Assembly (NCBI RefSeq): GCF_006540005.1
Contig: NZ_BJOC01000030.1
Location: forward strand, 1-64,000
Length of the DNA stretch: 64,000 nt
Reading direction: 5' to 3'
Source of the DNA: Halomonas halmophila
Lineage (GTDB): Bacteria > Pseudomonadota > Gammaproteobacteria > Pseudomonadales > Halomonadaceae
In this document: positions 1 to 64,000 of the stretch, piece after piece
Position numbering within the stretch: position 1 is the first letter of the stretch
Layout of the letters: every line of letters starts with the position of its first letter
Notes under the pieces: model-generated
Databases searched by the model: none
Told to the model about the DNA's origin: nothing
What the model saw: the letters and a program-made list of their open reading frames with translations, nothing else
Made by a program: the position numbers and the translations under genes

Positions 1-42
1 AACCCCGACGGCATGGGGTCAAGGTTTTTCTTCCTTCTTAAA

Positions 43-146
43 GCGGCGCTAGCCGCGTTCTTGCCTCTTCAAGGCGCGAAGCGCCGTTCTTCCAGCGGCG
101 CCAGCCGCGTTCTTCCCTCTTCCAGGCGCGAAGCGCCGTTCTTCCA
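43..146. repeat. Two tandem 52-bp units with paired GC-rich hairpins
   Basis: Two copies of a unit with a period of 52 bases. Each copy holds one hairpin of the form GCGGC-loop-GCCGC (43-56 and 95-108) and one of the form GGCGC-GAA-GCGCC (73-85 and 125-137), separated by short GTTCTTCC-type spacers. It lies just downstream of the nadE stop. It looks like an extragenic REP-like element; no coding potential is supported. A weak hairpin followed by TTTTTC (about 3-30) precedes it. Confidence 0.7.
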
Positions 147-166
147 GCTCCCGGCGCAGCCGGGGG

Positions 167-1798
167 TCAGTCCCCTGGCTGCCAGCCGTTGACGATGGGG
201 TAACGACGGTCGCGGCCGAAGCCGCGGCGGGTGACACGCACCCCCACCGGCGCCTGGCGACGCTTGTACTCACAGCGGTCGACCAGGCGTACCACCTTGT
301 AGACATCGTCGTGGTTGAAGCCGGCGGCGATGATCGCTTCGGCGCTCATGTCGCCCTCGATGTAGCGCACCAGGATGGCGTCGAGCACGTCGTAATCCGG
401 CAACGAGTCGCTATCCTGCTGATCCGGCGCCAGCTCGGCGGAGGGCGGGCGCTCGATGACGCGCTCGGGAATCGCCGGTTCCTGACTGTTGCGCCAGCGC
501 GCCAATCGATAGACCCAGGTCTTGTAGACGTCCTTGATGGCGTTGTAGCCGCCCACCATGTCGCCGTAGAGGGTGGCATAGCCAACTGCCATCTCGCTCT
601 TGTTGCCGGTGGAGAGCACCATCAGGCCCTTCTTGTTGGAAAGCGCCATCAGCAGCACCCCGCGGCAGCGTGACTGCAGGTTTTCCTCGGTGGTGTCGCG
701 CTCGGTACCCGCGAAACTGGCGGAAAGGGTCTCCATGAAGGATTCGACCATCGACTCGATGGGCAGCACCTCGTACTCGATCCCGAGCATCCGGGCCTGT
801 TCGGCCGCATCCTGCTTGGAGATGTCTGCCGTGTAATGGTAGGGCATCATCACCGCGTGCACGCGTTGCGGTCCCAGGGCGTCCACGGCGATGGCCAGCG
901 ACAGGGCCGAGTCGATGCCGCCGGAGAGCCCCAGCACCACGCCCTGGAAGCCGCTCTTGTTGACGTAATCGCGCAGCCCGGTGACCAGCGCGCAGTAGAG
1001 GTTCTCCTCGGCGCTGACGTCTTCATCGACCTCGCCGGCACGTGGCACCCAGGCACCGTCTTCCTGCACGAAGAGCACCGGCATCAGGCCCACCGACCAG
1101 TGCGGCGCCTGTACGCGAAGCTCACCATTGGCGGCCACGCAGGCCGAGCCGCCGTCGAACACCAGCTCGTCCTGACCGCCGATCTGGTTGACGTAGACAA
1201 TCGGCAGGCCGACCTCGCCGGCCCGCTGTTCGAGCAGCGCCAGACGCTCGGCGGGCTTGTCCTGATGGAAGGGCGAGGCATTGAGGGTGATCAGGATCTC
1301 GGCGCCGGCATCGCGCGTCTGCTGAACCGGCCCTTCTTCCCAGACGTCCTCGCAGATCAGGATACCCAGCCGGGCGCCCTTGTGTTCGACCACCAGCGGC
1401 GCATCACCGACGCCGAAATAGCGCTGCTCATCGAAGACTTCATAATTGGGCAGGGCCTGCTTGGCATATTCGCCGACCCATTCGCCGTTATACAGCACCC
1501 CCGCCAGATTCCAGTTCCCGCCCTCACGGCGTCCCGGATAACCGACGATCACCATGACATCGCGAGCCACCTTTTCCGCCATGCGGGCACGCGCCTCGCG
1601 CAGTCGGGTCTCCAGAGAAGGACGCAACAGCAGGTCTTCCGGCGGATAGCCGGTCAGGAAGAGCTCGGGCAGTATCACCACATCGGCACCATGCTCGATG
1701 CGTGCCTCGCGTACCGTCTCGATTGCCGTCTCGGTATTGCCGGGAATATCGCCGACCAGCGGGTCGAGCTGGGCCATCACCAACGTCAGGTCTTGCAT
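167..1798 (-). CDS. nadE: Glutamine-hydrolysing NAD+ synthase
   Basis: Cytoplasmic enzyme that amidates nicotinic acid adenine dinucleotide to NAD+ with ATP, using ammonia released from glutamine. The N-terminal nitrilase-type amidase shows the Glu45, Lys113 and Cys149 triad, in LPELF, YAKQALPNY and LICEDVWEE. The C-terminal synthetase shows the ATP-pyrophosphatase loop SGGIDS at about 292-297. From the ATG at 1798 the protein has 543 residues, normal for the two-domain bacterial form. An in-frame ATG at 1825 and a TTG at 1879 are alternative starts with no better ribosome site. It is divergent from the PP0621-family gene. Confidence 0.95.
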   Translation of the reverse strand: MQDLTLVMAQLDPLVGDIPGNTETAIETVREARIEHGADVVILPELFLTGYPPEDLLLRPSLETRLREARARMAEKVARDVMVIVGYPGRREGGNWNLAGVLYNGEWVGEYAKQALPNYEVFDEQRYFGVGDAPLVVEHKGARLGILICEDVWEEGPVQQTRDAGAEILITLNASPFHQDKPAERLALLEQRAGEVGLPIVYVNQIGGQDELVFDGGSACVAANGELRVQAPHWSVGLMPVLFVQEDGAWVPRAGEVDEDVSAEENLYCALVTGLRDYVNKSGFQGVVLGLSGGIDSALSLAIAVDALGPQRVHAVMMPYHYTADISKQDAAEQARMLGIEYEVLPIESMVESFMETLSASFAGTERDTTEENLQSRCRGVLLMALSNKKGLMVLSTGNKSEMAVGYATLYGDMVGGYNAIKDVYKTWVYRLARWRNSQEPAIPERVIERPPSAELAPDQQDSDSLPDYDVLDAILVRYIEGDMSAEAIIAAGFNHDDVYKVVRLVDRCEYKRRQAPVGVRVTRRGFGRDRRYPIVNGWQPGD

Positions 1799-1907
1799 GG
1801 GCGTCAAAATCTCTCGAGAATCCATCGATACGGCCATTGTCCCGCAAGGGCGGCCGTCAGGCAAAGCCGACCGCCCCAAGCCCGACTTCCAGGGAGCCGC
1901 TCAAAGG

Positions 1908-2165
1908 ATGAACCTCTTGCTGATTCGCCTGATCATCTTCGCCGTGCTGTTCTTCGCCGGCCTCAAACTGTATCGCATGTACCGGGAATGGCAGCAGGAC
2001 CGCAATGCCGGTGACCAGGACGATACTCCCGCCAATGCCATGGTGCGCTGCGCCTGGTGCCAGGTGCATCTGCCCGAGAACGAGGCCCTGCGCGAGCGCC
2101 GGGAATGGTTCTGCTCGACCGAGCACCGCGACAAGTACCTTGCCGAGCAGGATAGCGAGGAATAG
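1908..2165 (+). CDS. PP0621 family small membrane-anchored protein
   Basis: An 85-residue protein. The first 20 residues form one hydrophobic segment (LLLIRLIIFAVLFFAGL), followed by a short charged linker and a C-terminal metal-site-like part with CAWC, then FCSTEHRDKY. This is the PP0621 family (a name without a function); the cysteines suggest a small zinc ribbon. I chose the ATG at 1908 because AAAGG lies just upstream and the hydrophobic segment begins directly after it; a longer frame starting at 1698 runs antisense through nadE. Its function is unknown. Confidence 0.8.
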   Translation: MNLLLIRLIIFAVLFFAGLKLYRMYREWQQDRNAGDQDDTPANAMVRCAWCQVHLPENEALRERREWFCSTEHRDKYLAEQDSEE

Positions 2166-2184
2166 CACCGACGCTGCCGCCTGC

Positions 2185-3282
2185 TCAGCCCGGCAGGGGG
2201 CCGGCCAACCGATAGGGCAAGGGGTCGACGATCGGCTCGCGCCCCAGCAGTTCATCGACCAGCAGACGCGTCGCGGCGGGCGCCAGCACCAGGCCATTGC
2301 GATAGTGTCCGGCATTGACATGCAGGTTGGTGAAGCCCGGCACGGCACCGATGAAGGGCACGCCATCCGGGGATCCCGGACGCAGCCCCGCCCAGTGATG
2401 CACCACCGCGCAGTCAGCCAGCGCCGGCACGATGCGCGTCGCCGAGGCCCACAGGGATTCCCGCGCCGTGGCGCTCAGCGACTTGTCGAAGCCGCTCTCC
2501 TCCAGGGTCGAGCCCGCCAGCACGCGGCCATCGGCGCGGGGGATCACATAGCGTCCATCCATCAGCACCACGCGCCGCACCAGGCTGGGCGGCGCCTGGA
2601 ACTGGATCATCTGGCCCTTGACCGGGCGTACCGGCAGGTTCACGTCGACACTGGCCAGCAGCGACGCCGCCCAGGCGCCTCCGCAGACCACGACCTGATC
2701 CGCCCGGTAGCGTCCCCGGCCCGTCTTCACCGCATCGACTCGACCGCCGCGGGCCTCCAGCCGTTCGACCTCACAGCCCTCGAGCAGCGTAACCCGGGGT
2801 ATCGCCTGCAGGCGCGTGCTCAAGGCACGGGCCAGCCGCGGATTGCGCAGGCTGCCGAGAGTCGGCATCCATAGGGCCTCCTCGCACCCCGGTGCCGCCG
2901 CGGGCTCCTTGGCGTAGAGAAAATCGGCGGACACGCGCTCGAGCGGCTTGCCCAGGTCGCGCGCCCAGGCCATTGCCGCCGCCTCTTCGTCGACGCGCAG
3001 ATACAGGAGCCCCTTCTGGCGGTATTCCGGGTCAATGCCGGTCTCTTCCAGCAGGCGCAGCGCGAGCTCCGGATAGCGCCCCTCCGACCAGGCGGACAGC
3101 CGCGAGATGGGTGCCGAATAGCGCCACGGATAAAGCGGCGAGACGATCCCGCCACCAGCCCAGGAGGCCTCACGGCCGCACTCTCCGCGCTCGACCAGGG
3201 TGACCGAATGCCCCGCATCGGCCAGTTGCAGCGTGGTCAGCATGCCGATGACACCGCCACCCACGACAAGAAAATCACTCAC
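2185..3282 (-). CDS. thiO: Glycine oxidase ThiO
   Basis: FAD-dependent oxidase of the DAO superfamily. It oxidises glycine to the imine used to form the thiazole ring of thiamine. The N-terminal dinucleotide fold is clear (VVGGGVIGMLT at 5-15, with Glu at the strand 2 end in LVERG). The tail ends in the substrate/FAD region around GLRPGSPDGVPFIG and NAGHYRNGLVLAP, typical of ThiO. The 365 residues match the family. The start codon is GTG with a CAGGACGG ribosome site. No other thiamine gene lies nearby. Confidence 0.9.
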   Translation of the reverse strand: MSDFLVVGGGVIGMLTTLQLADAGHSVTLVERGECGREASWAGGGIVSPLYPWRYSAPISRLSAWSEGRYPELALRLLEETGIDPEYRQKGLLYLRVDEEAAAMAWARDLGKPLERVSADFLYAKEPAAAPGCEEALWMPTLGSLRNPRLARALSTRLQAIPRVTLLEGCEVERLEARGGRVDAVKTGRGRYRADQVVVCGGAWAASLLASVDVNLPVRPVKGQMIQFQAPPSLVRRVVLMDGRYVIPRADGRVLAGSTLEESGFDKSLSATARESLWASATRIVPALADCAVVHHWAGLRPGSPDGVPFIGAVPGFTNLHVNAGHYRNGLVLAPAATRLLVDELLGREPIVDPLPYRLAGPLPG

Positions 3283-3374
3283 GCAATCCGTCCTGAATCT
3301 CTGATGGAAGACATGGAGGCAGCCGCTAACGTCAGAGTAACGACGCCGTCACCTCCTCGACCGAGCGAGCCCTC

Positions 3375-3944
3375 ATGCAACGCCAGGAAGACACTACCTC
3401 CTCCCCTGCCGGCAGGCAGGTACTGCCAGCCCGCGGCCCGTCGGCCGGCATGCGCCAGGCCGGGGTGACGCTGCTCGAACTGTGCCTGGTGCTGAGCATC
3501 CTGGCCATCACCGCCGGTTGGGGCTTGCCCGGCCTGAGCGCCCTGATGGCACGCCATGAGGTCGCCGTGGAAGTCATGAGGCTCCAGGATAGCCTGGCGA
3601 CGGCCCGCCATACCGCCATCAGTCGACGCGCCATCGTCACCGTCTGCCCCAGCGCGGACGGCAGCGGCTGCGGTGATGACTGGACGGCGCCGCTGAGCAT
3701 CCTCGCCGGGGAAGTCGGTCAGCCGCCCGCTGAGCAGACCCTGCTCGGCCGACGCCGCGCCAGCCGACTGAACGCCATCACCTATCGCCAGGACCAGCGT
3801 CCGGTTCGCTACCGGCCCGACGGGCGGGCCACCGGACACAATGGCACCTTTCGGCTATGCGGCCGACACGGCGAAGGCGCCTCGCTGATTCTCAGCAACT
3901 TCGGCCGCGTCCGCGTGATCGAGGACAGTCCGGCCGGTTGCTGA
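3375..3944 (+). CDS. fimT: GspH/FimT family type IV minor pseudopilin
   Basis: A prepilin-like protein. The class III signal is RQAG cleaved before VTLLELCLVLSI, with the usual Glu at +5. A hydrophobic helix follows, then a GspH-type globular domain with the C-terminal cysteine pair (RLCGRHG and SPAGC). With the ATG at 3375 the leader is 29 residues; the ATG at 3450 would give a 4-residue leader plus Gly, but neither has a strong ribosome site. It is the only plus-strand member of the pilin locus and converges on pilX with a 9-base gap. Minor pilins prime type IV pilus assembly at the inner membrane. Confidence 0.85.
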   Translation: MQRQEDTTSSPAGRQVLPARGPSAGMRQAGVTLLELCLVLSILAITAGWGLPGLSALMARHEVAVEVMRLQDSLATARHTAISRRAIVTVCPSADGSGCGDDWTAPLSILAGEVGQPPAEQTLLGRRRASRLNAITYRQDQRPVRYRPDGRATGHNGTFRLCGRHGEGASLILSNFGRVRVIEDSPAGC

Positions 3945-3953
3945 GCCGAGTGC

Positions 3954-4997
3954 TCACTGCCAGCTTACCAAGCGCGTCTCGACAGGAGAATTGGGTAGAC
4001 GCGGATGGCCGACCCGATGCTGGAGGTCGCCATCGATTCGCATGTCGCCATGTGCCAACAGCGCGCCGGCCAGCCGCGACCCGGCCTCCAGCTCGATATC
4101 GCCGGCTGCGAGCAGCCAGGCTCGCGCCGTGCTCGACAGCCGGATATCACCACCTGCCAGGATGGCGACATCCAGGCGCTCGCCCTGGCCGACCTGACCC
4201 GCCAGCGTGACATCTCCTCGGGCCATCAGGGTGGCATGGTGAAAGTCGGCCGTGGCCGCGACCTCCAGGCGTCCCGGACAATGATAGACCCGACCATTCC
4301 GGTCGCCGCTGGCCTCGAAACGACAATAGGCCTGTCCCTGCGCATCCGTGCGTACGCTCAAGGCCACAGCAACGTCGGGCGGCGAGGTGTCGATGGCCGG
4401 CAGACCAATGCGCGCGTCCGCCGCAACGGCGGCATTGGCATGCACGTCAGCCTGCGATGTCAGATCGGAGGGCGCGATGATCCGCCCATCGGCCAGGGCG
4501 ACAAAGCGCACCAGGCGCGCGGCAGCACGCGAGAAGGCCACCTCGGCCACCACCGGCCGACTGGCTGCCTCGAGGTCACCACTCGCCGTGACAAAGGCGC
4601 CCATGGCCACTATGCGACGACGCTGCGATGGCGCCTCCAGATAGCGATAGACACAGCGTTGCGGGGCGACACAGCCGCCGGAGGCGGCCGCCTCGCCGCC
4701 GAAGCGAGCCGGGTCGGTGAAGTCCTGCCAGGTCAGCGACCCGAGGCTGATGGTATCGGGCTGGACGCGCATGGCCGCAGGGGCTTGCAGCGCCGACAGG
4801 CCCCGCGAAAGGGCCGCCTCGGCATTCAACTGCGCCTGGGTCGCAAGCTCCAGGTTGCCAGCCAGGCGCTCGGTCGTCAGCGCCGCACGCAACCCGGCCA
4901 CGCCCAGCATCGCCCCCATGGCCAGCAGGATCAGCACCACGGGCAGAGCCATTCCCTGGTGGCGCTGCTGCCCGGCACCCCGCCATGGCGCCTTCAT
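3954..4997 (-). CDS. pilX: PilX-like minor pilin with long beta-repeat C-terminus
   Basis: The N-terminus (HQG cleaved before MALPVVLILLAMGAM, then ERLAGNLELA) is the PilX_N signature. There is no Glu at +5, as expected for PilX/GspK tip pilins. At 347 residues it is much longer than usual PilX. After about residue 190 it shows regular short strands with turns (ARGDVTLAG, AGGDIRLSS, AAGDIELEAG, AHGDMRIDG), which resemble a small beta-helix or polymer-forming domain. The start overlaps the pilW stop in ATGA, so translation is coupled. It probably sits at or near the pilus tip complex, though no pilY1 gene is present here. Confidence 0.8.
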   Translation of the reverse strand: MKAPWRGAGQQRHQGMALPVVLILLAMGAMLGVAGLRAALTTERLAGNLELATQAQLNAEAALSRGLSALQAPAAMRVQPDTISLGSLTWQDFTDPARFGGEAAASGGCVAPQRCVYRYLEAPSQRRRIVAMGAFVTASGDLEAASRPVVAEVAFSRAAARLVRFVALADGRIIAPSDLTSQADVHANAAVAADARIGLPAIDTSPPDVAVALSVRTDAQGQAYCRFEASGDRNGRVYHCPGRLEVAATADFHHATLMARGDVTLAGQVGQGERLDVAILAGGDIRLSSTARAWLLAAGDIELEAGSRLAGALLAHGDMRIDGDLQHRVGHPRLPNSPVETRLVSWQ

Positions 4998-5461
4998 GGC
5001 GCAGCCTGCGTGGCCCGGCGCACCGCCATCCGCCGGTCCATGCCATGCAGCACGACGGGGGTCGCCTCGGCGAGTGGCTGCAGGCGAATGCGGTACAGAC
5101 CGGCACGACCCGACGCCTGCACGGGCCGACTCGTCTCACAACTGGCAGCGGTCGCTGCCAGGCCATCCACCAGCGGCTCACCGGCCTGGCTGTCGTACAG
5201 GCTGCAGCCCTCCCCGTTCGCCGCCTCCACCAGGGCATAACGCCCCGGCTCGACGCCACCGCGGCGAATATCGCGCAGCACCAGGAGAGCGCCCAGCATC
5301 ACGGCCTGCTGACGCTTTCCCAGCGCCTCCACCCGTGCCAGGTTGTCCACCCCATCCAGATAGAGCCGCCCGGCCCCCAGCAATACCAGCATGCCGATGG
5401 CCATCGCCACCATCAGCTCGACCAGCGACACCCCGCGCTCGACCACCCGACAGCCCCTCAT
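4994..5461 (-). CDS. pilW: PilW-like minor pilin (short)
   Basis: Prepilin with leader MRGCRVVERG cleaved before VSLVELMVAMAIGML and Glu at +5. The globular part is short: 155 residues in all, against well over 200 in typical PilW. The family call therefore rests on the N-terminus, the position between pilV and pilX, and the SCETS cysteine region. The ATG at 5461 has GGAGG at good distance and overlaps the pilV stop by four bases. The longer frame reaching 5536 runs back inside pilV and is not needed. Confidence 0.75.
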   Translation of the reverse strand: MRGCRVVERGVSLVELMVAMAIGMLVLLGAGRLYLDGVDNLARVEALGKRQQAVMLGALLVLRDIRRGGVEPGRYALVEAANGEGCSLYDSQAGEPLVDGLAATAASCETSRPVQASGRAGLYRIRLQPLAEATPVVLHGMDRRMAVRRATQAAP

Positions 5462-5859
5462 GGCGCCACCTCCGGCAGGCGCGTGGTATAGACCAGTGCG
5501 CCCGAGCCATCGCCCGCCAGTCGTGACGCCGACCATTCGAGTGTCACCCGATAGCTACAACCCGGCCCGCCCAGCGCGACCTCGCCTTCCAGGCCCGGGA
5601 GCCGGTCACGCCAGCGCGCCTGCCAGGTGGCCTCGGTCGCGCCCGGTGCGGGACAGCCGCCCGCCTCGAGGCGCGACCAGAGCAGTTCGACGGCGTCCTG
5701 CGCCGCCAGGCTGGCCAGTCCGCGTTGATAGCCCAGCTGCGCGCCATGCAGGGATTCCAGCTGCACCGAGGCCATGCCCAGCAGCCCCACCGAGAGCACC
5801 ACCAGCGCGATCAGGGCTTCGAGCAGCGTGAAGGCTTGTTGCGCTCTGACGGCCACCAT
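5458..5859 (-). CDS. pilV: PilV-like minor pilin
   Basis: Prepilin of 133 residues. The leader MVAVRAQQA precedes FTLLEALIALVVLSVGLLG, the typical PilV helix, with Glu at +5. The residue before the expected cut is Ala, not the nearly invariant Gly. The globular part has the Cys pair expected of minor pilins (AGGCPAPGA and GPGCSYRV). The start at 5859 has a strong GGAGG; an upstream in-frame ATG at 5892 overlaps the previous gene. It is the second gene of the pilE-pilV-pilW-pilX run. Confidence 0.8.
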   Translation of the reverse strand: MVAVRAQQAFTLLEALIALVVLSVGLLGMASVQLESLHGAQLGYQRGLASLAAQDAVELLWSRLEAGGCPAPGATEATWQARWRDRLPGLEGEVALGGPGCSYRVTLEWSASRLAGDGSGALVYTTRLPEVAP

Positions 5860-5882
5860 CCTGACCTCCTCCCGCACGCCAC

Positions 5883-6275
5883 TTACCAGCACTCAGCCGG
5901 CAAGCCTCGCCCGTTGGCCTTCAGACTCAGGACACGACACCGCCCGGCGACGGCCTCACCGTCGTGGGTCGCCGTCAGCCGATAGTCACTCCTGGCAAGG
6001 TTGGCCGTGATGCGATAGTGACCGGCATCGGAGAACGCCGGCGTGTCGATGCAGCCCTGGTAGGAGCGGGACCGCGTGCGACAGCGCTCCAGCCGCCCCG
6101 CCAGCTGCATCAGCGCCGCCTGCCCCTCCGTCACCCTGGCGTCGGCCAGGGCCGTCCGGTAATGCGGGTAGGCGACGGCAACGAGCACGCCGAGGAGCGC
6201 GACCACGGCCAGCAGCTCCAGCAGCGTGAAGCCCATCTGTCGGCAAGCAACGGCCGAACGGCGTGCATCCGGCAC
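5883..6275 (-). CDS. pilE: PilE-like type IV minor pilin
   Basis: The prepilin signature RQMG before FTLLELLAVVALLGVLVAVAYPHY is the classic PilE/major-pilin-like helix with Glu at +5. The rest resembles the short PilE family, with two disulfide-capable Cys (LERCRTRS and YQGC) and a C-terminal Cys in PAECW. Start choice is uncertain. A GTG at 6275 gives a 15-residue leader, the ATG at 6236 would leave only Met-Gly, and an ATG at 6377 would give a 49-residue leader. It is the first gene of the minus-strand minor pilin operon, downstream of the ispH terminator. Confidence 0.8.
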   Translation of the reverse strand: MPDARRSAVACRQMGFTLLELLAVVALLGVLVAVAYPHYRTALADARVTEGQAALMQLAGRLERCRTRSRSYQGCIDTPAFSDAGHYRITANLARSDYRLTATHDGEAVAGRCRVLSLKANGRGLPAECW

Positions 6276-6423
6276 TGGCGAGTGGCACACTTCCCTGTCC
6301 CCCGGCGTGACGTCCTGTCCCCCAATATGGAACAGGAACGGCGGGGGCGACAGCCGGACCACATGCAGAGTACGCATCTCCCCGTGGGCGGCTCATGAAG
6401 ATGCTAATGCCCACACTATACAA

Positions 6424-6448
6424 AACGCCGGGCGCATGGCCCGGCGTT
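6424..6448 (-). terminator. Rho-independent terminator after ispH
   Basis: A perfect 10-bp stem AACGCCGGGC/GCCCGGCGTT with a 5-base loop. Read on the minus strand it is followed by TTTTG. It lies 27 bases past the ispH stop and separates the ispH operon from the pilin operon. Confidence 0.8.
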
Positions 6449-6474
6449 GTGCGGTCAGGGAGGCGATGCCGGGA

Positions 6475-7428
6475 TCATTCGCTGACGATGACCTGCTCAC
6501 GCAGCTCGCTCGGCATTGAGAAGGTGATCGTCTCCTCGCGGCCGGCAAGCTCCTCGGGGGCCTCGGCGCCCAGCGAGCGCAGCTGCTCGATGACGCCATT
6601 GACCAGCACCTCGGGGGCACTCGCGCCGGCCGTGACACCCACTGTCTGGATGCCCTCCAGCCAGGCGGGATCGATCTGCTCGGCATTGTCGATCAGATAG
6701 GCCGGGGTGCCGACACGCTCGGAAAGCTCGCGCAGACGGTTGGAGTTGGAACTGTTGGGACTGCCCACCACCAGCAGCAGGTCACTACCCGCGGCCAGGT
6801 CGCGCACGGCATCCTGACGGTTCTGGGTGGCATAGCAGATGTCATCCTTGCGCGGCCCCTGAATCTCGGGAAAGCGCTCGCGCAGGGCATCGATCACCCG
6901 CGCCGTGTCATCCATGGACAGCGTGGTCTGGGTGACGAAGGCGAGTTGCGTGGGGTCCCTGACCTCGAGACGCTCGACGTCCTGCTCGTCCTCGACCAGA
7001 TAGATGTGGCCGCCGCGCGAGGTGTCATAGCGCCCCATGGTGCCCTCGACCTCGGGATGCCCGGCATGGCCGATGAGAACGCACTCCCGACCATCCCGAG
7101 CATAACGCAGGACTTCCATGTGCACCTTGGTGACCAGCGGGCAGGTGGCGTCGAAGACCTTGAGGCCACGCCGGTCCGCTTCTTCCTGCACGGCCCGTGA
7201 CACGCCGTGGGCCGAGAAGATAACGATCACGTCGTCGGGCACCTCATGGAGCTCCTCGACGAAAATCGCCCCGCGTTCGCGCAGGCTATCGACCACGAAG
7301 CGGTTGTGCACCACCTCGTGGCGCACATAGATCGGCGGACCGCAGACATCCAGCGCCCGATTGACGATCTCGATGGCGCGATCGACGCCCGCGCAGAAAC
7401 CGCGGGGATTGGCCAGCTTGATTTGCAT
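6475..7428 (-). CDS. ispH: 4-hydroxy-3-methylbut-2-enyl diphosphate reductase
   Basis: Iron-sulfur enzyme of the last step of the MEP isoprenoid pathway, producing IPP and DMAPP. All three cluster-binding cysteines are visible: RGFCAGV (Cys12), DATCPLVTK and [11 protein letters not shown]. The substrate-site motifs ([22 protein letters not shown]) and a C-terminal GASAPEVLV segment are present. The 317 residues are normal. It is the last gene of the murJ-ribF-ileS-lspA-fkpB-ispH minus-strand block and is followed by a terminator. Confidence 0.97.
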
Positions 7429-7490
7429 GATTGCCTAGCCTCGGTGCTCGAGCACCTCTGGACATGATGAGTACAAAATAGCAGAGCGGC

Positions 7491-7952
7491 TCAGTGCGTC
7501 GTGGCGGGTGTCACCTCGATGACTTCCACCTCGAAGGTCAGGGTACGCCCTGCCAGGGGGTGATTGAAATCCACCTCGACCTGTTTCTCGCCGACTTCCT
7601 TGATGACCCCGGGCAGCTCGCCGCCGGCGGCGTCCGCGAAGGACATGACCATGCCGGATTCCGGGGTCTGGTCGCCGAAATCATCGAGGGCGATCATCTG
7701 CACATTCTGCGGATTGTGCTGACCGAAAGCATGCTCGGGGGAAACCTCGTAACTGCCCTCGTCACCGGCCGAGAGCCCCATGATGGGACGCTCGAAGCCC
7801 GGCGGCAGATTACCGTCGCCGACCTGGAAGGTCGCCGCCTGCTTGTCGCGGGTCGAGTCGACCACGGTGCCATCTTCCAGCTTCAGGGTGAAATGCAGGG
7901 TGACCTGCATGCCCTCGTCGATGCGGTGGGCGTTCGCGTGTTCATCGCTCAT
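7491..7952 (-). CDS. fkpB: FKBP-type peptidyl-prolyl isomerase, SlpA/FkpB type
   Basis: A 153-residue cytoplasmic FKBP with an inserted IF (insert-in-flap) region, as in SlpA. Family residues are visible in VTLHFTLKLEDGTVVDST, PPGFERPIMGLSAGDEGS, SPEHAFGQHNP and DFNHPLAGRTLTFEVEV. It lacks the His-rich metal tail of SlyD, so SlpA/FkpB is the better name. It lies between lspA and ispH, the standard gammaproteobacterial order. Confidence 0.92.
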   Translation of the reverse strand: MSDEHANAHRIDEGMQVTLHFTLKLEDGTVVDSTRDKQAATFQVGDGNLPPGFERPIMGLSAGDEGSYEVSPEHAFGQHNPQNVQMIALDDFGDQTPESGMVMSFADAAGGELPGVIKEVGEKQVEVDFNHPLAGRTLTFEVEVIEVTPATTH

Positions 7953-7999
7953 GGGCGTTCTCTCCGGGGTCTCGAACAGGGGATGTCGGTGGCCGGGCG

Positions 8000-8518
8000 T
8001 CAGCGGCGCCGTCGATCACCGAACAGCGACTCGATGATCAGGCCGATGGCGCCCAGGGTGATGCCGATATCCGCCACATTGAAGGCCGGGTAGTACCAGC
8101 CGGCGGCGTGGAAGGACAGGAAGTCCACCACATAGCCATGCAGCAGCCGGTCATGCAGATTGCCCAGGGCACCGCCGATGACCAGCGCCAGGGCGGCGCC
8201 GAGCATCTTCTCGTCGGCCCGCAGCCGACGCATCCAGATCGTCAGGCCGACCGTCGCCGCCACTGCGATGGCGGCAAAGAACCAGCGCTGCCAGCCCGGA
8301 TGGTCGGCGAGGAAGCTGAAGGCCGCACCGGTGTTATGCAGCAGCGTCAGATTGAAGAACGGCAGCACCTCGACCGGCCTGGCGTAGGCCAGGAAATGCG
8401 TCGCCAGCGCCTTGGTCGCCAGATCGAGAACGACCACCACCGCGGCCAGCCACAGCCAGCGCAGCGGGCGTTGCATGGGCGCCGCGGCGGCGCCCCGTGA
8501 GTCATCCTGCTCAGTCAT
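8000..8518 (-). CDS. lspA: Lipoprotein signal peptidase (signal peptidase II)
   Basis: Inner-membrane aspartic protease that removes signal peptides from diacylglyceryl-prolipoproteins. The 172-residue protein has four hydrophobic segments and both catalytic regions: GNLHDRLLHGYVVDFLSF with one Asp, and FNVADIGITLG with the other. The NTGAAFSFL motif is also present. The ATG at 8518 is chosen because the extra upstream residues of the open frame are polar, low-complexity and antisense to ileS. The gene starts 10 bases after the ileS stop. Confidence 0.95.
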   Translation of the reverse strand: MTEQDDSRGAAAAPMQRPLRWLWLAAVVVVLDLATKALATHFLAYARPVEVLPFFNLTLLHNTGAAFSFLADHPGWQRWFFAAIAVAATVGLTIWMRRLRADEKMLGAALALVIGGALGNLHDRLLHGYVVDFLSFHAAGWYYPAFNVADIGITLGAIGLIIESLFGDRRRR

Positions 8519-8528
8519 CCGGCCCACC

Positions 8529-11363
8529 TCAGGCATAGTGACGCGTCTCGCCGGGGCCTTCCGGCAGATTGCTGATGCAGCGCCCGCACAGGTCGTCATG
8601 CCCGGCATGCAGGCCGACATCCGGGCGATGGTGCCAGCAGCGCTCGCACTTGTGATGTGCGCTGGCCGCCACGGCCACCCTGAGCCCCTCGAGTTCGGTG
8701 GCCTCAGCCGCGCTGCCCTCATTCAGCGGGGCCAGGTGCACTTCGCTGGTCAGCATCACGAAGCGCAGCTCCTCGCCCAGGCGGTTCAGCGTCTCGCGCA
8801 GCTCGTCATCCACGTAGAGCGTCACCTCGGCGGCCAGGTTGCCCTTGATGACCTTGGCATTGCGCGCGTCTTCCAGGCACTTGTTGACCGCCTGCTTGAC
8901 GTTGAGCACCCGCTCCCAGAAGTCGCGCCCCAGTTCGGCCTCGTCCTCCAGCACGCCCAGCTCGGTGTAGTACTCCTCGAGCAGCACGCTCGCGCCACCC
9001 GCTCCCGGGATGTTCTCGTGGATTTCCTCGGCGGTGAAGCTAAGAATCGGCGCTACCCAACGTACCAGCGCCTGGATGACGTGATACAACGCCGTCTGGG
9101 CACTGCGCCGCGCCACGGAGTCCGCCTGGGTGGTGTACTGGCGATCCTTGATGACATCCAGGTAGAAGCCACCCAGCTCGCGGGCACAGAAGCCGTGGAC
9201 CTCCTGATAGACATCCAGGAAGCGATACTCCTCGTAGGCCTCGGCGATGCGCGCCTGCTGCTGCGCGGCGCGGTCGACCACCCAGCGGTCCAGCGCCAGC
9301 ATGTCCTCGAAGGCCAGGGCATCCGTCGCCGGATCGAAGCCGTTGAGGTTGGCCAGCAGAAAGCGCGAGGTATTGCGGATGCGTCGATAAACATCGGCGG
9401 TGCGCTTGAGGATCTGATCGGAGACCGCCATCTCGCCGGAATAGTCCGTCGAGGCCACCCAAAGACGCAGGATGTCGGCGCCATACTGGTTCATGACCTC
9501 ATGCGGGTCGACCACGTTGCCCTTCGACTTGGACTGCTTGTGGCCCTTCTCGTCGACGGTGAAGCCATGGGTCAGCAGTTGCCGATACGGCGGATGGCCA
9601 TCGATGGCCGAGCCGGTCAGCAGCGAGGAATGGAACCAGCCGCGGTGCTGGTCCGAGCCCTCGAGGTACAGATCGGCACGCGGCCCCTGGTCATGCCCCA
9701 TGGGGTGAGAACCGCGCATCACGTGACGATGCGTGGTGCCGGAATCGAACCACACGTCCAGGGTATCGGTGACCTTCTCGTAGTCGCCGGCTTCGTCGCC
9801 CAGCAGCTCGGTCGGGTCCAGGCGGAACCAGGCATCGATACCCTCGGCCTCGACGCGCTGGGCGACCTCTTCCATGATCTCCACGGTGCGTGGATGCAGC
9901 TCGCCGCTCTGCTCGTGCAGGAAGAAAGGAATCGGCACGCCCCAGTTACGCTGACGCGAGATGCACCAGTCGGGACGATTGGCGATCATCGAGTGCAGGC
10001 GCGCCTTGCCCCAGGACGGGGTGAAGGCCGTCGCCTCGACACCGGCCAGGGCCCGGTCACGCAAGGTTCGGCCATCATGACCGGTCAGGTCCATGCCCAC
10101 GAACCACTGCGCCGTGGCGCGATAGATCACCGGCGTCTTGTGGCGCCAGCAATGCATGTAGCTGTGGGTGATCGGCTGATGCGCCAGCAGCGCCCCCGCT
10201 TCATCCAGCTGGGTGACGATCTGCGGGTTGGCCTTCCAGATCAGCTGGCCGCCGAACAGCGGCAGGTCATCCACATAGTGGCCATCACCCTTGACGATGC
10301 TGATGAAGTCCTGGAACTCGATGCCGTAGCGACGGCAGGACTCGAAGTCATCCACGCCGTGCACCGGCGCCGAGTGGACGATGCCCGTGCTGCCTTCCTC
10401 GACGGTGACATAGTCGGCCAGGAACAGCGGCGAACGACGCGCGTAGAGCGGATGCGCGAACTGGATCAGCTCGAGGTTCTGCCCCTGGGTGGTGGCCAGC
10501 ACCTCGCCCTGCAGGCCGAAGCGCTCCAGGCAGCTCTCGACCAGTTCCTCGGCCAGCAGCAGCAGGCGCTCGCCGACGTCGACCAGCGCATAGGTGACCT
10601 CGGGGTGCACGTTCAGCGCCTGGTTGGCGGGGATGGTCCAGGGCGTGGTGGTCCAGATGACCACGGCGGCCGGCTTGGCCAGTCCGCCCAGCCCGAAGGC
10701 CGCTGCCAGTTTGTCGTCCTCGGCGCAGGGGAAGGCCACATCGATGGCATCGGACTGCTTGTCGGCGTACTCCACCTCGGCCTCGGCCAGCGCCGAACCG
10801 CAATCGAAGCACCAGTTGACCGGCTTGAGCCCCTTGAACACATAGCCGCCCTCGACCAGCGAAGCCAGGGCGCGGATCTCGCCGGCCTCGTTGGTAAAGT
10901 CCATGGTGCGATACGGCTTGGCCCAGTCGCCGATCACCCCCAGGCGGATGAAGCTGTCACGCTGACCTTCGATCTGCTCGGCGGCATACTCGCGGCACAG
11001 CGCCCGCGCCTGATCCGGCGCCAGGTGCTTGCCGTGGGTGGTTTCCACCTTGTGCTCGATGGGCAGGCCATGGCAATCCCAGCCCGGCACGTAGGGGGCA
11101 TCGAAGCCCGCCAGGTTGCGCGACTTGACGATGATGTCCTTGAGGATCTTGTTGAGCGCATGACCGATATGAATGCCGCCATTGGCATAGGGAGGGCCAT
11201 CGTGCAGCACGAAGGGCTCGCGTCCCCGGCGTGCCTCGCGCAGACGATGATAGAGGTCCATGTCCTGCCACTGGGCCACCCGAGCCGGCTCGCGCTTGGG
11301 CAGCATGCCGCGCATCGGGAAGTCGGTTTCGGGCAGATTCAGAGTGTGTTTGTAGTCGCTCAT
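8529..11363 (-). CDS. ileS: Isoleucyl-tRNA synthetase
   Basis: Class I synthetase that charges tRNA-Ile and edits Val. The 944-residue protein shows the HIGH site ([11 protein letters not shown]), the CP1 editing domain, the tRNA-binding helical part and a C-terminal zinc finger with CERCWHH and CGRCISN. The second signature, normally KMSKS, reads KQSKS ([10 protein letters not shown]), so Met is replaced by Gln. Flanking residues align with ordinary bacterial IleS, so the enzyme is probably functional. The ATG at 11363 is chosen from the conserved [19 protein letters not shown] start. The gene follows ribF. Confidence 0.96.
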
Positions 11364-11373
11364 ATCCTGGGGG

Positions 11374-12402
11374 TCAGCCGTCATCAGGGTCGGCGGGCGA
11401 GCCCGCCGAGGAATCGGAAAACACGGCCTCGCGCGCCAGCGGCGCCGATGCCAGAGGGAGAGAATCGGCGCTCGCCGTCTCGGCAAAGAAACGTCGCGCC
11501 CGCGCCTGATCGGCACGAATCTCGGCCTTGAGCGCTTCGAGGCCATCGAATTTCAGTTCACCACGCAGCTTGGCGCAGGGCGTCACCGTCAGCCGCTGGT
11601 CATACAGCTCGCCCTCGAAGTCAAACAGATGCACCTCGAGCACCGGGCAGACGCTGCCCACCGTGGGACGCCAGCCGATATTCGCCACGCCATCGGCCGG
11701 GCGGCCGTCGGGCAGCTCGACCTTCACCGCATAGACGCCCTGCAGGGCCAGCGGCAACGGCGGCTGCGGCAGGTTGGCAGTGGGCACGCCGATGGTGCGG
11801 CCGAGCTGGCGGTCACGCACCACCCGGCCTGACAGCCGATACGGGCGTCCCAGCATGCTGGCGGCCTGCTGGAAGTTGCCACAGGCCAGCATGGTGCGTA
11901 CCCGCGTGCTCGAGACCCGCTCGCCGTCCAGCAGGAAGGTCCGCGTATGCTCGACCTCGAAGCCGGATTCCGGCCCGACGGACTGCAGCAGCTCGAAATC
12001 GCCCCGGCGGTCGCAGCCGAAGCGAAAATCGTCGCCGACCACCAGATGGCGTACGCCCAGCCCCTGCACCAGCACGCGCTCGATGAACTCCCGGGCCGTC
12101 AGGCTGCGCAGGGCGTCGTTGAACGGCAGGCACAGCACCCGGTCGGCCCCCAGCTCGTCGAGCCGGCGCACCTTGTCACGCAACCGGGTCAGTCGCGGCG
12201 GCGCCTGATCACCGGCGAAGAATTCCCGCGGCTGGGGCTCGAAGACCACTACCGTGACCGGCAGCGACAGCGCCCGCGCGCGCTCGAGCAACTGCTCGAG
12301 AATCGCCTGATGGCCGCGATGCACCCCATCGAAATTGCCGATGGTGGCCACGCAGCCACGGTGCTCGTCGCGCAGATTGTGCAACCCTCGAATCACTTGC
12401 AT
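11374..12402 (-). CDS. ribF: Bifunctional riboflavin kinase/FAD synthetase
   Basis: It makes FMN from riboflavin and FAD from FMN. The N-terminal nucleotidyltransferase domain has [13 protein letters not shown] with the HxGH-like site. The C-terminal riboflavin kinase domain starts near residue 185 with [12 protein letters not shown], includes GVPTANLP and ends with [14 protein letters not shown]. At 342 residues the tail carries a short non-conserved extension rich in Ala and Ser. It sits between murJ and ileS, the usual place. Confidence 0.95.
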
Positions 12403-12555
12403 AGGCGATGTTCGCGCAGAGTCTGCATTGGTGGAAAACGTCCTCGAGCCGCAACCCGGTCGCCCGGGTTGGCCGGCCTTGCGTAAAGGGGTCGATTATA
12501 ACGGACCCGGCGCCCGCTGACAGCCGCGTTGATCCCGGGCCGGCCCTGCGTCTCG

Positions 12556-14181
12556 TCAGCTTTTCATGCGGAAATGGCGCAACCGCACGCCAGTGGCGGC
12601 CAACCAGGCGAAATACACCGCCGCACCACTGACCACCAGCAGGGCCATCCAGCCGGCACGCCACGGCAGCGACCAGGCCAGCCACTCACGCCACCCCGGC
12701 GCCAGCCAGGCCAGCAGCAGCCCCATGACCAGGCAGCCCCCCAGCAACTGCACGGCATAGCGGCCCCAGCCGGACTGAAAGATCATGATGCCGCGCCGGT
12801 ACAGCAGCGTACCCAACAGGCCGGCGTTGACCAGGCCCGACAGCGCCGTGGCCAGTGCCAGGCCGGCATGCGCCAGCGGCCAGATCAGTATCAGGTTGAA
12901 GACCATGTTGGCGGCCATGGCGATGATGCCGATGGTCACCGGAGTCTTGGTATCCTGACGCGCGAAGAAGCCCGGCGCCAGCACCTTGATCAACATGAAG
13001 GCCACCAGCCCCACCGCGTAGGCGCGCAGGCTCATGGCCGCCATCTGGATGTCGTGATCGGTCATCGCCCCATAGTGGAAGAGCGTGATCAACAGCGGCT
13101 CGGCCAGCACCACCAGCGCCAGTGCCGCCGGCAGGCCGAGCAGCAACACGGCGCGGATCGCCCAGTCGAGCATCTTCGCGAAATGCTCCGGCGACTGCTC
13201 GGCATGCCGCTTGGACAGGGCCGGCAGGATCACCGTACCGATCGCCACGCCGAACACCCCCAGCGGCAGCTCCACCAGGCGGTCGGAATAGTACAGCCAG
13301 GAGACACTGCCGGCCGCCAGCAGCGAAGCCAGCACGGTATCCAGCAGCAGGTTGACCTGTGCCACCGAGACCCCGAACATCGCCGGCGCCATCAGCTTGA
13401 GAATGCGCCGCACACCCTCATGGGCAAAGTTGGGCCATGGCTTTGGCAGCAGGCGCAGGCGCGCCAGAAACGGCACCTGAAAGGCCAGCTGTGCCGCGCC
13501 GGCGATCATCACGCCCCACGCCAGCGCCATGGCCGGCTCGCTGACCAGCGGCGTGAGCAGCATCGCCGCCCCCACCAGCGAGAGATTCAGCAACACCGGC
13601 GTGAAGGCCGGCACGGCGAAACGCCCCCAGGTGTTGAGCACGCTCCCGGCGAAGGCCGTCAGCGAGATCAGCAGCAGGTACGGAAAGGTCAGGCGCAGCA
13701 TGTCGGCGGTCAACGCCAGCTTTTCCGGGTCACGGGCAAAGCCGGGGGCAAAGCCCCAGGCCAGCCAGGGCGCGGCCAGCATCGCCAGGGCCGTGATCAG
13801 CAGCAGCACCGCCGCCAGGCTGCCGGCCACCGCATCCAGCAGCTCGCGCACCTCTTCCCGGGTGCGCTGGGTGGCATATTCCGACAGCACCGGCACGAAG
13901 GCCTGATTGAAGGCCCCCTCGGCGAACAGGCGACGCAGGAAGTTGGGCACCTTGAAGGCCACGAAGAAGGCATCCGCGCCCTGGCCCGCGCCAAACAGAG
14001 TGGCAATGACCATGTCGCGCACCAGCCCCATCACCCGCGACAGCATGGTCATGCTGCTGACGACCATGCCGGAGCGCATCAGGCCGCCGCGGCGCGGCGC
14101 CACCTGCTGGGCGGCGTCCTCATCGGCGGCCGGTTCGGTCGCCGGCTGCGTCGGCTCGGTGGGCGGTTGGGAATCAGTCAC
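12556..14181 (-). CDS. murJ: Lipid II flippase MurJ
   Basis: Polytopic inner-membrane protein of the MVF/MurJ family that flips lipid II during peptidoglycan synthesis. It has 541 residues with about 14 hydrophobic segments. Signature stretches include SSMTMLSRVMGLVRDMVIA, GAGQGADAFFVAFKVPNFL, RRLFAEGAFNQAFVPVL and FFARQDTKTPVTIG. A 30-residue polar Ala/Pro/Glu-rich N-terminal tail precedes the first membrane segment. It lies between the rpsT terminator and ribF. Confidence 0.95.
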   Translation of the reverse strand: MTDSQPPTEPTQPATEPAADEDAAQQVAPRRGGLMRSGMVVSSMTMLSRVMGLVRDMVIATLFGAGQGADAFFVAFKVPNFLRRLFAEGAFNQAFVPVLSEYATQRTREEVRELLDAVAGSLAAVLLLITALAMLAAPWLAWGFAPGFARDPEKLALTADMLRLTFPYLLLISLTAFAGSVLNTWGRFAVPAFTPVLLNLSLVGAAMLLTPLVSEPAMALAWGVMIAGAAQLAFQVPFLARLRLLPKPWPNFAHEGVRRILKLMAPAMFGVSVAQVNLLLDTVLASLLAAGSVSWLYYSDRLVELPLGVFGVAIGTVILPALSKRHAEQSPEHFAKMLDWAIRAVLLLGLPAALALVVLAEPLLITLFHYGAMTDHDIQMAAMSLRAYAVGLVAFMLIKVLAPGFFARQDTKTPVTIGIIAMAANMVFNLILIWPLAHAGLALATALSGLVNAGLLGTLLYRRGIMIFQSGWGRYAVQLLGGCLVMGLLLAWLAPGWREWLAWSLPWRAGWMALLVVSGAAVYFAWLAATGVRLRHFRMKS

Positions 14182-14251
14182 GAAGCACTTCCTCGCCGGA
14201 CCAGGCGTGATATCGGGTCGGCCATGCCGGCCACACGGCGCTCAGCCACAA

Positions 14252-14275
14252 AAAAACCGGCCGCAGCCGGTTTTT
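14252..14275 (-). terminator. Terminator after rpsT
   Basis: Stem AAAAACCGGC/GCCGGTTTTT with a 4-base loop and A/T tracts on both sides, so it could act on both strands. On the minus strand it lies about 50 bases past the rpsT stop and ends in a run of seven T. It isolates rpsT from murJ. Confidence 0.85.
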
Positions 14276-14326
14276 CGATGAGGCGAGCGCGAGAGGCTCG
14301 CGGCGCCTCATGGGCATCCGGCGCTA

Positions 14327-14593
14327 TTACGCGGCCAGGGCCTTGATGCGCTTGTTGAGGCGGCTCTTGATGCGAGCGGCCTTCTTCTTGGACAGCGCAT
14401 CCTTGTCGGCGATGCGGTCGATCACCGGCTGGGCCTGCTTGAAGGCATCCATGGCCTGAGCGTGGTCGCCGCCCTTGATCGCCTTGATGACCTTCTTGAC
14501 GTAGGTGCGAACCATGCTGCGCTGGCTGGCGTTATGGACACGACGCTCTTCTGCCTGACGGGCGCGCTTGCGGGCTTGCTTGCTGTTAGCCAC
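14327..14593 (-). CDS. rpsT: 30S ribosomal protein S20
   Basis: An 88-residue basic helical protein of the small ribosomal subunit that binds 16S rRNA. The family pattern is clear: [15 protein letters not shown], then [15 protein letters not shown] and [19 protein letters not shown] good ribosome site (CAAGGAG) precedes the ATG. It is a single-gene unit with its own terminator and lies divergently ordered before murJ as in related bacteria. Confidence 0.98.
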
Positions 14594-14805
14594 TGACTGT
14601 CTCCTTGGAGAAAGTTGTCACCGCCGACTCGGGCGGTTGTAATAACATTTTGATCCAACAGGGATAATAAAGCTCCCCGTAGGCTTGGCCATCTGGCCGA
14701 TCACGCCGCTGGGCGCAATCGCTAACGGGCCGTGTCTGAGAGGATGGCGTATCCTATCATGCCGCGAATGAGCTTGCCAGCCTTGTCAAGTGCCGGCGCG
14801 AGGAC

Positions 14806-15945
14806 CTAGACAATGACCAGATTGTCGCGATGAATCAGCTCCGGCGACTCCATGTAGCCGAGGATCGACTCGATCCGGTGGCTGGGCTGACCCAGCAGGC
14901 GGCCCACTTCACCGGCGCCGTAGTTGATCAGCCCCTTGGCGATACGCTGCCCCTGCTCATCCACGCAGACCACCATGTCGCCGCGCACGAAGTCGCCCGA
15001 CACGCGCCGCACGCCCACCGGCAGCAGGCTGGAGCCGCGATCACGCAGCACCTTCACCGCCCCGTCGTCCAGGGTCAGGGTGCCGCGCACCTGCAGCTGG
15101 CCCGCCAGCCACCGCTTGCGCGCCGCCATCGGCGCCCGCTCGGGCAGCAGCAGGGTCCCCAGGCGCTCGCCGGCCAGCAGCCGCCCCAGCACACCCGGCT
15201 GACGCCCGCTGGCGATCACCGTGACCGCACCGGAACGCGCCGCCAGCCGCGCCGCCCGCACCTTGGTCGACATGCCGCCGCGCCCCAGGGCACCGCCGCC
15301 ACCGGCCATCGTCGCCAGGCGCGGATCATCCGCCCGGCCCTCGGCAATCAGGCCGGCATTCGGATCATGGCGCGGATCGGCATCGTACAACCCCTCCTGG
15401 TCGGTGAGGATCACCAGCGCATCGGCCTCCAGCAGGTTGGCCACCAGCGCACCCAGGGTATCGTTGTCGCCGAAACGGATCTCGTCGGTGACCACGGTGT
15501 CATTCTCGTTGACCACCGGCACCACCCCGAGCTCGACCAGGGTGCGCAACGCCGAACGCGCATTCAGGTAGCGCTTGCGGTTGGACAGGTCATCATGGGT
15601 CAGCAGCACCTGGGCCGTGGTCAGGCCATGTCGCCCGAAATGCCCTTCGTAACACTCGGTGAGGCCATTCTGGCCCACGGCCGCCGCCGCCTGCAGCGCA
15701 TGCACCTCGGACGGCCGAGTCTGCCAGCCGAAGCGCACCATGCCCGCCGCCACGGCCCCGGAGGAGACCAGCACCACCTCGACGCCCTGGCGATGCAACT
15801 CGGCAATCTCGTCGACCCAGCGACCGATCGCCGGCTCATCGAGCCCCCGACCGTCGTTGGTCAACAAGGCACTGCCGATCTTCACCACGACACGCCGCAT
15901 GCGCTTCAGCGCCTCGCGGTCAGGCACCTGTTCGAGATCGTTCAT
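14806..15945 (-). CDS. proB: Glutamate 5-kinase
   Basis: First enzyme of proline synthesis; phosphorylates glutamate with ATP and is usually inhibited by proline. The amino-acid kinase domain shows [38 protein letters not shown] and [12 protein letters not shown]-terminal PUA RNA-binding-like domain follows from about residue 280 ([22 protein letters not shown]-type end). The ATG at 15945 has GAGGAG; the TTG at 15963 is less likely. It is the last gene of rplU-rpmA-obgE-proB but is separated from obgE by a 143-base spacer with a repeat array. Confidence 0.95.
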
Positions 15946-15981
15946 CGGCTCCTCGGTGTTCAAGATACGGGCTGCGGGCTA

Positions 15982-16061
15982 TAAGAGGTAAGAAGTAAGA
16001 AGTAAGAGGTAAGAGGTAAGAGGTAAGAGGTAAGATTCTCCTTCTTCCTTCTTCCTTCTTC
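15982..16061. repeat. Heptanucleotide repeat arrays in opposite orientation
   Basis: Seven units of TAAGAGG/TAAGAAG run without a gap from 15982 to 16030, followed by a degenerate eighth unit. After ten bases come three units of CTTCTTC (16041-16061). The second block is nearly the reverse complement of the first (GAAGAAG against TAAGAAG), so the transcript could fold on itself. The array lies in the spacer between the obgE stop and the proB start and does not break either gene. Two further TAAGAAG units occur at 60647-60660. Confidence 0.85.
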
Positions 16062-16088
16062 AGCGGAACCAGGCGCGCAGGCATTTTC

Positions 16089-17219
16089 TCAGGGTGCGTA
16101 CTCGACTTCGACGTCGTACTCATCATCATCAAAGTCATCGTCGTCATCGGCCCGCTTGCGCTTGCGACCCAGCCGCGCCTCGGCACGCGCCACCGCCTCG
16201 TCTTCCATGCGGCGCTGCTCGGTCAGCCAGCGGTGCACGGCCTGCACCAGCGCATCGGTGCCATCGCCGCTGATCGCCGAGACACGGAACACCGGCCCCT
16301 GCCAGTCGAGGCGCGCGACGATCTCGTCCGCCACCTTCTGACGCTCGTCTTCCGGCAGCAGGTCGAGCTTGTTGAGCACCAGCCAGCGCGGCCGCTCGGA
16401 CAGCGTGGGCGAGAACTGGCCTAGCTCATGGGCGATGGACTGTGCCGACTCGACCGGGTCGCTCTCGTCGAAGGGAGCCACATCGACCACATGCAACAGC
16501 AGACGGGTACGCGTCAGGTGCTTGAGGAAGCGCAGGCCGAGCCCGGCCCCATCCGAGGCACCCTCGATCAGGCCCGGCACATCGGCCATCACGAAATGCT
16601 CATACTGGCCCAGCTTGACCACCCCGAGATTGGGCACCAGGGTCGTGAAGGGATAATTGGCGACCTTCGGCTTGGCCGCCGACACCGAGCGAATCAGCGT
16701 CGACTTGCCGGCATTGGGCATGCCCAGCAGGCCGACATCGGCCATCACCTTCATCTCGAAGCGCAGATTGCGCCGCTCGCCCTCGGTGCCCGGCGTGGTG
16801 CGCCGCGGCGCCCGATTGGTGGACGACTTGAAATGAATGTTGCCCAGTCCGCGACGCCCGCCATGCGCCACCAGCACGACCTGACCGGCTTCGGTCACGT
16901 CGGCGATGACCTCGAGGGTATCTTCATCGATCACCGTGGTGCCCACCGGCACCTTGATGTGCAGGTCCTCGCCGGTGCGGCCGCTCATCTGCCGCCCCTG
17001 ACCCTGCTGGCCGTTCTGGGCCTTGTAGAAGCGCTGATACTTGAAGTCGATAAGGGTGTTCAGCGCATCGTCCCCGATCAGATGGACGCTGCCGCCATGG
17101 CCGCCATCGCCGCCATCCGGGCCGCCCTTGGGCACGTACTTTTCACGGCGAAAGCTCAGGCAGCCATTGCCACCCTTGCCAGCTTCCACGATGACCGATG
17201 CTTCGTCGACGAACTGCAT
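16089..17219 (-). CDS. obgE: GTPase ObgE/CgtA
   Basis: Essential ribosome-associated GTPase involved in 50S assembly and stress control. The N-terminal Gly-rich Obg fold ([38 protein letters not shown]) spans about residues 1-158. The G domain follows with [26 protein letters not shown] and NKLDLL. The tail after residue 345 is basic, then strongly acidic ([12 protein letters not shown]), as is common in gammaproteobacterial ObgE. It is in the conserved position after rpmA. Confidence 0.97.
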
Positions 17220-17258
17220 TACCTATTCTCCCGGCGACTCATGTCGCCATGATACAAG

Positions 17259-17282
17259 AAGGCCCCGCCATGGCGGGGCCTT
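17259..17282 (-). terminator. GC-rich palindrome after rpmA, probable terminator
   Basis: A perfect 24-base palindrome with arms AAGGCCCCGCCA/TGGCGGGGCCTT, then TCTTGT on the minus strand. It lies between rpmA and obgE. It has no long T run, so it may only attenuate read-through into obgE and proB. Confidence 0.6.
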
Positions 17283-17393
17283 CCTGCGAGGAGCCTGACC
17301 TGGTCAGGTGAGCATAGCGAAGTGCACGCAACACGAACACCTTCCACCATCCAACGTCACCCGAACGGCGGCTCCCTAGAAGTCCGCGTCGCC

Positions 17394-17651
17394 TCAGGCA
17401 GAGACGATGCTCACGAACTTGCGGTTCTTCGGACCCTTGGTCTCGAACTTGACCTGACCCTCTTCCAGCGCGAACAGGGTGTGATCCTTGCCGATACCGA
17501 CGCCTGCGCCGGCGTGGAACTTGGTGCCACGCTGACGGACGATGATGTTGCCCGGAACTGCTGCCTGGCCGCCAAAGAGCTTGACGCCAAGGCGCTTCGA
17601 TTCGCTGTCGCGACCGTTACGGGTAGAACCCGCTGCCTTCTTGTGAGCCAT
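17394..17651 (-). CDS. rpmA: 50S ribosomal protein L27
   Basis: An 85-residue ribosomal protein near the peptidyl transferase centre. It shows [20 protein letters not shown], then [19 protein letters not shown] and the conserved [17 protein letters not shown]. It is co-directional with rplU, 34 bases downstream of it. Confidence 0.98.
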
Positions 17652-17685
17652 TGCAAATACCTCGCTCGTTCAGGGGATGGACCGC

Positions 17686-17997
17686 TTACGCGGAGATCCC
17701 GGTGATCTTGACTTCAGTGAACCACTGGCGGTGGCCCTTGCGCGTCATGCTGTGCTTGCGGCGACGGAACTTGATGATCTTGATCTTGTCACCACGGCCG
17801 TGGGACACGACCTCGGCGGAGACCTTGGCACCGTCGACGTTCGGCGCACCGACCGTGACGTCATCATCGTTGCCCACCAGCAGGACATCATCGAACTCGA
17901 TGGTGTCGCCGGTCGGCACTTCCAGCTTCTCGAGCTTGAGCGTCTGGCCTTCCTGAACGCGGTACTGCTTGCCACCGCTCTTGATAACTGCGTACAT
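17686..17997 (-). CDS. rplU: 50S ribosomal protein L21
   Basis: A 103-residue 23S rRNA-binding protein. The start [17 protein letters not shown] and the end [19 protein letters not shown] are diagnostic of the bacterial L21 family. The ATG at 17997 has GAGAGA upstream; an in-frame ATG at 18018 would add seven residues not seen in the family. It is the first gene of rplU-rpmA-obgE-proB and is divergent from ispB. Confidence 0.98.
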
Positions 17998-18276
17998 GTG
18001 TCTCTCTCCAGGACTCATCAGGGGTTGGCTCTTCGTCGGCCTGCTTCGAGTGGCACCCCTCTTGGTACCATCTGACAGGGAGCGAGATGAGTGGGTCGCG
18101 GATTATAACGATGAAAGCCCGCACCTTCAACTGCCAGCAGCGCCGACCGGCCGCCCCCGGATCGGCACGCTTGACGCCCCACAGGGGGGCCCATAGCATG
18201 GCACTCAACGGATCACGCCGCCTGCCAGCGCGGCTCGTCATCCCCCTCTCATCGCACTGCCACGATTATTGCCCCC

Positions 18277-19278
18277 ATGCCAGCCACCACCGCGCCGACA
18301 CAGCTCAGCACGCCCGACACGCCCATCCACGCGGTGGTCGCCCACGACTTCGACGCCGTCAACCACACCATCCAGACCCAGCTCGCCTCGCGCATCCCGC
18401 TGGTCGAGGCCATCGCCCAGTACATCGTCGACAGCGGCGGCAAGCGCATGCGCCCGCTGCTGGTGCTGCTGGCGGCGCGCGCCCTGGGCTATGACGGCGA
18501 CAAGCACATCACCCTGGCCACCCTGATCGAGTTCATGCACACCTCCACGCTGCTGCATGACGACGTGGTCGATGAATCGCACCTGCGCCGCGGCCGCGCC
18601 ACCGCCAACGACGCCTGGGGCAACGCGCCCTCGGTGCTGGTCGGCGACTTCCTCTACTCGCGCTCCTTCCAGATGATGGTCGGCGTCGGCTCCATGCGCA
18701 TCATGGAAGTGCTCTCCGCCGCCACCTGCACCATCGCCGAGGGCGAGGTCCAGCAGCTGACCAATGTGGGCAACCCGGACGTCGACGAAGCCGCCTACTT
18801 CGAGACCATCCAGGGCAAGACCGCCATGCTCTTCGAGGCGGCTTCCCACTGCGGTGCCCTGATCGCCGACGCCACCCCCGAGCAGGAAGCCGCCCTGCAG
18901 GCCTACGGCCGCTACCTGGGGCTGGCCTTCCAGCTCGTCGACGACCTCCTCGACTACCGCGGCGACGCCACGGCCATGGGCAAGAACGTCGGCGATGATC
19001 TCGCCGAGGGCAAGCCCACCCTGCCGCTGATCCAGGCCATGGCCACCGGCACCCCTGAGCAGGCCAAGGTGATTCGCCAGGCGATCCGCCAGGGCGGCCT
19101 CGAGCGGCTCGACGAAGTGCTGAGCATCGTGCACGAGACCGGCGCCCTGGACTACACCCAGCGCCGCGCCGACGACATGGCCGACAAGGCCCTGGCCGAG
19201 CTCGACAAGCTGCCGCCCTCCGAGTACCGCGACCGCATGGCCATGCTCGCCCGACAGGCCGTCGACCGCCAGACCTGA
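18277..19278 (+). CDS. ispB: Octaprenyl diphosphate synthase
   Basis: Trans-prenyltransferase that makes the ubiquinone side chain from FPP and IPP. Both aspartate-rich motifs are present: LLHDDVVDESHLRRG near residue 84 and LVDDLLDYRGD near residue 220. GGKRMRPLLVLLAA and GEVQQL are also typical. The 333 residues fit. The ATG at 18277 lacks an obvious ribosome site, so the exact start within the first 15 residues is uncertain. It is divergent from rplU with a 279-base intergenic region in which I see no other feature. Confidence 0.94.
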   Translation: MPATTAPTQLSTPDTPIHAVVAHDFDAVNHTIQTQLASRIPLVEAIAQYIVDSGGKRMRPLLVLLAARALGYDGDKHITLATLIEFMHTSTLLHDDVVDESHLRRGRATANDAWGNAPSVLVGDFLYSRSFQMMVGVGSMRIMEVLSAATCTIAEGEVQQLTNVGNPDVDEAAYFETIQGKTAMLFEAASHCGALIADATPEQEAALQAYGRYLGLAFQLVDDLLDYRGDATAMGKNVGDDLAEGKPTLPLIQAMATGTPEQAKVIRQAIRQGGLERLDEVLSIVHETGALDYTQRRADDMADKALAELDKLPPSEYRDRMAMLARQAVDRQT

Positions 19279-19313
19279 CCCCCGCCGCCGGGGCACCACG
19301 GCGCAACAGGGGC

Positions 19314-19341
19314 TTGCACGCAGCCCCAAAAAACGTATAAT
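19314..19341 (+). promoter_or_regulatory. Sigma-70 type promoter of tRNA-Pro
   Basis: A -35 box TTGCAC (19314-19319), a 16-base spacer and a perfect -10 box TATAAT (19336-19341), about 43 bases before the tRNA. The GC-rich stretch just after the -10 (CGCATCCG) is compatible with a discriminator of stable-RNA promoters. Confidence 0.75.
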
Positions 19342-19383
19342 ACGCATCCGTTGTCGGCCGCAAGGCCAACAATCAAAAAGAAT

Positions 19384-19460
19384 CGGAGTATAGCTCAGCT
19401 TGGTAGAGCGCTGCCTTCGGGAGGCAGAGGTCGTAGGTTCGAATCCTGCTACTCCGACCA
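19384..19460 (+). tRNA. proK: tRNA-Pro(CGG)
   Basis: A 77-base cloverleaf. The acceptor stem is CGGAGTA/TACTCCG, followed by A and an encoded CCA. The anticodon stem is CTGCC/GGCAG with loop TTCGGGA, giving anticodon CGG that reads CCG (Pro). The T loop GGTTCGAATCC is normal. It is a monocistronic unit with its own promoter and terminator. Confidence 0.96.
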
Positions 19461-19470
19461 GGAATTCCGT

Positions 19471-19510
19471 AAAAACGGCCACTTAGCTCAAACGAGCGGT
19501 GGCCGTTTTT
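19471..19510 (+). terminator. Terminator after tRNA-Pro
   Basis: Stem AAAAACGGCCAC/GTGGCCGTTTTT with a 16-base loop, ending in five T, beginning 10 bases past the tRNA 3' end. The arms are perfectly complementary, and the A tract on the left also allows action on the other strand. Confidence 0.85.
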
Positions 19511-19615
19511 CGTTGCGGCAGCCAGGCGACATCACCGCCCCCTCGTCGGCCCCCCCTTGTCCATCAGCAGCGGCCGGCTTCCACTAGTTACTAGTCCGCA
19601 TGGAGTGCCGAGTCA

Positions 19616-20764
19616 CTACTCCGGGTAGGTACCGGGCACCAGGATGTCGCTGGTCACGTCCTGGATATCGCGCAGGCCGCAAAGGGCAAGGGTGGTGTCG
19701 AGTTCCTTGCGGATGATTTCGAGACATTCGCTGACGCCTTCTTCGCCCTTGGCGCCGAGCCCGTAGAGGTAGGCGCGGCCGATGTAGACGCCCCTAGCGC
19801 CGAGGGCGATGGCCTTGAGCACGTCCTGGCCGGAGCGGATCCCACCATCCATGTGCACCTCGACCCGATCGCCGACCGCGGCGACGATGCCCGGCAGAGC
19901 CTGGATCGAGGACAGCGCGCCATCGAGCTGGCGGCCGCCGTGGTTGGAGACGATGATGGCGTCGGCGCCGGCATCGACGGCCGACCGGGCGTCTTCCGGC
20001 TCCATGATGCCCTTGATGATCAACTTGCCGCCCCAGCGGTCCTTGATCCACTTGATATCGTCCCAGCTCAACGAGGTGTCGAACTGGGAGGCGGTCCAGG
20101 CCGCCAGCGATTCGAGGTTGGTCGCATCGTCCACATGCCCGGCGATGTTACCGAAGGTGCGGCGCTTGGTGCGCAGCATGCCGAGCCCCCAGCGCCACTT
20201 GGTGGCCAGGTTGGCAATGGTCGGCAACGTCGGTTTCGGCGGGACCGAGAGGCCGTTGATCACATCCTTGTGGCGCTGACCCATGATCTGCAGGTCGGCG
20301 GTCAGCACCAGCGCCGAGCAGCCCGCCGCCCTGGCGCGATCGATCAGCCGGGCGATGTAGTCCTTGTCCTTCATGACGTAGAGCTGGAACCAGATCGGGC
20401 GCGAGGTGTGGGCGGCCACGTCCTCGATGGAGCAGATGCTCATGGTCGAAAGCGTGTAGGGAATGCCGAAGCGCTCGGCGGCGCGGGCCGCGAGGATCTC
20501 GCCATCGGCATGCTGCATGCCGGCCAGCCCTGTCGGGGCGATGGCCACGGGCATGGCCAACGATTCGCCGAGCATGGTCGTGCCCAACTGACGGTTCGAC
20601 ATGTCGACCATGACTTTCTGGCGAAAGCGAATCGCCGCCAGGTCCGTTTCATTGGCGTGGTAGGTGGTCTCGGTCCAGGAACCCGAGTCGGCGTAGTCAT
20701 AGAACATGCGGGGAACACGACGACGCGCCAGGCGCTGCAGGTCATCTACACAGGTGATGGTCAT
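19616..20764 (-). CDS. lldD: FMN-dependent alpha-hydroxy-acid dehydrogenase, L-lactate dehydrogenase type
   Basis: TIM-barrel flavoenzyme of 382 residues that oxidises L-lactate or a related 2-hydroxy acid, probably at the membrane. Visible family residues are FYDYADSGSWTE near the N-terminus, APTGLAGMQHADGE, FQLYVMKD, the catalytic His in SNHGGRQLDGA, and GGIRSGQDVLKA plus GARGVYIGRAYLYG for FMN phosphate binding. Related enzymes act on mandelate or glycolate, so the substrate is an inference. It has the same orientation as the LysR gene upstream, with a 182-base spacer that shows nothing clear. Confidence 0.85.
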   Translation of the reverse strand: MTITCVDDLQRLARRRVPRMFYDYADSGSWTETTYHANETDLAAIRFRQKVMVDMSNRQLGTTMLGESLAMPVAIAPTGLAGMQHADGEILAARAAERFGIPYTLSTMSICSIEDVAAHTSRPIWFQLYVMKDKDYIARLIDRARAAGCSALVLTADLQIMGQRHKDVINGLSVPPKPTLPTIANLATKWRWGLGMLRTKRRTFGNIAGHVDDATNLESLAAWTASQFDTSLSWDDIKWIKDRWGGKLIIKGIMEPEDARSAVDAGADAIIVSNHGGRQLDGALSSIQALPGIVAAVGDRVEVHMDGGIRSGQDVLKAIALGARGVYIGRAYLYGLGAKGEEGVSECLEIIRKELDTTLALCGLRDIQDVTSDILVPGTYPE

Positions 20765-20946
20765 GCGCTATCAACTCCTTCCGTGTCAGGCAGCCACCTC
20801 TCGGGTCGCTCGCATCAGGGGCCACCGGGGCTCAGTATACCCTCGCCCATCGCGGTCGCGACAAGCCGACGCTCTACGGATGCAGGTCTTGAGTGCAACA
20901 GCCTTTACGGCATAAGCTGCAGGCCCTCACGAAAACCTTTTCATTG

Positions 20947-21867
20947 TCACGACGGGAGCGAGCCTCCTCCCAGCCGTTCGTCCAGCCACCCCAGCAGCGC
21001 CTGGGTGGCAGCTCGCCGCGATGTTCCCCGTCGGGTATAGATGGCGATGGCATCCCGCTGCGGCAGACTTTCCACGACGGGCCGAATCAGCTCGCCACTG
21101 TCGATAAGGCGCTGCGTGGTGCGCCGCCAGCCCAGGGCGATCCCCTGTCCGGCGACCGCCGCCTGCAGCAACAGTGGATAGCTGTCGAAGTCCACGCCCT
21201 CCCCAAGAGCGAGGTCGCCACGCCCCACGGCCCGGAACCAGTCCGGCCATTCTAGCCAGTCCGCCGGCTCGACCCGATAGTGCAACAGCCGATGACCCGG
21301 CAGGTCATCGAGGCGCAATGAACCCGCCGGTCCTTCCAGATAGGCGGGACTGCATACGGGAAAGATCTCGTCCGCGGCCGTCAATGTCAGTTGATGAGTG
21401 CCACTGGGGCGCCCGCTGGTCTGCAGGGCGACATCGAAGGGCTCGTCGAATTCCGTGATCGGGCGCGTCGATGTCGCCAGCTTGATATCCAGCTCGGGGT
21501 GGCGTCGGTTGAAATCATCCAGACGCGGCATGAGCCAGTAGAAGGCTTCGCACAGCTGGCAGAACAACACCACCTGCTTATCCCCGATATCGCCCCTCAG
21601 CGCGCGTGCATCGGTGGCGATGCTGTCCAGGGCCTGCGATACCGTCCGACCGAACTCACGCCCTTCGCGGGTCAGGAAGACACGGCGGTGACTTCGTTCG
21701 AAGAGCGTCACCCCCAGATCCTCTTCCAACAGTCGTATCTGCCGGCTTATCGCAGCCTGCGTCAGGTGTAGCTCGGCGGCGGCACGCGTGAAGCTCTCGA
21801 GTCTTGCGGCGGCCTCGAAAGGTCGTAGCGTCGCGAGCGGGGGCAAGGACTTGGTGGGCGAATCCAT
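20947..21867 (-). CDS. LysR family transcriptional regulator, GcvA-like
   Basis: A 306-residue regulator. The N-terminal winged HTH (LATLRPFEAAARLESFTRAA, LTQAAISRQIRLLEEDLG, LFERSHRRVFLT) is of the GcvA/AmpR subgroup. The C-terminal effector domain follows from about residue 95. It is divergent from the EamA transporter gene with a 91-base gap and co-directional with lldD. By LysR convention it most likely controls the divergent exporter; control of lldD is possible. Confidence 0.88.
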   Translation of the reverse strand: MDSPTKSLPPLATLRPFEAAARLESFTRAAAELHLTQAAISRQIRLLEEDLGVTLFERSHRRVFLTREGREFGRTVSQALDSIATDARALRGDIGDKQVVLFCQLCEAFYWLMPRLDDFNRRHPELDIKLATSTRPITEFDEPFDVALQTSGRPSGTHQLTLTAADEIFPVCSPAYLEGPAGSLRLDDLPGHRLLHYRVEPADWLEWPDWFRAVGRGDLALGEGVDFDSYPLLLQAAVAGQGIALGWRRTTQRLIDSGELIRPVVESLPQRDAIAIYTRRGTSRRAATQALLGWLDERLGGGSLPS

Positions 21868-21961
21868 AATTTCCCCTTATGTAAAAGGGCCGAGAAATCG
21901 TTTGAGTGGCTGACCGAAAAATCGGCACTCTGCTTGTCGAATCCCAGCAGGAGAGCCCGTG

Positions 21962-22900
21962 ATGACGGTAGATGATACGCATGAAGACAACACAGCTCGA
22001 GGCGTGAACTTGATCGTGGGAGCCGTCTTTCTACTCGCCCTCGCCGACGCTCTCGTCAAGTATCTAAGCGCAAGCATCACCCTGTGGCAACTCTATGTCC
22101 TCGCCTCATCGGTCTCGTTGCCCACCCTGGTCGGGCTGATCATAGCCCAGCGAAAAGCACGTCCCCTGCCCCTCATATCATGGCGCTGGGTCGGCATCAG
22201 GAGCCTGCTGCTGTTGCTGATGTGGATGGCCTACTATATGGCCCTGCCCTTGATACCTTTGTCCGTGGCGGCAGTTGCCATTTACACGACGCCGTTGTTC
22301 ATCGCCATCCTGGCCTCCATGGGCGCCCGAGAGCGCCTCTCCATCAGAATATGGGGCGGTATCCTGTGCGGCTTCGTCGGGGTCGTGGTGGTGCTCCGTC
22401 CCACCGGCGACGCCTTCGAGCCCGCAACACTACTGCCGGTCCTGGCGGCAGTGCTGTATGCCCTGGCGATGGTGGCGACAAGGCGTTACTGTCAGAAGGA
22501 GCACCCGTTGACACTGGCACTGGGGTTGAACCTGGCCTTCCTGGTGGCCGGTGGCGGTGTCAGCATCCTGCTCGCCTTCACCGACACCTCATTCCTCGCC
22601 GAGCAGTCGCCCTTCCTGTTTGCCACCTGGCAGCCCATCGGCCACGATGAACTCATCATCATCGTCGCCTACGCCCTGTTAATGGTGGCCGTGAACACCA
22701 GTGTGGCGAAGGCCTACCAGGTCGCCCCCTCCGCGCTGATCGGCACCTTCGATTACGCCTACCTGCTGTTTGCCAGCCTCTGGGGCTACCTGCTGTTCCA
22801 TGAAGTCCCCGACGGAATGACCTGGCTGGGCATGAGCCTGATCCTCGCATCAGGCCTGCTGGTGCTGAGGCACCGCTCCGGACGCATTAGTACGTCATAG
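21962..22900 (+). CDS. EamA/RhaT family transporter (DMT superfamily)
   Basis: A 312-residue inner-membrane protein with ten hydrophobic segments and two EamA halves. The halves are recognisable by the helix pairs ending ARERLSIRIWGGILCG and VPDGMTWLGMSLILASG. Such proteins export or import metabolites, amino acids or drugs; the substrate cannot be read from the sequence. The ATG at 21962 directly follows an in-frame GTG at 21959, with AGGAGAG upstream. It is divergent from the GcvA-like LysR gene. Confidence 0.85.
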   Translation: MTVDDTHEDNTARGVNLIVGAVFLLALADALVKYLSASITLWQLYVLASSVSLPTLVGLIIAQRKARPLPLISWRWVGIRSLLLLLMWMAYYMALPLIPLSVAAVAIYTTPLFIAILASMGARERLSIRIWGGILCGFVGVVVVLRPTGDAFEPATLLPVLAAVLYALAMVATRRYCQKEHPLTLALGLNLAFLVAGGGVSILLAFTDTSFLAEQSPFLFATWQPIGHDELIIIVAYALLMVAVNTSVAKAYQVAPSALIGTFDYAYLLFASLWGYLLFHEVPDGMTWLGMSLILASGLLVLRHRSGRISTS

Positions 22901-22991
22901 GCCCAGGAACGTAGAGACATGGGAAAATAGTGGAGACCTTCAGCCTTTGTGACCAAGACTTGGTGACATAGATGGCCGATCAAGATGCCGC

Positions 22992-23075
22992 TCATTCGTC
23001 ATGACGGGTCGGCAGGTTGGACTTCTTCCAGGCGCCGTTTTTGGTCTGCCAGGAGAGGCGTATATACAGCCGGTG
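22992..23075 (-). pseudogene. Remnant of the 3' end of an amphi-Trp gene
   Basis: On the minus strand these bases translate as RLYIRLSWQTKNGAWKKSN plus a short tail and stop. This matches the last 27 residues of the amphi-Trp protein encoded at 24293-24568 (RLDIRLSWQASNGASKKSN and tail). The similarity stops upstream at about 23075. It is therefore a partial, diverged duplicate in the same orientation, 1.3 kb from the intact gene, with the dead toxin-antitoxin genes in between. Confidence 0.75.
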
Positions 23076-23142
23076 CCGGTTCGATTCAAGATAAACAGCC
23101 CTCCGTGAACTCTCCCCCACCTCATCATGACCCTGCTAACAG

Positions 23143-23549
23143 TTACAGCACATCAATGAACTCCCGTAGCCTGTCAGCGGTGACGATCAGACCACAGGCG
23201 GCCAGGGTGTCGGTAGAGAAGTTCTTCAAGTTGAAAGTGACAATCAGTTGCGCCCCACTGCGAATCGCCGCTGCCAGTACATGCCGGTCATCGGGGTCGG
23301 GCAACTCAACCGCTGAGATCCACGGCTCATGCCCGGTGACCAGGGCATCCGGCACCGCACGATTCATCAACTCGACAGTTCGCGGTAGCGCCTCAGCCAG
23401 GTTCCGGGCGCTTGTGCAGTAGGTTGCGCGTCCACTCGGCGTGGACCTGTTCTGTCCAGCGCGCCGCATAGAGCCCCGAGGTGGCCAGTCGCATCAGCAG
23501 GTCCCGCAATGGCGCAGGGTAGAGCACGCACACGTGGTAGACGACCACA
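23143..23549 (-). pseudogene. PIN-domain toxin gene, frameshifted
   Basis: The N-terminal half reads VLYPAPLRDLLMRLATSGLY, then ARWTEQVHAEWTRNLLHKRP, in one frame from about 23549. The C-terminal half (RTVELMNRAVPDALVTG, LPDPDDRHVLAAAIRSGAQL, IVTFNLKNF) continues in the next frame to 23143. The break lies at 23402-23403, where a single extra T (A on the coding strand) would account for it. The usual first acidic residue before VLYPAP is also altered (YHVC). These are VapC-like RNases of toxin-antitoxin pairs; this copy should be inactive. No matching antitoxin gene is visible upstream. Confidence 0.8.
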
Positions 23550-23713
23550 AAGGTTCAGACCCTGAGCCTGGTCAGCCAGGAAGGACCTCGACAGACGCCC
23601 AGGATCCTGACACCCTCAACAATAGCGACCCCCACGGCCTGCGGTCGCTCGCCAGATCGCTGTACCAGAATGGCGACGCCGACTAGACTGGTAGCAACCA
23701 AGGAGACGCGCCC

Positions 23714-23911
23714 ATGAGCGACCAACTAGACCCGATCGTCTCGGAATTCGCGACCCAGGAGCAGGCCGACAGCTATGATCGTTGGTTTCGAGCCAAGGTC
23801 CAGCACAGCCTCGATAACCCGGGACAGGGGCAGCCCCATGACCAAGTCATGGCCAAGGCCGACGCGATCATCGAGGACGCGGCACGGCGCCAGAACGGCA
23901 AGACGTCGTGA
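23714..23911 (+). CDS. Small antitoxin of a ParE/RelE-type module
   Basis: A 65-residue acidic and basic helical protein (MSDQLDPIVSEFATQEQADS, ending DAIIEDAARRQNGKTS) with a good AAGGAG ribosome site. Its stop overlaps the GTG start of the following ParE-like reading frame in GTGA, the usual arrangement of a type II antitoxin with its toxin. The sequence resembles the short stability-determinant antitoxins found before RelE/ParE toxins. It is intact although the partner toxin is interrupted. Confidence 0.75.
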   Translation: MSDQLDPIVSEFATQEQADSYDRWFRAKVQHSLDNPGQGQPHDQVMAKADAIIEDAARRQNGKTS

Positions 23912-24183
23912 GCCTGCCGATCCACTGGCGTGACGATGCCATTGCCGACCTGATTGAGCTGATCACCTAAATCGCCGAACGCGACCCCCAGGCCGCCCGG
24001 CAACTGCGCACCCGCATCGAGGCGGCCGTAGCGTCGGTGGCCGAACCCCCCTACCTGCACCAGGTCGGCCGCGTGCCCGGCACGCGAGAGATTGTTGCCC
24101 ACCCGAATTTCATCGTGGTCTACCAGGTGACGGATCGTATCGAGGTCACGTCCGTGGTCCACGCTCGCCAAAACTACCCCTGA
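23908..24183 (+). pseudogene. ParE/RelE toxin gene with internal stop codon
   Basis: The frame starts at the GTG overlapping the antitoxin stop and reads SLPIHWRDDAIADLIELIT, then TAA at 23968-23970. It continues without another stop as IAERDPQAARQLRTRIEA, EPPYLHQVGRVPGTREIVA, HPNFIVVYQVTDRIEVTSV and VHARQNYP, ending at 24183. This is a complete 91-codon ParE-fold protein with one nonsense codon at position 21, where related toxins commonly carry Tyr, so one TAC or TAT to TAA change would explain it. The toxin should not be made. Confidence 0.82.
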
Positions 24184-24203
24184 TCCCCGAGATTCAAGAT
24201 CGG

Positions 24204-24228
24204 CTGTCTCAATGGCAAAGTGCAACAT
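24204..24228. mobile_element. Solitary IS30-type terminal inverted repeat
   Basis: The stretch TGTCTCAATGGCAAAGTGCAACA closely matches GGTCTCAATGACCGAGTGCAACA at 41286-41308, which is followed there by the start of an IS30-type transposase. No transposase reading frame follows here, so only an end of the element remains, between the dead ParE gene and the 3' end of the amphi-Trp gene. Confidence 0.5.
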
Positions 24229-24292
24229 GTAACCATGGCCGCAAAGCCTGAGTGCGGCACCGTCAAAGCGTCATGGCTTGCTCCCGGCCCCG

Positions 24293-24568
24293 TCACCCGT
24301 CATGATTGATCTGCAGATTGGACTTCTTCGAGGCGCCGTTGCTGGCCTGCCAGGAGAGGCGGATGTCCAGCCGGTGGTAGTCGTCTTCCTTGCGTGCCGT
24401 GACCTTGAGGTGCAAAAGCCCCCTGGGTGCCAGGCGGATTTCGCCGTGGTCATCGGAGAAGGACAGCACGCCCTTGGCCAGCCCCTTGGTGATGGCCTTG
24501 AGGATGTCCTGGGCGCCCTTGATGCTCTGCAGGGATTCGTGCCGGAAGAGGTTCTTTTCGGTCTTCAT
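24293..24568 (-). CDS. Amphi-Trp domain protein of the GAK system
   Basis: A 91-residue protein with an N-terminal helix region (SLQSIKGAQDILKAITKGLA) and alternating beta strands carrying a Trp (LHLKVTARK, RLDIRLSWQASNG). I recognise this as the amphi-Trp domain, a small amphipathic strand-rich domain found beside HprK-related kinases and ATP-grasp enzymes in GAK cassettes. It may be a carrier or substrate protein; that is inference. Its ATG overlaps the stop of the metallophosphoesterase gene in ATGA. A second, truncated copy of its 3' end lies at 22992-23075. Confidence 0.75.
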   Translation of the reverse strand: MKTEKNLFRHESLQSIKGAQDILKAITKGLAKGVLSFSDDHGEIRLAPRGLLHLKVTARKEDDYHRLDIRLSWQASNGASKKSNLQINHDG

Positions 24569-26004
24569 GACGATGCAGCCTTTGACTTGGGGGACGACGC
24601 CCGTGAGGTGGCGGCGGCGAGGTCGTGCGCCGGGTCGAAGACCCTGGCATGCGGGTAATCATTGCTGATGCCGATCACCTGCCCCGCCGGGTGAATGATG
24701 GTAGCGCCCATGCCCGAGCCCGCCAGGCCTTCCTTGCGCCGTGAGTGGCGATCCAGGGTGATATCGCCGTCGAGGTGCAGCATGCCGGAGCGCATCCGCC
24801 ACTGCTGGCCGCGGGTGAGGTTGATGTGGCCATGCACCACCACCTGCAGGCCCTGCTCGTGCAGGCGCGCCATCCCGGGTTCGGTCAGGGGAAAGTCGAC
24901 CGAGCGATACTTGGTGCGCAGGGTGTTGGCCAGGGCGCCGTAATAGAAGCCACAAGGGTCCTCGACCACGGCCCTGTCGAAACGCCGGTTGAGCCCCGCC
25001 ACGCCCTCCGCGGCGATGATCCCGGCGACCTCGTCATCGAGTCCGGCATGCACGAACAGAAAAGCGCCTTCGCGATGGGCCAGGCACATGCGCTGGAAGA
25101 ACCAGGCGAACTCGCCCTTGGGATGCAGAAAGAGCTCGCGCAGCTTGAGGGCGGCCGCGTAGACCTGACGCAGCGACAGGCCAGCCTTGTCGCAGGCGGC
25201 TTCGAAGTGGCCGACCTTCTTGCGCAGGCGGGCCAGCTCCTTGTCGATGGCCCCTTCGGGCATGACGCTCTCGGCCTGCGCCGGAAAGGTCTCGAACCAG
25301 GAGTCGCGGGGGAACAGACGACGCCGGCAGACCTTGTTCGAGGGAATCCCGGAAAGCGCGTTGGCCCGGTCGTCCAGGTACTCGGCATGGACCTCCTGCA
25401 GCAAGGGGATGACCTTGTGGCCCATGCGCACGAAAAGGTGTTCGGTGCGCGGCGAGCGTAGCCGTTCCAGCGCCATCAGGCCCATCAGCAGCCGCATGTC
25501 GTGGTTGCCGGCGAGCAGGGTGACCCGGGCACCGCTGTCGATGAGTTGCTGCAGGCTGCGCAGCATGGCCAGGTTGCTGGGCCCCTTGTCGAGGCAGTCG
25601 CCGCCGATGATGAAGCGCCCCTTGCGGCCCGGCCTGGTCAGTGTGAAGTCGCCGAGGCCGGGGCCGCTCTTGCTGACACCGCCGCTGGCCACCAGCGAGG
25701 CCTCGAAGGCTTCGGCGTCGGCATGCGGATCGGAGATAAAGAAGACGCGCCGCGCCGGCCAGCTCGCGGCGTTGCCGGCCAGGGCCTGCTGGAGGCGACC
25801 CGGCGCGTCATCGGGCGTCCAGACCTCCGCCCGGGTCGGCAGGGCATGCGGCAGCCAGTCGGCCCCCTGGTAGCGCGGCAGATGCCGTGACAGCCGGCGC
25901 GTGGCAGCGGACGCTGCCTTCTTGCCGCCCCTTTTGCCCGCCTTCTTGTCGACCTTGCGGTCAGCCTTGTGGTCGGCCTTCTTGCTGGCTTTGCCTTTCG
26001 CCAT
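24565..26004 (-). CDS. Metallophosphoesterase of the GAK cluster
   Basis: A calcineurin-like phosphoesterase of 479 residues. The metal-site motifs are FISDPHADAEAF, GGDCLDKGP, AGNHDMRLL and VVVHGHINLT, variants of DxH, GDxxDRG, GNHD and GHxH. The first 40 residues are extremely Lys-rich (KGKASKKADHKADRKVDKK), perhaps for binding nucleic acid or acidic lipid. The ATG at 26004 is preferred; the in-frame upstream part reaching 26055 is not conserved-looking. The substrate is unknown. It is translationally coupled to the amphi-Trp gene and lies 92 bases after the histidine phosphatase gene. Confidence 0.82.
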   Translation of the reverse strand: MAKGKASKKADHKADRKVDKKAGKRGGKKAASAATRRLSRHLPRYQGADWLPHALPTRAEVWTPDDAPGRLQQALAGNAASWPARRVFFISDPHADAEAFEASLVASGGVSKSGPGLGDFTLTRPGRKGRFIIGGDCLDKGPSNLAMLRSLQQLIDSGARVTLLAGNHDMRLLMGLMALERLRSPRTEHLFVRMGHKVIPLLQEVHAEYLDDRANALSGIPSNKVCRRRLFPRDSWFETFPAQAESVMPEGAIDKELARLRKKVGHFEAACDKAGLSLRQVYAAALKLRELFLHPKGEFAWFFQRMCLAHREGAFLFVHAGLDDEVAGIIAAEGVAGLNRRFDRAVVEDPCGFYYGALANTLRTKYRSVDFPLTEPGMARLHEQGLQVVVHGHINLTRGQQWRMRSGMLHLDGDITLDRHSRRKEGLAGSGMGATIIHPAGQVIGISNDYPHARVFDPAHDLAAATSRASSPKSKAASS

Positions 26005-26096
26005 GCGCGGGCTCCGGAAAACGCGAAATGGGTCCAACCGAGCAGCGTATTGCAACCGGATGACGAGGCCATGACAGTCACCCCGGGGTGCGCGAC

Positions 26097-26804
26097 TCAG
26101 TCGGCGTGAGCGTCGTCACGCTGGCGTACCTTCCAGTGGCCGGCGATGTGACGCCAGCCGCCATCCGCCAGGCGCTCCACCAGCACCGGGCTGGCGTGAT
26201 GCATGCTCAGGCGGGGAATATCTTCGGCCGCCAGCACGCCGAGATGATGGGCGGCATGACGAAAGGCCGCGCCATGGCCGACGAACAGCTTGACGCTATC
26301 CATTGATGCCTCCTCGGCCAGGGCCTGCATGCGGGTCTCGAGGTGTCGGGCGACGCGTTCGCCGGCCGTCATCAGGGACTCGGCGCCCGGCAGCGGCAGG
26401 CAGAAATGCGGATTCGATTTCCAGTCCTCCGGCAACTCCCCGCAGCGCGGATCGGCGGCCACGACCCGGCGGATCTGTTCGGCGCTCAGATTGGCGGCCG
26501 TGCCCAGGCCGCGTTCGGCCAGTGCCATGAAGCTCTCGACCCGCAGGCCGGGAGACGCCGTGGCCAGGCCGTCACGCAGGTAGCCGGCCGTCTGCCAGGC
26601 ACGCAGCAGTGCTGAGCTGTCCACCACCTCGGCCAGCTGCCAGCCTTCCGCCTGGAGCAACTCGTAGAGCATCCGACAGGCCGCACGCGCCTGGCGCCGG
26701 CCGAGCTCGGTCAGCGGGAAGGGCTGATGAGCGCTGGGCGTGTCCGGCAACTGCTGGTAGTCACCATGCCGGATCAGCGCCGCAATGGTGCGTGGCGACG
26801 TCAT
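26097..26804 (-). CDS. Histidine phosphatase superfamily protein
   Basis: A 235-residue phosphatase of the phosphoglycerate mutase-like fold. It has the phosphorylated-His motif ALIRHGDYQQ at about residue 12, PLTELGRRQAR, and the second catalytic His in FVGHGAAFRHAAHH. It starts in an ATGA overlap with the SixA-Nudix fusion gene upstream. The cluster therefore holds two separate phosphohistidine-type phosphatases. Its natural substrate cannot be inferred; context suggests removal of phosphate added by one of the cluster kinases. Confidence 0.85.
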   Translation of the reverse strand: MTSPRTIAALIRHGDYQQLPDTPSAHQPFPLTELGRRQARAACRMLYELLQAEGWQLAEVVDSSALLRAWQTAGYLRDGLATASPGLRVESFMALAERGLGTAANLSAEQIRRVVAADPRCGELPEDWKSNPHFCLPLPGAESLMTAGERVARHLETRMQALAEEASMDSVKLFVGHGAAFRHAAHHLGVLAAEDIPRLSMHHASPVLVERLADGGWRHIAGHWKVRQRDDAHAD

Positions 26805-27778
26805 GCCGGCCCCTCGGCCTGCAGGCGTTCGATCAGCGAGCGCAGCTCGACCACCAGCGAAGGCTGTTCGAGGTGCTCGGTGGCCGCTGCGGCGGGCAGC
26901 CAGCGCCGCGTTCGCTGGGGCTCCTCGCGGTGCTGCTCGGGCAGCTGGTCATCGACGCGCATGGCGAACAGCGTCACCCCACAGCGGGCGCCCCACTTGG
27001 CATGCGGGTAATGGCCGGGCGTCACCTCGGCGATCTCGCCGCTGATGCCGGCTTCCTCGCGGGCCTCCTTGAGGGCCGATTGCGCCGCGCTCAGGCCGGG
27101 CTCGACGATGCCCTTGGGCAGGCTCCAGTGGCGATTGCTGCTGGAGCCGATCAACAGCACCTCGAGCTGGCCATCACGCCAGCGAAACGGCATCACGGCT
27201 GACTGGGTGTAGTAGTAGGCCGGCCGCGGACGCCGTTCGATGCCGTCGGGCGTGGCGAAGACGAAACCTTCGGGCAGGGTCTTGGCCCGCTGCACTTCCA
27301 GCAAGCGGGCGTTGCCGGCGGTCAGGGACGACCAGCTGCCCTCCACCGCCAGCCGCACCAGGGTGGCGGTGGGCAGGCGCTTGCCGTCGTCGCCCTCGGG
27401 CAGCGGGTCGGGCAGCAGCCAGTCGGCGAACTCTTCCAGTGCCGGATTGTGGCCCACCACCATCAGCCGCTCGACCTCGTCGCCACTGGCGGCAACCAGG
27501 CGCGCCAGCTCCTCCGCATCGGCCTCGTAGAGGCTGGGCTCGAGTGTCACCTCGGCTGCCGTGCGGCCCATGGCCTTGGCACACTTCTCGGCGGTGGCTC
27601 GCGCCCGCTCGGCCGGCGAACTGAGTATGCGTTGGGGCACAAGCTCATACTCGGCCAGCCAGTCGCCGATGCGCTGGGCACCGAGCTTGCCGCGCTTTTT
27701 CAGCGGACGCTGGAAATCACTGACGGGCTTCGACCAGTCGGACTTGCCGTGGCGCAGGAGGAGGAGTTCTCGGGTCAT
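26801..27778 (-). CDS. SixA-like histidine phosphatase fused to a Nudix domain
   Basis: A 325-residue two-domain protein. Residues 1-150 are SixA-like (LLLLRHGKSDWS, SSPAERARATAEK, VVGHNPALEEF). Residues 180-325 are a Nudix hydrolase (SAVMPFRWRDGQLEVLLIGS, HWSLPKGIVEPGLSAAQSA, then KEAREEAGI). The Nudix box keeps the second Glu pair but has Lys for the usual Arg and Leu for the first Glu. Mycobacterial MutT1 combines the same two domains in the opposite order, so the pairing is chemically sensible, for example for diphospho compounds. Both ends overlap neighbouring genes by four bases. Confidence 0.85.
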   Translation of the reverse strand: MTRELLLLRHGKSDWSKPVSDFQRPLKKRGKLGAQRIGDWLAEYELVPQRILSSPAERARATAEKCAKAMGRTAAEVTLEPSLYEADAEELARLVAASGDEVERLMVVGHNPALEEFADWLLPDPLPEGDDGKRLPTATLVRLAVEGSWSSLTAGNARLLEVQRAKTLPEGFVFATPDGIERRPRPAYYYTQSAVMPFRWRDGQLEVLLIGSSSNRHWSLPKGIVEPGLSAAQSALKEAREEAGISGEIAEVTPGHYPHAKWGARCGVTLFAMRVDDQLPEQHREEPQRTRRWLPAAAATEHLEQPSLVVELRSLIERLQAEGPA

Positions 27779-28890
27779 GCCGGGCGCTCCATCAAGGGCT
27801 TGAGATGATCTTCGACGAGGGCGGCAAAATCGACGCCACCCCTGACAGCGTAGACGGGTGTCGTCGCAAGCAGGTCCTGATAGGGCTCGGCATTGAGCGT
27901 CTCGCCATCGGCCTGAAAGCTGCCATCCGGTGCCTGATAGAAGGGCCCCGGCGACTTCATGACGGCGGCCAGCAGCTCGGGGTGCTGCCGCGGGTCGATG
28001 CGCCTCATGGTCAGCGGCTGCGCCGCGTCGCGCTGCCAGTCGAGGATGACCAGGGCCCCCAGCGGCGCCCGCGAGACGCTGCGCTCCGGGCCGTAGATAT
28101 CAGACACGGGCACATCGTACTTCTCCTCCAGCGACCACAGCTCGGCGCTGGACAGCGTCCGCAGGGCCGCCCGACGCGCCTCCGGCAACAGCTCCACCAG
28201 GCGGGGGTTGTGCAAGGCGGTGCCGGGGTTGATGCGCGGCTGCTTGGGCACGCCCGCGGCCTGCAGGGCCTCGCCCTGGCGCTTGAGGAAGAGCCGGTCA
28301 TTGGTCAGAAAGCGCGCCCCGGGGATGTCCATGGCGTGCAGCATGGCGGTCGACTTGCCGCCGCCGGAGAAGCCGGCGATGGCCACCGCCCCACCGGCGC
28401 CGACCAGCGCGGCGGCATGACAGACCTGCCAGCCACGCTGCTGAAGATGGTTCATGGTCTGGGCGAGGATGAAGTTGATCACCTGGTTGTCATGCGCCAG
28501 GCAGGGGCCGGCGGCCATGCGTTGATCGGCACTCTGCAAAAAGACCAGGCCGGTGCGCACCTTGCGCACCAGTCGCCCGCCCGGCAGGTCATGATAGCTG
28601 TCCTTGCGCCCCTGCTTGCCGGGCTCCCGAGACCAGTCGATGAAGTCGACCGCCAGGGCCGGCGGCGCCCCCTCGATGATCTCGAGGTCGAGACACTCCG
28701 GCGGGGCCTCGGCGGCGTCACACCGGCAGTGCGCGAAGTACTCGCCCAGGCGCTCGAGCATGGCCGGCGAATTGCTGCGCAGGCGCAGGCTGCAGTCGCC
28801 CATGGCCAGCACCAGCGGCGCCTCGAGCAGGCGCGCCTCGCCACGCAGTATCTCGGCATATCCCGCCGGGCAGGCGTTCGGCACGCTCAT
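27775..28890 (-). CDS. HprK-related kinase B (GAK system)
   Basis: A 371-residue protein with a P-loop AIAGFSGGGKSTAML near residue 185, followed by RFLTNDRLFL. This is the arrangement of HPr kinase/phosphorylase-related proteins. The N-terminal 150 residues are a family-specific domain. I recognise it as the HprK-related kinase of GAK cassettes. It presumably phosphorylates a small molecule or protein; the target is unknown, and no HPr or PTS gene occurs nearby. Start and stop overlap the ATP-grasp and SixA-Nudix genes by four bases each. Confidence 0.82.
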   Translation of the reverse strand: MSVPNACPAGYAEILRGEARLLEAPLVLAMGDCSLRLRSNSPAMLERLGEYFAHCRCDAAEAPPECLDLEIIEGAPPALAVDFIDWSREPGKQGRKDSYHDLPGGRLVRKVRTGLVFLQSADQRMAAGPCLAHDNQVINFILAQTMNHLQQRGWQVCHAAALVGAGGAVAIAGFSGGGKSTAMLHAMDIPGARFLTNDRLFLKRQGEALQAAGVPKQPRINPGTALHNPRLVELLPEARRAALRTLSSAELWSLEEKYDVPVSDIYGPERSVSRAPLGALVILDWQRDAAQPLTMRRIDPRQHPELLAAVMKSPGPFYQAPDGSFQADGETLNAEPYQDLLATTPVYAVRGGVDFAALVEDHLKPLMERPA

Positions 28891-29774
28891 AGCTGGCTCA
28901 GCACGTGGTCGAGGTAGGCGCCGGCGGCATCGATGCCCGCCCCCTCCAGGGCGCCACGGAAGCCGCCGAAGGCCGAGACCTCGAAGACGATCGGGCCGTC
29001 GGGCGTCTCCGCCACGTCCACGGTGGTGAAGTCCAGTCCGAACGGCGCCTGGGCGCGGGTGGCCAGGTCGATGAGCGAGGCGTCCGGGGTAAAGGCCTCA
29101 TAGCGGCCCCCGCTGTGGATGGTGGTATTCCAGCTCGCGCCATCCTGTGGCACCCGCGCATAGGTGCCGAGGTAGTGACCACCGACAAACACCATGCCCA
29201 GATCGCGACCGGGCAGTTCCACCCGGCGCTGCAGGTAGAGCATAGGATTGTCGCGCTGAAAGGCCGCCACTTCGGCCCGCAGCATCTCCTCGGGCTGGTC
29301 CGCGGAGATCACGCCCATGCCGCGCGCCTTGGTCGAGAACAACGGCTTGAACACCGCCTCGCCATAGCGCTGTACGGCGCGGCAGGCGCTATCGAGATCC
29401 TCGGTGATCAGCGTCTCGGGCATGGGGATGCCGGCCTGGTGCAGCGTCAGGGTGCCATCCAGGCGATTGATCAGGCCGCGCATCTTCTCGGGCCCGCTGA
29501 ACACGCGCACGCCGCGCGCCTCGGCCATGCGCAGCAGCTCCAGGCGATCCAGCGTCGCCGGGCTGTACTCGGCGCTGATCTTCTTGACGATCAGCGCATC
29601 CAGCTCGCCGATGTCGCGGCCGTCATGCTCGAGACGGCCGCTGGCCAGGTCGAGGCTGACACGCTGCAGGTCGATCACCGCGCGAAAGCCGGTGCGCTGC
29701 TCGATGGCATCGGCCAGCACTTCCGTGGACCACTTTCCGGGGATACCGACCACACCGATCCTGGGGTTAGTCAA
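28887..29774 (-). CDS. ATP-grasp enzyme of the GAK system
   Basis: A 295-residue RimK-like ATP-grasp protein. Visible features are the N-terminal RIGVVGIPGKWSTEVLADAI, the lid region NRLDGTLTLHQAGIPMPETL, AVFKPLFSTKARGMGV for ATP binding, and DFTTVDVAETPDGPIVFEVS for metal binding. ATP-grasp enzymes form acid-amine or acid-thiol bonds through acyl phosphates. The start is TTG at 29774, supported by a perfect AAGGAG eight bases upstream and by an 8-base overlap with the previous stop (TTGACTAA). The partner substrate is unknown. Confidence 0.85.
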   Translation of the reverse strand: MTNPRIGVVGIPGKWSTEVLADAIEQRTGFRAVIDLQRVSLDLASGRLEHDGRDIGELDALIVKKISAEYSPATLDRLELLRMAEARGVRVFSGPEKMRGLINRLDGTLTLHQAGIPMPETLITEDLDSACRAVQRYGEAVFKPLFSTKARGMGVISADQPEEMLRAEVAAFQRDNPMLYLQRRVELPGRDLGMVFVGGHYLGTYARVPQDGASWNTTIHSGGRYEAFTPDASLIDLATRAQAPFGLDFTTVDVAETPDGPIVFEVSAFGGFRGALEGAGIDAAGAYLDHVLSQL

Positions 29775-31407
29775 CGAAAATCTCCTTCAGGGGCAGTCGG
29801 AAACGGTCCGCCTTGTCGAGGTCGGCCGCCAGGACCCGCTCGAGCAGATAGCGGGCACGCAGGAACATGGCATTGGCCAGTGACGGGTCGAGGATGAAAC
29901 GCGTCGAGGTGGCGAAGGAACGCGCCAGCCCCAGCGCCAGCCGCAGCTCGAAGGTGGTGTCGCCCTGGCTGACGGCGTAGCGACGCGCCACGCGATAGAA
30001 CTCCCGGGCCAGGCCCATGATGCGCTGACGCAGCGGGACATCGCGGATCTGCAGGCGGTAGTTGGAGACCATGAACACCGAGACATCCTGCACGTAATCC
30101 ATGTAGCTGGAGCGATGCAGATCGATGAAGTTGATGCGTCGCTCCAGGGGGTCATAGATGATGTTGTCGACGTTGAAATCGCCGTGAATATACACCGAAA
30201 ACGGCGCCGGCAAGTCGGCTTCCCGGCGCCTGGCACGCGCCACCAGGTCATCGAAGGCCAGCAGCTCGACCCCGCACAGCGAGGCGCCACTGTTCCTGAA
30301 TTCCGGGTGAATCTTGTAGACCTCGTCGAGGCGCTTCTCGAGCTGCTGCATGTAGCCCGCCGCCACCGACTGGGCGGTCCAGGTCTCGCGCCATACCGAC
30401 TTGAGAGTCCGGGTCAGGCGCTGGAGGGCGTCATCGAGCAGCTCGGGTGACTCATTGAGGAGGATGTTCTCGAAGGTCAGCCCCGGCAGATGCTCGATGA
30501 GCAGGGCCGCGGACTGCCCGCGTTTCCTGTAGGAGAGAATCTTCGGCGCCAGGCCCGGGTAGATCTCGTGCCAGCTCTCGACGCCCTGGCGCTCTTCCTT
30601 GACCTTGCGCTTCAGGCCGTCCTTGAAGACCGCCACATAGTCGTCGTCATCGCCGTTCGAGATGCCCGAGATACGGCTGCCGGAACGCGTCTCGGCAATG
30701 GGCGCCAGGCTGAGTTCATCGCCCTCGCCCGCCGCCAGCTCCTCGACCAGCGACTGAAGGGAATAGTACCGCTCGAAGTTCACCGACTGGCCGAGGTTGG
30801 CCGAGATGATGACTTCACTGAGGTGGCGCAGCACGTCGCCCATCTGCTGGCTGATCTGGGCCACGAACAGCGCCCGCGTCAGGTCCTCGGTGTTGTTGTC
30901 GGGCTTCTTGAGAGCCGCCACGCCCTCGTCGATGCGCTTGCGGGCCCGTTTCTGCAGCTTCTCCTGCAGACGCCCGACTTCCAGGGCACGCTGGGTGTCG
31001 CTGTCGAGCAGGGCCGTCTCGACCTGGCCGATGCCCGAGCGCACCAGCTCGATCATGGCGTCGAAGGCGGCCGGCGACAGCGCCGACAGGTCGTCGACAC
31101 CGCCGAGCTGACGGATACTGGCGCGGCCAAGCTCGGTCAGACGGTCGAGATCGGTGGCCACCATCTCCAGGCTGCGCAGGACGCGGCGCCGGGCCTCGCC
31201 GGTCTTCTTGCGCGACAGCAGGCGCACGCACTCGGCGTGAATGCGCATCTTGAGATTGCGCGCATAGCCATCGCGATCAGACACGCGCCGAGCAATGGCC
31301 GCGCTCGGAGCTTCCAGGAAGGCCTGCAGATTGGCCAGTTGCGAGTCGACCTCGACACACAGGAAACGCAGGTTGTCCTGCAGGCCTTCAGGAAGTCGCG
31401 AGGTCAT
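29767..31407 (-). CDS. PhoU-like domain fused to an aminoglycoside-phosphotransferase-like kinase
   Basis: A 546-residue protein. Residues 1-215 are helical and PhoU-like (VEVDSQLANLQAFLEA, LEMVATDLDRLTELGRASIR, FVAQISQQMGDVLRHLSEV). Residues 260-546 are an APH-type kinase with the catalytic loop YIHGDFNVDNIIYDPL and the metal Asp in INFIDLHRSSYMDYV. The ATG at 31407 is chosen over longer frames because the preceding residues are antisense-like; it overlaps the Nudix stop by 20 bases. A phosphate-signalling domain joined to a small-molecule kinase is unusual. The substrate is unknown. Confidence 0.82.
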   Translation of the reverse strand: MTSRLPEGLQDNLRFLCVEVDSQLANLQAFLEAPSAAIARRVSDRDGYARNLKMRIHAECVRLLSRKKTGEARRRVLRSLEMVATDLDRLTELGRASIRQLGGVDDLSALSPAAFDAMIELVRSGIGQVETALLDSDTQRALEVGRLQEKLQKRARKRIDEGVAALKKPDNNTEDLTRALFVAQISQQMGDVLRHLSEVIISANLGQSVNFERYYSLQSLVEELAAGEGDELSLAPIAETRSGSRISGISNGDDDDYVAVFKDGLKRKVKEERQGVESWHEIYPGLAPKILSYRKRGQSAALLIEHLPGLTFENILLNESPELLDDALQRLTRTLKSVWRETWTAQSVAAGYMQQLEKRLDEVYKIHPEFRNSGASLCGVELLAFDDLVARARRREADLPAPFSVYIHGDFNVDNIIYDPLERRINFIDLHRSSYMDYVQDVSVFMVSNYRLQIRDVPLRQRIMGLAREFYRVARRYAVSQGDTTFELRLALGLARSFATSTRFILDPSLANAMFLRARYLLERVLAADLDKADRFRLPLKEIFVD

Positions 31408-31882
31408 GAAACTCGCCCATGTAGAGTGGCCCGCTCGGGGCCGCGGAAGAGATCCCGGACGCCAGCACCTCCGGCAACACCTCGCCCAGATAGGCCGGCG
31501 AGAAGCGACAGTCCGGCAGCGACGCCACCGGCAGCCAGGCGACACCGGTCTGGCGCTTGTCGGGACTGGGGCCGTTGTGCGGCACATAGTCGGCCGCTAC
31601 CCGACAGCGGAACAGGAAGTCCACCTGGTGGCGCCGGGTGGGCGGGTCGCTCTGCTTGAGCTTGAAATAATCGCTGACGCGCAGCAGCTCGGGGGCCAAC
31701 ACCTCGCAGCCGATTTCCTCGCGACATTCGCGCTGCAGGGCCTCGAGCAGGGTTTCACCGGTCTCCTGGCCACCGCCCGGCAGGGCATGGAGGCCGCCCT
31801 GCTTGTGCAACAGCAGTAGATGCGAGTCGCGCACAATCAACGCCCTGGCCGCATTGCGCACGCCGGGGATCAGCTCGGCCAT
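31388..31882 (-). CDS. Nudix hydrolase
   Basis: A 164-residue single-domain Nudix protein. The box is complete: GGGQETGETLLEALQRE followed by CREEIG. The N-terminal strand NAARALIVRDSHLLLLHKQG and HQVDFLFRCRV are typical. It is the first gene of the minus-strand GAK operon and overlaps the next gene by 20 bases. Nudix proteins cleave nucleoside diphosphates linked to another group; the actual substrate is unknown. It is divergent from the CofD-like gene across a 158-base shared promoter region. Confidence 0.88.
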   Translation of the reverse strand: MAELIPGVRNAARALIVRDSHLLLLHKQGGLHALPGGGQETGETLLEALQRECREEIGCEVLAPELLRVSDYFKLKQSDPPTRRHQVDFLFRCRVAADYVPHNGPSPDKRQTGVAWLPVASLPDCRFSPAYLGEVLPEVLASGISSAAPSGPLYMGEFHDLATS

Positions 31883-32040
31883 ACTCGGGTCACTCGAACT
31901 TCAGCGGGACCTCCAGCATGCCACATTTCAGATGACATTTGCGTTAAGACCGGCAGCGGCCGGGAGCCGACAAGGGCGACAAGCCCAGCCAAAACAGGCA
32001 CTCTATTCGCCAGGAGACGATCAAGAGAAGGGTCGATGGC

Positions 32041-33234
32041 ATGACCAACATCCGCGTCACCCGCACCGCGCAGATTCCCGATCCACTGCGGGTTCAGCGC
32101 TATCAGAAGGCCCCCGAGCTGGGCCCGCCGCTTCTCTTCTTCAGCGGCGGTTCGGCGCTCAACGGCCTGTCCCGTCGCCTGCAGCATTACACGCACAATT
32201 CGATCCATCTGGTCACGCCCTTCGATTCCGGCGGCAGCTCGGCCAAGCTGCGCGAGGCCTTCGCCATGCCGGCCATCGGCGACCTGCGCAGCCGGCTGAT
32301 GGCGCTGGCCGATGACTCCATACTGGGGCACCCGGAAGTCTACCGGCTGTTCACCCATCGGCTGTCCGCGGAGGCCAGCCAGGCCACGCTGCTGGCCACC
32401 CTGGACGAGCTGATTGCCGGCCGCCATTCACTGGCGGCGGACATCCCCAACCCCATGCGGCGGTTGATCTGCAATCAGCTCGGCTTCTTCCGCGAGGCCA
32501 TGCCCGAGGACTTCGACCTGCGTGGCGCCAGCATCGGCAACCTGATCCTGGCCGGCGGCTACCTGAACAACCATCAGCAGCTCGACCAGATCATCTTCCT
32601 GTTCTCCAAGCTGGTGCATGTGCGCGGCACGGTGCGCGCCGTGGTCAACAAGGACTATCACCTGGCGGTCACCCTCGCGGATGGTCGCCGGGTGGTCGGC
32701 CAGCACCGCATCACCGGCAAGGAAGTCGCCCCCTTGAGCTCCCCCATCGCCCACCTGGCGCTCTCCGCCAGCCGCGATGAATTCGTGCCCGTCAGCGCCG
32801 GCCTGCGCAAGAAGAACCGCCGTCTGATCGCCTCCGCGGAGCTGATCTGCTACCCGCCGGGCAGCTTCTACTCCAGCCTGCTGGCCAACCTGCTGCCGGA
32901 GGGCGTCGGCCGGGCCGTGCATGCCAACCCCTGCCCCAAGGTCTTCATCCCCAACTCGAGCCCCGACCCGGAATTGACCGGCATCGACCTGGCGCAGCAG
33001 ATCACCATCCTGCTCGACACCCTGCGCCGCGATGTCGGCGCGGACTGTCCGGCCCATGAACTGCTGGACTTCGTGCTCCTCGACAGCCGCCACGGCGACT
33101 ACACCGGCTCGCTGTCCGCTGATTTCGTCGAGTCGCTGGGCATCACCCTGATCGACACCCGGCTGGTCAAGGACGCCTCGGCCTCGCGCTACGACCCGGA
33201 CCTGCTGGCGACCGCCCTGCTGTCGCTGGTCTGA
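32041..33234 (+). CDS. CofD-like protein of the GAK system
   Basis: A 397-residue relative of the CofD/YvcK family (2-phospho-L-lactate transferase and gluconeogenesis factor). The N-terminal LLFFSGGSALNGLSRRLQHY, TPFDSGGSSAKLREAF and GDLRSRLMALAD reproduce the family nucleotide-binding start. Near the middle it has GNLILAGGYLNN, and later PPGSFYSSLLANLLPEG. It matches the CofD-like component of GAK cassettes. It is the only plus-strand member of the locus and is divergent from the Nudix gene. It could transfer a phospho group from a nucleotide-activated donor, which is inference. Confidence 0.82.
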   Translation: MTNIRVTRTAQIPDPLRVQRYQKAPELGPPLLFFSGGSALNGLSRRLQHYTHNSIHLVTPFDSGGSSAKLREAFAMPAIGDLRSRLMALADDSILGHPEVYRLFTHRLSAEASQATLLATLDELIAGRHSLAADIPNPMRRLICNQLGFFREAMPEDFDLRGASIGNLILAGGYLNNHQQLDQIIFLFSKLVHVRGTVRAVVNKDYHLAVTLADGRRVVGQHRITGKEVAPLSSPIAHLALSASRDEFVPVSAGLRKKNRRLIASAELICYPPGSFYSSLLANLLPEGVGRAVHANPCPKVFIPNSSPDPELTGIDLAQQITILLDTLRRDVGADCPAHELLDFVLLDSRHGDYTGSLSADFVESLGITLIDTRLVKDASASRYDPDLLATALLSLV

Positions 33235-33306
33235 GAGGCCGGCGGTCCCGCGACCGGCTCCGCTCTGTTACGCTCGCCCTGTGTTCAAGAGCGGATAGCA
33301 GACGTC

Positions 33307-34056
33307 ATGGCAGGCAACTCCAGCAAGCGGCGCCCCTATCAGGTGGCGGAGACCATCAAGGACTGGATCGTCGAGCAGCAGCTCAAGCCCGGCGACCGTC
33401 TGCCCGGCGAGGCAGAACTGATGGCACAACTCGGGGTATCGAAGGGCACGGTGCGCGAGAGCACCCGCGTGCTGGAGGCCCAGGGGCTGGTGAAAACGCG
33501 CACCGGCCCCGGCGGCGGCGCCTTCGTGAGCGCCATGAGCGAGTCCCGGGCCATCTCGCTGATGAGCCATTACCTGTTCTTCCAGGACATCTCGATCCAC
33601 GACATCTACCAGATTCGCCTGGCCCTGGAGCCGGGGCTCGCGGCCTCGCTGGCGGGTCGTGTCGGCGCGGATGACATGGCACGCCTGCGCGCCAGCCTGC
33701 ACAGTTATGCTCACACGGCCTGTGATGCCGAAGAGGAGCGCCAGCAGCACATCGACTCGCTGGACTTTCACCTCATGCTGGCCGAACTATCCGGCGGCAA
33801 TCCGCTGCTGAGCTTCATCATCCGCTTCACCACCCAGATCCTCTCGGACCTGACGATCTATCGTCGCCTCTACGAGCCGGCCACCCATGACCTGGGCACG
33901 ACCGGCTGCCGCTACCACGCCGATATCCTCGACGCTATCGAGGCCGGTGATGCCGAGCAGGCCCGGCGCATCATGCACGAGCACCTGGAATCGGCGTTGA
34001 CGGTCATGAACCGCCAGGAGGCGCAGGTGCGTAGAGGGTTTCTGTCAGAAGCTTAA
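33307..34056 (+). CDS. FadR-type GntR family regulator
   Basis: A 249-residue regulator. The N-terminal winged HTH shows QVAETIKDWIVEQQLKPGDR, LPGEAELMAQLGVSKGTVRE and TRTGPGGGAFV. The C-terminal FCD ligand domain has metal-site His residues (HLMLAELSG and HADILDAIEAGD, then HEHLESAL). It is followed by a convergent cluster of amidohydrolase, DUF1028 and YfcC transporter genes, which it probably controls. A 16-base palindrome before the transporter gene (37596-37611) is a candidate site. Confidence 0.9.
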   Translation: MAGNSSKRRPYQVAETIKDWIVEQQLKPGDRLPGEAELMAQLGVSKGTVRESTRVLEAQGLVKTRTGPGGGAFVSAMSESRAISLMSHYLFFQDISIHDIYQIRLALEPGLAASLAGRVGADDMARLRASLHSYAHTACDAEEERQQHIDSLDFHLMLAELSGGNPLLSFIIRFTTQILSDLTIYRRLYEPATHDLGTTGCRYHADILDAIEAGDAEQARRIMHEHLESALTVMNRQEAQVRRGFLSEA

Positions 34057-34080
34057 AAAGCACATCCGTCACGATCAACG

Positions 34081-35328
34081 TCAAACTCGTTCGCGCATGC
34101 CCTGCAGGAAGGCCATGATGACGCGCGTCGCGGCATCGGCGTCATCGGCGGTGATCGCCTCGTCGGGGTGGTGGCTGAGGCCGTCGCGGCAACGCACGAA
34201 CAACATGCCGATATCGGTCAGGTCGTGCATCGCCAGGCCATCATGCCCGGCGCCGCTGAACAGGCGCTCGGCCGGTTGGCCGCAGGCGGCGCTCGCCGCT
34301 TCCAGGGCCTCGATCATCCAGTCCGCGCAATCCACCGCCTCGGCGCTGTAGGTCTGCTCCAGGTCGAGCGCCAGCCCACGCTGCTCGGCGATCCCGGTGA
34401 ACGTGGATAACAGGCGATCGCGGCCGGCCTTGCGGACCTCGGGATCGGGAGAGCGCAGCTCCAGGGTGAAGGTCACCTCGGCGGGGATGACATTGACCGC
34501 ATTGGGTCGCACCTCGAGCTTGCCAACCACGCCGACCAGGTCATCGGTGGCGTTGAGCACTCGGTCGGCCTCCACCACCATGGCCGAGGCACCGACCAGC
34601 GCATCGCGACGGCCCGGCATGGGCGTGGTGCCGGCATGCCCGGCCTTGCCGGTGAGCGTGACGCGATGACGCTCGATGCCGGTCAACGCGGTGACCACGC
34701 CCACGGCATGATCACGCTGCTCGAGTACCGGCCCCTGCTCGATATGCACCTCGCAGAAACCCAGCACCCGCTCGGGGTCCCGGGCCAGGGCCGGGATGGC
34801 ATCGGGGTTACCGCCGAAATCGCGCAGCGCCTCGGCCAGGCTCACGCCCTCGGCATCCGTGGCCTGTAGACTCTGGGCGTCCAGAGTGCCGGCCAGGGCG
34901 CGGCTGCCGATCAGCGTCGACTGGAAGCGTGTACCCTCCTCGTCGCCGAAGGCCACGACCTGAACGCCATAGGGCAGCTCGATCCCCTGCTCGCGCAGCG
35001 CCTTGAGTGCCATCAGCGGCAGGGCCACGCCCAGCATGCCATCGTACTTGCCGCCCTCGACGACCGTGTCCTGGTGGGAACCCAGAATCAGCGTCGGCTC
35101 ACCGGCCGCTGCCCGCGGGCAACTGCCTACCAGGGTGCCGGCGGCATCCAGCTCGGGTTCCAGGCCGGCCTCGCGCATCCAGCCGCGGATCAACTCGAGT
35201 ACCGCCTGATGCTCCCGGCTGCAGAACAGCCGGGTCACGCCCGGCCCGGGCAGGGAGTGTTCGCCGGCGGCATCCAGCCAGGCCAGCAGCTCATGCCCCA
35301 GTCGGGCATCTTGCTCATGCATCGACAT
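34081..35328 (-). CDS. Zn-dependent M20 amidohydrolase (allantoate/N-carbamoyl amino acid hydrolase type)
   Basis: A 415-residue member of the AllC/HyuC branch of M20 metallopeptidases. It shows ILGSHQDTVVEGGKYDGMLG with the metal His and Asp, FGDEEGTRFQSTLIGSRALAG with the catalytic Glu, VHIEQGPVLE, the dimerisation segment GKAGHAGTTPMPGRRDA, and the C-terminal SGAGHDG metal His. Members hydrolyse N-carbamoyl-L-amino acids, allantoate or ureidoglycolate; this sequence does not decide between them. The ATG at 35328 has GGAG at good distance, and two neighbouring ATGs are alternatives. Confidence 0.88.
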   Translation of the reverse strand: MSMHEQDARLGHELLAWLDAAGEHSLPGPGVTRLFCSREHQAVLELIRGWMREAGLEPELDAAGTLVGSCPRAAAGEPTLILGSHQDTVVEGGKYDGMLGVALPLMALKALREQGIELPYGVQVVAFGDEEGTRFQSTLIGSRALAGTLDAQSLQATDAEGVSLAEALRDFGGNPDAIPALARDPERVLGFCEVHIEQGPVLEQRDHAVGVVTALTGIERHRVTLTGKAGHAGTTPMPGRRDALVGASAMVVEADRVLNATDDLVGVVGKLEVRPNAVNVIPAEVTFTLELRSPDPEVRKAGRDRLLSTFTGIAEQRGLALDLEQTYSAEAVDCADWMIEALEAASAACGQPAERLFSGAGHDGLAMHDLTDIGMLFVRCRDGLSHHPDEAITADDADAATRVIMAFLQGMRERV

Positions 35329-35403
35329 CATCATCTCCAGACCGGGCCCCGGCCATCGGCGGGGCGCGGCAAGCATTGTCGTGATACCGGCGGCGAGCCG
35401 ACA

Positions 35404-36108
35404 TCAGTGGTGAGGCAGGGAGCCCAGGAAGGCCTGAAAATCCGCGGCCTCGACGCGCCCGGCCAGAGCACGCATCTCGGCCACCGGATCGACATCGGCC
35501 CAGTCCAGGCGCAGGTCGATCGGCGCCGTGTGGAATGACTCGATGCGCAGGGCCACCGAGCGACAGCCGCGGACATCGCCGCCGGCGGCCAGCCCGGCCT
35601 CCAGGGCATCGATCAGGGCGCCGAGCAGGGCGCTGTCGTGGTGGTCTCGAAACACCGGGGAACGGCCTTCGGCCAGCACCGCCTGCGGGTCATCACAGGT
35701 CGCGACCAGAAACGCCTCGACCATGGCCCCGGCCACGCGATCATTGGCCAGCATGTTGCCGGCCGCCGCCACACCCGGGTAAAGCGCGGCGGACAGGGCC
35801 GGCTGGTTGGCCGTGCCGGTGTGCAGTTCCGCCCGGCCGGAGGCCTCCATCACCAGGCACTGGCGTCTGGCGGCATCGGCATCCGCCGCGGTGACATCGT
35901 CCAGCACCTGCCGAGCGCTCAGACCGCCCTCGAGCCCCCGTCGGATGGTTTCCGGATACCAGGGGTTGGTGGCCAGCCCCTGGGTGGCACAGGCCCCGAT
36001 GCCCCGCCAGCAGTGGTTGACGTAGCCGCCCACCGCCACACTCCCGGTGGCGGCGAGACAGGCGGAGGTCCCGGTCTCGGGGTTCAGGTGCACCAGCGAT
36101 AGCGTCAT
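35404..36108 (-). CDS. DUF1028 family protein
   Basis: A 234-residue protein of the DUF1028 family, Ntn-hydrolase-like by fold prediction in the literature and without a fixed function. It shows the family features ATGSVAVGGYVNHCWRGIG, QGLATNPWYPETIRRGLEGG, AAGNMLANDRVAGAMVEAF and PVFRDHHDSALLGAL. It starts three bases after the transporter stop and ends 75 bases before the amidohydrolase start. DUF1028 genes often accompany amidohydrolases and transporters for amino-acid derivatives. Confidence 0.85.
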   Translation of the reverse strand: MTLSLVHLNPETGTSACLAATGSVAVGGYVNHCWRGIGACATQGLATNPWYPETIRRGLEGGLSARQVLDDVTAADADAARRQCLVMEASGRAELHTGTANQPALSAALYPGVAAAGNMLANDRVAGAMVEAFLVATCDDPQAVLAEGRSPVFRDHHDSALLGALIDALEAGLAAGGDVRGCRSVALRIESFHTAPIDLRLDWADVDPVAEMRALAGRVEAADFQAFLGSLPHH

Positions 36109-36110
36109 GC

Positions 36111-37499
36111 TCAATAGCCCACCAGATGGCCGATGATCAGACCACCCCAGCACAGCAGGTAGACCATGGCCATAAACGGCATGATGGCCTTGAGCCACTG
36201 CGCATAGGACACCCGCCCCAGGGCCAGCATGGCCAGGGTCCCGCCGGAAGTCGGCACGATCAGGTTGGTCAGGCCGTCACCCACCTGGAAAGCGGTGATC
36301 ATCAGCTGGCGGCTCATGCCCACCAGGTCGGCCACCGGTATCAGGATCGGCATGGTCACCAGTGCCTGACCGGAACCGGACGGCACGAAGAGGTTGATCA
36401 CGCCCTGGACGACACTCGCCATGACCGCGGCGAACATGATCGGGATGCCCTCGATCAGGCCGCTCAAGGAGTTGACGATGGTGTCGATGATCTGCGCCTG
36501 CTCGAGGATCACCTGGATCGACGCCGCGACCCCGATGACCAGCGCCCCGGCGGTAACACCGGCCGCGCCTTCCATCATCTGCTTGACGATGCCGTTGGCA
36601 CCGAGGCCATTGATGGCACCGATGACAATCGCCAGCAGCAGGAAGATGCCGGCGATCTCGTTGATGTACCAGCCGGCCATGAAGACACCGAACAGCATGG
36701 CCACCAGACCACCGACGAAGACGCCCAGGGTCAGCCAGTCGCGACGGCTCATGCGATAGTCACTGAGGTGCTTGCTGAGCGTTTCGGCATGCGGCGACTC
36801 TTCGAAGTCCATGCGCGTGACCCGCTTGCAGATGTACAGCGACAGGAGCGCCAGCGAGGTGACCACCATCAGGGTACGCAACCAGGCGCCGGAAAAGGTC
36901 GGCAACTCGGCAATGCCCTGGGCCACGCCCACGGTATAGGGGTTGATCGGTGACAGCGCGAAGCCGACGCCGATACCACCGACGGCCATGGCCGTGCCCA
37001 CCAGGCTCGAGCAGCCGATGGCACTGGCGATCAGCACGGCGATCGGCACCAGGGCAATGTTGTTCTCGAAACCCACGGCAACGCCGAAGAAGCCGTAGAT
37101 GAAGGTGCCCACGGTGATGATCAGGTTACGTCGTTCGACGCCGACGCGGCGCACCGCCACACCGATGGCATTCTCCAGCGCCCCGCTCTTCTGCAGGATA
37201 TGGAAGAGCCCACCGGCGATGAAGACGATGAACAGATACTGCGAGGCCGAGATCAGCCCCTTGGGAATGGCCACGAAGATATCGAAGGGATGGATCGGCG
37301 CCACATCCTTCAGATAGTGGAAGGAACCCGGCACCACGGTGGTACGGCCATCGCGCATCACGCGCTCGAACTCGCCGGCCGGAATGAAGAAGGTCAGCAC
37401 ATAGGTGGCGACCAGGATCAGGAAGATCAGCACCATGGGGTCGGGGACCGTCCGGTACCACGGTTTGCGCGCCTGCTGCGCCTGGGCTTGCTGGTTCAT
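36111..37499 (-). CDS. YfcC family carboxylate/amino acid permease
   Basis: A 462-residue inner-membrane transporter of the YfcC group (related to AbgT and DcuC families), with about 12 hydrophobic segments. It starts KPWYRTVPDPMVLIFLILV, and FFIPAGEFERV plus the repeated half-signatures GVINLFVPSGSGQALVTMP and GDGLTNLIVPTSGGT are typical. It probably imports the amide or carbamoyl substrate of the two downstream enzymes, but this is inferred from position. It is the first gene of the operon YfcC-DUF1028-amidohydrolase. Confidence 0.88.
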   Translation of the reverse strand: MNQQAQAQQARKPWYRTVPDPMVLIFLILVATYVLTFFIPAGEFERVMRDGRTTVVPGSFHYLKDVAPIHPFDIFVAIPKGLISASQYLFIVFIAGGLFHILQKSGALENAIGVAVRRVGVERRNLIITVGTFIYGFFGVAVGFENNIALVPIAVLIASAIGCSSLVGTAMAVGGIGVGFALSPINPYTVGVAQGIAELPTFSGAWLRTLMVVTSLALLSLYICKRVTRMDFEESPHAETLSKHLSDYRMSRRDWLTLGVFVGGLVAMLFGVFMAGWYINEIAGIFLLLAIVIGAINGLGANGIVKQMMEGAAGVTAGALVIGVAASIQVILEQAQIIDTIVNSLSGLIEGIPIMFAAVMASVVQGVINLFVPSGSGQALVTMPILIPVADLVGMSRQLMITAFQVGDGLTNLIVPTSGGTLAMLALGRVSYAQWLKAIMPFMAMVYLLCWGGLIIGHLVGY

Positions 37500-37595
37500 G
37501 ACGTTGTCCTTGTTATAAGTCAGACAGGGGACGAATGACCGGCCGCGGGCGCGACAGCCCTCAGGCAAGCCGCAAGGCGACCGGCACCCGGTTCA

Positions 37596-37611
37596 ATTTA
37601 TCATGATAAAT
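37596..37611. promoter_or_regulatory. 16-bp palindrome upstream of the YfcC operon
   Basis: The perfect palindrome ATTTATCATGATAAAT lies 97 bases before the transporter start, in an otherwise GC-rich region. It is a plausible operator for the GntR regulator at 33307-34056. It could also overlap the promoter, because TATCATGATAAAT is AT-rich. Confidence 0.55.
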
Positions 37612-37650
37612 AGTCGGGTCAATACGCCCTGCCAGACAACTGCCAGCGCG

Positions 37651-37802
37651 CTATGCCTCGCCGGTCGAGGCAAGCTCCTCGATGATGAAGCTTTCCATGG
37701 CCTTGGCAGCCGGCGATAGGCTGCGCTGGCTCATGCGCAGCAGGCCGATTTCGCGCTCGACAAAAGGCCCCAAGGAAAGAATGCTCGGGGCCTGGATGTG
37801 AG
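37651..37802 (-). pseudogene. C-terminal remnant of a LysR-type regulator
   Basis: On the minus strand this reads HIQAPSILSLGPFVEREIGL, LRMSQRSLSPAAKAMESF, IIEELASTGEA and stop. It is nearly the same as the end of the intact LysR at 41728-42627 (CVEREIGLLRMSRRSLSPAA, KAMEAFVIETLG). The frame is open, but everything before it is missing: the SDR gene ends only six bases away. It is the beheaded tail of a paralogous regulator, cut by the insertion of the following segment. Confidence 0.85.
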
Positions 37803-37808
37803 CGGCCG

Positions 37809-38555
37809 TCAGACTTGTGCGGCCCCGCCGTCAGCGAAGACCTCACTACCGGTCATGAAGCTGCTTTCATTCGAGGCAAGAAAGAGCGCCACCGCCGCCG
37901 TCTCCTCGGGGTGCCCGGTACGACCGAGAGGTATCTGCGAAGCAAGACCCTCCAGCAAAGCATCTTCCTCGCCCGCACTTGCCAAGCCCTTGAGGCCGGG
38001 TGTCTCGGTGGCGCCGGGAGAGAGCACGTTTACGCGGATGCCTGTCCCTCTCAGGTCCAGGGCCCAGCTTCGGGCAAAATTGCGGATTGCCGCCTTGGTC
38101 GCGCTGTAGATGCTGAACGCCGGTGTTCCCGTCGAGCCGGTAGTCGAACCGGTAAGAATGATGGATCCTCCGTCCTGCATAAGCGGCAGAGCCTTTTGCA
38201 CCGTGAATAGTGCTCCCTTGACATTGACATCGAAGGTCAAATCGAACGACGCCTCGTCGATGGTGCCAAGCGGAGCCAGGCTTCCAAGCCCGGCATTGGC
38301 GAAGAGAATGTCTATTCGTCCGCTTTTCGCACGCACCGTCTCGAACAGCCGCTCAAGATCGTCCAGACGCGAAACATCGCCCTGCACCGCGGTCACTCCG
38401 GAGCCGATCGCCTCTACCGCTCTGTCCAGCTCTTCTTGACGACGACCAGTAATGAAAATTTCGGCACCTTCCGCCACAAACCGTTTGGCCGTCGCCAGAC
38501 CGATACCGCTGTTGCCGCCGGTTATGACGGCGATTTTACCTTCAAGCCTACCCAT
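37809..38555 (-). CDS. SDR family oxidoreductase
   Basis: A 248-residue classical short-chain dehydrogenase. It has the cofactor motif [20 protein letters not shown], Ser in [10 protein letters not shown], the YSATK active site and a C-terminal [15 protein letters not shown]. The substrate is not defined. The ATG at 38555 has AGGAGATC; longer frames run antisense into the HxlR gene. It is divergent from an HxlR regulator with a shared palindromic operator, the typical layout for a quinone- or electrophile-responsive SDR. The region has lower GC than its surroundings, which suggests transfer. Confidence 0.9.
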
Positions 38556-38634
38556 CTCGATCTCCTGAAAAATGATAACCGCTTCGAAATAGAGAATAGA
38601 GACTTGATTTCCTTTATTAAAGTATGCACCTTTT

Positions 38635-38648
38635 AGTAAGTACTTACT
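38635..38648. promoter_or_regulatory. Palindromic operator between SDR and hxlR genes
   Basis: The perfect 14-base palindrome AGTAAGTACTTACT lies 12 bases before the HxlR ATG and 80 bases before the SDR start, within AT-rich DNA. Sites built around GTAnnnnTAC-like arms are known for HxlR/YodB-type repressors, so it is the likely autoregulatory operator. Confidence 0.7.
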
Positions 38649-38660
38649 GGAGCATGCGAA

Positions 38661-39020
38661 ATGACAACATCTGGCTTTATCTGTGGGCTGGACGCTGCGT
38701 TGGCTGTCATCGGTGGCAAGTGGAAACCCTTGATCCTGTTCCACCTTGCCCACCAAACGCGACGTTATGGCGACCTGAGGCGCGCCATCGGCAATGTCAG
38801 TGACAAGGTGCTCATTCAGCAACTCAAGGAATTGGAGGCTGATGGGATCGTCGACCGGCTCGACTTCAAGGAAATTCCGCCAAGAGTCGAGTATTCCCTC
38901 ACTGCGTTCGGTCAGACCCTCGCCGAAGCCTTGAAACCGCTCTGCGCCTGGGGAACGGAGCATATGACCGAGGTCGAGAAACTCATGTCACAACGCTCGG
39001 TACCGCGACCGTCGAGGTGA
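38661..39020 (+). CDS. HxlR family transcriptional regulator
   Basis: A 119-residue winged-HTH protein. It shows [57 protein letters not shown] and [14 protein letters not shown], all diagnostic of HxlR. One Cys near the N-terminus (GFICGLD) could serve as a redox sensor, as in QorR/YodB. It is divergent from the SDR gene, which it probably represses. Confidence 0.92.
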
Positions 39021-39202
39021 TGCTCAACCCCGACGGCCTGAAAGAGCCTCCCACTCCGACCACCAATCCCCAGGTTATGCGGATTGAGGATTCGCTTGGC
39101 CACCGCCAGCCCTTCCCGACCGATGTCGGTTGCACGGTAGAGCTTGCGGTGGGTGCTTCCCTGGTACTCTTCCCGGGAGGTCAGATACCCCTTGCGCTCC
39201 AC
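39020..39202 (-). pseudogene. PadR-like regulator fragment
   Basis: On the minus strand the stretch VERKGYLTSREEYQGSTHR followed by KLYRATDIGREGLAVAKRIL resembles the recognition wing and end of PadR regulators. The N-terminal helices that should precede it are absent; the aldo/keto reductase frame ends inside the same bases at 39181. The sequence after the fragment is not PadR-like and overlaps the 3' end of the HxlR gene. I regard it as a degraded piece and not as a gene. Confidence 0.5.
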
Positions 39203-40287
39203 GAAGTGACGGATGGCACGCCACGGATCAGGTCCGGCGGTAGTTGGAAGATATAGTAAGGGTTGATCTGCGCCAGTTCGCTAACCCGGTCAAGACGGCC
39301 CTGCTGTTCGGGGCTGAGCATGATATCGAGAGCAGCAATATTCTGGGATAGTTGGGCAACGCGACTGGCACCGACTAATACGCTGGAAACGCCAGGCCGA
39401 TTGACGACCCAGGCCAGCGCCACCTCAGCCATCGAGCGGTCTATCTCCTGAGCCACGTCGCGCACCACGTCGACGACATCGAAGTTGCGCTTGGTAAATA
39501 GCATTCCACCGAAAGGGTTGTCGCCGTTCAGACGGCCATCGTTGCCTTCCTGCGCCGCACCCGCCTTGTCCGGTAGTCCTCCTTCACGGTGCGACTCGGC
39601 AAGCATGTCACGACCATATTTGCCGCTGAGGAGGCCACCGCCCAGTGGGCTCCAGGGCACCATACCAAGCCCGAACTCGTTACCGGCAGGCAGGATGTCG
39701 AGTTCGATGCCCCGTTCGATAAGCGAGTATTGATACTGCAGACCGACCGGCGCGGGCAGCCCGTGTGCCTGGGCTAACGTGGCGATTTTGGCGATATACC
39801 AACCAGGCGTATTCGAGAAACCGTAATGAAGGATTTTTCCACTCCGCTTCGCATCGACCAGCGTTTGCAGCAGCTCTTCTGCGGGCGTGTACCGATCCCA
39901 CACATGAACCCAGAACATGTCGATATAATCGGTGCCCAGTCGCTTGAGAGAACCCTCCAGCCCAAGGCGGATATTCTTCGCGCCACTCCCGCCGGAATTG
40001 GGCGCCCCCTGAGTGCGGGAAAAGCCGGATTTCGTCGAAATCACCAAGCTGTCTCGCAGGCTTCTTTCGGCAATGAAACCGCCTAACATCTTTTCGCTCT
40101 GGCCATCTGAATAGACATCTGCCGAATCGACAAAGTTACCGCCAGCTTCGATGTAGGCATTGAACACGTCGCGTGATGCTTCCTCTCCTGTCCCCCAGCG
40201 ACCAGTACCAAACGTCATGGTGCCCAGCGCCAGCGGACTCACTGCAAGCCCCGAATTTCCCAACATACGGTAATGGGTTAAATCCAT
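39181..40287 (-). CDS. Aldo/keto reductase
   Basis: A 368-residue NADPH-dependent reductase of the YajO/Tas-like branch. It has MLGNSGLAVSPLALGTMTFG, the catalytic Asp and Tyr in NFVDSADVYSDGQSE, Lys in STKSGFS, His in MFWVHVWDRYTP, and the cofactor part SVLVGASRVAQL. The start at 40287 has TAGGAG. The last dozen residues (VPSVTSWSARGI) run into the PadR-like fragment and may be a replaced C-terminus. It is divergent from a LysR gene. The substrate is unknown. Confidence 0.9.
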   Translation of the reverse strand: MDLTHYRMLGNSGLAVSPLALGTMTFGTGRWGTGEEASRDVFNAYIEAGGNFVDSADVYSDGQSEKMLGGFIAERSLRDSLVISTKSGFSRTQGAPNSGGSGAKNIRLGLEGSLKRLGTDYIDMFWVHVWDRYTPAEELLQTLVDAKRSGKILHYGFSNTPGWYIAKIATLAQAHGLPAPVGLQYQYSLIERGIELDILPAGNEFGLGMVPWSPLGGGLLSGKYGRDMLAESHREGGLPDKAGAAQEGNDGRLNGDNPFGGMLFTKRNFDVVDVVRDVAQEIDRSMAEVALAWVVNRPGVSSVLVGASRVAQLSQNIAALDIMLSPEQQGRLDRVSELAQINPYYIFQLPPDLIRGVPSVTSWSARGI

Positions 40288-40390
40288 GTTTTTTCTCCTA
40301 TAGCGATTAACGTCTCGCTCGCACCATAGGGTAATCGTCGTGTGACGACTAGATCTGGCAAATGCATGAACTTGTGAATAGAATGCAGCA

Positions 40391-41281
40391 ATGCAGCGAC
40401 GAGAGCTCAATGATCTTCTGGCCTTTGCGACCGTGGCACGCGAACGCAGCTTCACTCGTGCCGCCGCCCTTCTGGCCATGTCCCCTTCCGCCCTCAGCCA
40501 TGCCATGCGCGGGCTCGAGGATCGCCTAGGTGTTCGCTTATTAGCGCGCACCACGCGCAGCGTTGCCCCGACCGAGGCCGGCGAACGCCTGCTACGCTCA
40601 CTCGACCCGGCGTTGGCAGAAATAGAGGGTGGCCTGTCCGCACTGGCCCAGTGGCGCGAATCGCCTTCGGGAACCATCCGCATTACCACCTTTGCCCATG
40701 CAGCGCAGATGATTCTGGAGCCCGTGCTACCCACCTTTCTACTTAACAATCCGGATGTTCAGGTGGAGGTGAGCATAGAGAACGGGTTGACCGATATTGT
40801 GGCCGCAGGGTTTGATGCAGGCATCCGCTTTCGTGAGACGGTTGAGAAGGACATGGTTGCCGTCCGCGTTGGGCCGCAGATGCGCACGGTGGTGGTGGGC
40901 ACACCGGACTACTTCGCACGACACCCCAAGCCCCGGACACCGGCAGACCTGAAACGCCATCGCTGCATTGGCTTCCGGCTCGCGACATCCGGCGGTCTAT
41001 TACCCTGGGAATTTGAGCACAATGGTCGGGAGTTCAAGATACACACCGACGGCCCGCTGATTGTTAATGAAGCACCGCTCGCAGTAGCGGCGGTTAGAGC
41101 CAGCGCAGGCCTCGGCTATCTGCTAGAGCATGATGTGGCCGACGACATCGCTTCTGGGCAATTGATCCAGGTACTCGCTGAGTGGTGCCCCACCTTCCCT
41201 GGCTACTATCTCTACTACCCAAACCGCCGCCACATACCCGTTGCGCTACGCGCCTTGATTGACGCTTTAAAGTCTCATTGA
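40391..41281 (+). CDS. LysR family transcriptional regulator
   Basis: A 296-residue regulator of the DsdC/AaeR-like large group. The HTH is clear (ELNDLLAFATVARERSFTRA, MSPSALSHAMRGLEDRLGVR, LLARTTRSVAPTEAG). The effector domain extends to the end, with GYLLEHDVADDIASGQL. It is divergent from the aldo/keto reductase gene with a 103-base spacer, so it probably controls that gene. It is followed at once by the IS30-type end, which marks the right edge of this inserted block. Confidence 0.9.
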   Translation: MQRRELNDLLAFATVARERSFTRAAALLAMSPSALSHAMRGLEDRLGVRLLARTTRSVAPTEAGERLLRSLDPALAEIEGGLSALAQWRESPSGTIRITTFAHAAQMILEPVLPTFLLNNPDVQVEVSIENGLTDIVAAGFDAGIRFRETVEKDMVAVRVGPQMRTVVVGTPDYFARHPKPRTPADLKRHRCIGFRLATSGGLLPWEFEHNGREFKIHTDGPLIVNEAPLAVAAVRASAGLGYLLEHDVADDIASGQLIQVLAEWCPTFPGYYLYYPNRRHIPVALRALIDALKSH

Positions 41282-41283
41282 TA

Positions 41284-41420
41284 GCGGTCTCAATGACCGA
41301 GTGCAACACATGACCCATCAGGTGCGGTGTTGCCATGCCTCACTGCTATCGCCACCTCTCTGCTGAAAACCGAGCCACCATCATGATGGTGCGAGCCAGC
41401 CATTCGATCCGCGCCATCGC
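41284..41420 (+). mobile_element. IS30 family 5' end with transposase fragment
   Basis: A terminal repeat-like stretch (GGTCTCAATGACCGAGTGCA, from 41286) is followed by a short frame from 41335 reading MPHCYRHLSAENRATIMMV and RASHSIRAIA. This is the N-terminal HTH of IS30-type transposases. The frame is cut off at about 41420, where dehydrogenase-derived sequence begins in another frame. Only the first 30 codons survive, so the element is dead. Confidence 0.72.
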
Positions 41421-41609
41421 CAGAGCGTCGAAGACTATCTGGATATCGCCGCCGACGAAGGACTGGCCGCGGTACGCGACGCTCGGCATCGCATCTTGAC
41501 GAATCAGGGCGAGTTCATCTTCAAACACAGCGGCATCGGCCGCGAACTCGGCCCCTGGGGGCTTGCCGCCTACCCGGAGGTCAAGCACCTGATCGGGCCG
41601 GCTGACTGA
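41421..41609 (+). pseudogene. Internally deleted aldehyde dehydrogenase remnant
   Basis: The frame reads QSVEDYLDIAADEGLAAVRD, ARHRILTNQGEFI, then directly FKHSGIGRELGPWGLAAYPE, VKHLIGPAD and stop. The same blocks occur in the aldehyde dehydrogenase at 55120-56565, but there about 80 codons (APTLYRD to GWGG) lie between GEFI and FKHS. So this is a diverged copy of that gene's 3' quarter with a clean internal deletion and no 5' part. The 118 bases after it, up to the LysR stop, hold no recognisable feature. Confidence 0.85.
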
Positions 41610-41727
41610 CGACCATCGATCATGTAGAACGAACGTCTCTCGAAGCACAACGCCGAACGCCAACGCTATGGCGTCGATCCGCTTTTCGAGTCCGATGCGA
41701 TAGCTGTCGGCCAAGGAGCAGTCAAAC

Positions 41728-42627
41728 TCAGCGGCCGACCTCGGAGATCGGCCGCTCCCCAAGGGTTTCGATAACGAACGCTTCCATGGCCTTGGCAGCC
41801 GGCGAGAGACTGCGCCGGCTCATTCTCAGCAAGCCGATTTCACGCTCGACGCAGGGACTCGCCAAGGGAATGAAGCGCAGGCGCTCGTATTCCTCGGCGA
41901 ATGCCAGGCGCGGCAGGATGGTCACGCCGATCCCGGCCACCAGCATGGCGGTCAGCGAGATCATGTTGGAGATCTCGAAGGCACTGCGAGATAACAGCGG
42001 CTCGGCCTCCGTGCCCGCCAGCAGACGGGATGTCCCGTTGCGAATCAACACCTCGTCCTGCAGCTCCTCCCAGCCCAGCGAGGACCGTTCCGCAAAGGCG
42101 TGATCATCGCGGCATACCACCCCGACGGCATCGCGCATCAGCGGCCTGAACGAGAGGTCGGCATCGGCCTGCCAGAGACTGGTCAGCCCCAGCTCGACAT
42201 CGCCGCTGACCACCAACTGCCGGACAAAATCCGCATTGCCGTCCTGCAGGCTGACCCTCAGGGCAGGATGGCGCTGAATGAAGTCATTGAGCAGATGCGG
42301 CATCAGACGGCTGGCCACCGAAGGCACAGCCGCTATGTCGACATGTCCGGCCTGATGGTGGACCTGGGCGGCCAGCTCGCGGCTCAGGCGATCATGCTGG
42401 GTGATCAGTTCGCGGAAACGCGGCAGACAGTAGGCACCGAAAGGCGTCAGTGTCGCCTTGCTGCCTTTCTCGAACAGGGACTCGCCCAGCTGTCGCTCGA
42501 GTTCGCGTACCGCCATGGAAATCGCCGGCTGGGTGCGATGCAGCTGGCGAGCGGCGGCATGGAAGCCGCCGGCATCGACAATCGCCAGCACATAGCGCAG
42601 GGGCTGGATCTTGAGCTCGGGAAGCAT
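41728..42627 (-). CDS. LysR family transcriptional regulator
   Basis: A 299-residue regulator. The HTH reads LKIQPLRYVLAIVDAGGFHA, TQPAISMAVRELERQLGESL and FEKGSKATLTPFG. The ATG at 42627 has GAGGG upstream. It is divergent from the ALDH gene at 42734 across a 106-base AT-rich spacer with a near-inverted pair TTATCAA/TTGATTA. By position it should control the ALDH-dipeptidase-BCCT cluster. Its last 45 residues are closely shared with the truncated regulator at 37651-37802. Confidence 0.9.
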   Translation of the reverse strand: MLPELKIQPLRYVLAIVDAGGFHAAARQLHRTQPAISMAVRELERQLGESLFEKGSKATLTPFGAYCLPRFRELITQHDRLSRELAAQVHHQAGHVDIAAVPSVASRLMPHLLNDFIQRHPALRVSLQDGNADFVRQLVVSGDVELGLTSLWQADADLSFRPLMRDAVGVVCRDDHAFAERSSLGWEELQDEVLIRNGTSRLLAGTEAEPLLSRSAFEISNMISLTAMLVAGIGVTILPRLAFAEEYERLRFIPLASPCVEREIGLLRMSRRSLSPAAKAMEAFVIETLGERPISEVGR

Positions 42628-42733
42628 GGCACCCTCACAAGGTAACAAAGACTTATCAAAGCATTTTAATTATTGATTATTCTTATCCTTAACGCTTGCT
42701 TAGCATGATGGCAACGTTCAAAGGAGGTTCTTC

Positions 42734-44176
42734 ATGTCTCACCTTCACGCTCTCTATATCAACGGCACCTGGGTTGAAGGCCAGGACAGCATCGTCAATA
42801 TCAACCCGTCCGACACCAGCGACGTCATCGGCCAGTATGCACAGGCCACCAGCGACCAGGTCGGCGAGGCCATTCAGGCGGCCCGCCAGGGGCTGGCCGA
42901 GTGGCGCCAGAGCGGCCTGGAGCAGCGCTACAGCGCCTTGATGGCCATCGGCGACGAGCTGATCGCGCGCAAGGATGAACTGGGCCGGCTGCTGTCGCGT
43001 GAAGAAGGCAAGGCACTGGCCGAGGGTGTCGGCGAGGTCTACCGCTCCGGTCAGTTCTTCCGTTATTACGCGGCCGAAGTGCTGCGCCAGATCGACGAGC
43101 GGGTCGACTCCGTGCGCCCGGGCATCGAGGTGGATACCCGCCGCGAGCCGGTGGGCATCGTCGGCATCATCAGCCCCTGGAACTTTCCCATGGCCACCGC
43201 CGTATGGAAGATCGCGCCGGCCCTGGCGTTCGGCAATGCGGTGATCTTCAAGCCCGCCAATCTGGTGCCGGCCAGTGCCTGGGCACTGACCGAGATCATC
43301 AGCCGCCAGACCCTGCCCGCCGGCACCTTCAACCTGCTGATGGGCGCCGGCAGCAGCGTCGGCGATGCCCTGATCTCCAGCCCCGACATCCACGCCCTGA
43401 GCTTTACCGGCTCGCTGGACGTGGGCCGCCGCGTGGCCGCCGCCACCGCCGGCAACCTGGTCAAGTGCCAGCTGGAGATGGGCTCCAAGAATGCCCTGAT
43501 CGTGGCCGACGATGCCGATCTGGACTTGGCCGTGGAAGCCGCCTACGCCGGTGCCTATTCCGGCACGGGGCAGAAGTGCACGGCCTCCTCGCGGCTGATC
43601 GTCACCGAGGCGGTGCATGATGCCTTCGTCGAGAAGCTGGTCGCCAAGCTGCAGACCATTCGCGTCGGCCATGCGCTGGAAGACGGGGTGCAGATGGGTC
43701 CGGCGGTGGATGCCCGCCAGCTGGAGTCGAATCTTGCCTGGGTCTCCCGCGCTCAGCAGGATGGCGCCCACCTGGCCTTCGGCGGCGAACGCGTCGAGTG
43801 CGACACCGATGGCTATTTCATGGCGCCGACCCTGTTCACCGAGACTACCAATGACATGCCGCTCAACCGCGAGGAAGTCTTCGGGCCCATTGCCAGCGTG
43901 ATCAAGGTGCGCGATTACGAAGAGGCCATCAACACCCTCAATGACACCCAGTTCGGCCTGACCGCCGGCATCATCACCGACTCTCTCAAGCTGGCCAACG
44001 ACTTCAAGGCGCGTGCCGAGACCGGCTGCGTGATGGTCAACCTGGCCACCGCCGGCACGGATTACCATGTGCCCTTCGGCGGCCGCAAGAACTCCAGCTT
44101 CGGCCCGCGCGAGCAGGGTCGCTATGCCCGCGAGTTCTACACCGTGGTCAAGACCAGCTACGTCAAGCTTCAGTAA
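42734..44176 (+). CDS. NAD(P)-dependent aldehyde dehydrogenase, ketoglutarate-semialdehyde type
   Basis: A 480-residue ALDH. The active site is visible as the Glu in LEMGSKNALIVADDADLD and Cys in SGTGQKCTASSRLIV; SPWNFPMATAVWKIAPALAF and KPANLVPASA bind cofactor. The C-terminus HVPFGGRKNSSFGPREQGRY, then AREFYTVVKTSY, is typical of 2-ketoglutarate-semialdehyde (2,5-dioxopentanoate) dehydrogenases. The exact substrate is open because no sugar or hydroxyproline genes are near. It has a perfect AAAGGAGG ribosome site. It is the first gene of the run ALDH, M19 protein, BCCT, unknown, DUF3726. Confidence 0.88.
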   Translation: MSHLHALYINGTWVEGQDSIVNINPSDTSDVIGQYAQATSDQVGEAIQAARQGLAEWRQSGLEQRYSALMAIGDELIARKDELGRLLSREEGKALAEGVGEVYRSGQFFRYYAAEVLRQIDERVDSVRPGIEVDTRREPVGIVGIISPWNFPMATAVWKIAPALAFGNAVIFKPANLVPASAWALTEIISRQTLPAGTFNLLMGAGSSVGDALISSPDIHALSFTGSLDVGRRVAAATAGNLVKCQLEMGSKNALIVADDADLDLAVEAAYAGAYSGTGQKCTASSRLIVTEAVHDAFVEKLVAKLQTIRVGHALEDGVQMGPAVDARQLESNLAWVSRAQQDGAHLAFGGERVECDTDGYFMAPTLFTETTNDMPLNREEVFGPIASVIKVRDYEEAINTLNDTQFGLTAGIITDSLKLANDFKARAETGCVMVNLATAGTDYHVPFGGRKNSSFGPREQGRYAREFYTVVKTSYVKLQ

Positions 44177-44196
44177 GCCGCGCCGAGGAGTTCATC

Positions 44197-45201
44197 ATGT
44201 CGCAGGAAAGATTGATCATCGACGGCCTGCAGTACTCCAACTGGTCGCGGGAGATTTTCGAGCAGATGCGCGAGGGCGGTGTGGACGCCGTCCACGCCAC
44301 CCTGGTGTACCACGAGAACATCCGCGAAACGCTGCTGCGCATGGGTGAGTGGAAGCGCCGCTTCGAGGCGCATGGTGACCTCATCATGCCGGTCCGCGAG
44401 GCCGCCGATATCCAGCGGGCACGCCAGGCGGGCAAGGTGGGCATCTTCTTCGGTGCCCAGAACTGCTCGCCCATCGAGGATGACATCGACATGGTCGCGC
44501 TGATGCGCGACCTGGGGCTGCTGATCATGCAGCTGACCTACAACAATCAGAGCCTGCTGGCCTGTGGCTGCTACGAGAGTGACGACAGCGGCATCACGCG
44601 CTTCGGCCGCCAGGTCATCCGCGAGATGAACCGTGTCGGCATGATCATCGACATGTCGCACAGTGCCGAACGTTCGACCCTGGAGGCCGTGGAGTTCTCC
44701 GAACAACCGGTCATCATCTCGCACGCCAACCCGAGCTTCTTCCGCGACGCCAAGCGCAACAAGTCCAATCGGGTGCTCGAGGCGATTGCCGAGTCGGGCG
44801 GCCTGCTCGGCTTTTCGGCCTACCCCTTTCACCTTAAGAACGGGCCGGACTGCAGCCTCGAGGACTATTGCGACATGATCGCGCGCACCGCTGATCTGAT
44901 GGGCATCGAGCACCTCGCCATCGGCACCGACCTGTGCCAGGGGCAACCCACCTCGGTGCTGGAATGGATGCGCAACGGCCGCTGGTCGCGCGACATGGAC
45001 TACGGCGAAGGCAGCCAGCACAACGCCGGCTGGCCCGAGCCACTGGCCTGGCTGCGCGACAATCGCGACTTTCCCAACCTGATCGACGGACTGCGCCGAC
45101 GCGGCTTCGATGAGGCATCGATCGATCGCATCATGGGGCAGAACTGGCTGGCGCTGCTGAAGAATGCCGCTGTGCCAGCCCCAAGGGAGGCTGCGGCCTG
45201 A
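44197..45201 (+). CDS. M19 (renal dipeptidase family) protein lacking part of the metal site
   Basis: A 334-residue TIM-barrel protein of the membrane dipeptidase family. The two later zinc His are present (IDMSHSAERS and VIISHANPSFF), as is the GTDLCQGQ end. The first site is not: the usual HxD after IDG is replaced (LIIDGLQYSNW) and the bridging Glu is Gln (FGAQNCSP). This form resembles the dipeptidase-like proteins encoded in glycine betaine catabolic loci of pseudomonads, as I recall them. It may hydrolyse an unusual amide. It lies 20 bases after the ALDH gene. Confidence 0.83.
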   Translation: MSQERLIIDGLQYSNWSREIFEQMREGGVDAVHATLVYHENIRETLLRMGEWKRRFEAHGDLIMPVREAADIQRARQAGKVGIFFGAQNCSPIEDDIDMVALMRDLGLLIMQLTYNNQSLLACGCYESDDSGITRFGRQVIREMNRVGMIIDMSHSAERSTLEAVEFSEQPVIISHANPSFFRDAKRNKSNRVLEAIAESGGLLGFSAYPFHLKNGPDCSLEDYCDMIARTADLMGIEHLAIGTDLCQGQPTSVLEWMRNGRWSRDMDYGEGSQHNAGWPEPLAWLRDNRDFPNLIDGLRRRGFDEASIDRIMGQNWLALLKNAAVPAPREAAA

Positions 45202-45291
45202 CGCCGGGCCAGGGCCTCGCACCTGATCGGCGAACAACAGCTTGACTGACAACAACAAGGCCCCTGGGGCCCACAGCAAAAGGCTGGAACC

Positions 45292-46878
45292 ATGACACAA
45301 CAAAACGCCAATTCTCACGCCTCGTCCAGCGCACAGCGTCGCCTGGGCGATCCCATCGTGCTGACGCTGAGCATCGGCTTCATTCTGCTGTTCGTCGGCC
45401 TGTCCCTGTATGACATCGAGATGGTCGCCAACGCCATCGGCAACGGCTTCGCCTGGACGGCACGCACCCTAGGGGCCTACTTCCAGTTGCTGCTGCTGAT
45501 CACCTTCTTCGTGGCCATGGGCGTGGCCTTCGCGCCGGCAGCCAGCGCCAAGATCGGCAATCTCGACAAGCCCGAACTGAGCACTTTCAAGTGGCTCTCG
45601 ATCATCATGTGTACCCTGCTGGCCGGCGGTGGCGTCTTCTTCGCCGCTGGTGAGCCGGTCTATCACTTCGTGGTCACACCGCCGGCCTTTCCCACCGAGG
45701 CCGGCACGCCAGAGGCCATCGCCGGCGCACTGGCCCAGTCGTTCATGCACTGGGGCTTTCTGGCATGGGCTGTGCTCGGCTCACTGACCGCCGTGGTGCT
45801 GGCCCATGCCCATTATGACAAGGGCCAGCCACTGCAACCGCGCACCCTGCTCTATCCGGTACTGGGCGAGCGCATCATGAGCGGCTGGTTCGGCGGCGTG
45901 GTCGATGCCCTGTGCGTGATCGCCGTGGTCGCCGGCACCGTCGGCCCCATCGGTTTTCTGGCCACCCAGGTCAGTTTCGGCCTGCATGACCTTTTCGGCA
46001 TGGCGGAAGGCTTCGCTACCCAGTTGATCGTGTTGGTGGCCCTGGCTGCCGTCTATGTCACCTCGGCGATGACCGGTATTCAGCGCGGCATTCAGATCCT
46101 CAGCCGCTTCAATGTCTTCCTGGCCCTGGTCATCGCTGCAGTCATCTTCGTGTTCGGGCCCACGCTCTTTTTGACCAACGCCTTCACCCAGGGCTTCGGT
46201 ACCTACCTGACCTCCTTCTTCACCATGGCGACCATGACCGCCGAAACCGCACCCGCCTGGTGGATGAAGTGGTGGACGGTGTTCTTCTTCGCCTGGTTCA
46301 TCGGCTATGGCCCGCTGATGGCGATCTTCGTGGCGCGCATCTCGCGGGGCCGTACCATCCGCCAGATGATCCTGGCCGTGGCCGTCATGGCGCCGATCGC
46401 CACCACGGTCTGGTTCACCCTGCTGGGCGGCTCGGGGATTCACTATCAGCTCACCGGCGCCATCGACCTCACCGAGGCCCTGAACAACTTCCAGTTCGAC
46501 GTGGCCACTCTGACCGTGGCACAGGCCCTGCCGGGCGGCACCGTCATGGCACTCGCGATTCTGCTGCTGACCACCATCTTCGTGGCCACCACCGGCGACT
46601 CGATGAGCTATGCGATTGCCGTGGTGGGCTCCGGGCATGATGAACCCAACGCCCTGGTGCGTGCCTTCTGGGGCATTGCCATGGCGCTCATGGCGGGCAT
46701 CCTGTTGTACATGGGGTCCGGCCAGATCAGCGTGCTGCAGCAGTTCATCGTGCTGACCGCCATTCCCGTCTCGCTGGTGCTGCTGCCATCGCTGTGGACC
46801 GGCCCGCAGGCGGCCTATGCCATGGCACGCGCCCAGGGCCTTTCCGCTCGACGTGTGCTGGACCATGACCATGCTTGA
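45292..46878 (+). CDS. BCCT family transporter
   Basis: A 528-residue betaine/carnitine/choline-type transporter with 12 membrane segments. The family signature region is clear: AWWMKWWTVFFFAWFIGYGP and MAIFVARISRGRTIRQ. It lacks the long regulatory C-terminal tail of osmotic BCCT proteins, so it more likely serves nutrient uptake. In this cluster it should import the substrate handled by the M19 protein and the ALDH, probably a quaternary or methylated amine derivative (inference). It follows the M19 gene by 90 bases. Confidence 0.92.
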   Translation: MTQQNANSHASSSAQRRLGDPIVLTLSIGFILLFVGLSLYDIEMVANAIGNGFAWTARTLGAYFQLLLLITFFVAMGVAFAPAASAKIGNLDKPELSTFKWLSIIMCTLLAGGGVFFAAGEPVYHFVVTPPAFPTEAGTPEAIAGALAQSFMHWGFLAWAVLGSLTAVVLAHAHYDKGQPLQPRTLLYPVLGERIMSGWFGGVVDALCVIAVVAGTVGPIGFLATQVSFGLHDLFGMAEGFATQLIVLVALAAVYVTSAMTGIQRGIQILSRFNVFLALVIAAVIFVFGPTLFLTNAFTQGFGTYLTSFFTMATMTAETAPAWWMKWWTVFFFAWFIGYGPLMAIFVARISRGRTIRQMILAVAVMAPIATTVWFTLLGGSGIHYQLTGAIDLTEALNNFQFDVATLTVAQALPGGTVMALAILLLTTIFVATTGDSMSYAIAVVGSGHDEPNALVRAFWGIAMALMAGILLYMGSGQISVLQQFIVLTAIPVSLVLLPSLWTGPQAAYAMARAQGLSARRVLDHDHA

Positions 46879-48607
46879 TGTCACCACGGCCGGCGCCACC
46901 CCGGTGGCGCTGCGCCCTGCCGATGAAGCGATGACGCTCGAGCGCCTGGGCAGCCTGCATGCCAGTCGGCTCAGCTTCGTGCGTAGCCTGGTACGCCAGA
47001 TGGCGCACCAGCGCTGGCAGGTGAGCTGCGCGCGTTTCGACCTGGATGCCGCGGGCCATGGCGTGGCCATCTACCGCCTGCAGACGCCCCAGGGCCGTTA
47101 CCACGGGGTGATCTTCTCCCAGCATCTGGAGCCGGAGCAGCGCTCCGACCGGGTCATCGCCCAGGCCTGGGACGTGACCTTCGGCCTGGTGGAAGGCGAT
47201 GTCCACGACGGGCTGCTCGAGCAGATGGCCGCCAATGTTCCTCTGCAGGAAGCCGGCCGGCAGCACCCGCGCCTGCTGGTGCTGTCGCGCGCCAATCGTA
47301 GCCTGCGCAATTTCGCGCACTTCGTCGAGGCCCTGTCCAGCGGCCGCCAGCCGGACTCCGGCCAGATCACCCGGGTCGGCTACCTTTACCGAACCACCGC
47401 CGTCTACGGCAATGGCAAGTTCGGCATCGCCGACTTCGTGCGCCTGCAGAACAACGCCGACTTTCACCGCCCCTTCTCGGCGCAGATGATGGCGGTCTAT
47501 CTGCTGCGCCACTTCTCCATCGAGCAGGTCGAGCATATTGCCCGTCACCAGAGCCCAGATGACGCCGTGCCATTGGCCCGCGAACTGCGGCGTTATCTGG
47601 GCATCGGCAACTCCACCGGGCTCGGCATGGCGCCCTTCCTGATCAATCATCCGCAGTTGATCCAGCAGTGGATCACCTGTCGTGAAAGCGCCCTGATGAC
47701 TGCGCTGCGTCAGGCCCCTGATGAAGACCGGCGCCAGCGCCTGCTGACACTGACGCGACGCGCCATGCAGCACCTGGAGCAGACGGTCAGCGAGGACATC
47801 GAACAGGGTGAGCGCAACGCGCAGACCGTGGCGGCCCTGCCCGAGGTCATTGCCTGGCTGGAAGAAATGCCGCTGGAGGACGACCTCTGGCAACAGCTGA
47901 CAGCCTGGAGTGCTCGCACTTTACCGTTCGAGACCCAGGAGCTGATTCATACGCTACTGATCGAGCTCTACCCCGAGCGGGTCGACTATCTGGAAGACCA
48001 GATGGGCGTCATCGAGCGCATGGAAATGACCCCGGACATGCCCCTGGTGCGTCTCAAGCAGTTGATCGAGACCCACTACGACTGGGCCCTGAACGAGGAC
48101 TTCACTACCCCGGAAGCCCGCTACTGGTTCTGGTATCGCTCGGTGGAGAAGGAAGAGCCGCGGCTGGGCGTGCGCGACCGGGAGCCGGGTGCCGAGAAGG
48201 AGCTGCATCTGGCCATTGCCCCACGGGTACAGCATACCCATGGCGTGCTGAGCGAGTTCCTCGAGGCCAATCCGCGCGCCCTGGTGGTCGAGTTCCTGAT
48301 CGCGCACCCGCGCCACAAGGACATCGTGCGACGCATCCAGACCATGGTGGATACCGCCTACGGCGAAATTCGCGCCAACCTCTGGCATCGCGACATGAAG
48401 CCCATGCACCTGCTGCGCACCAAGCTGTCGTTCTTCGGCGCCAGCCGCTTCGACCCCAAGTCGGACCGCTGGGTGCGCATCACGCTGTTTCAGGGCGCCC
48501 CGCTGGTCGAGGAGCTGAATGCCGAGCCCCACGACCTCCAGGACTTCGATGACTGGAGCTTCCCGCTGGAACCCGAGTCACCGGGAGAGTCCGCCAAGGC
48601 CCGCTGA
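46865..48607 (+). CDS. Conserved protein of unknown function, BCCT cluster
   Basis: A 580-residue soluble, mostly helical protein with no motif I can assign. There are no membrane segments or signal peptide. It is rich in charged residues, with well-spaced conserved-looking blocks such as RVGYLYRTTAVYGNGKFGIA, EEPRLGVRDREPGAEKELHL and WHRDMKPMHLLRTKLSFFGA. The start overlaps the BCCT stop by 14 bases (the ATG at 46871 is an alternative), so it is translated with the transporter. It is followed by DUF3726. The position suggests a catabolic enzyme or assembly factor, without sequence proof. Confidence 0.7.
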   Translation: MTMLDVTTAGATPVALRPADEAMTLERLGSLHASRLSFVRSLVRQMAHQRWQVSCARFDLDAAGHGVAIYRLQTPQGRYHGVIFSQHLEPEQRSDRVIAQAWDVTFGLVEGDVHDGLLEQMAANVPLQEAGRQHPRLLVLSRANRSLRNFAHFVEALSSGRQPDSGQITRVGYLYRTTAVYGNGKFGIADFVRLQNNADFHRPFSAQMMAVYLLRHFSIEQVEHIARHQSPDDAVPLARELRRYLGIGNSTGLGMAPFLINHPQLIQQWITCRESALMTALRQAPDEDRRQRLLTLTRRAMQHLEQTVSEDIEQGERNAQTVAALPEVIAWLEEMPLEDDLWQQLTAWSARTLPFETQELIHTLLIELYPERVDYLEDQMGVIERMEMTPDMPLVRLKQLIETHYDWALNEDFTTPEARYWFWYRSVEKEEPRLGVRDREPGAEKELHLAIAPRVQHTHGVLSEFLEANPRALVVEFLIAHPRHKDIVRRIQTMVDTAYGEIRANLWHRDMKPMHLLRTKLSFFGASRFDPKSDRWVRITLFQGAPLVEELNAEPHDLQDFDDWSFPLEPESPGESAKAR

Positions 48608-48650
48608 GACGGGCCCATGAACGCATACACCACTCTGCAGGGGAACCATC

Positions 48651-49424
48651 ATGAAAGCATCCTACAACGAGCTGCAGGGCCTGTGTCTCAAGGCCTTCAT
48701 CGGCATGGGCTTCGAGGAGGGTGACGCCGCCGATGCGGCGGACATGGTCGCCTGGATGCAGTGTTTCGGCCTCGGCGGCCTGGCCGCCCTGAGTCGCGGC
48801 CTCGACTTCCTGCTCGAGGATGACCCCGACGACCTGCCCAGCGTGCTCTACCAGGACGGCGACCTGGCGGTCATCGACGGGCATGGCCAGAGCGTGCTGC
48901 GCAGCTCCACCCTGTCGCTGGAGCTCGGCTTCGCCAAGGCCCGGGCACGCGGCCTGGCGGTCATCAAGATTCGCCACTGCCACAACCGCCAGCTGATCAT
49001 GGGCTACCTGGCCCGACTGGCCGGACGCGGCATGAACGTCACCGCCTTCTGGCGCAACGCCCAGCAACCGCTGACCGAGCAGGTCGTCGGCTTTCGTGCC
49101 AACAGTGCGGTCCCGGAGATCCGCGTCTATGCCGTGCAGGAGATTCCGGAAGAAAACGAGCCCAACAATGCCATCACCATTGTGATGGCCAACCACGTCG
49201 ACCTGCTGCCGGCCATGCGCTCCGACTACCGCTACGACCTGCTGGCCCACCACGACGAATCCACTCTGCTGGCCAGCCGCAACCAGTCCCTGACGGAAGG
49301 CATCGAGGTGGATGAGGCTGTGTGGGCCCGCCTAAAGCACCTGGCCAGCCGCATGCTGGTGGAAGCCACCGACGCCTCGCGGGACGGCGCCGGCGCCGGC
49401 GCCGGTGACCAGGACAACGACTGA
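48651..49424 (+). CDS. DUF3726 domain-containing protein
   Basis: A 257-residue protein matching the DUF3726 family by its start (ASYNELQGLCLKAFIGMGFE, DAADAADMVAWMQCFGLGGL) and the block IKIRHCHNRQLIMGYLARLA. The family resembles malate/lactate-type (MDH2) dehydrogenases in length and in the N-terminal helical pattern, but I cannot confirm a cofactor site. The tail is a Gly-Ala-Asp-rich low-complexity stretch. It is the last gene of the cluster, 43 bases after the unknown protein. Confidence 0.78.
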   Translation: MKASYNELQGLCLKAFIGMGFEEGDAADAADMVAWMQCFGLGGLAALSRGLDFLLEDDPDDLPSVLYQDGDLAVIDGHGQSVLRSSTLSLELGFAKARARGLAVIKIRHCHNRQLIMGYLARLAGRGMNVTAFWRNAQQPLTEQVVGFRANSAVPEIRVYAVQEIPEENEPNNAITIVMANHVDLLPAMRSDYRYDLLAHHDESTLLASRNQSLTEGIEVDEAVWARLKHLASRMLVEATDASRDGAGAGAGDQDND

Positions 49425-49464
49425 ACAAGCTATGCCCCCCGGTTCTCGCGACTCATGCCCCGTA

Positions 49465-50880
49465 TCACCGGGACCGGTTGATACGCAGCCCATGCCGCCG
49501 CAGCTTCCTCACCACACTGGGCTGGCTGATGCCGAGGCGCTCGGCGATGGCATAAGTCGAAGCCGCCTCGCGGCAGAGCCCGGCCAGGATATCCCGCTCG
49601 GTGCGTGCCAGGGCGGCCTGGAGTGTCTCGCCCTCGGCCAGACCACGGCGCCCGGAAGGTGCCTCCTCCGCCGGCGCCACGACCCGCTCAACGCCTCCTG
49701 TCTTTTCGGCCTCTTCCCGGGGCCGGATCACATCTTCGCCCGCCGAGAGCCAGGCCCGTTCCAGCCAGTTCTCGAGTTCACGCACGTTGCCGGGCCACTC
49801 CTGGCCCATCAGCATCTGCCAGGCATCCCGGGCGATGATCTTGTCGCGACCATAGCGTGTATTGAGTCGCTGCAGGTGGCGCTCGACCAGCCCGGGAATG
49901 TCCTCGCGCCGCTCCCGCAGCGGCGGCAGGGTCACGGGAATGACGTTGAGGCGATAATAGAGATCCAGGCGGAAGCGACCGGCCTCGACGCTACGCGCCA
50001 GATCCTGGTTGGTGGCCACCACCAGACGAAAGTCGACACGCCTCGCTCGCGTGTCGCCAAGCCGCGTGATGAAGCCGTCCTGGATCACCTTGAGCAGCTT
50101 GGCCTGCATCGGCAACGGCAGCTCGCCGACCTCGTCCAGGAACAGCGTGCCGCCCTCGGCCTGCTCCATCAGTCCCGCCTTGCCACCCGGCGCAGCGCCA
50201 CTGAAGGCCCCCTGCCGATAACCGAACATCTCGGATTCGAAGAGACTCTCGGGGATCGCCCCGCAATTGACATCGACGAAGGGCCCCGCCTGCCGAGGAC
50301 TCCAGCGGTGCAGTTGCCGTGCGAAAGCGGTCTTGCCGACCCCCGACTCGCCGAGCATCAACACCGTGGCATCCGTCGGCGCCACCCGCTTGAGCAACAG
50401 CGCGACCTCACGCATCAGCCCGCTGCGAGCCTCCAGATCCGACAACTCGATCTCGCCGCCGGCCTCTTCACCGCCACCTCGCCTCAGATGCTCGTTGAAA
50501 CGTCGCTGCAGCAGTGCATATTCCTCCTGCAGCAGTTGCAGGTCGGTGAGGTCCATCGAGCGGCTGACCACGGCAATGAGCTTGCCGGCATCGAATACCG
50601 GATGCGCCTGGGCGATGACCCGCCGCCCCGTGCTGGTTATCTGCGCCACCTGAGCCGGCTCGCCGGTCCGCATGACTTCCAGACTGACCGATGGCCGCAA
50701 CACCCCCTCGGCTTCCAGCGCCTGGACCGTGGTGCGGCACAGGTCCTCACGGGACATGCCGTATACCGCCGCCGCGGCCGGACTGACATCGCGTACTCGT
50801 CCATCGGCCTCGACCACGAAGAAATGATCATGGGCGGTTTCGATGATGGTGCGCAGGGTCTGAGAGTCGATATCACTCAT
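49465..50880 (-). CDS. Sigma-54-dependent activator with PAS domain
   Basis: A 471-residue enhancer-binding protein. Residues 1-115 form a PAS sensor (AHDHFFVVEADGRVRDVSPA). Residues 145-380 form the AAA+ domain, with Walker A GESGVGKTAFA, the sigma-54 contact loop as GAFSGA, Walker B GGTLFLDEVGELP and WPGNVRELENW. The C-terminal HTH (TYAIAERLGISQPSVVRKLR) is of the TyrR/Fis kind. It is divergent from gbuA, which has a good sigma-54 promoter and two inverted repeats in the 171-base spacer. The ligand is probably an arginine-pathway metabolite (inference). Confidence 0.93.
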   Translation of the reverse strand: MSDIDSQTLRTIIETAHDHFFVVEADGRVRDVSPAAAAVYGMSREDLCRTTVQALEAEGVLRPSVSLEVMRTGEPAQVAQITSTGRRVIAQAHPVFDAGKLIAVVSRSMDLTDLQLLQEEYALLQRRFNEHLRRGGGEEAGGEIELSDLEARSGLMREVALLLKRVAPTDATVLMLGESGVGKTAFARQLHRWSPRQAGPFVDVNCGAIPESLFESEMFGYRQGAFSGAAPGGKAGLMEQAEGGTLFLDEVGELPLPMQAKLLKVIQDGFITRLGDTRARRVDFRLVVATNQDLARSVEAGRFRLDLYYRLNVIPVTLPPLRERREDIPGLVERHLQRLNTRYGRDKIIARDAWQMLMGQEWPGNVRELENWLERAWLSAGEDVIRPREEAEKTGGVERVVAPAEEAPSGRRGLAEGETLQAALARTERDILAGLCREAASTYAIAERLGISQPSVVRKLRRHGLRINRSR

Positions 50881-50904
50881 GGGACTGATTCATTGTCGGA
50901 TCAT

Positions 50905-50956
50905 TGATACAGAAGTGTATCACGCCGACGCCTCATGTGATTCATTCATGAATCAC
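50905..50956. promoter_or_regulatory. Two inverted repeats, probable activator binding sites
   Basis: TGATACA-gaag-TGTATCA (50905-50922) and GTGATTCAT-tc-ATGAATCAC (50937-50956) are perfect inverted repeats 40-90 bases upstream of the sigma-54 promoter. They lie between the divergent activator gene and gbuA. Their position fits upstream activator sequences, and binding there could also repress the activator gene. Confidence 0.65.
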
Positions 50957-50996
50957 TGACTTATATAACTAACTGAAAAACAAGAAAACCAACTCC

Positions 50997-51011
50997 TGGC
51001 ACATTTCCTGC
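50997..51011 (+). promoter_or_regulatory. Sigma-54 (-24/-12) promoter of the gbuA operon
   Basis: TGGCACATTTCCTGC matches the consensus TGGCAC-N5-TTGC at all positions except one, with the invariant GG and GC at correct spacing. Transcription would start near 51023, about 29 bases before the gbuA ATG. Confidence 0.82.
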
Positions 51012-51051
51012 TTGAACCTGAGGACAATCACCACGACTCGGGAAGACCACC

Positions 51052-52002
51052 ATGAGCCATTTCAACCAGCCCCTCGGCGGCAACGAGATGCCGCGCTTCG
51101 GCGGCCCTTCCACCATGATGCGCCTGCCCACCCAGGACGACGCCGCCGGCCTGGATGCCGCCTTCCTCGGCATCCCCATGGACATCGGCACCTCGAACCG
51201 TCCCGGGACGCGCCTGGGGCCGCGCCAGATCCGCGACGAGTCGCGCATGCTGCGCCCCTACAACATGGCGACCCGCGCCGCCCCCTTCGACAGCCTGCAG
51301 GTGGCCGACATCGGCGACGTACCGATCAACACCTTCAACCTGCCCAAGAACCTCGACATCATCACGCGCCACTATGACGCCGTGCTCGCCCGGGACTGCG
51401 TGCCGCTGACCCTGGGCGGCGACCACACCCTGACCTGGCCCGTGCTGCGCGCCATCGCCAGGAAACACGGGCCGGTCGGGCTGATTCATATCGACGCCCA
51501 CGCCGACATCAACGAGCAGATGTTCGGCGAGGAGGTCGCGCACGGCTGCCCCTTCCGCCGTGCCCAGGAAGAGGGCCTGCTGGACAGCAACCGCGTCGTC
51601 CAGATCGGCCTGCGCGGCACCGGCTATGCGGCCGACGATTTCGACTGGTGCCGCGAGCAGGGTTTCCGCGTCGTCACCGCCGAGGAGTGCTGGTACAAGT
51701 CGCTGGCGCGCCTGATGGCCGAGGTTCGCGAACAGATGGGCGACCGCCCGGTCTATATCTCCTTCGACATCGACGGCCTGGATCCCTCGGTGGCCCCGGG
51801 CACCGGCACCGTCGAGATGGGCGGCCTGACCGCCCAGCAGGGACTCGAGATCGTGCGCGGCGCCCAGGGGCTCAACGTGGTCGGCGGCGACCTGGTCGAG
51901 GTGGCGCCGCCCTACGACACCAGCGGCAACACCGCACTGATGGGCGCCACTCTGCTCTACGAGATGCTGTGCGTGCTGCCCGGCGTCCAGCATCGCGACT
52001 GA
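51052..52002 (+). CDS. gbuA: Guanidinobutyrase-type ureohydrolase
   Basis: A 316-residue manganese ureohydrolase of the arginase/agmatinase family. Metal ligands are visible in GGDHTLTWP, HIDAHADIN and SFDIDGLDPS. The start HFNQPLGGNEMPRFGG and the block RPYNMATRAAPFDSLQVADI follow 4-guanidinobutyrase and guanidinopropionase more closely than agmatinase, as I remember those sequences. It would cut 4-guanidinobutyrate into GABA and urea. Its companions (2-ketoarginine decarboxylase and an aldehyde dehydrogenase) support GbuA over SpeB. Confidence 0.85.
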   Translation: MSHFNQPLGGNEMPRFGGPSTMMRLPTQDDAAGLDAAFLGIPMDIGTSNRPGTRLGPRQIRDESRMLRPYNMATRAAPFDSLQVADIGDVPINTFNLPKNLDIITRHYDAVLARDCVPLTLGGDHTLTWPVLRAIARKHGPVGLIHIDAHADINEQMFGEEVAHGCPFRRAQEEGLLDSNRVVQIGLRGTGYAADDFDWCREQGFRVVTAEECWYKSLARLMAEVREQMGDRPVYISFDIDGLDPSVAPGTGTVEMGGLTAQQGLEIVRGAQGLNVVGGDLVEVAPPYDTSGNTALMGATLLYEMLCVLPGVQHRD

Positions 52003-52016
52003 CACCCGACCGTACC

Positions 52017-52038
52017 TGCCCGGCACTGCGGCCGGGCA
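52017..52038 (+). other. Intercistronic hairpin between gbuA and the transporter gene
   Basis: Stem TGCCCGGC/GCCGGGCA with a 6-base loop, 14 bases past the gbuA stop. No T run follows, so it is more likely an mRNA-stability or partial-attenuation structure than a full terminator. The downstream genes presumably share the sigma-54 promoter. Confidence 0.45.
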
Positions 52039-52069
52039 TCCCCATTACAACGCCAAACAGGGTTTCACC

Positions 52070-53455
52070 ATGTCTTCCTCTCTCGACTCCACACCGAATA
52101 CCGCAGCAGGCGGCGCCCCTCTGGGCAAGGCCGGCCTGCTCAAGTTCCTCGTGCCCTCCTTGATCGGCATCGGCATGTTCCTGGTGCCCTTCTCCACGGG
52201 CGACACCATCAACATCGGCATGGGCCTTCTTGCCGACGGCCTCAAGGCGTTGCTCGGCGACGCCCTGCCCGCCATCGCCACGGTCGTGCTGTGCGCTTCG
52301 GCGCTATTGACGCTGCTGGTCAAGTTCACCAAGCCGGGCTGGGCCCGGGATAACGCCCTGGGGGAGCTGTTCGACGTGGCGCCTCTATGGATGGCGATGC
52401 GCCTGTTGGGTGCCGTCTTCGCGTTGATGACCTTCTTCCAGGTCGGGCCGGGCGTGATCACCGCCTCCTTCACCGGCGGGGTGATGCTCAACGACCTGGC
52501 GCCGGTCCTGCTGACCTTCTTCTTCTTTGCCGCTCTGCTGCTGCCTTTCCTGGTCGACTTCGGCTTCATGGAGTTCATCGGCAGCCTGGTGCGCACGCCC
52601 TTTCGCAAGATTTTCGGCCTGCCGGGCCGCAGCGCCATCGACGCCACCGCTTCCTGGATGGGCTCGGGCACCGTGGGCGTGCTGATCACCACCCAGCAAT
52701 ACGAACAGGGCTACTACAACCGGCGTGAAGCCTCGGCGATCGCCACCAACTTCTCGATCGTCTCCATCGCCTTCGCCCTGCTGGTGACCAGTTTCATCGG
52801 CATCAACCACCTCTTCATTCCCTTCTACCTGACGGTCGTGGTGGCCGGCCTGGTCGCCGCGGTGATCGTGCCGCGCCTGCCGCCTCTGTCACGCAAGCCG
52901 AACACCTACTACGAGCCGGCGGGTTGTCAGATCGCCGAGGAACGTACCGGCTCCGCCGGCCTGCTGCGCTACAGCCTCGGCATGGCCGTCGCCCGGGCGG
53001 AGAAGGCGCCCGGGGCGCGCCAACTGCTGCGCCGCGCGCTGTTCAACGTCGCCGACATCTTCTTCGGCCTGCTGCCGCTGGTGATCGCCATCGGCACAGT
53101 GGCCCTGGTGCTCGCCGAGTTCACGCCGCTGTTCACCTGGTTGTCGTACCCCATGGTGCCGATCCTCGAGTGGATGCGCGTGCCCGAAGCCGCGGCCGCC
53201 GCGCCGGCCACCCTGGTGGGCTTCGCCGACATGTTCCTGCCGGCGGTGCTGGCCAGCGACATCGAGAGCGAGCTGACCCGCTTCGTGATCGCCTGCCTGT
53301 CGCTGACCCAGCTGATCTACATGTCCGAGATCGGCGCCCTGCTGCTGAAGTCCAGAATTCCGCTCAAGCTCTGGGAGCTGGTGGTCATCTTCCTGCTGCG
53401 TACCGCCATCACCCTGCCGATCATCGTGGTCATGGGCCACTGGCTGGTCGGCTGA
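52070..53455 (+). CDS. YjiH family membrane protein, putative guanidino compound transporter
   Basis: A 461-residue membrane protein with about 10-11 hydrophobic segments and the nucleoside-recognition (Gate) type halves of the YjiH family: FLVPSLIGIGMFLVPFSTGD, SWMGSGTVGVLITTQQYEQG and FADMFLPAVLASDIESELTR. The family has no firmly assigned substrate. Between gbuA and aruI, import of arginine or a guanidino acid is the natural guess. It precedes the decarboxylase gene by 11 bases. Confidence 0.82.
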   Translation: MSSSLDSTPNTAAGGAPLGKAGLLKFLVPSLIGIGMFLVPFSTGDTINIGMGLLADGLKALLGDALPAIATVVLCASALLTLLVKFTKPGWARDNALGELFDVAPLWMAMRLLGAVFALMTFFQVGPGVITASFTGGVMLNDLAPVLLTFFFFAALLLPFLVDFGFMEFIGSLVRTPFRKIFGLPGRSAIDATASWMGSGTVGVLITTQQYEQGYYNRREASAIATNFSIVSIAFALLVTSFIGINHLFIPFYLTVVVAGLVAAVIVPRLPPLSRKPNTYYEPAGCQIAEERTGSAGLLRYSLGMAVARAEKAPGARQLLRRALFNVADIFFGLLPLVIAIGTVALVLAEFTPLFTWLSYPMVPILEWMRVPEAAAAAPATLVGFADMFLPAVLASDIESELTRFVIACLSLTQLIYMSEIGALLLKSRIPLKLWELVVIFLLRTAITLPIIVVMGHWLVG

Positions 53456-53466
53456 GGAGCCCTTTC

Positions 53467-55098
53467 ATGAATGATGCCACCCGACATGACATGACCTGCG
53501 CCGAATTGCTGATCCGCCTGCTGCGCGATACCTACCAGGCGGATACCATCTTCGGCATCCCGGGCGTGCACACCGTGGAGCTCTACCGCGGCCTGCACGA
53601 CAGCGGCCTGCGCCACATCACGCCGCGCCACGAGCAAGGTGCCGGCTTCATGGCCGACGGCTATGCCCGGGCCACCGGCAAGCCCGGGGTCTGTTTCATC
53701 ATCACCGGGCCGGGAATGACCAACATCGCCACCGCCATGGGTCAGGCACTGGCCGATTCCGTGCCCATGCTGGTGATCTCCAGCGTCAATCGCCGCGACA
53801 CCCTGGGGCGCGGTCAGGGACGGCTCCACGAGCTACCCTGCCAGCAGCAATTGCTGGCCGGCGTCTCGCGCTTCAGCCATACCCTGCTCGATCCCGAGGG
53901 GCTGCCGGAAGCCCTGGCGCGGGCCTTCGCGGTGTTCGACAGCCGTCGGCCCGGCCCGGTGCATATCGAGATACCCATCGACCTCTTCAATGCTCCGGTG
54001 ACACCCCCCACACATTGGCAACGCCTGCGTCCGTCGCCCCCGGCGCCCGCTACCACCGCCATCCGCGAGGCCGCCACCTGGCTGCGCGAGGCCGAACGCC
54101 CGCTGGTGCTGCTGGGCGGCGGCTGCGTGGATGCCGCCGACGCGGCCCGTCGGCTGGTCGAGGGCCTCGATGCCCCTACCGTCACCACCATCAACGCCAA
54201 GGGGCTGCTGGGCCGCGACCATCCCCTGGACCTCGGGGCCAATGCCTCACTGCCGGCGGTGCGCCGTCTGGCCAACGAGGCCGATGTGATACTCGCCGTC
54301 GGCACCGAGCTCGGCGAAACCGACTACGACGTGGTGTTCGACGGTGGCTTCGCGCTCTCCGGCCGACTGATCCGTATCGATATCGATGCCGAGCAACTGG
54401 CCCGCAACCAGCACGCTGCTCTGGCCATCTGCGCCGATGCCGGCCTGGCCTTGAACGCTCTGGCGCCTCATTTCCCAGAACGACTCGAGCGCCGGGGCTC
54501 CGAGCGTACCCGTGACGCCCTGGATGCCCTCGACCTGCCCCGGGCCCCCGCCTTTGCCGATTATGCGCCGCTGTTCGCGACGCTGGCCGAGGCGTTGCCC
54601 GAGGCGATTCTGGTCGGCGACTCCTGCGCCACCACCTATGCCGCCAATCACCTTGTGTCACAGCCCGCGCCCCGGCGCTTCTTCAACGCCTCCACCGGCT
54701 ACGGCACCCTCGGCTACGGACTCCCGGCGGCGATGGGGGCGCAGCTCGGCCGTCCCGACCTGCCGGTCGTCTCGCTGGTCGGTGACGGCGGCATCATGTT
54801 CACCCTCCCCGAACTGGCCTGTGCCGTGGAAGAGCGGCTGCCACTGGTGATCCTGCTGTGGCATAACCAGGGCTACGAGGAGATTCGTCGTTTCATGGAC
54901 GATGCCGGCGTCGAGCGACTCGGGGTGGACCTCCGCTCCCCGGATTTCCAGATGCTGGCGGCAGGCTTCGGCTGCGCCGCCACACGAGTCGCCACTCCTG
55001 ACGAGCTGACCCGTGCCCTGGCCACCCGGCCGGCCGACGGCCCCTTGCTGATCGAGGTCGACGCCGCCGCCTGGGCCGACACCATCGCCCACGCTTGA
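53467..55098 (+). CDS. aruI: Thiamine-diphosphate enzyme, 2-ketoarginine decarboxylase type
   Basis: A 543-residue ThDP enzyme. It has the catalytic Glu in ITPRHEQGAGFMADGYARAT, the middle domain around VLLGGGCVDAADAARR, and the C-terminal ThDP site VGDGGIMFTLPELACAV ending at the HNQGYEEI Asn. The pyruvate-oxidase/acetolactate-synthase-like family includes 5-guanidino-2-oxopentanoate decarboxylase (AruI). With guanidinobutyrase and an aldehyde dehydrogenase on each side, that role fits best. The ATG at 53467 is chosen; a longer frame from 52924 is antisense-like within the transporter gene. Confidence 0.84.
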   Translation: MNDATRHDMTCAELLIRLLRDTYQADTIFGIPGVHTVELYRGLHDSGLRHITPRHEQGAGFMADGYARATGKPGVCFIITGPGMTNIATAMGQALADSVPMLVISSVNRRDTLGRGQGRLHELPCQQQLLAGVSRFSHTLLDPEGLPEALARAFAVFDSRRPGPVHIEIPIDLFNAPVTPPTHWQRLRPSPPAPATTAIREAATWLREAERPLVLLGGGCVDAADAARRLVEGLDAPTVTTINAKGLLGRDHPLDLGANASLPAVRRLANEADVILAVGTELGETDYDVVFDGGFALSGRLIRIDIDAEQLARNQHAALAICADAGLALNALAPHFPERLERRGSERTRDALDALDLPRAPAFADYAPLFATLAEALPEAILVGDSCATTYAANHLVSQPAPRRFFNASTGYGTLGYGLPAAMGAQLGRPDLPVVSLVGDGGIMFTLPELACAVEERLPLVILLWHNQGYEEIRRFMDDAGVERLGVDLRSPDFQMLAAGFGCAATRVATPDELTRALATRPADGPLLIEVDAAAWADTIAHA

Positions 55099-55119
55099 TC
55101 CCGGATTCGGAGCTTTACC

Positions 55120-56565
55120 GTGCAACGACTGACCAAGCAGTTCATCGATAACCACTGGGTCGAGAGCCAGGGCCAACGCCGCCTGGCGGTGACCGATCCT
55201 TACCAGCAACGGCAGATCGCCGAGGTCACTGGCGGCGACCCGGCCGATGTGGATGCCGCGGTGACCGCCGCCCGGCGGGCCCAACCGGTCTGGCAGGCGC
55301 TCGGGGGCGATGGCCGTGCGCCCTATCTCGAGGCCATGGCTACACATCTGGAACAGCGACGCGAGGCGCTGATGCGGCTCTCGTCCACCAACAACGGCAA
55401 GGCATTGGCCGAAACCGCCATCGACCTGGACGACGCCATCGCCTGCTATCGCTACTATGCCGGCCAGGCCCGGGCCCTGGAAGCTCGTCAGGGACGCCCG
55501 GTGGAACACGGCATGGAGGGCGTCACGGCACGCACCTACGAGGACCCGGCCGGCGTGGTCGGACTGATCACGCCCTGGAATTTCCCGCTCGTGACCAGCG
55601 CCTGGAAGATTGCCCCGGCACTGGCCGCCGGCTGCACCGTGGTCTTCAAGCCCTCGGAAATCACCCCGTTGCCCGAGCAGGCCCTGGCCGAGTTCGCCGA
55701 GGCCATCGACCTGCCTGCCGGCGTGCTCAATCTGGTGCACGGCGACGGCGAGGGCATCGGCGCCCCGCTCACCGCGCATCCCGGCATCGACAAGCTGTCC
55801 TTCACCGGCAGTAACGCGGTGGGCGAGAAGGTGATGCGTGCCGCCGCCGACGGAGTACGCGGCGTTTCCCTGGAGCTTGGCGGCAAATCGCCGATCCTGG
55901 TGCTCGATGACGCCGATTTGGAACAGGCCGCCGACTGGGTGATGGCCGGCATCTACTTCAACAGCGGCCAGATCTGCTCGGCCACCTCGCGGCTGCTCGT
56001 CCACCATTCGCTGGCCGATGCCCTGTACGACGCACTGGGGCGGCGCATCGACGCCATTCGCCTGGGCGACCCCCTGAGCGACGACACCGACATGGGACCC
56101 ATGACCAGCGCCCGCCAGCGACAGAGCGTCGAAGGTTATCTGGATATCGCCGCCGACGAAGGGCTGGTCGCGGTACGCGACGCCCGGCATCGCGCCTTGC
56201 CGGATCAGGGCGAGTTCATCGCGCCGACGCTGTATCGAGACGTGCCCACCGACAGCCGGCTGTGGCGCGAGGAAATCTTCGGCCCGGTACTCTGCGCCCG
56301 CAGTGTCGAGAGCGAGGCAGAAGCCATCGAGCTGGCCAACGACTCCGACTTCGGGCTCGCCGCCACCGTCATTGCCGGCGACACCGAACGTGCCCGCCGC
56401 ATCGGCCGCGCCCTGCGCGCCGGCAGCATCTGGATCAACAGCGAACAGCTGGTGATGCCGGAAGTTGGCTGGGGCGGTTTCAAGCACAGCGGCATCGGCC
56501 GCGAACTCGGCCCCTGGGGACTTGCCGCCTACCTGGAGGTCAAGCACCTGATCGGGCGGGAATGA
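55120..56565 (+). CDS. kauB: Aldehyde dehydrogenase, probable 4-guanidinobutyraldehyde dehydrogenase
   Basis: A 481-residue ALDH of the betaine-aldehyde/gamma-aminobutyraldehyde group. The catalytic Glu is in SLELGGKSPILVLDDADLEQ and Cys in SGQICSATSRLLV; TPWNFPLVTSAWKIAPAL is the cofactor region. The start is GTG at 55120. After AruI and with GbuA it would oxidise 4-guanidinobutyraldehyde to 4-guanidinobutyrate. The transaminase that begins the route (AruH) is not in this window. A diverged, deleted copy of this gene's 3' part lies at 41421-41609. Confidence 0.83.
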   Translation: MQRLTKQFIDNHWVESQGQRRLAVTDPYQQRQIAEVTGGDPADVDAAVTAARRAQPVWQALGGDGRAPYLEAMATHLEQRREALMRLSSTNNGKALAETAIDLDDAIACYRYYAGQARALEARQGRPVEHGMEGVTARTYEDPAGVVGLITPWNFPLVTSAWKIAPALAAGCTVVFKPSEITPLPEQALAEFAEAIDLPAGVLNLVHGDGEGIGAPLTAHPGIDKLSFTGSNAVGEKVMRAAADGVRGVSLELGGKSPILVLDDADLEQAADWVMAGIYFNSGQICSATSRLLVHHSLADALYDALGRRIDAIRLGDPLSDDTDMGPMTSARQRQSVEGYLDIAADEGLVAVRDARHRALPDQGEFIAPTLYRDVPTDSRLWREEIFGPVLCARSVESEAEAIELANDSDFGLAATVIAGDTERARRIGRALRAGSIWINSEQLVMPEVGWGGFKHSGIGRELGPWGLAAYLEVKHLIGRE

Positions 56566-56736
56566 ACTCCACTGACGCGAGTAAGGGAAACGCGGAAGAA
56601 ATCGCCGAGTGTAGTGAAGCGCTAGGCACACGGAGCACAGAAAGCTCGACATGACAGTTAGTTAGGTGAACTTTCGAGCACCACGCACAAGTTCGCCAGG
56701 AGCAAACTTGAACCGTCTTCAGACTGGCCCGCAGGG

Positions 56737-56758
56737 TAGCCGCCAAGGATGGCGGCTA
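56737..56758. repeat. Inverted repeat of the CCGCCA-loop-TGGCGG type
   Basis: TAGCCGCCA-agga-TGGCGGCTA, 9-bp perfect arms. The same core recurs at 60701-60720. The rest of the 252-base interval 56566-56817 shows no gene or other signal that I can name. Confidence 0.55.
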
Positions 56759-56817
56759 TAGCACAGCGATTGGCACGCGCAGGCATTTAAGCAGCGCTTC
56801 CCTAAGCGCGACATCCG

Positions 56818-57330
56818 TTATATCACGTAGTAACCACCGGTCACGCCATCCAGCAACAACTCGATGTCGCCATACCTCTCGTGGCGGGCCACTACCCGCC
56901 ACAAGGGCTTTCTCACCCACTGCTGCTCGACCAGTTCCAGTCCCGAGGCCGCTCGCCTTTTCAAGCGATGGCGCCGTACCTGCATCACGTGCTGGCGTGC
57001 CTTGCGCTCTAGAGGCGGAGTGTCGAGTTCGGGCTGCAAACACAGCGGCGAAGCCGGAGGCGAGCCGAACTCAATGCGCTCCAGCGTCGTACTGACGCCC
57101 TGGCAGCGATCCACTAGACAGCTCATCAGCTCCTGGCGCGTTCGTCCCCAGCGCCGCGACTCCCAACGGAACGTGAACAACAGGTAAGGAAAGCCCACGG
57201 CCTGGACTTCCCGGGCATCCAGAGAGGTGTCGATTCCCGCGACCCGTCTCACCACGTCGTCCCGAGGAAGCCTGGCTGCCAGCCAGGCCTCCTCTGTATC
57301 GACGACCTCGTTCAGCAGAGCCTCCTTCAT
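56818..57330 (-). CDS. Hypothetical protein coupled to the sodium-solute symporter
   Basis: A 170-residue soluble protein that I do not recognise. It begins KEALLNEVVDTEEAWLAARL and ends GDIELLLDGVTGGYYVI. There are several basic stretches (KARQHVMQVRRHRLKRR) and no membrane segment. Its ATG overlaps the symporter stop in ATGA, so the two are co-translated. It might regulate or stabilise the transporter or be an enzyme for the imported compound; the sequence does not say. Confidence 0.65.
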   Translation of the reverse strand: MKEALLNEVVDTEEAWLAARLPRDDVVRRVAGIDTSLDAREVQAVGFPYLLFTFRWESRRWGRTRQELMSCLVDRCQGVSTTLERIEFGSPPASPLCLQPELDTPPLERKARQHVMQVRRHRLKRRAASGLELVEQQWVRKPLWRVVARHERYGDIELLLDGVTGGYYVI

Positions 57331-58889
57331 GTCGGCCGCTCGGCGGATTTGAGCGTCAATGCTTCATGGGCCATTTCGAAACTCTGCCTGGAAGCCAACG
57401 ATCTCGGCAGGGGACGCAGCTCTTCCGTTTCCTCCATGGCCCTCAGGATGTGTTCCGGCACGGGATGTCGGCGTTGTGTCGCCAGGCTGATGGTGACCAT
57501 GGTGACACTCGACAGCACCAGGCCGGCCAGCATGGGATGAATCTCGGTCGCTCCCTCCAGCCCGAGATACTTCCACAAGAAGGCAACGACAGCACCGACG
57601 ACGATCGAAGCCAGGGCCCCCGGCGTATTGGCCTTCTTCCACCACACCGCAGCCACATAAGCCGGCAGGAAGGCACTACCCAGCACCGACGTGGTGAAGA
57701 CCACGATCGAGAACACGGCTGGAGGCTCGAACAGGGCAATCAAGGCACATGCCATGCCGAGCAGCAGCACGATCAGCTGCGATACCCGGACCATCTGCTT
57801 TTCTTCCATCCGCGGATTGATGAAGCGCTCATAGAGGTCACGCGCCGCAATACTGCCCGTCTGCAGCAGGATGGAATCCGCCGTGGACATGATGGCCGCC
57901 ATGATCGCCGCCATCACGATACCGACGACAGCGGCCGGCAGCAGGCTCTGTGCCAGGGCGAAAATGGCTTGTTCGGGATCATCGAGATCCGGCAGAACCA
58001 GAATTGCCAACGTCCCCAGAATGTAGGGAGCGCTCACGAACACCAGGTTCCAGAGCGTCGAATAGACACCGGCACGTCGAGCATGGAAGGGGTTGCGCAT
58101 TGCCATGTGACGCGTCACCACATGAGGCCAACCCATGTAACCGATCGAGAAGATCAGCAGCGCGCCAAGCACGATGCCCCACTGTCCCTCGTAGGCCAGA
58201 CCCCTGCCCCAGACGGACAACAGGGTTGGATCAAGGGTGGCGAGAGCCTCGTTGGCGGCAGTCAGTCCGCCAACTTCCTGGAGCGTGGCGAACAGGATCC
58301 AGACGATGCCAACCAGCATGACCAGGCTCTGTAGCAAATCCGTGTAAGCCACCGCTCCATACCCACCCATCAGTGTATAGGCCAGGATCACGGCCACGGC
58401 GATCAACAGGGAGACCTCGTAGGGCAGGCCCGTCACCATTTCCAGGCCCTTGCCACCTGCGATGAACTGCGCCAGTACATAGGCCCCCAGCAGAAAGACA
58501 GAGAGCAGCGCCGAAATAAGTCGAACCCACTTGCTGGGATAGCGTTTCTCTAGATACTCGATCGAGGTCAGGGCGCCCATAATCTGGGACAGCTTGCGCA
58601 TGCGTCTGCCGAGCACGGAGAGGTTGACAACACCACCGCCGATGTCGCCCGCCGCATACCAGAAGCCATAGTAGCCTTGGGTGTACCCCAAGGAGCCGGC
58701 ACCGAGGAACATGTAGCCGCTCATTGACGTCGATTGCATAGTCATGGCCGTCACCAGAGGACCGACATTACGACCACTCAGGTAATAGCCTTCCATGCTG
58801 TTCGAGCCGCCTCGACGCATGGCAACGATGCCCACCGCCAGCATGGCCAGGAAGTACAGCGCGAGAAAAAGTAGTACCGTCGAATTCAC
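57327..58889 (-). CDS. Sodium:solute symporter (SSS family)
   Basis: A 520-residue transporter with 13 hydrophobic segments, related to PanF/PutP. Typical parts are GSNSMEGYYLSGRNVGPLVT, MQSTSMSGYMFLGAGSLGY and the sodium-site region AAIMAAIMSTADSILLQTGS. It starts at a GTG with AGGAGG five bases upstream; an overlapping ATG there is out of frame. The substrate is unknown, and the nearby beta-alanine genes make an amino acid or carboxylate plausible. It sits between a 43-residue membrane protein gene and the hypothetical gene. Confidence 0.9.
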   Translation of the reverse strand: MNSTVLLFLALYFLAMLAVGIVAMRRGGSNSMEGYYLSGRNVGPLVTAMTMQSTSMSGYMFLGAGSLGYTQGYYGFWYAAGDIGGGVVNLSVLGRRMRKLSQIMGALTSIEYLEKRYPSKWVRLISALLSVFLLGAYVLAQFIAGGKGLEMVTGLPYEVSLLIAVAVILAYTLMGGYGAVAYTDLLQSLVMLVGIVWILFATLQEVGGLTAANEALATLDPTLLSVWGRGLAYEGQWGIVLGALLIFSIGYMGWPHVVTRHMAMRNPFHARRAGVYSTLWNLVFVSAPYILGTLAILVLPDLDDPEQAIFALAQSLLPAAVVGIVMAAIMAAIMSTADSILLQTGSIAARDLYERFINPRMEEKQMVRVSQLIVLLLGMACALIALFEPPAVFSIVVFTTSVLGSAFLPAYVAAVWWKKANTPGALASIVVGAVVAFLWKYLGLEGATEIHPMLAGLVLSSVTMVTISLATQRRHPVPEHILRAMEETEELRPLPRSLASRQSFEMAHEALTLKSAERPT

Positions 58890-58934
58890 TCATGCCTCCT
58901 TGTTGTTGTCATGCCGTTCATTTGCGGGACGGGG

Positions 58935-59066
58935 CTATTCCTCGCGCCCCGACTTCTTGAGTCCCGGCCATCCCCGTGTCACCCACAGGAATCCCAGGGT
59001 GTAGAGAATCCAGAACACCGGCACGCCAATGACGAGCCAGGTGGTCGAAGTGGGTAATCCGAACAT
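58935..59066 (-). CDS. Small symporter accessory membrane protein
   Basis: A 43-residue protein starting MFGLPTSTTWLVIGVPVFW, then ILYTLGFLWVTRGWPGLKKS, GREE and stop: one hydrophobic helix with a charged C-terminus. It has an excellent AGGAGG ribosome site and precedes the SSS symporter gene by 45 bases on the same strand. Short one-helix accessory subunits are known beside SSS and NSS sodium symporters, so it is probably a real subunit. Confidence 0.75.
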   Translation of the reverse strand: MFGLPTSTTWLVIGVPVFWILYTLGFLWVTRGWPGLKKSGREE

Positions 59067-59114
59067 CGCGCCTCCTGCTTGCTGCGGATCGAGCCGACCC
59101 TGAAAGACAACACT

Positions 59115-59132
59115 GCCCTCGATAACGAGGGC
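59115..59132 (-). terminator. Small hairpin between mmsA and the symporter unit
   Basis: Stem GCCCTCG/CGAGGGC with an ATAA/TTAT loop, 11 bases past the mmsA stop on the minus strand. Only a weak T-rich stretch follows (GTGTTGTCTTTC). It may end mmsA transcription partly. Confidence 0.45.
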
Positions 59133-59142
59133 GACACTTTTC

Positions 59143-60633
<1,491 letters not shown>

Positions 60634-60646
60634 GGGTTCCTCGTTA

Positions 60647-60720
60647 TAAGAAGTAAGAAGTCAGTAAGATGAGCGCCGGGGACAAGGCGAAGCGAGGGTC
60701 ATCCGCCATGGATGGCGGAT
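60647..60720. repeat. TAAGAAG units and a CCGCCAT-type inverted repeat
   Basis: Two heptamers TAAGAAG (60647-60660) with a decayed third match the array at 15982. They are followed by ATCCGCCAT-gg-ATGGCGGAT (60701-60720), which shares its core with 56737-56758. All lie in the 192-base spacer between mmsA and the aminotransferase gene, where no other feature is seen. Confidence 0.65.
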
Positions 60721-60825
60721 GTAGCGCCCATGGAAGGGTTCACAGCGCCCTCGCGGAGGCTTGTCGACGGGTAAGCTCATCGCCCAGAGGCAGTGAGCAG
60801 CGCATCTCGACAGGCATCGCCTGAT

Positions 60826-62166
60826 TCAACCCTGCTCACCGAGTGCGTCGCCCAGTGCGTTGATGAGCCGGTCGATTTCCTCGCGTTCGACGATGAACGG
60901 CAGGCCGAGCTGGATGGTGTCGCCGCCGTAGCGCACATAGAAGCCTTTCTCCCAGCACTTCATGGCGATCTCGAAGGGGCGTCGTGCCGGTTCTCCGGGA
61001 TAGGGGTCGATCTGCAGGGCGCCGGCAAGACCGTAGTTGCGGATGTCGCTGACATGAGGCGAGCCCTTGAGGCTGTGCAGGGCTTCCTCGAAGACCGGGC
61101 TCATCTCGCGCACCCGCTCGATCAGGCGGTCGTTCTCGAGCACGTCCAGCGCCGCCATGGCGGCGGCACAGGCCACCGGGTGGCCCGAGTAGGTATAGCC
61201 ATGGGGCAGCTCGAGCATGTAGTCGGGGCCACCCTGCTCCATGAAGGTCTGGTAGATCTCGTCCCGCACGATGACCCCGCCCATGGGCACGGCGCCGTTG
61301 GTCAGCTGCTTGGCAACGTTGAGGATGTCCGGCACCACGCCGAACTCCTCGGCGCCGGTCATCGCCCCCATGCGGCCGAAGCCGGTGATGACCTCGTCGA
61401 AGATCAGCAGGATATCGTGCTGATCACAGATCGCGCGCAGGCGCTCGAGGTAGCCCTTGGGTGGCGGGATCACCCCGGCCGAGCCGGCCAGCGGTTCGAC
61501 GATCACCGCGGCGATGTTCGAGGCATCGTGCAGGGCGATCAGTTCCAGCAGTTCATCGGCCTGGTCGGCACCGCGCTCGGGCATGCCCCGCGTGAAGGCA
61601 TTGTCCTTCAGCAGCGTATGGGGCAGATGGTCGGCATCGACGCCCTGACCGAAGAGCACGCGATTGGCGCCGATGCCGCCCAGGCTGATACCGCCGAAGT
61701 TGACACCATGATAGCCCTTGGAGCGGCCGATCAGCTTGGTCTTGCCCGGCTTGCCCTTCTTGCGCCAATAGGCCCGCGCGATCTTCAACGAAGTATCGGC
61801 ACTCTCGGAGCCGGAGCCGGTAAAGAAGGTGTAGTTCAGATCCGCCGGCATCAGGCCGCGCAAGCGGTGCGCCAGCTCGAAGGCTCTGGGGTGGCCGAAC
61901 TGGAAGGCCGGTGAGTAATCAAGCTCGCCCAGCTGACGGCTGACGGCCTCGGTGATCTCCGGGCGACAGTGCCCGGCACCGCAGGTCCAGAGGCCGGAGA
62001 GACCATCATAGATGCGCCGTCCCTCGGCGTCCTTCAGGTAAGAGCCCTCGGCGCTGACGATGATCCGCGGATCGCGCTTGAACTGGCGGTTGCCGGTGTA
62101 GGGCATCCAGTAGGCATCGAGTTGCTCGGCGCTGAGACCGCCCAGTGCGGCGTGGTGACCTGACAT
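60826..62166 (-). CDS. bauA: Omega-amino acid:pyruvate aminotransferase (beta-alanine type)
   Basis: A 446-residue class III PLP aminotransferase. It has DGLSGLWTCGAGHCRPEI, TFFTGSGSESADTSLKIARA, GRSKGYHGVNFGG, LLIFDEVITGFGRMG with the PLP Asp, and the lysine in LNVAKQLTNGAVPMGG. The pattern fits beta-alanine or omega-amino acid:pyruvate transaminases. The ATG at 62166 (MSGHHAALGG) has AGGAAC; an ATG at 62181 is an alternative. The product malonate semialdehyde would go to the mmsA product. It is divergent from a LysR gene. Confidence 0.9.
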   Translation of the reverse strand: MSGHHAALGGLSAEQLDAYWMPYTGNRQFKRDPRIIVSAEGSYLKDAEGRRIYDGLSGLWTCGAGHCRPEITEAVSRQLGELDYSPAFQFGHPRAFELAHRLRGLMPADLNYTFFTGSGSESADTSLKIARAYWRKKGKPGKTKLIGRSKGYHGVNFGGISLGGIGANRVLFGQGVDADHLPHTLLKDNAFTRGMPERGADQADELLELIALHDASNIAAVIVEPLAGSAGVIPPPKGYLERLRAICDQHDILLIFDEVITGFGRMGAMTGAEEFGVVPDILNVAKQLTNGAVPMGGVIVRDEIYQTFMEQGGPDYMLELPHGYTYSGHPVACAAAMAALDVLENDRLIERVREMSPVFEEALHSLKGSPHVSDIRNYGLAGALQIDPYPGEPARRPFEIAMKCWEKGFYVRYGGDTIQLGLPFIVEREEIDRLINALGDALGEQG

Positions 62167-62314
62167 GTCGTTCCTGCCCATTGTGGTTGGAAGGGAATGT
62201 CTTGTTGTCAGGCTAGTCGCGGTCCATAAGCCATTAAATCTGTATATATTGAATCTCGTGTAAGCATCCGGTTAACTTTTAGGCTGGCTTATGTCCCTCG
62301 AAGGGTGAGATGTC

Positions 62315-63232
62315 ATGTCGCGACAGCGTGAAGCACTGGCCGGTCAAGTCAGCGATGCCGACCTGCGCCTGCTGCGCATCTATCGCAAGGTGGTGGAGTG
62401 CGGCGGCTTCTCCGCGGCGGAGGTGGAACTGAACATCAGCCGTGCCGCCATCAGCATGGCCATGAGTGACCTGGAGACCCGGCTCGGCCTGCGGCTCTGC
62501 CAGCGCGGGCGCAGCGGCTTCGCGCTGACCGATGAGGGCGCCGAGGTGTATGAGGCGACACTGCAGTTGCTGGCCTCGACGGAAGGCTTCCGCACCCGGA
62601 TCAACGGCCTGCATGCCCGCCTCAAGGGCGAGCTGAACATCGGCATCACCGACAATCTGGTGACCATGCCCGAGATGCTGATCACCGATGCCCTGAGTGC
62701 GCTCAAGGAGCGCGGCCCGGATGTGCACATCAATATCCGCATGATTCCGCCCAACGACATCGAACTGGCCGTGCTCGACGGACGCCTGCACACCGGGGTG
62801 ATCCCCAGCCTCAAGCCCCTGCCCGGCCTGCACTACCGCCCGCTCTACGCCGAGGAATCACGCCTCTACTGTGCTGCCGGGCATGCGCTGTTCGAGGCCG
62901 AGAGCGTTACCGCCGCCGAGCTCGCCGAACACGACGCGGTGCTCCCGGCCTATGCCCAGACATCGGCCATCAAGGCCATGCATGAGCCGTTGAAGGCCGC
63001 CGCCTCGGCCACCGACCGCGAGGGCATCGCCTTTCTCATTCTCTCCGGCCGCTACCTCGGCTACCTGCCGACCCACTATGCCGAGCGCTGGGTGCGGGAT
63101 GGCCGCATGCGCGCCCTGGATGCCCATCACTGGCACTATCTGACGCATTACAGCGCCATCACCCGCAAGGGGGCACCGCCCAACCTGGTGCTGGAGCGTT
63201 ATCTCGAGGAGCTGGAACGCCTGGCGGCCTGA
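62315..63232 (+). CDS. LysR family transcriptional regulator of the beta-alanine genes
   Basis: A 305-residue regulator. The HTH shows DADLRLLRIYRKVVECGGFS, LNISRAAISMAMSDLETRLG and LCQRGRSGFALTDEG. It is divergent from bauA across 148 bases that include an AT-rich stretch (TAAATCTGTATATATTGAAT), where a LysR site and promoter would fit. The layout LysR, omega-aminotransferase, semialdehyde dehydrogenase is common in gammaproteobacteria. Confidence 0.9.
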   Translation: MSRQREALAGQVSDADLRLLRIYRKVVECGGFSAAEVELNISRAAISMAMSDLETRLGLRLCQRGRSGFALTDEGAEVYEATLQLLASTEGFRTRINGLHARLKGELNIGITDNLVTMPEMLITDALSALKERGPDVHINIRMIPPNDIELAVLDGRLHTGVIPSLKPLPGLHYRPLYAEESRLYCAAGHALFEAESVTAAELAEHDAVLPAYAQTSAIKAMHEPLKAAASATDREGIAFLILSGRYLGYLPTHYAERWVRDGRMRALDAHHWHYLTHYSAITRKGAPPNLVLERYLEELERLAA

Positions 63233-63394
63233 CGACTGATCGCTGGATGGATGCCCCCTCTCGACCCATTTGCCACGAAAGCGCAAAATTGGCGTAAAAC
63301 GACTAATCTGTTAGCCGGTTAAGCACCGGTCGTCGGCATGTCCCGTCACGACCAGATAACTATCCGGATAATACCCCCATAGCATGGAGCCAAC

Positions 63395-64000
63395 ATGAGT
63401 CCTCATCCCGCGCTGCCCAACCCCGGCCTCGGCACCTACCGCCTGGAAGGCGAAACCGTGCGCAACATGATCCATACCGCCCTGAAGCTTGGCTATCGGC
63501 ACATCGACACGGCCCAGTTCTACGGCAACGAGGCCGATGTCGGCGCCGCCATTGCCGAAAGCGACGTGCCGCGCGACGAGATCTTCGTGACCACCAAGGT
63601 CTGGCACGACCGCCTCCAGCCGGACGACCTCAAGGCCAGTGTCGACGAGAGCCTGGAACGGCTCGACATGGACGCGGTCGACCTGCTGCTGATCCACTGG
63701 CCCTCGCCCGGCGACGAGGTCCCCATGAACGATTACATGCTGGCCCTGCGTGACGTCCAGCAGGCCGGCAAGACGCAGCATATCGGAGTGTCGAACTTCA
63801 CCCGCGCCCAGGTCGACCAGGCACTCGACATCCTCGGCGCGGATACCCTGCTGACCAATCAGATCGAGGTTCACCCCTTCCTGCAGAACCGCAACCTGGT
63901 GGCTCACTGCCAGAGTCACGACATTGCCGTGACGGCCTTCATGCCGCTGGCCGTCGGCAAGGTCATGGAGGATGCGACCCTGCAGCAGATCGCCGCCGTC
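63395..64000 (+). CDS. dkgB: Aldo/keto reductase, 2,5-diketo-D-gluconate reductase B type (5' part)
   Basis: The first 202 codons of an aldo/keto reductase that runs off the window. It has LPNPGLGTYRLEGETVRNMI, the catalytic Asp and Tyr in GYRHIDTAQFYGNEADVG, Lys in FVTTKVWHD, His in VDLLLIHWPSPGD, and HIGVSNFTRAQV. The resemblance is to DkgB (YafB), which reduces 2,5-diketogluconate and methylglyoxal-type carbonyls with NADPH. GGAG precedes the ATG. It lies 162 bases after the LysR gene on the same strand. Confidence 0.88.
   Translation, partial: MSPHPALPNPGLGTYRLEGETVRNMIHTALKLGYRHIDTAQFYGNEADVGAAIAESDVPRDEIFVTTKVWHDRLQPDDLKASVDESLERLDMDAVDLLLIHWPSPGDEVPMNDYMLALRDVQQAGKTQHIGVSNFTRAQVDQALDILGADTLLTNQIEVHPFLQNRNLVAHCQSHDIAVTAFMPLAVGKVMEDATLQQIAAV

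Follow-up and report, generated by a model that had tools for sequence, protein, structure and literature searches.

The locus lies at positions 24293 to 33234 of the window, by which we mean the whole stretch of 64,000 nucleotides analyzed (positions 1-64,000 of contig NZ_BJOC01000030.1, Halomonas halmophila assembly GCF_006540005.1). Reading the whole locus gave nine reading frames, none with an internal stop. Eight genes form an operon on the minus strand, with overlaps of 4, 4, 4, 4, 8 and 20 bases and a single gap of 92 bases, and a CofD-like gene lies divergently on the plus strand, 158 bases from the operon. This layout had been given in a first-pass annotation and proved exact to the base on re-reading.

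The first gene of the operon encodes a stand-alone Nudix hydrolase of 164 amino acids with a full Nudix box (31388..31882). It is followed by a PhoU domain fused to an APH-type kinase (PhoU-APH, 546 residues, 29767..31407), which also matches PhoU and APH structures, by an ATP-grasp enzyme of the RimK/LysX/MptN class (295 residues from a TTG start, 28887..29774), which matches RimK and LysX structures, and by HprK-related kinase B (HprK_B), a 371-residue member of the PEPCK/HprK superfamily (27775..28890). The remaining operon genes encode a fusion of a SixA-like phosphatase with a Nudix domain (SixA-Nudix, 325 residues, 26801..27778), a histidine phosphatase of branch 1 (HisP, 235 residues, 26097..26804), a calcineurin-like metallophosphoesterase (MPE, 479 residues from an internal ATG, 24565..26004) and a 91-residue amphi-Trp protein (24293..24568) that carries F-R-H-E-S-L-Q near its N-terminus. 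The CofD-like protein (397 residues, 32041..33234, plus strand) is nearest to GlmR/YvcK. Pfam models APH (PF01636), PhoU (PF01895), NUDIX (PF00293, two proteins), His_Phos_1 (PF00300, two proteins), Metallophos (PF00149), RimK and CofD all matched over their cut-offs; the amphi-Trp protein fell just under that of PF20068 (24.3 vs 27).

From its position, the 158-base divergent intergenic stretch (31883..32040) is the presumed promoter region of both the operon and the CofD-like gene. No sigma-70-like site was found between positions 24000 and 33500, and no Pho-box-like site in this stretch of the window scored better than shuffled sequences (p 0.9). Across loci, 7 of 45 intergenic stretches contained such a site at a shuffle p of at most 0.025, a weak signal because the values are uncorrected and either strand was allowed.

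Gene content across related loci

Four of the proteins had been named as components of the GAK system, and all four exceed the curated NCBIfam cut-offs (in brackets, bits): amphi-Trp, TIGR04354, 58.8 (31); HprK_rel_B, TIGR04355, 323 (200); grasp_GAK, TIGR04356, 436 (300); and CofD_rel_GAK, TIGR04357, 543 (340). The best scores of the HprK-, ATP-grasp- and CofD-like proteins came from these GAK models, which are hypothetical equivalogs, and not from any family with an assigned pathway. XXXCH (TIGR04358), which we take to be an optional GAK partner, was over its cut-off in 0 of 27 genomes, with two weak matches below it, in a search that lacked a positive control. The literature searches made turned up no paper on GAK.

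We surveyed Pseudomonadota, drawing 44 loci from 80 + 16 + 3 candidates (the 80 being the best of 511 CofD relatives). An ATP-grasp gene was required, and the flanks had to reach 6 kb on one side and 2.7 kb on the other; loci failing this filter were dropped, and related strains were counted individually. Across the surveyed loci the GAK genes are adjacent and co-inherited. PhoU-APH, the ATP-grasp enzyme and HprK_B are encoded at all 44 loci, HisP and MPE at 43 each and the amphi-Trp protein at 42. The variable parts are SixA-Nudix (36/44), the stand-alone Nudix gene (30/44) and the linkage of CofD, which is missing from 14 of the 44 operon loci. The phosphatase and Nudix genes thus do co-occur with the named components, but the first-pass view of them as an extension of GAK requires revision: it stands for SixA-Nudix and Nudix, which are accessory, whereas PhoU-APH, HisP and MPE belong to the core.

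The gene set is kept despite rearranged gene order, unlinking of CofD and carriage on alphaproteobacterial plasmids; in Rhodobacterales the operon is plasmid-borne. Because the same set recurs in other genera, in another class and in other gene orders, the locus is more than a chance assembly. Its distribution within the genus is patchy: 6 of 25 genomes, the window's among them, have a CofD match that exceeds the cut-off. HprK_B was not found in genomes with CofD only, in a search that recovered both of its positive controls.

Conserved residues and closest relatives

The HprK_B model (pLDDT 92) resembles PEP carboxykinase (PEPCK) from end to end, at Z 16.5 over 302 residues, whereas its likeness to HprK (Z 14.8, rmsd 2.6) covers the kinase domain. 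It has the fold, P-loop, His and Asp that define the HprK/PEPCK superfamily, and residues H158, K179, S180 and D198 occur in 49 of 49 relatives. No Pfam model matched HprK_B, and hence not that of the HprK family, PF07475; this, together with HprK being a separate gene, rules out canonical HprK as its identity. A Ser can be polyphosphorylated by HprK homologues from lasso-peptide clusters (PMC8498205). In PhoU-APH, which matches TIGR02135 at E 5e-10, under the equivalog cut-off, the motifs HGDFNxDN and IDLHR are present in 55 of 56 relatives, the remaining one lying at a contig end. A limited literature search found no description of this fusion.

The window's MPE contains the motifs D-x-H, GD, GNHD, VHAG and GHxH, by which we take it to be ApaH/PPP-like; they are kept in its relatives, with one His replaced by Gln in 6 of 58. 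HisP residues R12, H13, R68 and H177 are found in all 49 relatives. Both kinases and both monoester phosphatases retain their catalytic residues, that MPE substitution excepted. The SixA half of SixA-Nudix keeps its catalytic His residues and scores 63.6 bits with TIGR00249, which requires 74.5; it is therefore more safely called SixA-like. In the Nudix half, Leu replaces the box's first Glu, a residue absent from all 47 relatives with the domain; the catalytic Glu triad is present in 47/47, and likewise in 42/42 relatives of the stand-alone Nudix protein.

By sequence, the ATP-grasp enzyme belongs with the RimK class; among characterized families its best match is MptN, at 138 bits and below that model's cut-off. 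Solved structures were found for 11 relatives, comprising RimK/LysX-type amino-acid ligases and one further ATP-grasp protein, and an identity as an inositol-kinase-type enzyme was therefore rejected. RimK-class ATP-grasp ligases hold their metal through D, E and N. In 52 of 53 sequences Ser takes the place of the Asn in the EVN motif, the remaining sequence being cut short; this change may have altered or abolished the ligase reaction. The closest structures to the CofD-like protein are of UPF0052/YvcK type (2ppv, 2o2z and 2hzb), and the YvcK model fits best; CofD proper (2-phospho-L-lactate transferase) is not the nearest relative, and Pfam has one shared CofD family. GlmR is a uridyltransferase whose D40-D41 pair has been mutated together with N198 (PMC10128056). 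One Asp of the pair and the Asn align in the CofD-like protein; the second Asp is Ser.

The AlphaFold model of the amphi-Trp protein (pLDDT 86) consists of one helix followed by four strands. Foldseek gave no match below E 0.001 and VIA a single match at Z 2.1, with no significant match in PDB; because of the empty Foldseek result and the lone VIA match, we make no claim of a new fold. In the alignment of GAK-linked amphi-Trp proteins (57 rows, not de-duplicated, excluding the window's own protein) the His and the Ser of an F-x-H-x-S motif are each conserved in 55, the variants being H-to-Y (2/57) and S-to-A (2/57). None of the eight amphi-Trp proteins for which the surrounding ~1.5 kb yielded no GAK gene carries the motif.

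Phosphate genes near GAK loci

Of the 80 CofD loci, which represent the best of 511 CofD relatives, 24 have phosphate or polyphosphate genes nearby, compared with none of 40 control stretches, taken from 13 of 40 genomes; the neighbor families were chosen after clustering had shown them, and many of the loci come from related symbionts. The neighbors are a Na/Pi symporter with PhoU, a PstS-like protein, a PhoU-phosphatase-domain fusion, CHAD proteins and CNNM transporters, relatives of the last also occurring, weakly, in 2 of the 40 controls. They are found on either side of the loci in varying order, and in another class (locus L214) the Na/Pi symporter adjoins the operon. Four of the 24 loci, from related symbionts, are counted on the strength of a Ppx gene at a distance of about 8 to 9 kb, and among split operon loci only 1 of 15 has such a neighbor. 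All eight class-draw genomes with a CofD match (the window's own included, and one match below cut-off) carry CHAD genes, vs 112 of 361 others; these genes are as common in genomes that have CofD but lack the ATP-grasp gene (10/11) as in those with it (25/28). CHAD domains bind polyphosphate (PMC6537752). No phosphate gene was seen among the neighbors examined at the window's own locus. The description of the system as phosphate-centred is thus backed by its neighbors in other lineages, not by the window's own surroundings.

A possible function and comparison with known systems

GAK combines kinases, phosphatases and a PhoU domain with phosphate-uptake neighbors in several lineages, and therefore probably tunes phosphate handling. 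As a plausible but tentative reading, we propose that it is a module for reversible phosphorylation under PhoU control, through which the cell adjusts its phosphate or polyphosphate handling in a mode so far undescribed. The six-gene core, found at 42-44 of 44 loci and surviving rearrangement, and the PhoU-fused kinase with its conserved catalytic motif suggest such a module. The retained catalytic residues of the kinases and monoester phosphatases, the phosphate and CHAD genes described above, Ser polyphosphorylation by HprK homologues and the uridyltransferase activity of GlmR also speak for it. Against it stand the window, which has neither a phosphate gene among the neighbors examined nor a Pho box, the split operons (1/15), the choice of neighbor families after the fact, the many related symbionts, the equal frequency of CHAD genes with and without the ATP-grasp gene, and the changed metal ligand of the ATP-grasp enzyme.

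For the gating by PhoU, the substrate, the order of reactions and the role of the amphi-Trp protein we infer the following scheme. The PhoU domain would sense phosphate or the state of a transporter and gate the APH-type kinase to which it is fused, and the PEPCK/HprK-type kinase would put a further phosphoryl group on the same compound or on a protein-bound form of it. Where present, the GlmR-like CofD protein could yield a nucleotide-activated or diphosphate form, and the RimK-class ATP-grasp enzyme would couple an amino acid, probably Glu, to the compound or protein. HisP and MPE would strip phosphates, SixA-Nudix and Nudix would split diphosphates, and the amphi-Trp protein would serve as carrier or effector.

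The amphi-Trp protein might instead be an HPr-like phosphocarrier, phosphorylated by HprK_B on Ser12 and relieved by SixA of phosphate on His10. HprK acts on HPr, and the F-x-H-x-S motif is near-universal in, and specific to, GAK-linked proteins. NPr is a substrate of SixA (PMC7948535). We nevertheless consider this role unlikely: in two related genomes (L148/L212 and L151/L213) Ala replaces Ser12 although the P-loop and the Asp motif of HprK_B are intact, and His10, which is Tyr in L151 and L095, is retained in L212 and L217, where the stretch shows no SixA gene, and so does not track SixA. Neither does the helix-plus-four-strands model help the comparison, having no significant PDB match. 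Both candidate sites fail these simple tests, and the modification cycle on the amphi-Trp protein suggested by the first-pass annotation is unsupported as written. Biosynthesis of an F420-like or other phosphodiester cofactor, in which a kinase would make a phospho-acid, the CofD-like protein transfer it and the ATP-grasp enzyme add Glu, seems rather unlikely. Membership in the CofD superfamily, the MptN match, a weak CofF match (21 bits) and the PEPCK-like architecture of HprK_B, which suits a small-molecule substrate, all agree with it; the route is weakened by the closer relationship to GlmR/YvcK than to CofD, by the 14 operon loci that lack CofD, and by the abundance of phosphatases, unexplained in a biosynthetic operon.

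In a looser analogy, GAK could be a bacterial counterpart of eukaryotic inositol-pyrophosphate signaling: two kinases governed by a PhoU sensor would build, in two steps, a messenger or a mark on a protein that bears a diphosphate, the histidine phosphatase, metallophosphatase and Nudix enzymes would dismantle it, and phosphate uptake and polyphosphate stores would be the output. We regard this as distinctly unlikely. House-cleaning of damaged or unusual nucleotides, comparable to mycobacterial MutT1 (Nudix plus histidine phosphatase), is very unlikely; Nudix, metallophosphoesterase and histidine phosphatase could make up such a chain, and SixA-Nudix weakly matches the MutT1 model (33 bits, cut-off 475), yet the Nudix genes are the variable ones and the two kinases and the ATP-grasp enzyme are invariant. 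Patchiness in the genus and plasmid carriage in Rhodobacterales would suit an anti-phage defence system, but PADLOC gave nothing for eight of the nine proteins, the ninth's lone match covers the Nudix box, and a large multi-enzyme operon frequently adjoining phosphate genes makes defence exceedingly improbable.

In genome annotations of marine and symbiotic bacteria, GAK genes have names but no assigned function. A defined core and a tie to phosphate genes turn them into a testable claim about phosphate sensing and storage in these bacteria. To our knowledge PhoU regulates other proteins and is not itself an enzyme; if the proposed phosphorylation module is real, it would gain a direct enzymatic output.

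Compared with known systems, GAK shares with eukaryotic inositol-pyrophosphate signaling a set of ATP-grasp, histidine phosphatase and Nudix enzymes linked to phosphate homeostasis; its ATP-grasp enzyme is RimK-class and no inositol compound is implicated, so the likeness is one of analogy only. RimK, LysX and MptN ligases are relatives of that enzyme by sequence, RimK and LysX being the best with solved structures, and the Ser in EVN sets it apart from them. Similarly, the CofD-like protein shares the GGSS loop and the Asn of a later motif with GlmR/YvcK, but reads D-S where GlmR has D40-D41. HprK_B has the kinase-domain fold of HprK and the whole-length fold of PEPCK; its His, P-loop and Asp regions can be aligned, at low probability, to those of PEPCK, and identity is 9 to 20%. 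Canonical HprK is encoded by a gene of its own, which exceeded the cut-off in 4 of the 21 genomes searched; the window's genome, with no PF07475 match, is not one of them. Each half of PhoU-APH matches its own family. The NCBI GAK system (TIGR04354-TIGR04357) is represented here by four proteins above curated cut-offs, and plasmid records label the same genes as GAK; its models name no function, whereas a core that includes PhoU-APH, HisP and MPE emerges from the present survey.

Locus layout and core gene set

All nine genes of the locus (24293-33234) were found in the window sequence where the first-pass annotation had placed them, and the spacing that it described was also borne out: the eight minus-strand operon genes overlap by 4 to 20 bases, the single exception being a 92-base gap. 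The operon lies 158 bases from the divergent, plus-strand CofD-like gene. When the reading frames were re-read, none of the eight operon genes contained an internal stop; the gene for the PhoU domain fused to an APH-type kinase (PhoU-APH) starts with the ATG at 31407 and that for the metallophosphoesterase (MPE) with the ATG at 26004, both on the minus strand. On sequence evidence, the locus is a GAK system, because TIGR04354, TIGR04355, TIGR04356 and TIGR04357 each exceed the curated cut-off with the window proteins. No known-pathway model scores higher than the GAK models on these proteins, so the proposed GAK-type identity stands. Pfam adds PhoU and APH, NUDIX and His_Phos_1 (two proteins each) and Metallophos. 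The host is Halomonas-like: among the matches listed, the closest CofD relative is from Halomonas almeriensis (92% identity). Immediately left of the locus, a short PIN-domain (PIN_3) reading frame (23143-23469, minus strand) matches the end of its model only and is perhaps a truncated toxin gene; to the right, an M20-type peptidase, a DUF1028 protein and a DcuC-type carrier form a single run (34081-37568, minus strand).

We surveyed 80 CofD loci from named genome records, the best 80 of 511 relatives. The survey also took in three plasmids and, from genomes whose CofD locus had no ATP-grasp gene, 16 stretches around a match to that gene (one, L142, contained a RimK-like relative only). Core counts are based on the 44 of these loci that had sufficient flank and contained an ATP-grasp gene. 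PhoU-APH, ATP-grasp and the HprK-related kinase B (HprK_B) are present in all 44, and amphi-Trp in 42. The expectation that the phosphatase and Nudix genes accompany GAK genes elsewhere was confirmed (histidine phosphatase, HisP, 43/44; MPE 43/44; SixA-Nudix 36/44; stand-alone Nudix 30/44). The eight operon genes follow exactly the window's order in 22 of the 44 loci; L037, L081 and L096 are rearranged with most content retained, as is a further locus, L219, in which all nine families form a single same-strand cluster in a different order. The GAK core is also plasmid-borne in Qingshengfaniella, Pseudooceanicola and Tritonibacter (L143, L144, L145, L222); in the two Tritonibacter plasmid stretches, a CofD-like gene was not among the annotated genes.

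CofD, present in 30 of the 44 loci, often lies away from the operon. Twelve of the 15 operon loci without CofD have all eight operon genes in order; of the others, one ends at a contig end, one has no Nudix gene and one has neither HisP nor MPE. Conversely, 28 of 40 CofD-bearing genomes have an ATP-grasp gene over cut-off, and in 11 of the 40 neither an ATP-grasp match nor HprK_B was found, the HprK_B search having been repeated with positive controls. At three Halomonas loci (L023, L028, L039) the CofD-like gene adjoins a SixA-like gene with no Nudix part, a hint of a second, two-gene sub-module; searches of these genomes found neither ATP-grasp nor HprK_B. A GAK locus of gammaproteobacterial type (L065; CofD identity 62%) lies on a contig labelled as a Halobacteria archaeon MAG, probably a binning error.

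Conservation of the enzymes

Catalytic residues, counted by alignment, are kept in 49/49 HisP, 49/49 HprK_B, 42/42 stand-alone Nudix and 55/56 APH sequences, the remaining APH sequence sitting at a contig end. Seven of the eight MPE catalytic positions are kept in 57 or 58 of 58 sequences and the eighth in 52 of 58; the SixA His residues are kept in 47/50 and 50/50. In SixA-Nudix (26801-27778, minus strand), the Nudix catalytic Glu triad is present in all 47 relatives having the domain, and in all 47 Leu, Tyr or Met takes the place of the first Nudix-box Glu. This retention of catalytic residues indicates that selection maintains the phosphate-handling proteins as enzymes. Lys, Asp and Glu are retained in the ATP-grasp enzyme, whereas the EVN motif of the RimK and LysX sequences shown (one reads ELN) is altered there, its Asn being replaced by Ser in 52/53, with the remaining sequence cut short.

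The predicted HprK_B model (pLDDT 92) aligns over its full length with PEP carboxykinase (Z 16.5, rmsd 4.5, 302 residues), whereas with HprK the kinase domain is aligned (Z 14.8, rmsd 2.6, 139 residues). The His, P-loop and Asp regions superpose when HprK_B is aligned by profile with the PEPCK of the window's genome (32% probability). The substrate may be a small molecule or a protein.

Phosphate-related neighbours

Recurrent non-GAK neighbours include CNNM/CorC transporters, a Na/Pi symporter with PhoU, a CHAD protein, Usp, a CitMHS-type permease, PhoU fused to a phosphatase domain and a PstS-like binding protein. Phosphate/polyphosphate genes (Na/Pi, CHAD, PhoU fusion, PstS, PstC/A and Ppx, families picked after the neighbours had been looked at) occur in 24/80 CofD loci, many of which belong to related symbionts, against 0/40 control stretches (Fisher p 2e-5); four of the 24 depend on a distant Ppx gene. 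The positives divide into 14/39 loci with the operon linked and 10/41 with it not linked, and such a gene lies near 1/15 of the operons without CofD. CNNM is found in 18/80 CofD loci and, weakly, in 2/40 controls. The side on which the phosphate genes lie varies by lineage; in a different class of the phylum (L214), the Na/Pi symporter adjoins the first operon gene. None of the neighbours examined at the window's own GAK locus is a phosphate/polyphosphate gene. This weighs against the phosphate link, as do the after-the-fact choice of families, the relatedness of many of the loci, the four distant Ppx cases and the low count at operons without CofD.

CHAD is encoded in 8/8 class-draw genomes with a CofD_GAK match (the window's own included, one under cut-off) versus 112/361 others, and in 10/11 CofD-only genomes versus 25/28 with an ATP-grasp gene; this second comparison likewise weighs against the link. 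At five loci (L038, L045, L053, L057, L065) the CHAD protein is followed by a ParA-like ATPase and, except in L053, by a PstS-like protein and a PhoU-type gene further along.

The amphi-Trp protein and the proposed working

Amphi-Trp proteins are present in 21 of 398 genomes of the phylum. Twelve of the 21 genes adjoin an MPE gene, one further contig, cut short, has the F-x-H-x-S motif, and eight have neither the motif nor a GAK gene within ~1.5 kb. These eight (L158, L160-L166) comprise two other kinds of amphi-Trp protein; Haloferax volcanii, used as a control, also gave a match. The predicted model (pLDDT 86) had no significant PDB counterpart in the structure searches made here. Of 57 amphi-Trp sequences from GAK loci, all keep Phe8 and Trp73, 55 keep His10, 55 keep Ser12 and 53 keep Gln14. 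The obvious idea would be a carrier resembling HPr, with the Ser and the His as its sites; however, Ser is changed to Ala in two related genomes whose kinase motifs are intact, His to Tyr in two loci, and the presence of the His does not follow that of SixA.

The anatomy of the module is most likely that of a two-step phosphorylation and a two-step reversal, both controlled by phosphate: two invariant kinases, one joined to PhoU, would be opposed by two near-invariant monoester phosphatases, and Nudix enzymes are often present as well. The GlmR-like protein could form a nucleotide-diphosphate bond, the type that Nudix enzymes cleave. What the module acts on, in which sense it is controlled and what the ligase does, we can only infer.

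The GAK module is real and conserved, and a published description was not found in open-licence PubMed Central, where full-text searches turned up no paper on the GAK system with ATP-grasp, amphi-Trp, the HprK-related kinase or the model names, nor one that named four or more of six parts together. Among known systems, GlmR makes UDP-GlcNAc, according to passages of PMC10128056, and HprK homologues of lasso-peptide clusters phosphorylate Ser, some of them polyphosphorylating it, according to parts of PMC8498205. GAK is ordinary insofar as NCBI has already named it; its unusual features are the PhoU-kinase core and the company of phosphate genes.
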